Below are positions 1 through 37,515 of a DNA stretch of 37,515 nt, piece by piece. This DNA is from a virus. Under the pieces are notes generated by a model. The model saw nothing but the letters and a program-made list of their open reading frames with translations. It searched no databases and was not told the DNA's origin. The stretch covers positions 1 through 37,515 of IMG/VR virus record IMGVR_UViG_3300033388_002657, one strand, 5' to 3'. Numbering within the stretch: the first letter of the stretch is position 1; each line of letters opens with the position of its first letter. The translations under genes and the position numbers were made by a program.

Positions 1-653
1 TCAAGCTCAGATTGTATTCTACCAGAAGGAAATATATTGTCAACTATCTTCATTAAATCTGGATCATCTAGAGCTCTTTCTTCCACTTTAAGAGTTTTAT
101 CGTTTATATAAGTTATAAAAGCCTCATAAACACCATCAGTTGTCTTCTTTAATTCAACTACTGCTTGAGCGCCGGCTATATTATATTGTTTTGCTAACTC
201 TGGAAAGAATGTTACTATGTCACCACTTGCTACCTTCTTACCTTCTCTAGCTATAATACCTGAGCTTTCTAACTGCGCTGCCGTTAATTCTGAGGTGTAA
301 TCTATAAAGGCTTTCTTTCTTGGAAATATTCTTTTTAGAATTTCAGAACCTATAACATCCTCTGGCGTAACATCCTCCAATAGTCTGCCTCTATTCACCT
401 CTGCTATTTTAGGTTCTATTTCTATTAATAATTCAAATCCTTTTCTGAGCTCTGGATCAGCTAATAGTCTAGCTATGGTATCTCTATCCAGACCCTGAGC
501 GCCTTCGAATTTAAAAATTCCGGCCAGTGTTCTTTTAAAATCAGTAGCTGTCTCATCGTATATCTTTTTAACTTTACCTAGAGCATCCTGTAGCTTAGCA
601 ATATCCTGATCAAAGGCATCGCTCAGTGGAAATTTTTCTCTTAGTGTTAACAA
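1..653 (-). CDS. Tape measure protein, C-terminal piece (partial, runs off left edge)
   Basis: An open frame of about 217 codons runs without a stop to the window edge. The only standard start available is TTG at 653, because a TAG at 669-671 closes the frame upstream. No good Shine-Dalgarno site sits in front of it: the nearest AGGA is about 20 bases away. The product is hydrophilic, helical and charged, like the preceding giant protein, and matches no enzyme family I recognise. It overlaps nothing but follows the TGA of the large upstream piece at 655-657 directly. Dropping one A from the AAA run at 658-660 fuses it in frame with that piece, so I read it as the continuation of the tape measure, not a separate gene. 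Its true end is outside the window. Confidence is high that it is coding and moderate that it belongs to the tape measure chain. Confidence 0.7.
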   Translation of the reverse strand, partial: MLTLREKFPLSDAFDQDIAKLQDALGKVKKIYDETATDFKRTLAGIFKFEGAQGLDRDTIARLLADPELRKGFELLIEIEPKIAEVNRGRLLEDVTPEDVIGSEILKRIFPRKKAFIDYTSELTAAQLESSGIIAREGKKVASGDIVTFFPELAKQYNIAGAQAVVELKKTTDGVYEAFITYINDKTLKVEERALDDPDLMKIVDNIFPSGRIQSEL

Positions 654-654
654 C

Positions 655-668
655 TCATTTAACTGACA
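655..668 (-). other. Frame junction C in tape measure region (+1 or one extra base)
   Basis: The third piece ends GTT AAA TGA. Removing one A from 658-660, or a +1 slip with TGA in the A site, continues into NELLTLREKF. No internal Shine-Dalgarno stimulator at the spacing used by prfB is visible. Confidence 0.55.
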
Positions 669-3600
669 CTAAGTCCTGTAAGACAGGGCCCACTCCGGGT
701 ATCTCACCTAAAGCTGTTTTTATAGTGTTAGATATACCAGCTCCCAACCCAGTGTCAGTTAGAGACTCTACGTATTTTTTTAGAACATCTATATCTGTCT
801 TGGCTAATTCTAAAGAACTGGCTCTCTGAATAGATTCTATATAAGATTTATAATTACCAGTAAGTCTAAGGATAGCATCGCCCTGCTCATCATACCCTAT
901 TACTAGCTTACTGTTAGTTTGTGCTAACTCATTGCCCAACTTTGTGGCGTCCTCTTGTACTTTAGCCAAAGCTAATAGAGGTGCTGTGTAGTTATCGGAG
1001 TCTGAGCGTTTTTCTCTAAGTCCAGGAGTAGATACAAGCTTATTAATTTTTTCTAATCTCTTTTGTAACCTATCGTACTGTCTATTAGAGTTTGTTAATT
1101 CCTTTATCTGATCTTCTTCTACTCTTCTTGCATTATATACTGACTGTGCATACTGCTGTGCGCTTTTTCTACTTCTATCTAATGAACCAGCCACTCCCCT
1201 AAGAGCAAGGCCCATAGTACCTAATGTAATAGCAAGAGGAGCTATAGATTTAAAAAGAGTTGGATCAGTTCCGGCCATAAATTCTGCTACTTTCTGGCCA
1301 GTTTTACCAAATAGTTGGCCAGACTTTTCTATAGCATGTCCGGTACCCTTGGCTAGAGATTCCACTATTTGTGTACCAGCTGAAACAAACGGTGCGGTAG
1401 ACAGACCTAACAGTTGAAATACATCTGTACTATAATCTATAATTCTAGCAGTATTTTTAAATTTCCGGCCAAAATTTTCTATACCTTTACCGGCACCTTC
1501 GGCGCCTTTACCTGTAGCTTCTAAAAATGAATTGTATGCGTCGCCAGCAGATTTTATAGAAAAGACCAACTTACCGAAACCAGAATGTAAATCATCCAAT
1601 CCGCCTACTTTCAGATCTGACGGAGCTCCCTTAGCAAAAGTCTTCAGACCCTTTACTGGATCGCCGAAACCCTTACCAAATATTTCAAAATTGGCCATGC
1701 CAAATTCTTTTTGTATTGACTTTACAAAATTACCTACTGCAGACTCACCTCTGCTGAAAGTTTCTTGAATACCGTCAAATATAGCAAGCCCCTTAGAGGC
1801 ATAAGTAAAAAACAACCCAAGAGCAACGCCCGCTGCCTTTACTGGAGCAGGTATAGCAGACATCAACTCAAGTACAATCTTAAGAGCCTTCAAACCCGTC
1901 TTGAACACTGGAAATACGAAACCACCTAGTTGTAATTTTAACTCAGTAGCAGCAGCCTTGGTTTGCTCTAATTGTTTAGAGTAAGTCTTCATAACCTCAA
2001 GATTACGTCTTTCTGCCGAACCCTTAGAGTTTGTACTATCTTCTATAGCATCCAGTACTTCATCCCAATTATCCATGGCCACTAACAATGCATTGTATTG
2101 TCGTGTACCACCAATAGACTGTGCCACATTAAGTTTCTGAGCATTTGTCAATTCATCCCATTTCATAGACAAATCACTTAGAATATCAAAACCTCTTCTA
2201 TTTTCTCCTGTACCAGTTACAGTAGGAATCCCTATGCCAGCTAGTTCTTTTGGTCCCTTCTCAGAGAACAATCTTCTGGCTATGAATCTCATAGCTGTAC
2301 CAACTTCCTTACCGGTCTGGCGAGTAACAGCACCTATACCGGCCACAATACCATTTAACTCATTGAATGTGAATCCAGCATTCTTAGCGGCCGCTGCTGA
2401 TTTTTTAATAGCATTAGCCATATCGCCAGCGGTAATAGCGTGCCTGGCTTCTGTCTCACTCCACGCATCCAGTGCCATATCAGCACTACCAAGTTCATTA
2501 CCATATACTTTCATGGCGGCGGTTAAAGCTTCTGTAGCATCACCGGCTGATAAAGTTGTAACGTTAGATGCTAAAGTAGATACTCTGGCTCTATCTATAA
2601 CCTCAGACTGCTTTAATCCTTGTTGAGCAAAGAGCTTCATACTAGCCAAAACATCTCTTACTCCAACACCATATGACTTAGCAAAATCTACCGCAGAGTT
2701 TTGAAGGCCAACAAAGTCAGTCTCTAACGGATTCATGACCATTCTAAGCTGAGCCAAGCCCACTTCTATATCAGCAAGTTCACCTATAGAATCTTTAAGT
2801 GCCTGCACACCACCATATACTAAGGTAGCTGCCGCGCCCCACATTATGACACGTTTAGCAGCAGATCTAAATGTACCACCAGACATATGCATTTTATCTA
2901 TTAAATCTGTTTGTGTTTCTGAAAACTGACCCACAGCCCTACCAGAGTCATCGACAGTTTCTCCGTATTTCTTGAAGTCTACTCTAACATTCTTCATTAC
3001 ATTACCGGCTTGATCAGTAACTTTAATGAATTGACTGAAAGATTCGCCTACTTTAGGGCCACCCTCAGCTTCTGGTCTCGCTGCAAACTCTCTAAATTTT
3101 TGGGTATTTCTTCTTTGTAAAGCCTGTTGCTGGGCAGGAGGTAAAAATCCAGGAACTTTAATAGCGCCTGTTTCATATTCCCCAAAAGGACCTTTTTGTA
3201 ATCTATCTAGATCTATTCGGCCGTATACTTGTTCTATTTGTTTAAGGTACTGAAGTAATGAGCGCACCTGAAATTTTTTCTCGACATCTACTTGAAACTC
3301 ATCGGACAATGTTGATCTGGAAAACTGAGATAACGCCTCCCTCAACACTCTGGCTCTTTTAGCCATCTTATCAAAATCCCAAGCATCGGTAGCATCTTTA
3401 CCCATCCTTTCAAATAAATCTGCGTCCTCAAGAACAGCCTGGGCTTCCTTATCCAAATCTGCCAGTTGTTCTACTATCTTTCTAATCTCATCAGCCGGTG
3501 CTCCTAAAGTTCCGGCCTCTAATTTATCTTTTAAATCCTTATAAACACCTCTTGTGAACTCATCATCACCAAAAGGTTCAGCGGATCTTTCAAATATTTC

Positions 3601-6600
3601 TCTTGGAGATGCAAACACGCCAGCTTCTTCAGCTTTTTCTGGTAATAAGAATCTTCTATCTCTAGTGTAAATATCAGATTTCTTACCTAAACTTTTTCTT
3701 ATGAATCCCTTTTGACCAACTAATCTCTCTATTGACTGTTGGAATGCACTAAATTCTCTAGTGCCGGTGCCTTGCTGACTGGCTAAATCAAAGGATTGTT
3801 CGGCTTCTTTGGCTTGTTGAATCAAAAAATCTCCCATGGCTATACGCCATAGTTTATAGGCAGTTATAGATTCTTGAAAGGTTATAAAACCACCCTGAGT
3901 TAGCTTTGATATTATGTCAGTAAATTGTGGACCCGTAGGAACTGTTTTTCCTTTAGCAAGAGCTCCCTGGATCTCCGTATGCATTTTACTAAGGGTATTA
4001 TCAAAATCTAAACCTGATAATTGTGCTTGTAAAATTATAGAACCATCGTGTAATTCTTGTATAGCCTGAAATTGTGTTTTAAGAGGTTCTATAAAAGATG
4101 CTACTTTCTCCTTTGATGGTATACCAACAGTAGATCCTTGGCCTCCTCCGCCAGCTGCGGCAAACTGAGAAGGATCTATACTACCATAATCTGGCGCATT
4201 TCTCATACCCTGGATGCTCTGTGCAGCCGCATTAGCCTGAGTAGATGATTTACTATAATTAATTTTTATTTCTTTGTATACATTTGCCTGTCCCTGCTGA
4301 AAACGAAATACTTTATCGGAAAGATTTACAAAATCATTTATAAATTTATCAGAGTGTTCGACTACCCCAAACATATCATCAAGTTCTTCTTCTAGTTGAA
4401 ATGATTCTAGAGTCCTAGACACACTTATACCAGGGGTTTTACCAGACACTGAGTTTCTTAACTTTTCTACTAATGCTCTGTGTTCTTCTGGTACATCCTT
4501 TAATTCTACATCCAAGCGCTGAACATACTTTGAAACTACATCTCTGGCTTCCTGTAATGTTTCTAAGTCTTGCTTTAAACGAGCTTCATCAAATGAGAAC
4601 GTTACAGATTTGGCAGGTGTCTTGAGATCTATATCTTCCGAAGGTATAAAATCTATCTGAGCTATTAAATCATCAGCTAATTTAGGACCGCCCTTCTTTT
4701 TAGATTGTTGCCTCAACGCTGCCAAATAAACATTTAACTGTGTCCTATATTCTTCAAGTTTCTGTCTAATATGACCAGGTATATCTTTGTCAAGAAGATC
4801 TGATAATTCTATAGTACCTTCAGGTATTAATTTAGATATAGTTTCAAATTTAGCAAAAGTTTCGCCTGTGGTTTTAATATCAGAGATCTTTTCGATCTCA
4901 CCTAAAGCATTTTTATATGTTAAATCTATAAAGCCTGTGATGGGCCCTTCTATGGCCTTCACAAATTCTTGTGGGTTTAGATGAACAAATTTTTCTATTT
5001 CTACGGTTTCTTCAAGACCCTCAAAGTCCTTTTTTATCTTTCTCTGTAATTTAGCGTGTAAGGCTGATCCTATATCAAAAGCAGCTTGTGTGGACGGATC
5101 TAATTGTTTTTTAGTTCCTACTGGCAAATCTCCAGACTCTGTATCTACTAGATTCTTAGCTATAGCCTCTAGTTGAGATTTACGCCTATGACCAGCAGTA
5201 GGATCTTTTACATCTTTAAGAATCGCGCCTACGTCTTCGCCGCCGGCTTTAAACTTACTACCACTGAATGTTTTTAAAGTAGTAGTAAAAAATTTCCGCT
5301 TAAGTTGTTCATAATTATCCGGGCTGGTGTCAGGAAAATATTTCTCCTGGAGTCCTTTAAATTTAGGATCTTCAAATCTACCAGCATGTCTATCAAACCC
5401 AGCGTCTACATCTTTGAAATTTTCTTTTATCTTATCTTGTATCTTTCTAATGGCATCAGCACCATGCTGATCCATTTTAGCTCTCATCTTATCCAACTCA
5501 TCCATAGCCAACTGTTGTGGGATAAAATCTGGATTAAGTTGACCCATTAAATCTGCGCCGCCAGTTGGGGCAGGCCCACCGCCGAACATAATACCCACAT
5601 CATTAGCTATACTATGGATATGTACAGGAACTATCCCGCCTCCCATAGGAAACATACCGCCCACACCACCTACACCAGTACCACCTGTGCCAAAAATACT
5701 TCCCTGGCCGGCAGCAGGTCCATATAGACCTCTTTGAGATTCCCTTTTGGCCTGGCCGTGGACACCTATATCAAACATATCCGGTGCAAATTTATAACTT
5801 TTCTTTATATCATCAGGCTTTGGCACCTGACTTGAAGTTGGAAACAAAGATAATAAAGTAGTCCCTTCTTTTGCCCTAGTAGCTAGAACATCCAATACTC
5901 TATCCATTTCATATACTACAACAGCAGCATCAGATAGTTTTATGGCATATTCTTCAGCCTTTTTATTTATATCCTCTAAAGAAAGATCCTCATCACCGGC
6001 ATATTTCTTCTCGCCTATTTTCCTAAACTGACCTAGCAAACCCGAAGTTACATCTAATTTTTCCTCACGACTTAGAGTAGGAACTCCAACTAAATCAGCT
6101 AAACGTTCTATTTCTTTAGTCTGGTTTTCTGGGCTCTTTGAAATAATATCCTCAACCAGAGATGGTATTTCTTTACTTTCAGACACCCTAGCAACCAAAT
6201 TCTTCATGTAAGATTCAGCTTCCTGGTCTCTGGCTACAAAAGCACTTCCTCCCAGCTTATTATATTCACTCTCAATTTCTTCCTGATCACGTTTGATATT
6301 GTCAAGGGTGCTTCTTACTAACTTACCGTAAGCTCCTCTATCATCTCTACTAACTGCGTCAGCAAAAGCATCTTGTATATTCTGTGCTGTGGCCTTGGCC
6401 TCTCTATACTGCTTTAATATACCTTCTGTCTCTTCAGCGCCCTTTCTTAAAAATTGTACACTAGATGGTACTGTAGGCTTTCCATATTTCTCACTAAACG
6501 TTTTGACCTGACTGCTAAGATTAGGTGAAGTTCTCAATGAATATAAAGGTAACTGTGGAGCAGTAACATGCTCTCTTATATTTATACCACCTTCCTCTAT

Positions 6601-9036
6601 TTCTTTTTTCACTTGTGATCTAGCAAAAGATTCAGGGTCACCTATTCTACTGCGTTTTTCTGGAGAATATTGAGATACTTGTTTAATTATACCCTCAATA
6701 GCAGCTTCTTTAACTTGAATTGCCATTTCATCTAGGAATGATTTAAGTCCAGTAGCTTCTACTGCTAATTTTATTATCGCATCTCTATCTGATCTTGCCA
6801 ATTCTGCAGGACCATGCTCAGATTGGCCTCTAGCTTCATACAAAGAAACTAACTCTTTTCTTATAGTATCTGTTGGCAATCCTCCCAATCTTTGTCTAGA
6901 AGTTTTTTCTATTACCTTAGAAAAATCCAACAACTGTGAGTAATCAGATTGACTTTCGTCCATTATCATGGACCACAATTCCTCAACCCCTTGTGCTCCT
7001 CTAGATAAATTAGCCACCAATTCTGTAGCTACAGTGGCACTACCACCCTTTTTTACATCCTGTCCTTGCTGCATCGCAAATCTAATTGACTCACTAAGTT
7101 TAGCATAGAAATCTTCTATAACCGCTTGCTGAGACCCGCCCGTAATTTGTAAACTAGGATTACGAGCAAGGAAAGCTTTAGAGGGCTCAGCTGCGCCTTT
7201 ACCAACATTTGTTGCGCCGGTACCAAAACCAACATTAGATTCAGCCAATCTACCTACACGATATAGACCTTCAACTTGTATACCAGCCTGAACTTTAGCC
7301 AACTGAGCTTCTACTGCATTTTGAAATTTAGATTCAAATACCTTACCTGTTATAGATTCTTCTAATTGAGCAGCATAAGATGTGGATAAATCCTCATCGA
7401 CTTTCTCTATAGCCATGAACAATTCGTCAGCAAATTTTGTCCTAGTTTTAGTATCTCCCCTTTTAGTAACCGATTCTACCTCAGTCTTAAGATCTACAAA
7501 AGGAGACTTAACAGAAGCTATAGCATTTTCAAGGGCCTCTTTAGTCTCATCTGCAACTTCTATACCTGAAAAAGATTCAGATAGAGCATCCTCCAACGCC
7601 GCGCGTATACCTCCGGCGCCTAAACCTAATATACTTAATTTTTCTGCCTTGCCAGCGTATTCTAAAGTGGGCTGATCTTCTCCGGCTACAGCTTGTCCTG
7701 TGAGATATGGTTTAATTAGAAAATCAAAGCCCTGACCCTCACCGACTTTTTTAATAAAAATTTCCTGCATCTCTGCCAGAATAGCAGTTCCAGAAGGCTT
7801 CCAGGCGTTAAGAGCATCAGCAGTAAAGAATGTTCTATATGCCTCCTGCAAACCTTCCTGGGCTCCCTCCTCTCCTTTACCAAACTCAGCCACAGTTTGA
7901 TAATGTTTTTTTATTTCCTGACGCGACTCCTCAAGGCGAGCTGTGTGTACAGCTATAGAGTCACCGTCAAAGTCTAATTTAGAAGTATGAGCCGCATACT
8001 TAGGTGTAACTTCAGAAACAGCTTTAGCTAAACTATTCATTAACTTTGTTAATCTTTCTACTTCAGCTTCTTGGCCTGCGTCTAACGGGGTGCGAGATAT
8101 ATCAGAAGCCTTAAAAATCTCATCTCTTCGTTTACTTAAAACATCAATGATACCTTCTGTAGGACTTTTTATCTTCTCATTAAACTCACCTATATCAAAA
8201 TCAGAGGTGCCGGGAACAACAAAAGATTTGCTAGCTCTCTGATTTAACTTACCACCCAATAACTTAGCTTTATATGGTACAAGAGATGATGGACCAGTGA
8301 TAGGATATCGTACACTTTCCACAAACGGATTAGTTCTCTCTAATTCAGATTCAGCTAATGCTTTTGCTTCTTGAGCTGATTCCAAATCAGCAAATTTAAG
8401 TTTACCTACTTTAGCAAATGGATCTCCTTTTTTAGGAGTAACTTCTCTTGCAGCATTATTTACTAGAATATTTAAATTTTGTATATATTTTAACAGATCA
8501 AAAAGATTACCTTGTACTATCTTTCCACTATCTTCGGCTTTTTCTACAAACTTTCCAGAAAAATCAAGTTCTTTAGAAAAATCTACTGGAAGTTTTTTAG
8601 CTGTAACAGTTGGAATACCCAACTCATGTTGCTTCAGAACTGGGAAACCAGCTTTAATTTGTTTAGCTATTTTTTCGCCATGTTCTTTGGATAATTTATC
8701 TATATCTGTTATAACTCCAGCTAAAGTGTCTTGTTCAGCAGCCGGTAAGTTTTGTTGTATGTTTTTTAAACTATCTCTAAATTTAGCAAAGTCCTCAGTT
8801 TTATCCACTATACCAACAGTAGCTTTTTTCATCACTGCCGGAAACTTACGTGAGAATACAGCTGTACCAATAGCACCCTTTTTACCTATTGCTGTTTGAG
8901 CTAATGAATGAAAATAAGATATCTTGGCTTTCTGTAAATTATCCAGAGCTTTCTCATATTTGAACTGTAGCTCTCTATCAATGTCTATACCCAATCTAGA
9001 TGCTAATTCCAAGCCGCGGCCGGATTTTATATCCAT
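655..9036 (-). CDS. Giant tape measure piece with RNAP beta'-like motif, PD-(D/E)XK nuclease motifs and TP901 core
   Basis: This 2,793-residue piece carries several modules. Near the N-terminus, R243-x-P245 and then D355-F-D-G-D359 followed by SIAVH match the catalytic double-psi beta-barrel of RNA polymerase beta' subunits; a DVKKG stretch at 660-664 may be trigger-region sequence. A Gly-rich linker lies at about 1085-1160. Residues about 1300-1480 hold RecB/Cas4-type nuclease motifs: GSALH (H1327), GFID (D1371), DIKTT (D1386, K1388) and QLNVY (Q1433, Y1437). The phage TP901 tape measure core, with a hydrophobic helix near 2060-2080, spans about 2060-2340. Two more hydrophobic stretches (about 2396-2418 and 2596-2618) suit a membrane-inserting tail protein. 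Seen directly: motifs and order. Known: these motifs define those families. Inferred: the protein sits in the tail lumen and is ejected. The ATG at 9036 has no clear Shine-Dalgarno site and overlaps the previous piece by 41 bases, so it may not be a real start. Confidence 0.9.
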   Translation of the reverse strand: MDIKSGRGLELASRLGIDIDRELQFKYEKALDNLQKAKISYFHSLAQTAIGKKGAIGTAVFSRKFPAVMKKATVGIVDKTEDFAKFRDSLKNIQQNLPAAEQDTLAGVITDIDKLSKEHGEKIAKQIKAGFPVLKQHELGIPTVTAKKLPVDFSKELDFSGKFVEKAEDSGKIVQGNLFDLLKYIQNLNILVNNAAREVTPKKGDPFAKVGKLKFADLESAQEAKALAESELERTNPFVESVRYPITGPSSLVPYKAKLLGGKLNQRASKSFVVPGTSDFDIGEFNEKIKSPTEGIIDVLSKRRDEIFKASDISRTPLDAGQEAEVERLTKLMNSLAKAVSEVTPKYAAHTSKLDFDGDSIAVHTARLEESRQEIKKHYQTVAEFGKGEEGAQEGLQEAYRTFFTADALNAWKPSGTAILAEMQEIFIKKVGEGQGFDFLIKPYLTGQAVAGEDQPTLEYAGKAEKLSILGLGAGGIRAALEDALSESFSGIEVADETKEALENAIASVKSPFVDLKTEVESVTKRGDTKTRTKFADELFMAIEKVDEDLSTSYAAQLEESITGKVFESKFQNAVEAQLAKVQAGIQVEGLYRVGRLAESNVGFGTGATNVGKGAAEPSKAFLARNPSLQITGGSQQAVIEDFYAKLSESIRFAMQQGQDVKKGGSATVATELVANLSRGAQGVEELWSMIMDESQSDYSQLLDFSKVIEKTSRQRLGGLPTDTIRKELVSLYEARGQSEHGPAELARSDRDAIIKLAVEATGLKSFLDEMAIQVKEAAIEGIIKQVSQYSPEKRSRIGDPESFARSQVKKEIEEGGINIREHVTAPQLPLYSLRTSPNLSSQVKTFSEKYGKPTVPSSVQFLRKGAEETEGILKQYREAKATAQNIQDAFADAVSRDDRGAYGKLVRSTLDNIKRDQEEIESEYNKLGGSAFVARDQEAESYMKNLVARVSESKEIPSLVEDIISKSPENQTKEIERLADLVGVPTLSREEKLDVTSGLLGQFRKIGEKKYAGDEDLSLEDINKKAEEYAIKLSDAAVVVYEMDRVLDVLATRAKEGTTLLSLFPTSSQVPKPDDIKKSYKFAPDMFDIGVHGQAKRESQRGLYGPAAGQGSIFGTGGTGVGGVGGMFPMGGGIVPVHIHSIANDVGIMFGGGPAPTGGADLMGQLNPDFIPQQLAMDELDKMRAKMDQHGADAIRKIQDKIKENFKDVDAGFDRHAGRFEDPKFKGLQEKYFPDTSPDNYEQLKRKFFTTTLKTFSGSKFKAGGEDVGAILKDVKDPTAGHRRKSQLEAIAKNLVDTESGDLPVGTKKQLDPSTQAAFDIGSALHAKLQRKIKKDFEGLEETVEIEKFVHLNPQEFVKAIEGPITGFIDLTYKNALGEIEKISDIKTTGETFAKFETISKLIPEGTIELSDLLDKDIPGHIRQKLEEYRTQLNVYLAALRQQSKKKGGPKLADDLIAQIDFIPSEDIDLKTPAKSVTFSFDEARLKQDLETLQEARDVVSKYVQRLDVELKDVPEEHRALVEKLRNSVSGKTPGISVSRTLESFQLEEELDDMFGVVEHSDKFINDFVNLSDKVFRFQQGQANVYKEIKINYSKSSTQANAAAQSIQGMRNAPDYGSIDPSQFAAAGGGGQGSTVGIPSKEKVASFIEPLKTQFQAIQELHDGSIILQAQLSGLDFDNTLSKMHTEIQGALAKGKTVPTGPQFTDIISKLTQGGFITFQESITAYKLWRIAMGDFLIQQAKEAEQSFDLASQQGTGTREFSAFQQSIERLVGQKGFIRKSLGKKSDIYTRDRRFLLPEKAEEAGVFASPREIFERSAEPFGDDEFTRGVYKDLKDKLEAGTLGAPADEIRKIVEQLADLDKEAQAVLEDADLFERMGKDATDAWDFDKMAKRARVLREALSQFSRSTLSDEFQVDVEKKFQVRSLLQYLKQIEQVYGRIDLDRLQKGPFGEYETGAIKVPGFLPPAQQQALQRRNTQKFREFAARPEAEGGPKVGESFSQFIKVTDQAGNVMKNVRVDFKKYGETVDDSGRAVGQFSETQTDLIDKMHMSGGTFRSAAKRVIMWGAAATLVYGGVQALKDSIGELADIEVGLAQLRMVMNPLETDFVGLQNSAVDFAKSYGVGVRDVLASMKLFAQQGLKQSEVIDRARVSTLASNVTTLSAGDATEALTAAMKVYGNELGSADMALDAWSETEARHAITAGDMANAIKKSAAAAKNAGFTFNELNGIVAGIGAVTRQTGKEVGTAMRFIARRLFSEKGPKELAGIGIPTVTGTGENRRGFDILSDLSMKWDELTNAQKLNVAQSIGGTRQYNALLVAMDNWDEVLDAIEDSTNSKGSAERRNLEVMKTYSKQLEQTKAAATELKLQLGGFVFPVFKTGLKALKIVLELMSAIPAPVKAAGVALGLFFTYASKGLAIFDGIQETFSRGESAVGNFVKSIQKEFGMANFEIFGKGFGDPVKGLKTFAKGAPSDLKVGGLDDLHSGFGKLVFSIKSAGDAYNSFLEATGKGAEGAGKGIENFGRKFKNTARIIDYSTDVFQLLGLSTAPFVSAGTQIVESLAKGTGHAIEKSGQLFGKTGQKVAEFMAGTDPTLFKSIAPLAITLGTMGLALRGVAGSLDRSRKSAQQYAQSVYNARRVEEDQIKELTNSNRQYDRLQKRLEKINKLVSTPGLREKRSDSDNYTAPLLALAKVQEDATKLGNELAQTNSKLVIGYDEQGDAILRLTGNYKSYIESIQRASSLELAKTDIDVLKKYVESLTDTGLGAGISNTIKTALGEIPGVGPVLQDLVSVK

Positions 9037-9042
9037 TCTTAG
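8996..9042 (-). other. Frame junction B in tape measure region (+1 or one extra base)
   Basis: The second piece ends at TAG 8996-8998 and the third opens after a TAG at 9043-9045, so the two frames overlap here. The minus strand carries an AAAA run at 9025-9028. Removing one A gives a continuous reading from AKNGYK into SGRGLELAS. A lysine tRNA could also re-pair perfectly after a +1 slip on AAAA. Confidence 0.6.
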
Positions 9043-12000
9043 CTAAATTTTGTTTTTCTTGTAGAAGACTTAATATATTAGAAGGATCGCTAGTAACCTG
9101 GCCCTTAAATCTATTATCACCTAGTAGTAAAGTACTATACTGTTGTATATTTTCCAGGTTGCCGCTCGATAGCTCAGCTATACCTTTTAGTACAGTATTG
9201 TAAGCATCTTGTGCACTTGGGCCCTTACCTAATAATAAATCAGTAGCTTTACCTATAGCATCAGCTAAAGCTAAATTCTCTGTTTTAGCGGTTGACCTTT
9301 GACGTTCTAAAAAAGCCTCAACGTTGGCTACTTCAGATGCTCCAGGTGCCAATGGAGTTTGTCCTGCCGCGAAACTCTTTACTCTAAATGCCTCAGCTGG
9401 AATTTCATCCGGGGCTTGAGATGTAGATAATGCATTTTTAACTATTGTTAATATGTCATCTAATCTAGCAGTAGCTTCTGGAGTTTGTTTAAATTTTAAA
9501 GTTTGAGTTTCCTTTAAATACTCCGCTATCACATCCTTAACTCTTCTTTTTACTGTAGATGATACTTCACCCTCACCAGACAATAACGATTTTTGTACAT
9601 CCTGTCTAGAACTAAGTATTGCTTTGGTTTGAGCTGCTCTTGGATCGCCGGCGGACAATAACCCTTGTAACTCTTCTTGTAGAGTATCTATCTCTGCTTG
9701 TAGAGTAGCCGGTCTGTCCAAAAGCTCTGAAGCTTTTCTAGCCATATTAACTACATGCTGTAAGTTACGGCCTATTTTTTCAACTCCACGCTCGCCAGCT
9801 ACCACCTCCTCAGAATACGTACCTCTTGCTAAAGCTCCTGGAATATAAAAAGGATCTGTTTCTCCTGGTTGGCCGCCGGGAGAAGTTCTAGGTAGGTCAA
9901 CTAAAAAAGGTTTAGAGAATTTCTTTATATCGAATAATGTACCTTTTAAATCTCTGGGCTCATCAGTATCTTCCATTTTTGATAAAACACCGGTCGTCTG
10001 ATCAAAATATTTTATCTGATTTAAATTAACCCTTTCCAAATAATTCACTTGACGAGCCTGTAGAGTGCCAGTTTCGTCAGCCATGAATTGTAACGCCTTT
10101 AAAAATTCTAATTGTTTTCTTTGATTAGAATTGGTACTATCTACTATTTCTGATAGTAAGCTAGAATTTTCTCCGAACACAGTTGAATACGCAGACAACA
10201 CAGGAATATCTACACTAGCGCCTTTTTCTCCTCTACGTATATCTGATTTTTTCCACGGTTCAGTAGCGCCAGGTTCTTCCACAATAGATAAGAATTTAGT
10301 TCCTACAATACTCTTACGTTCCTCACCAAGCTCATCTATAATGGTGGTATAAAAATTAGATGCTTTCTCTATAGCCATAGCTCTTTGAGCTATGACTTTA
10401 GCTAGATCTGGATCTTTACCCTTCCCTAAGGCAAGGGATAATTCCTCAATGTCTTGCGCAGAACCTACAGTTTCAAAACCTAGAGCTTTAGAAAGTTTAC
10501 TAAACTCTCCAGTAGTCCTTCCACCACCTTCAGTTTTTTCTCCAAGTAGTTTCTTATAGACCGCTGGATCTAGCCTAGTAGCTATAGTAGTAGCCCCTCC
10601 AGCACCCACCGAAGCTATACTACCTAATACAGCCGCTAAAACTTCTGGCTGTAAACCACGTTTAGCTATACCAGTAGAACTAATTCTAACATCAATGGCC
10701 TGCTCTTTAAATACTCCAGCCTTAGGAAATGCCTTCTTAAATATACTTCTTATATCTTGTATGGCGGACTTATCTCCCGGCAATTCTCTACCAGTTAAAG
10801 TTTTGAAGGCTTCAGAAGCTTTACCAAAAATTTCCTGTTGCTTAAGGGCCTCTTCTGGAACAACCAAACCTTTCTCTGCATTTTTAAATAATTCAAATAT
10901 AAATTTATTACCTGATTCTTTAAGCTGAGCCCTTAAAGATACAGTATCAATTCCTTCTGATTCTAATTCCTTATTATGTTTAAACACTACACCAGATAAT
11001 AACTCTCCCATACTTCTTGGCAACAAAGCCACTCCCAAGCCTGCCTTTTCACGCTCTTTGCCGGTTAGAACTTTTACCTTAGCTTTAGGAAAAGACTTTA
11101 TTATATCTAAAGCATTACTGGCTTCTTCTTTTCCAAGACCGGTAGGAGTAACACTTACTCCTTTAGATCCATATCTAGATATAAACTTTCTACCAAAAGA
11201 ATTCAAAAAGACTTCAGTTAATCTGGCTTGCTGAACTTCTACAGGTTCTCCACGTAGAACTGTTATAGAACGTTTAATCTCATCTATAAAAGCCTGATCT
11301 GCGCGGCCTTTATATTGTTCTGGAACACCAAGTACTTCTTGTATTTCTCCAAGTACATTTTTAATATCTATGTCTTTTACTGCACCAGCCCTAACTTCTC
11401 CTACGTCAGCTGCTCCCTCTACACTACTACCTAAACGGCCACCTGGAGAAGGTCGCACTAAAGTTTTTGTAGCGGCAGTTAGAGCATCAGCTAATTTACC
11501 AGATACAAGAATCTGATCCTCCATAGTACCTGCAGTATTACGAAGCTCTGCTAATACATTAAAACCAAATCCCTTATCCCCCAATCTACCTGACGAAATT
11601 AACTCCGACTCCCTACCTGACCTCAAACTAGGAAATTCTGTTCCATAACCTTCTAAGCTAGTAGCTCCAAATTTACCGGCCATAGCATCTAATTCTGCTT
11701 TAGAAGCCTCTAAAGCATTAGTAACACCAGATATATTCTTACCTAAATTATTAAACTGAGCTCCAAGAGGAGAAAGTTCTGAAAGCACATCAGTATATAA
11801 TTGAGTAGATATTCCTCCCAGGGCAGCTAGATGTTGCTGACCGGGCTTTGTTTGTCCTGGTCTAAGAAAATCTACTTTAGCAGCAGTTGACTCTGTAACA
11901 CCTAGAGTAGATATAGAACGTATACCCTCGTTTAAAATATTTTCATTGTTTATAACCGCTTCTTTTACTATTTCATTAAGTCTTATATTTAAATCTTTTA

Positions 12001-12340
12001 TATATTTAAGCTGAGCTTCTGGTTTGAAATCAGTAGGTTTCTGACCAGCATATACATCTGACGTTCTTGAAAGAAGATTTAATACTTTATCCTGTTGAAA
12101 TCCTCTTCTAGGTCTTCCAGGTTCTATAAGAGGTAAAGATTGAACCACATTTTTATATACTGCTGATTCATAATCCCTTATTCCTTTATCAAATGTTGGA
12201 TTAGTAGCTAGATTTTTTAATGGCTCTGACTTTCCTTCTATACCTTTTACAACCTTAAGTATTATATCATACACATTTTCAAATTCTATTTTGTCGAGGC
12301 TCTTAACAACATCGTACGCCGATAAGCCTGCTTTTTTCAT
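8996..12340 (-). CDS. Tape measure region, second piece; possible RNA polymerase beta-side sequence
   Basis: A 1,114-residue, mostly helical and charged protein with no signal peptide. The ATG at 12340 lacks a Shine-Dalgarno site at a usable distance. Its frame stays open and protein-like upstream to 12412, inside the previous piece, so the real N-terminus is probably the upstream piece joined by a frame correction. Two short stretches resemble the catalytic-lysine region of RNA polymerase beta subunits: RYGSKGV (R389, K393) and RRGEKGASVDIP (K706). Both are weak on their own and I cannot choose between them. A later stretch around FYIPGALARG precedes a coiled region. Because the next piece carries the beta'-type DFDGD motif, a beta-like half here would make sense, as beta and beta' halves are fused in phage and RNAi-type polymerases. 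That assignment is inference. The coding call itself is firm. Confidence 0.85.
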   Translation of the reverse strand: MKKAGLSAYDVVKSLDKIEFENVYDIILKVVKGIEGKSEPLKNLATNPTFDKGIRDYESAVYKNVVQSLPLIEPGRPRRGFQQDKVLNLLSRTSDVYAGQKPTDFKPEAQLKYIKDLNIRLNEIVKEAVINNENILNEGIRSISTLGVTESTAAKVDFLRPGQTKPGQQHLAALGGISTQLYTDVLSELSPLGAQFNNLGKNISGVTNALEASKAELDAMAGKFGATSLEGYGTEFPSLRSGRESELISSGRLGDKGFGFNVLAELRNTAGTMEDQILVSGKLADALTAATKTLVRPSPGGRLGSSVEGAADVGEVRAGAVKDIDIKNVLGEIQEVLGVPEQYKGRADQAFIDEIKRSITVLRGEPVEVQQARLTEVFLNSFGRKFISRYGSKGVSVTPTGLGKEEASNALDIIKSFPKAKVKVLTGKEREKAGLGVALLPRSMGELLSGVVFKHNKELESEGIDTVSLRAQLKESGNKFIFELFKNAEKGLVVPEEALKQQEIFGKASEAFKTLTGRELPGDKSAIQDIRSIFKKAFPKAGVFKEQAIDVRISSTGIAKRGLQPEVLAAVLGSIASVGAGGATTIATRLDPAVYKKLLGEKTEGGGRTTGEFSKLSKALGFETVGSAQDIEELSLALGKGKDPDLAKVIAQRAMAIEKASNFYTTIIDELGEERKSIVGTKFLSIVEEPGATEPWKKSDIRRGEKGASVDIPVLSAYSTVFGENSSLLSEIVDSTNSNQRKQLEFLKALQFMADETGTLQARQVNYLERVNLNQIKYFDQTTGVLSKMEDTDEPRDLKGTLFDIKKFSKPFLVDLPRTSPGGQPGETDPFYIPGALARGTYSEEVVAGERGVEKIGRNLQHVVNMARKASELLDRPATLQAEIDTLQEELQGLLSAGDPRAAQTKAILSSRQDVQKSLLSGEGEVSSTVKRRVKDVIAEYLKETQTLKFKQTPEATARLDDILTIVKNALSTSQAPDEIPAEAFRVKSFAAGQTPLAPGASEVANVEAFLERQRSTAKTENLALADAIGKATDLLLGKGPSAQDAYNTVLKGIAELSSGNLENIQQYSTLLLGDNRFKGQVTSDPSNILSLLQEKQNLAKNGYKIRPRLGISI

Positions 12341-12369
12341 AGCTGTTATAAGTTCAGTGGTAGCCTTGT

Positions 12370-12415
12370 TTAATTCTGCGGGCTGTAAGGTCTGACCAAC
12401 ATTAGATGATAGTTA
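12370..12415 (-). other. Frame junction A in tape measure region (-1 or one missing base)
   Basis: The first piece ends at TAA 12370-12372. The frame of the second piece opens at 12412, just after an out-of-frame TAA, and encodes protein-like sequence (SSNVGQTLQPAELNKATTEL) for 24 codons before its first ATG. Adding one A to the GTTAAC at 12412-12417 would join both. No X XXY YYZ slippery heptamer is visible. Confidence 0.6.
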
Positions 12416-14997
12416 ACAGAAGCAAAATCTAAAAGAATCTCCTCGGCTAATTTATTAGCAGCATCTAAGTTTAGACCTGTAGGACGTATACCTATTTTTC
12501 TAATCTTTTCGGCATAACCCTTACTGTACACCAAAGCCTGTTTTTCGGCCAATTCGTCATATAATGTTTCAAATCCGGTTTTAAAAGTACCAAATTTCTG
12601 CAGCGATCTTTGACTACCTTTGGCTGTCTCAAAAACAGGGGTACCTGTTTTTGTCAGTCTAGCTGCTGGTAAACTTACAGTCCTAATTAATTTCTTATCT
12701 CTTAAATTTTTAGTAGCTTCGGCTTTACCTACTGTGGCCTTAAAAACTATTTCCAAATCCTGTCTATCTTTAGCTATCACACTAGCCAATTTCTTTTTTA
12801 AAGCATCACTGGGTAGTATTCCTGCTGATAAATCGCCCCTCTTTATGTTTATAAGGTTACTTTGAATTCCCTCCAATTCTTTTATAGATCTAATTTGCTC
12901 TTCAGAAGTAGACTTAAGCCACTTAGCTACCTTATCAATGGCAGCTCCTGTGTTAGGTAACTTGCTAGATATTTCAGTAGATATAGCATCCGTAAGTTCT
13001 CTTACCATAGACGCAGGAGTACCTTTGGTAGCAGCTCCTCTACCTTTTAATCTAAGTTGTTTCTTTATTGCTTCTATATTAGCTATATCAAATCCGAACT
13101 GTTTGCCGGACGTTTTAATATTAGAACCTTCTATAAGTTTAAAATATTCCTGTATACTTTTTTCAGTCCCTTCCCGTACCACTGCCCAGCGCTTACCTCC
13201 GGCTTCAAATTCTTTAGCCATGGTATCAACAATATAATCTTGTAATTCAAATAAAGAAGATGATAAATCGTTTATATGATCTTGAACAAGCTGTTTTTGT
13301 CTTTGTTGTCCTTTAGTGGCACTACCCTCAAATTTTAAATTTAGACCAGCCTTACTAGCAGGCAGTGCTACCTCTGGATATGCATTTATTGAGCTAGGAC
13401 CTCTCAACCTAGAGTTCATTATCTGTATACTCTTGACTAACGGACTAATATCTCTAGAACCAGGATCAGTAGTTTGAAGTGGTGCTTGTGGCGGTTGCTT
13501 GGCTGCTTCCTTTAGAGCCTCAGCGGCGGTATTAAGTTTATTGGTAGCATCTTTCAGGCCAGCAACGATTTCTTTATCAGATTCTTGTGGCGGTTTGTTT
13601 ATTTTTTTCTGTACATCATTAATTAGAATTCTTAGTTGATCTAATTTTTTTGAATTTGCGCCTGTTGGAGTCCGGCCTGCGGCCTCTTTAATATCTGTAG
13701 GCTTAAAAGATTCTACAGCCTTAACTAAAGAATCAAAATCTTTACTAAAATTCTCAAGCACTGATTTATCTTTAGTACCAGCTTTAACTTCTTTTGAAAT
13801 ATTAACTAACTCTGTTTTACTTTCCTTACGTATATCATTAATAAGTTTAACTATTTCTTTAAAGCTTTCTTTAATAATCCTACCTGTATCAGTAGACTTA
13901 GTTGTACCTGTAGTAACAGACTTAGTATTCTTATAAACATTCTCTAACTGTTTACCTAAATTATCAACCTTCTTATTAGTACCCTTTAGGGTAGTGTCTA
14001 GTTGTTTGATATCTTTTGAAGCAGGAGTTTTAAGTGGTGCTTTTTTAAGTTCCGCGGGAATAGATTTAACTATTCTATCAAATCTATCAAGAAAATCCTT
14101 AGCTACAAGCTTCCAATTTTTAGGATCTATAAGTTCGGGAGCTCTTTGTGTAACAGCTCTAGTCTTCTGACCAATAGACTGTTTCAATTCTCCTATAGCT
14201 CCAGAGACTTCCCTCATTATATCTTTCTGGTCTTTGGCTAAAAGTTTAACAGATCTACTTAGTTCTTTAAAATCATTATTTACATTTTTTACTTCCCTGG
14301 CAAATGTACCCAATGACTTAAGTGCTTGAGGAACTTCCTTAACATCTATTCCTCCGCCAGATTTCTTTAACTTAGAAAAAGAATCTAAAGCTTTTACAGT
14401 AGCGTCCAGACCTCTACTCAATGATTCCACGGTTCTGTTTAAATCCTTTATAGCAGAACCAAACTCTTTAGATACTACTCCTCTCAAAGATGCACCAATG
14501 GCATTAGAGAGAATTTTTACGCCTTGTGGGGACAGTTCAACCCCCGCCTTGGACAAAGCTGTATTAACAGCTCCAACCATTCCACCTATTTTTCTATCTA
14601 CAGACTTAAATATAGTTTCTAACTCTTTACTATTTCCAGCCTGTCCTGGTTTTACTTTCTTGAGTTCTTTAAGGAGAGAATTGGCAGCCTCTACAGATAT
14701 AGTTTTAGTAGCATCTTTTACTATTCTACCAATTTCTTGATTAGAAACACCACCGCCAGACTGACCACCGGGCTGGTGTCTTATTATTTCTCTTACTAAT
14801 TTGGTGAGAACCTTATCAAATTCCGTATTAATAGTCTTAGCTAACTTAGCATTAGTATCCTTAGCTATCTTTTCATAAACTTTGCCTATCTTACTAGCTA
14901 GCTTATTCTCATCTATTCCTACAGATTTTGAAGGTCTTCCAGCACCACCGCGGGAACCTTCCCCAGTGATGTTGTGATTGATGGTGTAGTCTGCCAA
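12370..14997 (-). CDS. Tape measure region, N-terminal piece (TTG start)
   Basis: An 875-residue, lysine-rich, strongly helical protein with many heptad-like stretches, as expected for the N-terminal part of a tape measure. The start is TTG at 14997, chosen because a GGGAGGTG Shine-Dalgarno sequence lies 7 bases upstream; this is the only one of the four tape measure pieces with a convincing ribosome binding site. It follows the second chaperone-like gene, the usual place for a tape measure. The last 14 or so residues (after FASVN) look unlike the rest, while the -1 frame from 12412 reads as normal protein and leads straight into the next piece. The annotated C-terminus is therefore probably an artefact of a frame break. 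No enzyme motif recognised. Tail location is inferred from position and composition. Confidence 0.85.
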   Translation of the reverse strand: MADYTINHNITGEGSRGGAGRPSKSVGIDENKLASKIGKVYEKIAKDTNAKLAKTINTEFDKVLTKLVREIIRHQPGGQSGGGVSNQEIGRIVKDATKTISVEAANSLLKELKKVKPGQAGNSKELETIFKSVDRKIGGMVGAVNTALSKAGVELSPQGVKILSNAIGASLRGVVSKEFGSAIKDLNRTVESLSRGLDATVKALDSFSKLKKSGGGIDVKEVPQALKSLGTFAREVKNVNNDFKELSRSVKLLAKDQKDIMREVSGAIGELKQSIGQKTRAVTQRAPELIDPKNWKLVAKDFLDRFDRIVKSIPAELKKAPLKTPASKDIKQLDTTLKGTNKKVDNLGKQLENVYKNTKSVTTGTTKSTDTGRIIKESFKEIVKLINDIRKESKTELVNISKEVKAGTKDKSVLENFSKDFDSLVKAVESFKPTDIKEAAGRTPTGANSKKLDQLRILINDVQKKINKPPQESDKEIVAGLKDATNKLNTAAEALKEAAKQPPQAPLQTTDPGSRDISPLVKSIQIMNSRLRGPSSINAYPEVALPASKAGLNLKFEGSATKGQQRQKQLVQDHINDLSSSLFELQDYIVDTMAKEFEAGGKRWAVVREGTEKSIQEYFKLIEGSNIKTSGKQFGFDIANIEAIKKQLRLKGRGAATKGTPASMVRELTDAISTEISSKLPNTGAAIDKVAKWLKSTSEEQIRSIKELEGIQSNLINIKRGDLSAGILPSDALKKKLASVIAKDRQDLEIVFKATVGKAEATKNLRDKKLIRTVSLPAARLTKTGTPVFETAKGSQRSLQKFGTFKTGFETLYDELAEKQALVYSKGYAEKIRKIGIRPTGLNLDAANKLAEEILLDFASVNYHLMLVRPYSPQN

Positions 14998-15046
14998 GTG
15001 GGCACCTCCCTATTATTTAATAAAAAGTCCCTGTATTCCTAACCTA

Positions 15047-16066
15047 TCATTTCCGTTTCTTGCGGGCTGTCTTTTTGATAGCCGCTTTGTCCTTAATCAT
15101 TCGTGCTTCTCTTGGCTTGGTGTAATCTATGTCTTCATAAAGTTCATGAGACTTAGTTACTATAACTTCCTGTTTGTTAAATGCAGATAATTTACCTCTA
15201 TTACCTAGTTTGTTCTTATCTCTCTCGACAGCATCCTCTCTAGTCCTTTCCTCGTAATATGCTTTCATATACGTGTCAAGAGCATCATCGTCTTCTACGA
15301 TGGTATCTGGCGGTCTATCCTTAGGCATCATCTCATATATATTCTGATAGAAATTAGACCAGTACGCCAGGTTTAACATATCATTTGTATATTGTGATGT
15401 CGGTACGCCAAATAATGGGTCCGACACCTTCTGACTAGTGACATAACGTATTCGCCATAAACTATGTCTTGCTAGGCATCTTATTATTTCTGTACTAATT
15501 CCAGCTTTAAATCTTAAAAACCCCATCAATATAGAGTCTCTATAATCTAAGTCATTTTCTTTTAACATAATGTCGAAGGTATCCCAACACTTATTACCAT
15601 CTTCATCGGTTGAACACGCCCAACATAAATACAAAGCTCGTTCCTCTTCGGCCTTACTGTCTGCCGATAGGGTGAGCTTCGATGTACGTTTATATTCTAA
15701 CTCCAATATCTTCTCTTTAATACCAGCTATAACACCTATAAGCCTGTCTTGCCTGGCTTTTATTCTAGTGGTCTTACTGAGAATAATCTCTTGGGCATTT
15801 TTCTGTGCCAATAATTCCTCTAACTTGTCTTGATCTGCCTGAGTAAATAAATTTCTTGCTTTTATCAACGCGGCCAAATCTTCCATAGACAACATTCCAG
15901 AATCTGTGGCTCTTTTAAGAGCTTTATCATATATTAAATCAGCAAGCGCCCTAGTCCTATTATCAGGATGTTTAAATATAAAGAGCTTACCGTCTAAATT
16001 GAACAACTCTGTGCCGGTGAAAATTCTATTTAAATATCTTTCTACCTCTTCAGATGTTAAATCCAT
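15047..16066 (-). CDS. Likely second tail assembly chaperone
   Basis: A 339-residue, charged, soluble protein between the first chaperone candidate and the tape measure. Its ATG at 16066 overlaps the stop of the gene before it (TAATG), so it is probably translated by coupling. A central aromatic region (LARHSLWRIRYV, then a DPLFG motif, then LAYWSNFYQNIYE, about residues 195-245) is a pattern I associate with phage proteins encoded just before the tape measure. The C-terminus is very basic (KKTARKKRK). In many siphoviruses the second chaperone is made by a -1 frameshift as a fusion; here it is an independent cistron starting at the overlap. The role, binding the tape measure and recruiting tail tube subunits, is inferred from position. 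Confidence 0.6.
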   Translation of the reverse strand: MDLTSEEVERYLNRIFTGTELFNLDGKLFIFKHPDNRTRALADLIYDKALKRATDSGMLSMEDLAALIKARNLFTQADQDKLEELLAQKNAQEIILSKTTRIKARQDRLIGVIAGIKEKILELEYKRTSKLTLSADSKAEEERALYLCWACSTDEDGNKCWDTFDIMLKENDLDYRDSILMGFLRFKAGISTEIIRCLARHSLWRIRYVTSQKVSDPLFGVPTSQYTNDMLNLAYWSNFYQNIYEMMPKDRPPDTIVEDDDALDTYMKAYYEERTREDAVERDKNKLGNRGKLSAFNKQEVIVTKSHELYEDIDYTKPREARMIKDKAAIKKTARKKRK

Positions 16067-16812
16067 TATTCAGATAGTTCTTCCTTCTTAGTAGTTGCTT
16101 TCTTAGCAGCAGGCTTCTTCTTCCTAGTAGCTCTTTTCTTAGGAGCAGGTTTTTTTTCTTCCTCTTCAACTGCTTCAAGGGCTTTAGCGGCCTCAGCGGC
16201 CTTATCCAGGATGTCAATTTCTACTTCTTTCATAGCTTGGGCTTCTGGAGTTTTCTCTAAGAAATCTGATTCCAGTCCTTGTAGATACAACATAATCTCA
16301 AAACGAGATTTAAGGGCCAGAGCCTGATTCTTTTCTTGAAGATAACTTTCGAAGTCTTCCCAAATTCTCTCATCTTTAGCATCCACTATCATACTAGAAG
16401 TTAGATATTCTAATCTAGCATCATCAGCTAGCTGTTCACATGTATTTGCCATGGGGCCATTCAGACGTTGGTTCCACTGAAACAATTCATCTCTTGCCTC
16501 AGCTACTTCCACTGCTAAATCCCTCTTGGCTTCTACAGACTCAGCAATTTCTAAGGCCCAAATCTTCTCATTAAGCTGTGTGGTTAATTCAGTAGCTCGC
16601 TGTTCAAACTCAGGTCCTACTATACCTCTACGACGTAAGATGTCCATCATCTCAGCGCTAGTGGTGATCCCTTCAGTTAGAGATCTGGTATAGGTTCTAC
16701 TATAATTCCAATCCGCTTCCCTGATGTCGTTAGCATTAGGTGCAACGACAAAGTATTCTATTTCGTTAGGTCCAAGAAAAGATCTTTTCTCAACCTTAGT
16801 TTCTTCTGCCAT
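16066..16812 (-). CDS. Likely first tail assembly chaperone
   Basis: A 248-residue protein with ATG at 16812 and a GGAGG site 8 bases upstream. The segment around residues 31-66 (IREADWNYSRTY, then MMDILRRRGI) is of a kind common in tail assembly chaperone genes of large phages; the middle is helical and acidic. The last 35 or so residues are a low-complexity Lys/Ala/Glu tail (APKKRATRKKKPAAKKATTK) like histone H1 tails, probably flexible and possibly nucleic-acid or tape-measure binding. It overlaps the next gene by TAATG. Its place between the tail tube gene and the tape measure is the main argument for the role. I looked for a slippery heptamer near the end that would create a fusion product and did not find a convincing one. 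Confidence 0.6.
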   Translation of the reverse strand: MAEETKVEKRSFLGPNEIEYFVVAPNANDIREADWNYSRTYTRSLTEGITTSAEMMDILRRRGIVGPEFEQRATELTTQLNEKIWALEIAESVEAKRDLAVEVAEARDELFQWNQRLNGPMANTCEQLADDARLEYLTSSMIVDAKDERIWEDFESYLQEKNQALALKSRFEIMLYLQGLESDFLEKTPEAQAMKEVEIDILDKAAEAAKALEAVEEEEKKPAPKKRATRKKKPAAKKATTKKEELSE

Positions 16813-16831
16813 GTTATAATCCTCCGTTTCA

Positions 16832-17077
16832 TTATCTCTGAATTTGAATTAAATCTTCAGAGACAGCCTTAAATTCAATTTTATATTGATCGTCAACTTT
16901 GCGATTTATATTCCTGATACAATTATTTCCTACTCTAAGGATCTTAGATCTTAGAGGCCTGAAATGTGGTTCGGGACAAGCAACCTGAGCAAAATCCAGA
17001 GCTTGTTCGAACATAAACGTGACCTCTTCCTTTATCAGAGCCTTGAGTTTCTGTGTGTGTTTGTCCTCAACAGTCAT
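16832..17077 (-). CDS. Small hypothetical protein between tail tube and chaperones
   Basis: An 81-residue protein, ATG at 17077, preceded by a GGAGG site about 10 bases upstream and lying directly downstream of the tail tube terminator. It has one cysteine, a helical N-terminal half (KALIKEEVTFMFEQALDFAQ) and a basic middle. No family recognised. Because it is first after the terminator, it leads the chaperone/tape measure operon, which depends on read-through or a promoter not obvious to me. A small tail-assembly or tail tube accessory protein is possible but not shown. Confidence 0.7.
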   Translation of the reverse strand: MTVEDKHTQKLKALIKEEVTFMFEQALDFAQVACPEPHFRPLRSKILRVGNNCIRNINRKVDDQYKIEFKAVSEDLIQIQR

Positions 17078-17099
17078 GTCCTATAATCCTCCCTAATTT

Positions 17100-17130
17100 A
17101 AAAAGGACGGGAGGGGATATCCCTCCCGCC
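17100..17130 (-). terminator. Rho-independent terminator after tail tube gene
   Basis: On the minus strand, GGCGGGAGGG (17130-17121) pairs with CCCTCCCGTCC (17115-17105) across a 5-base loop. Eight G/C-rich pairs are followed by a bulged A/G position and two more pairs, then TTTTT at 17104-17100. It starts 13 bases after the tail tube stop. This would let the abundant tube mRNA end here while limiting expression of chaperones and tape measure. Confidence 0.85.
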
Positions 17131-17143
17131 TCCTATATTCCTA

Positions 17144-18748
17144 TTATCCGTTTCTGCGAATCTTGAAGTCACCAGTGATGTCGCCTATAGCGAGCTCGCC
17201 CTTAATAACATACATGTCATTAGTAGAGCGGAAACCAAAAGTCTGTGTAGCATTGGCTCCTACATCAAGAGTATAAGCTTCGTCAGTAATCTTCAAATGT
17301 TCAACAACGACGGTCTTCAGTGGGTATTCTGTACCATTTTCAGCATACGTACCCTCTGTTCCCGCGGTGAAATAATTCTGGTCGATCAGTGAGTTATCAG
17401 CACCTAAGATCTTACGATCTGCGCCAACACCACCTGCTTCCTCATCAGTCTGAGCATAAACCTTTACCACCATGATCATGTTCTCTTTACCGAACAAGTC
17501 GGCAAGATCGATATCATCCAGTGTTCCATCTTCATACTCAGTCAGTTTACCAGCAAAACGAGCCCAATGTTCTAGGTCGCCTGCAGTGGTATCCATGGTT
17601 ACCGTAATCGGAATAGGCAGGGTCAAAGGTCTATCAAATGGACCTAAATGACCAAGCTCTAGTAATGCCTCACGGGTAAGGTCTGCAGTAAGAGTAGCAG
17701 ATGTAAATCTCCACGCTATAGCATCTCCCCAATCAGCATAACTTTCATCCGGGTCAATCAGGTAAACTTCTACCTGGCCCTGACGAAGAGCACCAACTGT
17801 ATCAGGTCTATCTACTGTGTCTAAAACATCAAAGTAACTTTGAACTGCAGTTTCTGCATAACCGTCGGCAGCATAAATAACTTCTACTAAATCGCCAGTA
17901 GTATCCATAGCTGTGTAGTCGGTCGGCAATGTAATAACTCCGGTAGCAACAACATAACCAGCTTCAGTAGCTGTGGCAGCACCTTCTGCTATTTCATAGT
18001 TCAACTTTTCTTCTTCGCTGGCATCATAAATTGATATTCCTGGAGCTCCATTAGGGGCTTTTCTCAAGAATGCCAAATTGCCATCGGACATAGTAGCAAC
18101 AGTTTTAAGATCTGTACCAACTCCTTCCAAAGTAACGGTGAGAGTTCCACTAGCAAGAGTAAAATCCTCGTAGTTAACAAACCTTCCGTCGTTCAACAGC
18201 CACATTTTTTGATCTGTCTCTGCACCATAGTTCTCGGTCGCGTTAGCACCGGTGGTGTAACTAAACTCTAAACTATTGATGTAAACTTCGTCCATCCACA
18301 TGGTCTGGTCGATATTATCGGCCAGCGTACCTAGAGAACACTCGTCTTGAACAGGTGCCCATAGGGACACACCAGGTAAATTACCACAAGTAATAGCAAA
18401 ATCTGGCAGACCTACACCATGATAAAAACTAGATGTGGGCTCCAAATTAGTACCACTAACTACAACCAAGTTAGCATTGGTAATGATTGCGTCAGCATCC
18501 ATTTCCAATTTAGCTGTAGCTACCTGCGCCAAAATAGCAAGTGTGCGGACATCTCCAAAGTCATTGGTATTCAGAGTAACCGCAACAGCGGGTACGTCAT
18601 CGACAACGTCGATGATGTCCAAGTGACCAAGTTCAAAGATATCTTCTGATGTGAATGTAGTCGTACTTCCAAGAGACTGGACCCTATAAAGGACCTCACC
18701 ATTGCACCACACGCTCTGTGATGCATAGATTATTCTATTTCTAGCCAT
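17144..18748 (-). CDS. Tail tube protein with duplicated tube domain
   Basis: A 534-residue protein that contains two related halves. Each begins with a strand followed by an E-LGH motif (FELGH at 38-42, LELGH at 363-367) and closes with a GANATxxxG motif (167-175 and 497-505). About 140 residues between them (roughly 180-320) look like an inserted beta-rich domain. Tail tube proteins normally have one such beta-sandwich and form hexameric rings. A fused pair would form trimeric rings with the same six-domain symmetry, an arrangement I recall for the long-tailed Thermus phage P74-26. Position between the tail-terminator candidate and the chaperones supports the call. ATG at 18748 has an AGGAGG site about 11 bases upstream. 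The gene has its own leader and a terminator right after it, as expected for a high-copy structural protein. Confidence 0.8.
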   Translation of the reverse strand: MARNRIIYASQSVWCNGEVLYRVQSLGSTTTFTSEDIFELGHLDIIDVVDDVPAVAVTLNTNDFGDVRTLAILAQVATAKLEMDADAIITNANLVVVSGTNLEPTSSFYHGVGLPDFAITCGNLPGVSLWAPVQDECSLGTLADNIDQTMWMDEVYINSLEFSYTTGANATENYGAETDQKMWLLNDGRFVNYEDFTLASGTLTVTLEGVGTDLKTVATMSDGNLAFLRKAPNGAPGISIYDASEEEKLNYEIAEGAATATEAGYVVATGVITLPTDYTAMDTTGDLVEVIYAADGYAETAVQSYFDVLDTVDRPDTVGALRQGQVEVYLIDPDESYADWGDAIAWRFTSATLTADLTREALLELGHLGPFDRPLTLPIPITVTMDTTAGDLEHWARFAGKLTEYEDGTLDDIDLADLFGKENMIMVVKVYAQTDEEAGGVGADRKILGADNSLIDQNYFTAGTEGTYAENGTEYPLKTVVVEHLKITDEAYTLDVGANATQTFGFRSTNDMYVIKGELAIGDITGDFKIRRNG

Positions 18749-18758
18749 AATGTCTCGT

Positions 18759-18785
18759 TCCTCCTATGATATTAATTATCTTAGA
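18759..18785 (-). promoter_or_regulatory. Leader of tail tube gene, shared with capsid gene leader; possible -10 element
   Basis: The minus strand reads CTAA, then GATAAT (18780-18775), then TCATAGGAGGA (18770-18760). The capsid gene leader has CTAA, TATAAT and TCATAGGAGGA with nearly the same spacing. No -35 element is clear. It could be a promoter, a phage-specific late element, or just a strong ribosome-binding leader. Confidence 0.35.
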
Positions 18786-18871
18786 AAATTTCAGGTTGGG
18801 TTTAAAAACAAATTAATCCTAATTTACCATCATCTGGCTGAGGCGGCCGAATAATAATAATCCTTTCCCTC

Positions 18872-19852
18872 CTACATATAAGTGTAGGTAACTAAATCAA
18901 ATGTAACTTTCGACCTGTAGGCATTTAGGTCGCTTAACATTACTTCATTGCGATCTCGGGTCATTACCAGTGGCAAGCTGACATGACGCGATGTCACATT
19001 CATAAATTCCATATTTCCAATAACATGTGATGCTCTCTGTCTATTAAATAGAGAGGTTAGTTTATTGTCGGTTTCTTTGCGCCCATACCAGGTTCCATCG
19101 TAATCTAACATGGTCCCTAATGGGAAATCATACAACGGCGCAGTTTTATTAAATAAGGAGTCTACAAGCTCCTCTACTATATCATTTCTCTCGGCTGGAT
19201 TGGTTGCAAAAACATGTAAATCTACCTTTCTTATTTGCTTTTTTCCACCGCCAAGTTGGTATCCAGCTTTGTCTGTACCATGCATATCTACAACCACAAC
19301 TGGAGGATCGGCTGCCTCTACCGCAGCCCACTCGTCTACCAAACTGACGTAGTGCCAATAGTAGTCTATATATACTGGTGTTGCTACAGTACCATCTGTA
19401 ATTATACGACCGTCTAGGTAATCTACCATGTAGTCTTGATCTGGTATAAGAACACCATCTACATCGTAAACCTTAATCCTTTCTGACTGTTCGGGTATAC
19501 CACCAAACTCAGTAGTATAAGCAGTATTCTGCATATCTGTACCGGACACTACAACATAAGGTGCACACTGTCCTGTACCTGATACCACTGTACCAGAATC
19601 TAAATATACCCATCCGCGGCCACGTTCAGTAGGATTAGGAGCAAAACCATCTGGCTCCAAGCACCATTCAGTAAGAGCTTCATACACCAAGAAATCTGTA
19701 TTACAAAATTCTTCAGTGTCCATCTTTTGTAATGGCGCCAGCTCCTCCAACTCTATGAATTCGAACAGTCCTACGTGCTTGAGGTGATAATACAAACTCA
19801 GGTCTTCTTTACGTAAACTTCTCATTTCTGAGCCATGGAAAGTGTAACCCAT
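18872..19852 (-). CDS. Candidate tail terminator / tail completion protein
   Basis: A 326-residue protein just upstream of the tail tube gene, where tail terminators usually lie. Residues about 205-240 (RKVDLHVFATNPAERNDIVE, followed by a hydrophobic helix ending in LFN) resemble the strand-helix core of tail terminator and completion proteins, in which a small alpha/beta fold caps the tube. Around it are an N-terminal helical region, a beta segment (80-170) with SGT turns, and a C-terminal beta region. It is longer than typical terminators (about 130-200 residues), so extra domains are present. ATG at 19852 overlaps the previous stop (TAATG). A 123-base gap without a clear gene follows it. 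The assignment is from position plus this one segment, hence moderate. Confidence 0.5.
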   Translation of the reverse strand: MGYTFHGSEMRSLRKEDLSLYYHLKHVGLFEFIELEELAPLQKMDTEEFCNTDFLVYEALTEWCLEPDGFAPNPTERGRGWVYLDSGTVVSGTGQCAPYVVVSGTDMQNTAYTTEFGGIPEQSERIKVYDVDGVLIPDQDYMVDYLDGRIITDGTVATPVYIDYYWHYVSLVDEWAAVEAADPPVVVVDMHGTDKAGYQLGGGKKQIRKVDLHVFATNPAERNDIVEELVDSLFNKTAPLYDFPLGTMLDYDGTWYGRKETDNKLTSLFNRQRASHVIGNMEFMNVTSRHVSLPLVMTRDRNEVMLSDLNAYRSKVTFDLVTYTYM

Positions 19853-20490
19853 TATCTAGTCTCCCTCTTCCTAACTGTGGTAATAGCCTCGTTAATCCAA
19901 TCTTTTATATTCTCTTGAACATATTTATTGGCCTCATCAAAAATATCTATTGGCGGTTGGTTTGAAAATGGGAATCTCACCATAGAATCTTTTGGATAAG
20001 TTTCTGCCCATCTCCTTCTTATATCACCTGTAAGTCTTACTATATATATTCTTTCTTTTAAAGGAACGGTTTTATCAAACGGCTGTATTGCCGGCCGCTT
20101 ACTATACATAGCTATGTATTGCTCCTCATCTATCTCCACAAAGATGCCAACTGTACCCTCTACTATGTCCTCAATTATTCTAAGCTTGCCCTGATTCCAA
20201 TCAAAATTATCAGTTTCAGGTGTTGTAAATTTAACCTGGCCATGACTCATATCAATATACTCAAAGTCCATAAGAGCCTGTTGAAACTCATCTCTATAAT
20301 ATATAGGGTTGGTCTTAGCCTTTCTATCAGTTACACGGCCAGTTAATTCTATATCATATACCTGTAATATAATATTTTGTATAGTAGGTATATAATAGGT
20401 CTCTAAATTAAACGCGTAGAGCTCCTGTATCATCTTATTTAGTTCTTCTGCTTTCTTGTGTACTAATTTCATTACTTTATCCTGGGCCAT
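19852..20490 (-). CDS. Candidate neck / head-tail joining protein (HK97 gp10-like position)
   Basis: A 212-residue protein in a run of TAATG-coupled genes: its start overlaps the stop of the zinc-motif protein and its own stop overlaps the next start. The N-terminus is helical, the middle is beta-rich (strands around IVEGTVGIFVEI and RIYIVRLTG), and the C-terminus ends in an amphipathic helix (DEANKYVQENIKDWINEAIT) like the final helix of gp10-type neck proteins. Gene order adaptor, head closure, neck, tail terminator, tail tube is standard in siphoviruses, which is the main support. No catalytic motif seen. Confidence 0.5.
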   Translation of the reverse strand: MAQDKVMKLVHKKAEELNKMIQELYAFNLETYYIPTIQNIILQVYDIELTGRVTDRKAKTNPIYYRDEFQQALMDFEYIDMSHGQVKFTTPETDNFDWNQGKLRIIEDIVEGTVGIFVEIDEEQYIAMYSKRPAIQPFDKTVPLKERIYIVRLTGDIRRRWAETYPKDSMVRFPFSNQPPIDIFDEANKYVQENIKDWINEAITTVRKRETR

Positions 20491-21092
20491 TATATGTAAT
20501 CCTTTATGATTTCACCACTGTCTATACTAGGCTTCTCTGTGGTGAAAGCTGTTATAATTAGTACTGCCTGTGTTCCTAGCCCTCTCAATATAGGTGGTTT
20601 AGATAGCTTACATTCTACACCATCTACTATTAGTCTATCACTGTTTTTGAATAGATCATAATATTTAGGATCTGTTTTTAGTTGAACCAGCGTGCTACCT
20701 TCTGTGCCGGCGGCCGTAAACGTAATAGAGTTTCTTGATCCACGTGCGCCTGGGTCCCAAGTTACAATACAGTCAGCCCAGACCTTTCTCTTGGTGGTCA
20801 AAAATCCCTGACCTCTACATACTGGACATCTACCAAATTTAAAATACTTATACCTCAGACCTTCACCGCCACCATCCTCATACTCACCTTGTTTTGTCAT
20901 GGCCTCAACAGGGGTCCATTTACATTTACCAGTAGAAGTTTCAGTGAACTTATCATAGAAACAGTTCGTGCATTCCATCTTTTTAGGCTGTTTATAAACC
21001 TCTACCTTACGGCTCAGTCCTTTGATGACATTCCGAATAGCTTTCTTGTGTTTTTCTTTCACACGTTTGCTTATTCTGGTATTATGGATCAT
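20490..21092 (-). CDS. Candidate head closure protein with zinc-ribbon-like motif
   Basis: A 200-residue protein. Residues 41-44 (CTNC) and 89-92 (CPVC, followed by RGQGF) form two CxxC knuckles about 45 residues apart, likely one zinc site inserted near the N-terminus. The C-terminal part (about 130-195) has the beta pattern of head closure proteins, including a DRLIVDGVECKL strand pair. Similar Cys-containing proteins are found between adaptor and neck genes in other phages, as far as I recall. The N-terminal 35 residues are very basic and could contact DNA in the connector channel. ATG at 21092 has a GAGGA site about 9 bases upstream. The stop overlaps the next start (TAATG). Confidence 0.6.
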   Translation of the reverse strand: MIHNTRISKRVKEKHKKAIRNVIKGLSRKVEVYKQPKKMECTNCFYDKFTETSTGKCKWTPVEAMTKQGEYEDGGGEGLRYKYFKFGRCPVCRGQGFLTTKRKVWADCIVTWDPGARGSRNSITFTAAGTEGSTLVQLKTDPKYYDLFKNSDRLIVDGVECKLSKPPILRGLGTQAVLIITAFTTEKPSIDSGEIIKDYI

Positions 21093-21108
21093 ATTGGATT
21101 ATCCTCTA

Positions 21109-22050
21109 TTATTCTACCCTAACTCCTTCTATTCCCTTCATAACAAGAGATTGTACTAAGTCATCAAGCTGCTTGTTTAAGTCATCCAATAAATCACTTC
21201 TAAAATCAAATCCAGGTGAAGGATCATAAGTTGAACCTTCGTCTTTTATTACGGCACCATCCTCAATTCCATCATGCCAATTCTCTTGTTGTAAGAGCCT
21301 CTTCGAAGTGTACAGAACATATGCTTGTGTTGTAGCATTAGATGCATTAAGTGGTGGTGGTGGTGGAGAAGCATTATAAGCTTCCAAAATTTGTCTATCT
21401 GAATGCCTGAAAGTATAATACCACACATCCACACCTCTTGTGTTATCGCATGTACCTGAGCACACTATCTCAGTTGTATTAATACACTGCTCAAATATTA
21501 AATATCTATAACCATTTATAGTTGGATTAACTGTTTCATTATACTGTATTCCTCCCATAGTAATACACAGCGGCCAGCCCTTTTCATCAAACTCATACGT
21601 TAGTCCATCTGGGTGAATTGATGAGGCTGCATCTTCACCATACTCTCTATTTACATCTTTAGGATCACCTATTAGTAATCTTATTTCATCCACTACTAAT
21701 TGCTCAGAATCAGTCATACTAATCTCTGGTGGATAACAAGGATCATAAAATAGATCAGCGCCTTCACCACGGACAGCTTCACTCCAACCACTCACTACCC
21801 CTGACAGAGTGGACTGAAAATATCTGGATTGATACCAGTTAATTGATGTCCCAGTAGAATCCACCGCATAATAATATGTTGTATTAGGTACTAGTGAGAT
21901 ATAAGAAAGATTACCATTAACCACTCCAAGATCTGTAAGAGGTGCTGCATCAGACATAACCTCATCGGTAGCCCTTTGGATCTCTATCCTATCGTATACT
22001 TGTATTACCGTATCAACGTTGTCGACTATAACTGTTAATCTTATTGCCAT
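21109..22050 (-). CDS. Head-tail adaptor with N-terminal FN3-like domain
   Basis: A 313-residue protein. Residues about 1-88 form a fibronectin type III-like sandwich: a DRIEIQRAT strand and the LVPNTTYYYAV turn are typical. From about residue 113 the SEQLVVDEIRLLIGDP helix, then a beta segment, then a helix (YVLYTSKRLLQQE) ending in an acidic region, match the layout of gp6/gp15-type head-tail adaptors that bind the portal. A poly-proline stretch (PPPPP, near residue 230) and N/T-rich linker lie before the final helices. It heads the coupled neck gene run. The FN3 domain on an adaptor is unusual and would decorate the neck. ATG 22050 has an AAGGGG site about 11 bases upstream. Confidence 0.6.
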   Translation of the reverse strand: MAIRLTVIVDNVDTVIQVYDRIEIQRATDEVMSDAAPLTDLGVVNGNLSYISLVPNTTYYYAVDSTGTSINWYQSRYFQSTLSGVVSGWSEAVRGEGADLFYDPCYPPEISMTDSEQLVVDEIRLLIGDPKDVNREYGEDAASSIHPDGLTYEFDEKGWPLCITMGGIQYNETVNPTINGYRYLIFEQCINTTEIVCSGTCDNTRGVDVWYYTFRHSDRQILEAYNASPPPPPLNASNATTQAYVLYTSKRLLQQENWHDGIEDGAVIKDEGSTYDPSPGFDFRSDLLDDLNKQLDDLVQSLVMKGIEGVRVE

Positions 22051-22065
22051 CTTTTATCAACCCCT

Positions 22066-24264
22066 TTATAAATTTACTGGCGGTGTAAACGCACGCATTG
22101 CTGGTCTAACATTTATTCGCGCAGCTTTCATACTAGGTGTGTTAGTTAGATCAGCTTCCATTTCTGGTCTACCTACATCAATTACACCTCTCAGAGTAGC
22201 GCCCACTACAAATTCAATATCATCCAAATAGAAACCATTGCTGCCTACAGACGTATATGTGAGTCTTCTAACATCTATTGGTGCTGTTAAACCAAAATCC
22301 TCTAAAGGAATCAATACACGTTGCCACGTATTTAACTGGGTTTCATCAAAATAATTACTAAGTATCACGTAATTACCATCCTCAAAGGATAACCGTACTT
22401 CTGTGCCCCACTCCTTTAGATTTATATTCATACTAAGTAGATCATAATCATCTACATTAACATCGTACGTACTTTGAAAATATATATTTTTATTGTTTAC
22501 AAAGTTTGTAGCATCTAGACCATTTGTACCATTTCCAGCGTCAGCATATGCTGCTTCTACGCCATGACTTGTATGGGCCCAATCTCCACCTGAATCTGCT
22601 ATACCAGTACCATTCCAGACAACCAGAACACATTCCTCTATTCCAGACGGACATGGGGCGTCTATCGCTATCACTTCATAATCGCTTGTAGTTGCTCCGC
22701 CTCCATATACATAAGCTTCTGCTTTAAAATAATTGGCTTCTGTGAAACAAATAGTTTTCTCTTTCTGATCCAGGCCAGTAGGACTTGTCCATACTAATTC
22801 CCAGGGACCAGAAGAACCAGAAGATGTGCTCCTTGATATCTCCCAATCATAACCACTAGTTGTTCCGTCATCTGATGTACCAAACACTGTTAATTCGTAA
22901 TAACAATCCTCTGCTATAGCCACTACTGTTGTTTCAATAACTAGATTTTTTAATTCACAAGTCTCGTGATCAGTCCAACCATCATTCCAATTAGCACAAA
23001 GCTGTGTAGTAACATCATCTGATACTGGAGTGTTGGTGTATATGTAAGCATGATCCACATTATCTGCAGTGTGTATGTTGCCTTCATCATTCCATGTCCA
23101 ATCGTACTCCTCACCAGCACCGGCTGTACCCACCCTGCTGTAATTGGTGGTTAGATTGTTGAACTCAACACTGTCTGGTATTGGCACTGGGTTTGGTATC
23201 TGATCAAAATCCACTATCGGGCCGGCAAAAAGATCCTGAATAAAATCCTCATCGTAGGTGACGATTTGATCATCGAACCCATCATTCCAATACACCACTA
23301 TATCCACATTATGGGTCCCAGGGTCCGTGAATGCGCCAGGAGAAGCCGCATGACCATACCAGGAGGTGCCAGTACCCTCTGTGTGAGGTATGATGTCTAA
23401 CACTGTACCACTGATTAATGTATGGGTATCATCCGTTATATCCCAGTCTATATTGTAGATTCTGCTGTATGGATTAGTACCGTCATAAATAAATGACACA
23501 GCAGTATCTGGTATCTCTATGTGATTATCATTATCAGTGTCTTCTACTCCGCTTATACTTGGAGTTGGAGCTGGATATTTCATTCTTACATTGTGAGTAC
23601 CAGTTACAGTTCCGCCACAGTGATCTTCTATCACTATCTGAATTGTAAAATCACCATGGATTGTCCACGTGTGAGTTCCTGTTGATGCATGCGTTAAATC
23701 GTTATCTTGGAAACCATCATCCCAATCATAGTGCGTCAGTCTAACATAATTTACAAAGTATATGGGCATGCTATTCCATACATGGTAATGGCCCATGGTG
23801 GTACCTGACCAATTCCAATAATGTTCATCATCGCTATCATTGGTAGTGGTGTAAGGTACTCCTACTGTACCAGTAACTACTGGAAAGCTCCAATCAAGAT
23901 TAGGTAAGATATTTTCTTTAACTTGTGTTGGGTTGGTATATGTACTTGAACCATCCAACTCTATTTCAAATGCGCCCCACTCATCTAACAACCAACACTC
24001 TTGGCCCATTCTAGTACCGCCGCGCCAGAAAACTACAATTACCTTATCCCCCACAGCAGCATTACCATCTTGAGTAAGCCAGTCCCCATCGCCTAGATTT
24101 ATGTTCCAATAACCAGAGGCTTCCACGGTTCTTTCGAAATTCCACTTTGATTCTGAAGACCCGGCATTAACCTTATAAAAATACGCGTGATATTGCACAT
24201 TGGCATTGCTCATTGTGCCATCATTAAGGGAACAGAAACCATCAAATGTTATATTAAGCGCCAT
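22066..24264 (-). CDS. PKD/Ig-repeat protein with C-terminal carbohydrate-binding-like domain
   Basis: A 732-residue beta-rich, acidic, aromatic protein. Three copies of a W-(D/N)-D-G-(F/W) motif (DWDDGFQD near 180, YWNDGFDD near 325, NWNDGWTD near 425) mark PKD/Ig-like sandwiches. The C-terminal region from about 545 to 690 (VVWNGTGIADSGGDW onward, ending YLDDIEFV) resembles jelly-roll carbohydrate-binding modules. The last 40 residues recur as a PxMxAxxTxxPxM-type tail. It lies beside the adaptor gene, so a neck whisker or head fibre that binds glycans is a reasonable inference, but no experiment-like evidence is in the sequence. ATG 24264 follows a GGGGAG site and starts 3 bases after the previous stop. 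Confidence 0.65.
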   Translation of the reverse strand: MALNITFDGFCSLNDGTMSNANVQYHAYFYKVNAGSSESKWNFERTVEASGYWNINLGDGDWLTQDGNAAVGDKVIVVFWRGGTRMGQECWLLDEWGAFEIELDGSSTYTNPTQVKENILPNLDWSFPVVTGTVGVPYTTTNDSDDEHYWNWSGTTMGHYHVWNSMPIYFVNYVRLTHYDWDDGFQDNDLTHASTGTHTWTIHGDFTIQIVIEDHCGGTVTGTHNVRMKYPAPTPSISGVEDTDNDNHIEIPDTAVSFIYDGTNPYSRIYNIDWDITDDTHTLISGTVLDIIPHTEGTGTSWYGHAASPGAFTDPGTHNVDIVVYWNDGFDDQIVTYDEDFIQDLFAGPIVDFDQIPNPVPIPDSVEFNNLTTNYSRVGTAGAGEEYDWTWNDEGNIHTADNVDHAYIYTNTPVSDDVTTQLCANWNDGWTDHETCELKNLVIETTVVAIAEDCYYELTVFGTSDDGTTSGYDWEISRSTSSGSSGPWELVWTSPTGLDQKEKTICFTEANYFKAEAYVYGGGATTSDYEVIAIDAPCPSGIEECVLVVWNGTGIADSGGDWAHTSHGVEAAYADAGNGTNGLDATNFVNNKNIYFQSTYDVNVDDYDLLSMNINLKEWGTEVRLSFEDGNYVILSNYFDETQLNTWQRVLIPLEDFGLTAPIDVRRLTYTSVGSNGFYLDDIEFVVGATLRGVIDVGRPEMEADLTNTPSMKAARINVRPAMRAFTPPVNL

Positions 24265-24267
24265 CTA

Positions 24268-24714
24268 TTATTGTTCTCCCCATGTAATTAAATAAGGTCC
24301 GTTGGGATCTATTATCTTAATCCAAAAACCTGATATTTCGTGGCTGCCACTATCGTTATATACTAATTGAAAATTATGAGGGCTAGAAGTCGGCGTAGAC
24401 CCCACAACATAACTAAAGAAAGCCTGCTCATCTCCAGTATATGTATTAGCCACTTCCACTATCCCACTTACAGTTGTATATAGATCTTCTATTTGATCCA
24501 TTACGTAATTCTCTACTTTTGCCGTTGTAATGTCATCATGTACATGCTCATGTGCTGTACTATCCCAATAACCATGTGTAATAGGTATAGCTATCAACTG
24601 CCAACCTAATTCTAATTGAATAGATCCAAAACCACCTATACCACTTACAGTGGCGGCCACACACTCAGCTAAATCGTAGCCGGCCCAGGCTATGTAGCGC
24701 ATGTCCATTGGCAT
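24268..24714 (-). CDS. Small fibre-associated structural protein
   Basis: A 148-residue protein with TAATG overlap to the gene upstream. It has a His-rich turn (HEHVHDD, near 55-61), a TTVSG segment like those in neighbouring fibre genes, and a C-terminal beta region ending GPYLITWGEQ. No family recognised. The shared TVSG linker and position suggest it is part of the fibre or neck decoration set. No signal peptide or membrane segment. Confidence 0.6.
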   Translation of the reverse strand: MPMDMRYIAWAGYDLAECVAATVSGIGGFGSIQLELGWQLIAIPITHGYWDSTAHEHVHDDITTAKVENYVMDQIEDLYTTVSGIVEVANTYTGDEQAFFSYVVGSTPTSSPHNFQLVYNDSGSHEISGFWIKIIDPNGPYLITWGEQ

Positions 24715-25244
24715 TAATTAGGATCTCCCATTTTATACGGAACCGCATCTGATATATCTTTATACCACGCGTATGCGATGCCACTTGTAGTTGTGGTTGC
24801 CCATGTAGTATCTTCATCTCTCTTAATCAAAGTTATAACATAATCTGTATTACCCAAAGCTACCTTCCTAACTGATTGATCTGGAGTGATAAGAGCGTTT
24901 TCACGTATTACATCTTCTACTGAGATATTGTAATGTCTGTTTTGTTTCTCGAGATCATAGATGCTTTCCGGGTTGACGATGACCTCTTCTGTGTTGGCTA
25001 TAAAGCCAGAGCAGGTGGCGTAGATAACATACTCCCCTGCCGTAGGAATAGACTCCTCGGATCTATATATTCCGGGCTCTACCGCTGACTCCGGCAGAAT
25101 ACCTGTTAACGGACTATTCAGCGGCGAGTCATCCATCTCTCTTATGTCGTAATATACCGTCTGTCCCGATGCCAATTGCCCGGTGTTTTCGTCTATCAGC
25201 GAGACTAAGATCGGAAATATTTCGTTTTTGTCAACCCTTATCAT
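24714..25244 (-). CDS. Ig-like structural protein in fibre block
   Basis: A 176-residue protein. The N-terminal 95 residues read as an Ig/Big-like sandwich (FPILVSLIDENTGQ, TVYYDIREMDD, GEYVIYATCSGF). This layout, in which a variable strand is followed by an 'expected increment' strand and a glycine turn, is common in phage proteins near the neck. The rest has a helix (IYDLEKQNRHYNISVEDVIR) and a short C-terminal beta part. ATG at 25244 has GAGG about 10 bases upstream. The stop overlaps the next start. Role not known; decoration or adhesin-linked is likely. Confidence 0.6.
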   Translation of the reverse strand: MIRVDKNEIFPILVSLIDENTGQLASGQTVYYDIREMDDSPLNSPLTGILPESAVEPGIYRSEESIPTAGEYVIYATCSGFIANTEEVIVNPESIYDLEKQNRHYNISVEDVIRENALITPDQSVRKVALGNTDYVITLIKRDEDTTWATTTTSGIAYAWYKDISDAVPYKMGDPN

Positions 25245-25271
25245 AAAAACTTTTCCTCGCTATCCTATTTT

Positions 25272-26516
25272 TTAACCTACTACGGTCTGTTTGGTTACCC
25301 AATCAGCGCCGTCATATTTTTGATGTATAAAATCGTCGCCGGAAATTCCCATTCTCCAAGAACCAGCCGTTGTGGTGTCTCCAAAATACATAAAACTATC
25401 TTCTGGTATTTCTACTCCAGATACTACTGTTTCAAATTGTTTCTCCCCTGCGTGATAAAGTTCAGCTGCTCCGTCTGGATCAAGCTTCATCATGTCTGTT
25501 GGGGTGCTTCCGCTATTATATCCAGTGAATATTAGGTATTCTGAATCCACAATACTATCAAATGAAGTGAATCCACTTGTCTTTACTATATGAAACTCAC
25601 CATAGGTCGAGCTAAAAATTTGCAACTCGACTACAGCCGGTCCTTCGACGCTGGTGTTTCCCTCTGTTGCAGTTAATGCAACTGCGTTAGTTGCACCCCT
25701 AACCGTGATTCCAGCAGAGTTAGCCATTAACGGGTTTCGAGAAACGCCACCAGAATTCTTAACATAAAAATAATGATGGGAATTATTTATACTGGCTGTG
25801 TACGAAATGATTATTCCTGATGAATGCGAAATCTGAAGACTTTCGGCCCCAGCATCGTCATATATTTTAACCCCCGCTGAAACTGTTTCGAACATCTTGG
25901 TGCCAGCATAATAAAGTTCAGCTGCTCCGTCTGCGTGTCCAATTATGAGGGTTCTTTTCGTCCCTCCAGTATCCTCACCTGTAAGCTTAACTCCACTTCC
26001 ATGAACATAATTATCAATAGAAACATAGGTGCCTTCGTGACCAAATTTTGATTGATTACCTCCACTATTTAGAAGGAAGCCACCTGTCTGACCTCTAAAT
26101 ATTTCACCGTTATTATGATAAATACTGACGCCACTGTTTCCGTCAGCAGAAATCATTAGAACTTCTGTTCCGGTTGTCTGTTGTTCTGTGTAGATTTTAA
26201 CACTTCCACCGTGATTGGTATTCTTAATTTCCAGATGACCACCGGTCGCAGCATATGCTATAGTTGAGATATCAGTGCCATCTGTAAGACTTACTCCTCT
26301 CAATGTGGCAGTGGCCTTAACGTCAGTACCATTATAATACAAAGACTCTGGGTTATGTACACTGCTCACAGCACCACTTATCTGAGTTTCAAACTCAGAA
26401 TAAGTTATAGTTTTAGTCTTTTCTGATCCACCTTCATCTATATCATAAGCCAGCAATAAATCACTATCAGCCAGTGTAGATAGAGTAGAAAGTTGATTCA
26501 TTTGTTTAGCGGGCAT
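25272..26516 (-). CDS. Tail- or head-fibre protein with repeated beta motifs
   Basis: A 414-residue fibre-like protein. The N-terminus (MPAKQMNQLSTLSTLADSDL) is the kind of anchor that starts many phage fibre proteins. Two copies of a DGAAELYxAGxKxFETV motif with SGVxI after it occur, separated by about 150 residues, with Gly/Ser/Thr-rich strands between. This repeat type is widespread in phage fibres and forms triple beta-helices. The C-terminus (IHQKYDGADWVTKQTVVG) is short and has no chaperone or enzyme domain. ATG 26516 has AGGAG 7 bases upstream. It is first after the small fibre piece below and probably assembles with it. Receptor or surface binding is inferred. Confidence 0.7.
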   Translation of the reverse strand: MPAKQMNQLSTLSTLADSDLLLAYDIDEGGSEKTKTITYSEFETQISGAVSSVHNPESLYYNGTDVKATATLRGVSLTDGTDISTIAYAATGGHLEIKNTNHGGSVKIYTEQQTTGTEVLMISADGNSGVSIYHNNGEIFRGQTGGFLLNSGGNQSKFGHEGTYVSIDNYVHGSGVKLTGEDTGGTKRTLIIGHADGAAELYYAGTKMFETVSAGVKIYDDAGAESLQISHSSGIIISYTASINNSHHYFYVKNSGGVSRNPLMANSAGITVRGATNAVALTATEGNTSVEGPAVVELQIFSSTYGEFHIVKTSGFTSFDSIVDSEYLIFTGYNSGSTPTDMMKLDPDGAAELYHAGEKQFETVVSGVEIPEDSFMYFGDTTTAGSWRMGISGDDFIHQKYDGADWVTKQTVVG

Positions 26517-26529
26517 AATTATTCTCCTT

Positions 26530-26796
26530 TTATAATGCTAATAGTTCATTTATTTGTGATTGTAAAGCTCCTGATAATGTTGTTATCAAAGCATCCACCT
26601 CTGCTTGTGTATACAGAGCTTCTCCGTTTCCGTATAAAGCATCAGCATATATCGAACCTGTGCCGGATATAGTTCCATCCTGGAAATTTAAAGTTCCACT
26701 TGTGACAAGATTAACATGGACTTCATTATCATGTTCTGACTCTGTTAAAACGTCAGCATCTCTCATCTGGTCTGCTCTAAGTAAAGCTCTTGCCAT
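26530..26796 (-). CDS. Short fibre / trimerisation protein
   Basis: An 88-residue protein. I place the start at ATG 26796, which overlaps the previous stop as TAATG and has a GGGAGAGAG site just upstream; a GTG at 26811 in the same frame is the site's own sequence and less likely. It carries a LNFQDGTISGTGSI strand and the YTQAEVDALITTLSG helix that also occurs twice in the LamG protein. That helix is a common trimeric coiled-coil stalk in phage fibres. Probable adaptor for the larger fibre next to it. Confidence 0.65.
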   Translation of the reverse strand: MARALLRADQMRDADVLTESEHDNEVHVNLVTSGTLNFQDGTISGTGSIYADALYGNGEALYTQAEVDALITTLSGALQSQINELLAL

Positions 26797-27332
26797 TAAT
26801 CTCTCTCCCACTCAAAGATTGTTTCAAAATCACTATCGTATCTTAAAGACTCATCATCAATATCATCTGGTTCTATTGCGGCCCAACTTAAACCACCAAA
26901 TCTTACACCAGCTACTGAGTCATAACAGAAGGCTACTAGACTTGAACATATCTGTTGTTCTGGATCTTTGATGCGTCGAGAAAAGTAGTTGTTACTAAAT
27001 AACTGGTCAAATAATTGCAAGCCTATTCTGATCCAACTATAGCTCAATCCCACCATACTCTTGGCTTTATCTGCCATCTCTTGACGTTGCTCATCTGTTA
27101 GATTTTTGTGTCTGATTATTTTATATCTTTTGAAATCTTCAAATCTTTCTCTTGTTATGTTTATCTCAACCTTAAGTAGAGCTTCCACACAACACTCATC
27201 ATCTATCACTATCATAACATGCTGGTACTCTACTGGGTCTTCCTGAAAAAACCTTAACGTGGCAAGGATGGCTTTACTAAACCAACTATTCTTATCCGCT
27301 GTTATGATTATATCCGCCGGCTTTAATATCAT
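26796..27332 (-). CDS. Permuted NlpC/P60 (YiiX-like) papain-fold enzyme
   Basis: A 178-residue protein with the layout of the YiiX/YebB branch of NlpC/P60. An N-terminal PADIIITAD segment is followed by YQHVMIVI with H38, VEALLKV with E50, a LTDEQRQEMADKAKSMVG helix, and ICSSLVAFCY with C129. In this family the Cys and His are the catalytic pair in a circularly permuted papain fold, acting on amide bonds such as those in peptidoglycan or lipids. The Asp/Glu at 45-50 may complete it. It is coupled by TAATG to genes on both sides, inside the fibre block, so it may be a virion-bound wall hydrolase used at entry, though membrane or lipid substrates cannot be excluded. Family call firm, substrate unknown. 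Confidence 0.7.
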   Translation of the reverse strand: MILKPADIIITADKNSWFSKAILATLRFFQEDPVEYQHVMIVIDDECCVEALLKVEINITRERFEDFKRYKIIRHKNLTDEQRQEMADKAKSMVGLSYSWIRIGLQLFDQLFSNNYFSRRIKDPEQQICSSLVAFCYDSVAGVRFGGLSWAAIEPDDIDDESLRYDSDFETIFEWERD

Positions 27333-28189
27333 TAGGGAGTATCTCCTGGTAGCAACACAGTTCTATGTCTGTAACATTCAAAGGAAGCATACCCTTTAGA
27401 AGTATTATCCCCTGACACTGTTGTTATATGTCCTACTATATACCAGCCTACCGGAATAGCACTTACAGCCGCGCCTTCAGCATTCAACTCATCTCCCATG
27501 GGGCAGTCTCCATACATATGCTGCTTGTTGACGTAAGATACAAATACTGTATCCGTAGCTGCATAAGAGTACATATCTGTGCCTGGCAAACCTAGTGCTG
27601 ATGCTGGTATAGATCCATGTGCATTGGGGTAATAATTACCTGCAGGTACCACTACCTGCATGTCACAATATTCTCCCCAAGGCGCATCAAAGAAATAAAG
27701 CGTGCCGTCTTTCAGATATATAGGATCTATGAACTCAAGTTCTACGTGCTTGGTTTTATAACCATCCGGCGTAACATAATAATCACACTCTACCACGTCA
27801 TCATCGTTTGAGAAATCCCAACATAAACGTGTGCCATCTCCTATACCAGATGCCGTATCTCCCGCCATAGTAAAATAAGTCTGGGTGTCTAAAGGTCTTG
27901 TGTCGGCCCTGACTATAGGACGGCCGTCGGCCATAGATGGGCCCTCTTCTGGGGGAGCATCAAAAGCCAACCGCAGCGCCTTAAGTTTAGTTAGATCATT
28001 TACCCCGTCGTTTAAGATAATATTATCCTGTTCTATATGATAAGGAACATCAGAATCAGATATTTCTTTTCTAGTACAACTAACTAATAAGTCTACCTGC
28101 CCCCCGGCAGGAACTTGTATACTTTTACCAGCGTTTATATATATATTAAGTATATTTTGTGAATCTTGATTCTTAGCTATCAAATTCAT
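27332..28189 (-). CDS. Hypothetical structural protein in fibre block
   Basis: A 285-residue protein. The N-terminal 45 residues (NILNIYINAGKSIQVPAGGQ) look like a small beta barrel; the rest is beta-rich, with paired cysteines (C119, C130) and two aromatic-glycine turns. No enzyme motif and no family recognised. A similar N-terminal barrel opens the 296-residue protein at 31409-32299 (IPASGTRDITYLF), which suggests both attach to the same base. ATG 28189 has GGAG 8 bases upstream. The stop overlaps the enzyme gene start (TAATG), so the two are co-translated. Confidence 0.6.
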   Translation of the reverse strand: MNLIAKNQDSQNILNIYINAGKSIQVPAGGQVDLLVSCTRKEISDSDVPYHIEQDNIILNDGVNDLTKLKALRLAFDAPPEEGPSMADGRPIVRADTRPLDTQTYFTMAGDTASGIGDGTRLCWDFSNDDDVVECDYYVTPDGYKTKHVELEFIDPIYLKDGTLYFFDAPWGEYCDMQVVVPAGNYYPNAHGSIPASALGLPGTDMYSYAATDTVFVSYVNKQHMYGDCPMGDELNAEGAAVSAIPVGWYIVGHITTVSGDNTSKGYASFECYRHRTVLLPGDTP

Positions 28190-28201
28190 TGTTATGCTCC
28201 T

Positions 28202-30661
28202 TTATGTTTTTAATGTGACACTAATCTGCTTCGGATTACCTTGGGTTCCTGGCAGAAAATCCAATGCTTTATTTGAAATTCTAATGTCATCGTACCATAC
28301 CTCTAAAAACTCAGTTTGATTTAACATCATTCCTAAATAAATATCTTCCATATTATTAGTAAGTACATTCTGATAATCAGATGTTAATGTTTCCTGGTCT
28401 ACAACAGTACCATTAAAAATAAGTTTAATTACATCCGAAGTTATTACTACTCCTACATGATACCAGGTATCTGATACTATGACATCTTCTCTAGAAGTTA
28501 AAGTTCTAGAAGTAGATGCTCCATGGTAAGTAATAGATATATTTTTTGTAGCGGATAAATACTTTATTATAATCCCGCCCTCAGTATCATAATCTCCTTT
28601 ACTAAAAATTACTCCGCCTTGCTCTCTATCTATGGCTATCCAACTATCAAAAGTGAATTCTGTTGTTTCTAATGCAGAATTATGTATGATCCTTGACCAA
28701 TCATTATCACTTCCTTCATGAGATAAAGAATCAGTACCGTATTTAAAAAAAGTAGAGTCAATTTTCCAATATGATCCAGTAGCTTGCTGTACTAAGTTAG
28801 TAATTGTGTCTGAAGAATCTTCTACTATACTACCAGAAGTCTCATCAAAGTGCCATAATCCTAAAGTATTAGAATCTTTAACAAATTGTGATACTATTTC
28901 CGAAAAAGTAGTTTCATACCTTCTAGTATCAGATATTCTAAATTCAGTTATAAGCCCATCAAATTCTTTGTCCATGTCTCCAGGCAAAGCCGCACTATCA
29001 TTACTTTTATTCTTGGCCCCTAATACTATAGGATCTAGTGTGTCAGTAAGCCCTACAGTAGTGGCATCCGAAGCTATTTCCTCACCATCTAAAAATAGTT
29101 TAAAACCACCAATTCCAAATACAGCAGCTATATGATACCAGGTTCCGGTGGACAAAACACCCGCTATAGTTTTATCTGAAAATACATTCTTAAACTTTAT
29201 CTTTATATCATCAGAATTTTGCCATATTCTAAAACAATTGTCTGGCTCTGGATCTGATGTCTTTGAAAATAATTCCCTATCACCAGCTGATACGTCATTG
29301 GTATTAAAGAAAAATTCCAACGTTATGTCTTGAATAGCGTAATTCTTATGATGCATGAATTCTATAAAATCATCAACACCATCAAAAGATGCTGCGCTAT
29401 TAAATATCCCAGAAGCATTTAGATCCACCCCACCATGCGTCCTACCATTAAAACCCCTCATTACATTTACACCACTACATGTATTAGTTACATTTCTATT
29501 TTCCTTAAGATCCCCATCTACTGGAAAAAGCATCAAAATATCATTGTCACAAACTGCCGGGGATTCTATATCTATTATTGTAATCCCAGATGGAACTGTT
29601 CCAGAACATGAAATACCAACATTTATTATATCACCTGATGCATAACTAACTGGTGAATCATAAGTATCTATAATAGATAAGGTGCCTGATGATAGTACTG
29701 TAGATACAACAGGTATATCATTCTTTACTAATTTATATATAGTAGTAACATCATTATTGGTTCCTATTGAGTTTATAGATATAGTAGATATAGAACCAGG
29801 ATCAATCATCTGATAACCTATTTGGTGACCGCCTGACCCTTTCAAATATTGACAAGATGCTATGCCATTTGGATCACTATAACCAAAATGAAAATAATTT
29901 ATAGACTCTCCAGACTGTCCACTAACCGTGGCAACTAAAGCATCTACCTCAGCCTGGGTGTATTTATCTATCGAATCTTCGGTAAAATGTATCGTACTAT
30001 CAGCAGCATGGGCTTCTTGAATACCAGAGTTGGTTGCTATATTTAAAGCATTTGTATCTGTGATACCTGACACTGTTGCTAGATCTATATTAGTAGCGTA
30101 ATCGCCTGCTGGTTGAAATCCTGTATGTCCACTACTAGCATAATCAAGGTTATTTAATTCGTTATGGTCATCTAGTTGACCACTGATTGTTGTTATCAAG
30201 GCATCAACTTCGGCCTGTGTATATTTATCAAGATCTGTGATGTCACCTTCAACATGAAAATGATTGTCTATCTGGTCTTGGAGGGAACCTGATATTGTAT
30301 CCGTACCACTTATAGTATAATATAGATCATTGTGATCGTGTGAATCATATTCTATCGCCACCTTTAAACGCCTATCAGCATTCACTTCAGTAATAGACTC
30401 TAGGTCATCGTCTACTATCCTTATAGAACTAGCATCCTTCAGTGGTTCTCCTGTGTGGGCTGCTAATACTCCACTTAAAGTAGTCTGTTCGGCGCCAGAC
30501 AATGCTACCTTAAACCAAGTGTCGCAGTCATCGCCTCCTTTATTAATATAATCTAACGCTATGGTTATATTAGATAGTTGTATCTCTTCTGTTAAAGCGC
30601 CACTATCCACAATACCATTTAAAGTATCGTTAGTTATTGAATAAGTGTATTTAATACTCAT
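28202..30661 (-). CDS. Large fibre protein with two LamG (concanavalin A-like) domains
   Basis: An 819-residue protein. The N-terminus (about 1-75) is paralogous to that of the next gene upstream (MSIKYTYSITND versus MSVEYIYDITDF), so both likely attach to the same site. Two YTQAEVDAL coiled segments (147-155, 234-242) form a stalk. Two LamG_3/concanavalin A-like domains follow. The first, about 376-585, has ASFDGVDDFIEF, WYHIAAVF and LFLDGEEI; the second, about 600-800, has WHFDETSG, FTFDSWIAI and WYHVGVVI. Such domains bind sugars or cell-surface ligands. No catalytic residues are apparent. It starts 1 base after the previous stop, with GGAGG inside that gene's end. Host or mucus glycan binding is inferred. 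Confidence 0.75.
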   Translation of the reverse strand: MSIKYTYSITNDTLNGIVDSGALTEEIQLSNITIALDYINKGGDDCDTWFKVALSGAEQTTLSGVLAAHTGEPLKDASSIRIVDDDLESITEVNADRRLKVAIEYDSHDHNDLYYTISGTDTISGSLQDQIDNHFHVEGDITDLDKYTQAEVDALITTISGQLDDHNELNNLDYASSGHTGFQPAGDYATNIDLATVSGITDTNALNIATNSGIQEAHAADSTIHFTEDSIDKYTQAEVDALVATVSGQSGESINYFHFGYSDPNGIASCQYLKGSGGHQIGYQMIDPGSISTISINSIGTNNDVTTIYKLVKNDIPVVSTVLSSGTLSIIDTYDSPVSYASGDIINVGISCSGTVPSGITIIDIESPAVCDNDILMLFPVDGDLKENRNVTNTCSGVNVMRGFNGRTHGGVDLNASGIFNSAASFDGVDDFIEFMHHKNYAIQDITLEFFFNTNDVSAGDRELFSKTSDPEPDNCFRIWQNSDDIKIKFKNVFSDKTIAGVLSTGTWYHIAAVFGIGGFKLFLDGEEIASDATTVGLTDTLDPIVLGAKNKSNDSAALPGDMDKEFDGLITEFRISDTRRYETTFSEIVSQFVKDSNTLGLWHFDETSGSIVEDSSDTITNLVQQATGSYWKIDSTFFKYGTDSLSHEGSDNDWSRIIHNSALETTEFTFDSWIAIDREQGGVIFSKGDYDTEGGIIIKYLSATKNISITYHGASTSRTLTSREDVIVSDTWYHVGVVITSDVIKLIFNGTVVDQETLTSDYQNVLTNNMEDIYLGMMLNQTEFLEVWYDDIRISNKALDFLPGTQGNPKQISVTLKT

Positions 30662-30662
30662 C

Positions 30663-31394
30663 TTATATCCTCCAAAGTTCTAAACGTGCTCTTCTTATTA
30701 GTGCTTCTTTTCCATTTTTTGAACTGGAATAGTCCAAATCTATATCATGTGGGGCTCCCGTCAAACTTACCCTCTTAAAACCAGTTGCCGGGGCCCATGA
30801 ACTTACCTTAGTAGGCTGTTCCTTATGCTCCATTAAAGTAGTTGTGTCATCTATTTGTAATTGAGCCTTAAACTCAAAGTTTCCATCCTTATACCGCCAT
30901 TCATAATACCACATAACTATATACGTACCAGCATCAGTAGTTGATGACAGTCTCAGCTTCTGTTGAAAATTAGTGTTGGTGGTGGAAGATTCATCCTCAC
31001 TATTAGCATCATCATATCCGGCTATGCCGTCTACATCTGATGAATCTATAAATTCTATTCCACTTTCTGTAGTCAGGACTCTTAAATATTTACCAGCCTC
31101 GCCACTATAAGTAGTTGGAGTATCAAATAATGTAATAAAATTATGTGAATGTCCTATTGGTAAATGAACTTCTGGATCATAAACTGGATCATTGTTTGAT
31201 ACTATGTTATCGAGGGTGGTTACCTCTGGTCCAGATAGTGCTGATAAAAACCATATAGACACAGCATCGTTATCTAGAGACATATAGTCTAACTCTACAG
31301 ATATCGATGAAGCTTCTATCTCCATAGACAATGTTCCTAGACTTACTTCACTTCCAGGAAAATCTGTTATATCATATATATATTCTACAGACAT
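30663..31394 (-). CDS. Fibre protein with LamG-protein-like N-terminus and shared C-terminal domain
   Basis: A 243-residue protein. The start is ATG 31394, preceded by TTGGAGGAAGTA. The in-frame GTG at 31409 lies before that site and would add five residues, and the paralogous LamG protein aligns from this ATG. Residues 1-75 match the N-terminus of the LamG protein; then comes the motif FDTPTTYSGEAGKYLRV (shared with the next two upstream genes), then a C-terminal beta domain ending DIDLDYSSSKNGKEALIRRA like that of the 296-residue neighbour. A mosaic of fibre modules. No enzyme motif. Confidence 0.7.
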   Translation of the reverse strand: MSVEYIYDITDFPGSEVSLGTLSMEIEASSISVELDYMSLDNDAVSIWFLSALSGPEVTTLDNIVSNNDPVYDPEVHLPIGHSHNFITLFDTPTTYSGEAGKYLRVLTTESGIEFIDSSDVDGIAGYDDANSEDESSTTNTNFQQKLRLSSTTDAGTYIVMWYYEWRYKDGNFEFKAQLQIDDTTTLMEHKEQPTKVSSWAPATGFKRVSLTGAPHDIDLDYSSSKNGKEALIRRARLELWRI

Positions 31395-31408
31395 TACTTC
31401 CTCCAACA

Positions 31409-32299
31409 CTACTCAATAATTACTAATCTCTTAGCTGATATAAAAGCTTCTTTCATATAAACAACTCTATTCTTCTTTCCAGTAGCATAGTCTAAATCTA
31501 TAGTATGGGCATTACCATCCAACTCCATTACAAAAGTACCAGATCTTAATCTCCATGCCGCAGTACCGTGGGCAAAATTATATAATTCTTCAAGGGTCTG
31601 CTGCACAGCAATAGTACCATCTATCAATAATCTAGTTTGATAAGGTATACCACTATCATCAGAAGATTGTAAACAAGAGTGTATAATTTCATAAAATCCA
31701 GGCTCAGACGATGATATAGCCAGTGTAACTTTTGTTAGAAAATTTAGAGACGTAGTAGCGCTTAAACCAGGACTAGCCACATAAAAAGCTTCCACCTTAG
31801 CAGCAGTAACAAGCTGTGATACATCTGTAAATTCTAAACCAGTTCCACCTGAAACTACTGTTACTGACATACCACCATAACCGCTATAAGTTGTGGGAGT
31901 ATCACCTAAATCTAAAAAATCAATTTCAGATAGTTTAATTACTTCATCATTAGGATCGTATTGTACCACTAAAGTTCCACTGGCCGTGGCTCCAACATCT
32001 TCCTTAGATTTTACTCCGCCGGCGCCTATTGGGATGCCTTGTAGATACGTTGCATCGTGAGCACTCAGAAATATCTCAGCCCTTTCGATAGATAAGTCAT
32101 ACCCCTCTATATTAAGTACTACCTCACCATTAGCTATATATCCATCTATGTCTTCTGACGCAATGAGTCTATGAACTGGAAATAAGTATGTTATATCCCG
32201 CGTGCCAGATGCCGGTATATATATACCTGACAAATCCGATATCGTAATACCGCTATCTGTGGTGTTCTTTAAAAACGTATTATAAAATTGAACTGCCAT
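31409..32299 (-). CDS. Fibre protein with beta-barrel N-terminus and shared C-terminal domain
   Basis: A 296-residue protein. The N-terminal 60 residues (ISDLSGIYIPASGTRDI) form a probable attachment barrel. The middle carries the LGDTPTTYSGYGG motif. The C-terminal 120 residues form a beta domain ending in AHTIDLDYATGKKNRVVY, clearly related to the 243-residue neighbour's C-terminus and common in phage receptor-binding tips. ATG 32299 overlaps the previous stop (TAATG). No enzyme motif. Confidence 0.7.
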   Translation of the reverse strand: MAVQFYNTFLKNTTDSGITISDLSGIYIPASGTRDITYLFPVHRLIASEDIDGYIANGEVVLNIEGYDLSIERAEIFLSAHDATYLQGIPIGAGGVKSKEDVGATASGTLVVQYDPNDEVIKLSEIDFLDLGDTPTTYSGYGGMSVTVVSGGTGLEFTDVSQLVTAAKVEAFYVASPGLSATTSLNFLTKVTLAISSSEPGFYEIIHSCLQSSDDSGIPYQTRLLIDGTIAVQQTLEELYNFAHGTAAWRLRSGTFVMELDGNAHTIDLDYATGKKNRVVYMKEAFISAKRLVIIE

Positions 32300-33108
32300 T
32301 AGGCCTCATACCTCCATCTCACTTCCAAAGTAATAATAGGATCTCTAGCCCTAGATCCAGCGGCAGTACAGAACATCTGTACTTCATCCAAATGACCCAA
32401 CTCCACATTTAATGAGACATCAGTATGTGTATTACTTGTCATAGAAAAACTATGTACAGTGACAAGATTACTGTGTATCTCATATGATTTAGAAGTATTA
32501 CTACTAGTCGGACCTTGATCTGCGGACACTGATATTACAGTAGCGGGTCTGGCCATATTATAATGCGCATAAGCATCCACTACATTACCTACTGATAAAT
32601 ATAAACCATCTATATTTCCAGAATAAGTAAATAAATAATTAATTATAGAAGTGGATAACCAACTGCCCCTAACCTCATCCCAGTAATATATAATATCATC
32701 ATCATTGTTATACCACAATACATCAAAGACGGGCGGTGGAGTTGTACCACTTACAACAGTACCTGACGGATACTTAACAAAATCTATTCCAGTTGCTGTT
32801 TCATTTACTTGTAAGGTGTAGCCGGCTGTGCCGGTGTAGGTAGTAGGTGTATCTATTAGCTCTATGAATTCATTCTGATTCTCTATATCAATCTCTAAAT
32901 CATCTATTTGATCCTGTAAGGTGCCGGAAGATTCTGTCAACTGGTCGAACCTTACCATTTGATGAGGCTGAGCCGCACGTATACCACTGACAGTGGAATT
33001 GATGTACAGCTCGCCGCCATCGTAGCCCATTTGAATAGTATCAGCATCATCGAAATCTATATGTTCTCCAGTTTCGAGATCCAAATTATCATTTCTAAAC
33101 TTGGCCAT
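32299..33108 (-). CDS. Fibre protein with conserved MAKF anchor
   Basis: A 269-residue protein. It begins MAKFRNDNLDLETGEHIDFD, similar to the start of the next gene upstream (MAKFKDLNLLLQEEQ), which suggests the same anchoring point. It then has a GTLQDQIDDLEIDIENQ coiled stalk, the LIDTPTTYTGTAGY motif, and a beta-rich C-terminal domain ending EVRWRYEA. A GTxxPPPVFDVLWYNNDDD segment (about 137-153) is a common linker in phage fibres. ATG 33108 has AGAGG upstream, and the stop overlaps the next start. Confidence 0.7.
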   Translation of the reverse strand: MAKFRNDNLDLETGEHIDFDDADTIQMGYDGGELYINSTVSGIRAAQPHQMVRFDQLTESSGTLQDQIDDLEIDIENQNEFIELIDTPTTYTGTAGYTLQVNETATGIDFVKYPSGTVVSGTTPPPVFDVLWYNNDDDIIYYWDEVRGSWLSTSIINYLFTYSGNIDGLYLSVGNVVDAYAHYNMARPATVISVSADQGPTSSNTSKSYEIHSNLVTVHSFSMTSNTHTDVSLNVELGHLDEVQMFCTAAGSRARDPIITLEVRWRYEA

Positions 33109-33118
33109 TTATTACCTC

Positions 33119-34213
33119 TTAATTAAATTGTCCATAAAATGCATGCCATTCAAGTACAAAATCATCTGAATCAATTTTACCAGAAAAATGTGTAGTAAAA
33201 CCAGTACCAGCTTTGACTCCCTGAATAGTACTATAAATAGAAGGTGTACCATCAACCTCATTGGTCAATGTAGCCACTACTGTATAGTCATCATCAGGCC
33301 AGGCAGTACCAAATACAACAGCCTGATCTCTTGCATTATCAAGAACTTCTATTCTACCCCACTTCTGATTTTCGGCATAAATATTTCCAGTGTAAATATC
33401 ACCAGTACCAGAAATGGTACTGTCTCCATAATTAATACCACTATTAACGGTCATAGTCTCATTGAATGTGGTGCCACCATTGAAAATAGTGTCGCCCTCA
33501 TAAATCTTTGATCCCGAAATAGTTTGATCTGTATTCAAAGTAACATAATTATCTAATTCTTCATAAATAGTACCAGACAAAGTGTTTATTTGATCGTCGA
33601 CATACCATCTAGTAGTTAGATGATAACTTTCACTAGGATCAATACCGCTGATGGTTCCTGTGAAACCACGGATTCCAGTATGTAGTATATACTGTACATG
33701 ATCATCACCACCAAGACCAGTTAGGTCGCCATGGTCTGTAATAATTTGATCAACAATAGTACCAGATACTGTATCAACTAAATCATCTACGTACCATCTA
33801 GTAGTTAGATGATAACTCTCTGTGGGATCAATACCACTCACAGTACCAGTAAAACCTCTAGTTCCATCTACCAATACGTAATGCATATGATCATCATCGT
33901 CTAGTCCGGTTAAATCACCATGAGACGGCGTGAAACTTATCATCTGGTCATATCTTACCAAATGATAATCTTCAGTAGCCCGTTCTCCTGCTACTGGAAC
34001 TGTAATTACTAACTCATCTACCTCAGCAATAATTGTAGTTCCCGAGCCTGGGAGAGTGGTGTTATACCCGGAAATGGTGGTATAACCCATGAAAGGCTTT
34101 TCTGTTCCAACAGTTGTCACTGGATAAACTGCTGGATTAGAAAGTGTGTCGTCGCCAAATAGAATTCGTTGCTCTTCTTGTAGAAGAAGATTAAGATCTT
34201 TAAACTTGGCCAT
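33119..34213 (-). CDS. Fibre protein with tandem 54-residue repeat and C-terminal knob
   Basis: A 364-residue protein. Two tandem copies of a module (residues about 98-153 and 161-214) share HGDLTGL, GFTGT(V/I)SGIDP and ESYHLTTRWYVDD. A coiled/strand segment with ISGSKIYEGDTIFNGG follows. The last 65 residues form a knob with GTPSIYSTIQG, FSGKID and LEWHA motifs, closely matching the C-terminus of the 174-residue gene upstream. The N-terminal MAKF anchor is shared with the 269-residue gene. ATG 34213 has AGGAG upstream. The SYHLTTRWYVDD unit is typical of siphovirus fibres. Confidence 0.75.
   Translation of the reverse strand: MAKFKDLNLLLQEEQRILFGDDTLSNPAVYPVTTVGTEKPFMGYTTISGYNTTLPGSGTTIIAEVDELVITVPVAGERATEDYHLVRYDQMISFTPSHGDLTGLDDDDHMHYVLVDGTRGFTGTVSGIDPTESYHLTTRWYVDDLVDTVSGTIVDQIITDHGDLTGLGGDDHVQYILHTGIRGFTGTISGIDPSESYHLTTRWYVDDQINTLSGTIYEELDNYVTLNTDQTISGSKIYEGDTIFNGGTTFNETMTVNSGINYGDSTISGTGDIYTGNIYAENQKWGRIEVLDNARDQAVVFGTAWPDDDYTVVATLTNEVDGTPSIYSTIQGVKAGTGFTTHFSGKIDSDDFVLEWHAFYGQFN
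33572..33922 (-). repeat. Two tandem copies of a fibre module
   Basis: Copies at about 33755-33922 and 33572-33733. The plus strand contains the same stretch ACCATCTAGTAGTTAGATGA in both, and flanking bases differ mainly at third codon positions, so the duplication is old but kept under protein-level selection. Confidence 0.8.
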
Positions 34214-34242
34214 TTTTTTTCTCTCCTTTTAGTATACTTTTT

Positions 34243-34767
34243 TTATCTAAAAACTTCCCATTCTAGAATGTAATTATTTGTGTCTATTTCTCCTGAAAAA
34301 AAGACGGCAAATCCGTTGACTGTCTTACTCCCGACAACAGAAGAGTAAACTGATGGGTTTCCGTCCGATGTTACTAATTCAATATTAATGTTATAACTTA
34401 CATCTGGTAATGGAGATGGGAAGACTACGTTTTGGCTCACGGCATTCAATAGAACTGGGGTGGCTCCGCGGTAGCTTGGGTCATAACCCGAAGTATCTAT
34501 TTCATATGTTGCCCTCAGATTTTCATCTGATTCAGGCGCATCATATATTAGTGTTATTTCATTATCTCCTGTCTGTGTAAAATCATTGGGCGCGTGTAAA
34601 GCTTGTCCATTTAGATGAAGATCAATTCTATCCCGCCTATAATTGTAAGTGGTATAGAAAACTTGGTTAGATCCATTAAGAGTACCTGATATAGTATCAG
34701 CTACTATAGTTCCGTTGCGGTATATTTCCTGCGCTGCCGGAAGGGCTATTTTCCTTAATATAATCAT
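34243..34767 (-). CDS. Short fibre / receptor-binding knob protein
   Basis: A 174-residue protein. N-terminal region: helix plus ISGTLNGSNQVFYTTYNY and DRIDLHLNGQ, a beta-domain pattern often seen in phage baseplate and fibre proteins. The C-terminal 65 residues (GNPSVYSSVVG, FFSGEIDTNNY, LEWEVF) are paralogous to the knob of the 364-residue fibre just downstream. ATG 34767 directly follows the TAG of a 30-codon gene. It may represent a minimal version of the same receptor-binding tip. Confidence 0.7.
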   Translation of the reverse strand: MIILRKIALPAAQEIYRNGTIVADTISGTLNGSNQVFYTTYNYRRDRIDLHLNGQALHAPNDFTQTGDNEITLIYDAPESDENLRATYEIDTSGYDPSYRGATPVLLNAVSQNVVFPSPLPDVSYNINIELVTSDGNPSVYSSVVGSKTVNGFAVFFSGEIDTNNYILEWEVFR

Positions 34768-34860
34768 CTACTTAGTCTCCATAAAAACATAGCCAAAAAA
34801 GTCGATAATATACCACTGTCTCCTAAAAGCAGATAGTTTATTTCGACGCTGATTGGCCAT
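34768..34860 (-). CDS. Very small basic protein (30 residues)
   Basis: ATG at 34860 with an AAAGGAGAG Shine-Dalgarno site just upstream, then 30 codons (MANQRRNKLSAFRRQWYIID then a hydrophobic FFGYVF stretch) to TAG at 34768-34770. The stop is directly followed by the ATG of the next gene, so it also acts as a coupling leader. The strong site, the exact junction and a mixed basic/aromatic composition support a real small gene. Function unknown. It may serve mainly to set translation of the fibre gene. Confidence 0.6.
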   Translation of the reverse strand: MANQRRNKLSAFRRQWYIIDFFGYVFMETK

Positions 34861-34980
34861 AGTTCTCTCTCCTTTATGGTCTTTTCGCCTCGTTACTACG
34901 CTCTTTCAAAATCTATTTCCTGTCCTGCGTAGCCCGGTGGACAAACTTAACTGTTTAAAATCAGCTGCGTCCTTTAAATC
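34861..34980 (-). other. Short non-coding stretch with possible remnant frame
   Basis: A 120-base gap. After the TAA of the upstream gene the same frame reads on for 24 codons (DLKDAADFKQLSLSTGLRRT, then four more) to TGA, and another frame reads CPPGYAGQEIDFERA to TAG. Neither has a start. No convincing terminator or promoter found. Confidence 0.35.
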
Positions 34981-35493
34981 TTATCGTCTATTACTGATTG
35001 AAAGTTCCTGAATTCTCTTCATCAAAATGCGTCGTAGACTGTCTTTTCCAGTACGCTGCTTAGCAACGTTTTCAGAGTATTTGAGCAGTTGGATATCATG
35101 TATCTTAGGTATAACCTCTCTGGCTGCCCTGACTGATAAACCCACTATCTCATCTATACTCATGTCTGTTGGGACAATCGGTGCCACATTCTCCCCCCTT
35201 GATTTATCCGTCTTTACGACGGTAGATCCCTGTACCTGTACTTCCTCCTTTATTTCTTTTACTACTGGAACCTCTTCTTGAGGTTTGTCTTCTTCTGTAA
35301 AAACTTGCCATCTGTTAGGATCACGAAGTTTTACTTCTTGCAGCCATTTGACAAAATCTCTTCCCTTCTTGATGTTGTGTCTTTTACCATACTGTTCGTA
35401 TAGTTCATCCAGAGGAATCTTTGCTCCTGGAGCCACCGATCTCTTCATCGTGTGTGACCACAGGTGTGTCATGTTCTTTACGTAACCTTTCAT
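34981..35493 (-). CDS. Hypothetical protein nested in the end of the membrane-protein gene
   Basis: A 170-residue protein. I keep the start at ATG 35493 because AAAGGAGAAGAAT lies immediately upstream, inside the preceding gene; the two overlap by 89 bases in different frames. Later in-frame ATGs (35472 and 35448) lack as good a site. The N-terminal half has SVAPGAKIPLDELYEQYGKR, then a KGRDFVKWLQEVKL helix, an acidic low-complexity linker (about 80-120), and a C-terminal helical pair ending RRILMKRIQELSISNRR. No family recognised; it has no membrane segment. Being next to the capsid gene, a capsid-internal or scaffold-like part is possible but unproven. Confidence 0.7.
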   Translation of the reverse strand: MKGYVKNMTHLWSHTMKRSVAPGAKIPLDELYEQYGKRHNIKKGRDFVKWLQEVKLRDPNRWQVFTEEDKPQEEVPVVKEIKEEVQVQGSTVVKTDKSRGENVAPIVPTDMSIDEIVGLSVRAAREVIPKIHDIQLLKYSENVAKQRTGKDSLRRILMKRIQELSISNRR

Positions 35494-35845
35494 ATTCTTC
35501 TCCTTTGCTAGTGAAATCTAAATCCCTTGGCCTTTTCTCATCCAACCAATCTATAGTAAAGTGTAGTACATTAGACAATCTGTGTATTACTAAAACTATA
35601 ATAATAAAATTAAAAGAATTAGTTAGAAAAAATAGAGCAAATAATACCGCGCTCCACACAGATGTACAATAACCACAATCTAATATATCATGAATAAAAC
35701 TAAAAAACTTTACCTGCCTCCGTTTATACAGAGGCTCCTTGATAAAACGTACGGAAAATTCTGATTTGGTAATAAGATTAGTAGCTGCTTCCGTAGCAAT
35801 AACAGCTAGAATCATATCTAATAATGTTGCAACTAAAAATTCCAT
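35405..35845 (-). CDS. DUF1360-like membrane protein
   Basis: A 146-residue protein with an N-terminal hydrophobic helix (about 3-22), a basic loop, a CGYC motif at 57-60, and further membrane helices at about 62-92. The C-xx-C followed by a (T/G)-x-W-x-A segment and hydrophobic helices is the DUF1360 pattern, seen in bacterial and phage membrane proteins of unknown role. The tail (about 95-146) is charged and cytoplasmic or lumenal. It sits just after the capsid gene, separated by a hairpin. A holin is conceivable given its size but the motif favours DUF1360. ATG 35845 has AAGG about 8 bases upstream. Confidence 0.65.
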   Translation of the reverse strand: MEFLVATLLDMILAVIATEAATNLITKSEFSVRFIKEPLYKRRQVKFFSFIHDILDCGYCTSVWSAVLFALFFLTNSFNFIIIVLVIHRLSNVLHFTIDWLDEKRPRDLDFTSKGEEYERLRKEHDTPVVTHDEEIGGSRSKDSSG

Positions 35846-35859
35846 AATTCTTTCCTTGA

Positions 35860-35889
35860 GATATCTTACTCAACTAAGAGCAAGATATC
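35860..35889 (-). other. Strong hairpin between capsid gene and DUF1360 gene
   Basis: GATATCTTGCTC and GAGTAAGATATC form 12 pairs (one G-U) across a 6-base loop in the transcript, 15 bases after the capsid stop. No U run follows on either strand, so it is not a standard terminator; an mRNA-stabilising or processing element is more likely. Confidence 0.7.
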
Positions 35890-35904
35890 GTACAATCCAT
35901 ATTT

Positions 35905-36972
35905 TTATAGTGAGCGGTCAATGACGCCCAGTCCGAGGTTTCTCGGATCTAGACATGCGAAACCAATTTCTGCCCATCCAAAGAAACCTTGTTTCTGGAC
36001 ACGTAGCAGAGTTGGATCGTCATGCGCTTCATATTCTTTACGGATCGGCATAACCAGTGAATCATTCACGGTAAGATCAAATGCCATTACCTGAGTTTCT
36101 CCCAGTGTAGCAACAGTACCATCAGCAGCGGTCAAATTAGGATTATCAAGTGTATAACCATTATAAGTGTTACCTACGCCAGTCACAAACTTTCCAAATT
36201 CTGAACCATAACCATTGATATTGTACAGACCGGTTGCTCCCAGATGCTGTACTTCATGCAATGCGACATTCCAAATACTACCCATGCCGGCTGCCTGAAA
36301 GATCTCACGCCTCGTTACAGGATCGATATCTGTATCGGTCCATTCACGAATGTCTGCCGCATCTTCTGGAGATACGTACAGATCGGTAAGTGTTCTACCA
36401 ATTCTCTTAAAACCAACCATCATCTTATTGATGAGTTCCTTCGACAAGTAACCAGCACCTGTAGAAGCAGGATTGATTTCATAAATTGGCGCTGGGCGAG
36501 AACCCAACAGACCCTTACCAGAGAAAGACGAAGTCGCTGCGGGCATAATAACGCGCCAGCCACACTCTTCCTCGTAGTTTGCCAGATCTTTAGCTACACG
36601 AGCTGCCGATCTTTGAGCAATATCAATTCGTGAATCACGTGCGTATGTTATCTTCCAATCAGCGGAAGCATTTATAGCAAATGTTGGAACATAAACTTCT
36701 TCTCCAATACCTTCGATGAAGTTCTGAGCCATGTAACCCAATCCAGGTAAAACCCAGACAGGAATCTCAAAGTCCTCAGCGACCGGATAAACGGCCTGAG
36801 CACCTGGAGCCAGTCTCTCCACAGCAAACATGCTGCGCATAATAGACTCTAGCTCGATCTTCTGAAGGATGGGAGTTGTGATAGCGGCCGCGAATGCCCT
36901 AAAAGCTGCCTCGCCCTCTGGTCCGGCTTCTGCGGTTGCTCTAAACAGTTCTTGCATTTCCTTTAGTTCCAT
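35905..36972 (-). CDS. Major capsid protein (HK97-fold likely)
   Basis: A 355-residue protein. The N-terminus is an acidic helical arm; then a region with RSMFAVERLAPGAQAVYPV and the E-loop-like stretch, a spine-helix-like segment (QRSAARVAKDLANYEEECGW, about 120-139), a P-domain helix (SKELINKMMVGFKRIGR) and a C-terminal beta part ending GFFGWAEIGFACLDPRNLGL, typical of HK97-fold capsids. The size suits a 35-40 kDa mature subunit. No prohead protease or scaffold gene is in the window, so they should lie to the right. ATG 36972 has AGGAGG about 9 bases upstream and its own leader after a terminator, as expected for the most abundant virion protein. Confidence 0.8.
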   Translation of the reverse strand: MELKEMQELFRATAEAGPEGEAAFRAFAAAITTPILQKIELESIMRSMFAVERLAPGAQAVYPVAEDFEIPVWVLPGLGYMAQNFIEGIGEEVYVPTFAINASADWKITYARDSRIDIAQRSAARVAKDLANYEEECGWRVIMPAATSSFSGKGLLGSRPAPIYEINPASTGAGYLSKELINKMMVGFKRIGRTLTDLYVSPEDAADIREWTDTDIDPVTRREIFQAAGMGSIWNVALHEVQHLGATGLYNINGYGSEFGKFVTGVGNTYNGYTLDNPNLTAADGTVATLGETQVMAFDLTVNDSLVMPIRKEYEAHDDPTLLRVQKQGFFGWAEIGFACLDPRNLGLGVIDRSL

Positions 36973-36984
36973 GTTTACAACTCC

Positions 36985-37000
36985 TCCTATGAGTATTATA
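36985..37000 (-). promoter_or_regulatory. Possible -10 and leader of capsid gene
   Basis: TATAAT at 37000-36995 is followed by ACTCATAGGAGGA. A small GCAC-GAAA-GTGC hairpin lies at about 37013-37024. No matching -35 is seen at 16-18 bases. The arrangement terminator, then this leader, then capsid start suggests separate transcription of the capsid gene. Confidence 0.4.
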
Positions 37001-37040
37001 GTTTAGGAAGCACTTTCGTGCCTTAATCCCCTAAAATTTT

Positions 37041-37084
37041 AAAAAAAAATCCGACTTAGACCAAAATTTTGATTCTAATCGGAT
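37041..37084 (-). terminator. Rho-independent terminator at end of the small capsid-associated gene
   Basis: ATCCGATTAGA (37084-37074) pairs with TCTAAGTCGGAT (37060-37049) with one bulged base, followed by a run of nine T at 37049-37041 on the minus strand. The gene's stop codon lies within the stem. The loop contains AAAATTTT, which may add pairing. Confidence 0.75.
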
Positions 37085-37502
37085 ACAGTGTAGTGTTATT
37101 GAAATTAGCTTGACACTTGGCCTCGCTAGCGCCCTTAACTACCACGCCTACCTGACCACCGGCAACTCCTACAGTGCCTAAGCCTAAGCAAAATGCACCA
37201 TTGGCTTTATCAGTAGCAGGTGTTCCTCCAGAAGCATTGGTACCATTATTAGTAACCTTAGCTTCATCGGCTGCGGCAAATAACGCCTGGCCTGGAACCA
37301 TATTATCATCGATAACACTGGCAGTCATTTTACAGGTATAATGTACGGTATCCCAAATACCTAAATGAGCAACGCCTAGCGGAGCTTCTTTGGTACCCGC
37401 GATATCACCATTACCATCATAACTTGGCTGTGCAATAACATCACTAGAACCCAGGTCGCCTGGCATCATAAAGCCAGTTGGATGTACCTGATGGTATCCC
37501 AT
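37056..37502 (-). CDS. Capsid decoration / small head protein
   Basis: A 148-residue Gly/Ala/Thr-rich protein upstream of the capsid gene. I favour ATG 37502 because AGAAGG lies 5 bases before it; GTG 37508 in the same frame abuts that site, and the frame is open to the window edge, so an upstream start cannot be excluded. The GDIAGTKEAPLG turn and the APL-to-GTVGVAGGQVGVVVKG beta region resemble small beta-barrel capsid decoration or DUF2190-type proteins, which lie next to the capsid gene in many phages. It ends directly in a terminator, which suits a gene needed in amounts distinct from its neighbours. Confidence 0.5.
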   Translation of the reverse strand: MGYHQVHPTGFMMPGDLGSSDVIAQPSYDGNGDIAGTKEAPLGVAHLGIWDTVHYTCKMTASVIDDNMVPGQALFAAADEAKVTNNGTNASGGTPATDKANGAFCLGLGTVGVAGGQVGVVVKGASEAKCQANFNNTTLYPIRIKILV

Positions 37503-37515
37503 CTTCACCTTCTGC

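Follow-up and report, generated by a model that had tools for sequence, protein, structure and literature searches.

A probable RNA polymerase within the tail tape-measure protein of a family of uncultured tailed phages

Organization of the tape-measure locus

The window, by which we mean the whole 37,515-base stretch analysed here, is an IMG/VR virus record from an uncultured tailed phage. Its minus strand carries a tape-measure chain which, when aligned to relatives, is spread over four reading frames; the 8085-aa continuous open reading frame (ORF) of one relative, G002, served as the reference for this alignment. The features of the chain are:

12370..14997, minus strand: N-terminal segment of the chain, an 875-aa ORF upstream of the polymerase (single-frame alignment to G002 residues 1-871, 49% identity)
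8996..12340, minus strand: 1114-aa ORF with the β-type polymerase half and the start of the β′-type part (59% to G002 residues 904-2024; conserved in 28 loci)
11498..11566, minus strand: β ED segment GFNVLAELRNTAGTMEDQILVSG, residues 259-281 of the 1114-aa ORF, with E274 and D275 invariant (alignment; hhalign to β)
11156..11194, minus strand: β lysine segment GRKFISRYGSKGV, residues 383-395, with K385, R389 and K393 invariant (alignment; hhalign to β GDKMAGRHGNKGV)
655..9036, minus strand: 2793-aa ORF with the β′-type polymerase half, a nuclease module and the tape-measure core (ORF list; PF10145; phrog_4211; alignment to G002)
8584..8649, minus strand: GFPVLKQHELGIPTVTAKKLPV, counterpart of a β′ segment (second collinear hhalign match, E 0.0087)
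8257..8310, minus strand: R-x-P segment RYPITGPSSLVPYKAKLL, with R243, P245 and G248 invariant (alignment of 26 loci)
7939..8001, minus strand: KYAAHTSKLDFDGDSIAVHTA, with the predicted catalytic Asp triad D355, D357 and D359 (invariance; PF00623; hhalign; fold register)
7042..7071, minus strand: QQGQDVKKGG, with Q656, G658, D660, K662 and G665 invariant (18 aligned members)
4723..5070, minus strand: RecB/Cas4-like PD-(D/E)XK nuclease module with GSALH, GFIDL, SDIKT and QLNVY (phrog_1706, E 1.2e-4; PF12705, E 0.0036)
2107..2700, minus strand: tape-measure core (PhageMin_Tail), residues 2113-2310 of the 2793-aa ORF (PF10145, E 1.5e-21)
3..653, minus strand: next piece of the chain, which leaves the window edge (aligns to G002 residues 4791-5052; G001 at 81% identity)

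The 2793-aa ORF also matches the tape-measure family phrog_4211 (E 2.2e-78), and its PF10145 core lies downstream of a β′-type catalytic motif; the placement of that motif within a tape-measure chain, originally proposed from the letters of the DNA without database searches (the sequence-only reading), is therefore upheld. PHROG matches to single members were left out of the evidence. For most of the chain, Pfam and PDB-sequence searches recognised no polymerase similarity at the sequence level. Matches of long queries to PDB sequences by phmmer and hmmsearch, including one to AAC/APH at E 0.001, were chance only and were discarded.

Compared with both close relatives, G001 and G002, the window chain changes frame at ~9040 and ~665; a change at ~12412 is seen against G002 only, G001 ending short of the region upstream. 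These are three small out-of-frame deletions, at each of which roughly 12-33 residues of the relatives are missing. The close relatives are continuous across the positions concerned. Elsewhere in the window, genes that have homologues in G002 and G003 are free of such breaks. One further contig, L092, is likewise frame-broken. The window copy may be non-functional or mis-assembled.

Relatives and conservation of the catalytic motifs

A first scan of viral contigs gave one relative, and a motif pattern search added a second, G002, on whose 115-kb contig the tape-measure ORF runs without interruption. With the conserved upstream region as query we obtained 11, 28 and 50 loci (alignments A3, A6 and A7, respectively), and all 50 sit in IMG/VR virus contigs. 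Two scans of GTDB genome contigs yielded no relatives, and a search of INPHARED (50,697 phage records) with four family members as queries yielded none either, returning one non-significant match of 53 residues (E 0.3). The strict pair of β and β′ motifs is found in 41 of the 50 loci of the widest scan; most of the remaining loci are cut short, have a broken frame or have diverged further. ORFs without interruption, 7,477-8,654 aa long, occur in 12 relatives on the larger contigs, and a distant relative whose contig measures 545 kb carries a 14,712-aa frame. Polymerase and tape measure were found in one polypeptide in these 12 relatives, so that the single chain envisaged by the sequence-only reading holds for them; the window copy is cut by its frame breaks.

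In the β′-type half, DFDGDSIAVH is encoded at window positions 7945-7974 on the minus strand (residues 355-364 of the 2793-aa ORF), with DFDGD at residues 355-359 (7960-7974) and SIAVH next to it. Eight of its ten letters are the same as in E. coli β′ DFDGDQMAVH, exactly as had been noticed from the sequence, while the best β′ motif match in 60 codon-shuffled windows reaches five of ten; the GAYTTYGAYGGNGAY pattern is matched once in the whole record, at the DFDGD site only. The R-x-P segment that had been pointed out ahead of the motif is there as well, RYPITGPSSLVP beginning at residue 243. Among the 26 loci that span both catalytic sites, which share 35-65% identity with the window, R243, P245, G248, D355, D357, G358, D359 and H364 are all invariant, and conservation of the Asp triad in relatives, on which the sequence-only reading had made its claim depend, is thus observed. 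The DVKKG segment was located at residues 660-664, as described before (DVKKGG starts at residue 660), with D660 and K662 unchanged in the 18 aligned members; from its placement, QQGQDVKKGG is possibly a bridge-helix or trigger-loop element.

A GKKG stretch, starting at residue 51 in the region of residues 51-71 of the same ORF, had been put forward as a candidate for the catalytic lysine. Only G51 is invariant there, and one close relative has GKEG, so we place the β half upstream and not at residues 51-71. The likely lysines lie at window positions 11156-11194, within ORF 8996..12340, which precedes the ORF of the Asp triad and also contains EDQILVSG. The E. coli β counterpart of GRKFISRYGSKGV is GDKMAGRHGNKGV, and GFNVLAELRNTAGTMEDQILVSG likewise has a counterpart in E. 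coli β; E813/D814 and K1065/K1073 of that subunit belong to the active centre. In the two closest relatives the lysine segment precedes the Asp triad by ~1,050 residues, and GRK[FL]..R.G.KG and D[FY]DGD are kept in all 26 loci that span both sites. The alignment of these loci has 90 invariant columns, among which are all 13 catalytic-equivalent positions (hypergeometric chance ~1e-17).

Profile and structure comparisons

Of 21 family members, 11 have a PF00623 (Rpb1 domain 2) match at the Asp region, and every other Pfam family is limited to two of the 21 at most. The PF00623 match is present in G001 and G002, and 14 other tape-measure ORFs have weaker ones; its best E value in the relatives' genomes is 1.2e-5, with the fused polymerases always below the curated cut-off. 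PF00562 has no match in the window, G001 or G002. Single polymerase sequences being too weak for profile comparison of the β half, we used family profiles. In hhalign, the family profile matches β′ at DFDGD with E 6.6e-6, together with a collinear match at the start of the β′ barrel, and matches β collinearly at the ED and lysine segments (E 0.005 and 0.014), whereas the hhalign cross-controls for the β and β′ comparisons fail. None of 100 template-column shuffles reaches the observed scores (46.7 versus a maximum of 21.3; 30.4 versus 24.1).

An AlphaFold model of the relative L019, from a 4-row alignment, has a mean pLDDT of 44.6, and one of the relative L032, from 21 sequences, a mean of 65, with residues 1-200 mostly below 57 and the β half poorly folded. 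When the L032 model was compared with the PDB by Foldseek, every one of the best 50 matches was an RNA polymerase large subunit (E 2.7e-3 for the best, with none below 0.001); by VIA-align, this was true of 49 of the best 50. The VIA-align matches to β′/RPB1 cover model residues 507-1033 at Z 9-10.3. In absolute terms the structural matches are weak (rmsd ~7.5 Å), and such a Z is close to values that unrelated helical models can give; we therefore weigh the fold match by the uniform identity of the matches and the correct register of the aspartates. For the E. coli chain 7mkq_D, the range ends (1035, 501) place model D994 at ~D460. The model is aligned from β′ residue ~10-25 on, clamp region included, with moderate confidence. 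Against viral models, Foldseek gave weak polymerase matches, with several NCLDV RNA polymerase subunits among the top rows and no clear phage match.

The check by Foldseek and AlphaFold suggested in the sequence-only reading gave, for the β′ part, a model that resembles the β′/RPB1 fold with the aspartates in register and, for the β part, a model of low confidence. A DxDGD metal-binding loop in a β′-type barrel is thus indicated by invariance, profile and fold match. The β-type lysines and ED segment are indicated by invariance in the 26 loci and by the collinear β profile matches; for the β half the barrel is a prediction from sequence.

Nuclease module and second polymerase

The nuclease motif series H, D, (D/E)-x-K, Q-x-x-x-Y occupies residues 1323-1438 of the 2793-aa ORF, where PF12705 scores 17.7 against a curated cut-off of 22. 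The module shares the H, D, DxK and QxxxY motifs with RecB/Cas4-like nucleases (PF12705, phrog_1706) and differs from them in sitting inside a tape measure, between polymerase and core. The motif set is complete in 14 of the 18 aligned members; in the other four (L026, L040, L043 and L051) no module was found at the corresponding place.

Two relatives with large contigs, G004 (228 kb) and G019 (238 kb), each have in addition a separate single-chain two-barrel polymerase, in frames of 1088 and 1180 aa, respectively, with 42.5% mutual identity over the aligned part; that of G019 matches E. coli β (E 7e-8). Among the remaining frames of at least 250 aa in G002 and G003, none has a recognisable DxDGD-like polymerase motif.

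Comparison with known polymerases

Cellular RNA polymerase β-β′ and phage β-β′ fusions (L006, L007, L009 and L012) have the same order of ED segment, K..R.G.KG, R-x-P and DFDGD as the present family, and the β′/RPB1 fold match is common to the family and cellular β-β′. The family differs from them in being embedded in a tape measure, in its spacers, in an overall sequence that is unrecognisable and in having no PF00562 match. The crAss-like phi14:2 gp66 is likewise a single-chain two-barrel polymerase, reportedly packaged in the virion; it is, however, a separate protein, and its DxDxD motif is DFDID. A likeness to crAss-like polymerases had been suggested from the sequence, yet hhalign detects no profile similarity to gp66 (score 17, E ~0.3, the motif not being the best match), and the family is closer to a cellular β-β′ fusion.

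The tape-measure fusion, which the sequence-only reading took to be unusual, has a precedent. Chaban et al. 2024 established biochemically and structurally that gp96 of Thermus phage P23-45, a 5,002-aa tape measure, contains an active polymerase that is present in virions, at residues 327-1124, clamp-less and with DFDGD at 779-783, alongside a free polymerase, gp64 (PMC10770324). The table in which that study surveys viral polymerases may already include some of our contigs. Gp96 shares with the family a giant tape measure and a two-barrel polymerase with DFDGD ahead of the tape-measure body, and the pair of fused and free polymerases is paralleled in G004 and G019. In our chains of 7,500-8,600 aa, by contrast, the polymerase starts ~1,200 residues in (residue 327 of 5002 in gp96), there is an apparent β′ N-terminal region where gp96 has no clamp, the β motifs are of the cellular type, the distance from lysine to Asp is long (835-1,050 residues) and a nuclease module is often present. 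Homology to gp96 was not recognisable by tblastn, the P23-45 record being in the searched collection. By hhalign, the family matches gp96 with E 0.016 over 31 columns, or has its best match off the motif; the profile score is 34.3 to E. coli β′ versus 22.7 to gp96 (off motif). Gp96 is not among the 50 VIA-align matches listed, which excludes nothing.

Discussion

Very probably, the product of this locus is a tail tape-measure protein with a virion RNA polymerase as one of its parts; the activity, packaging and timing of the polymerase are inferred. As the sequences show, the single polypeptide of the intact relatives is ordered as N-terminal segment, β-type half, β′-type half, usually a RecB-like nuclease, and tape-measure core. 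By analogy with P23-45, the chain would occupy the tail lumen and be ejected at infection, when the tape measure would form a channel and the two-barrel polymerase would transcribe the first phage genes during DNA entry. Early transcription would then not need the host polymerase, the free second polymerase of some relatives would take over later, and the co-delivered nuclease would act on DNA in the newly entered cell.

Chance resemblance to the β′ motif in an ordinary tape measure would fit the observation that most of the chain is without recognised polymerase sequence similarity, but the shuffle controls, the invariance over 26 loci, the independent motifs of the β half and the fold matches make it extremely improbable. 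That the window phage's own polymerase is dead or split, as separate polypeptides or a decaying gene, is suggested by the three out-of-frame deletions and the second frame-broken contig; we think it unlikely, given that the close relatives are continuous, that elsewhere in the window the genes with homologues are unbroken, that the catalytic residues are preserved on either side of the breaks and that metagenome assembly often introduces small deletions by error. Barrels that are catalytic but serve as a DNA-pulling motor at genome entry or in making primers, or that are a structural tail plug, would also suit a polymerase placed within a tape measure, and the P23-45 authors offer the hypothesis that transcription accompanies translocation of DNA through the pore (PMC10770324). 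A plug would hardly keep all catalytic residues at 35-65% identity, and we regard this group of roles as improbable.

The origin of the fusion is less settled. A single ancient fusion shared with P23-45 gp96 and diverged past sequence recognition would explain the similar order, with the polymerase before the tape-measure body, the same DFDGD, the similar local pattern R-x-P ... Y-A-x-x-T ... DFDGD (hhalign E 0.016) and the fused plus free polymerases of some members. Against it stand the lack of a tblastn match to P23-45, the higher profile score to E. coli β′, the cellular-type ED and lysine motifs, the long spacing from lysine to Asp and the apparent β′ N-terminal region, gp96 being clamp-less; common descent is a possibility that we hold tentatively, on the doubtful side. 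The β motifs and the apparent β′ N-terminal region point to a cellular-type β-β′ fusion and not to the gp96 lineage, and with such an architecture a separate fusion event is possible. Whether the polymerase-tape measure fusion arose more than once, this widespread family having captured a cellular-type β-β′ enzyme together with its β′ N-terminal part, independently of P23-45, in a tape measure that delivers polymerase and nuclease, we judge to be evenly balanced.

The single known case has so far been that of P23-45 and closely related Thermus phages, and the present family suggests that uncultured large tailed phages commonly send their first RNA polymerase into the cell as part of the tape measure. 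From the nuclease module it seems that one tape measure can bring in more than one enzyme. The family offers a diverse sequence set for testing the passage of large enzymes through the tail lumen, a possible contribution of transcription to DNA entry, and the origin of host-independent early expression. Transcription and motor roles may coexist.

The tape-measure gene and its nuclease module

Relative to close relatives, the tape-measure gene of the window has three small out-of-frame deletions, at about 12412, 9040 and 665. These are confined to this gene, and the remaining window genes with homologues are intact. Within the chain, flanked by the polymerase on one side and the tape-measure core on the other, lies a further module:

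4723-5070, minus strand, RecB/Cas4-like nuclease module

The module was found in 14 of 18 aligned relatives, the other four having no match at the equivalent place.

Fused, divergent and free polymerases in other virus contigs

Beta and beta' halves are fused in single open reading frames of 1,442-2,249 residues at four loci (L006, L007, L009 and L012, on virus contigs G013, G014, G016 and G018). Read by eye, the very divergent frames L132-L134 have a degenerate lysine segment and keep the ED segment, the R-x-P segment and LDFDGD, which suggests that the tape-measure polymerase family is wider still. Two large relatives, G004 and G019, carry free single-chain two-barrel RNA polymerases, and a 545-kb contig, G024, holds a giant frame:

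G004:24060-26588, free polymerase (L054)
G019, about 115457, free polymerase (L135)
G024, about 290003-332533, 14,712-residue open frame including a DFDGD region (L131)

L054 had no match in the phage collection. In the L131 frame, which if real would rank among the largest phage proteins, neither the beta lysine motif nor a tape-measure core was identified.

Other genes of the window

35905-36972, minus strand, major head protein
26796-27332, minus strand, phrog_1128 match, annotated as enoyl-CoA hydratase-like (E = 9e-10)

The head protein is distantly related to its counterparts in Bacillus phage G (E = 2e-9) and Tunturiibacter phage Tunturi_5 (E = 2e-5), both of them jumbo phages. The phrog_1128 protein sits among head and tail genes.
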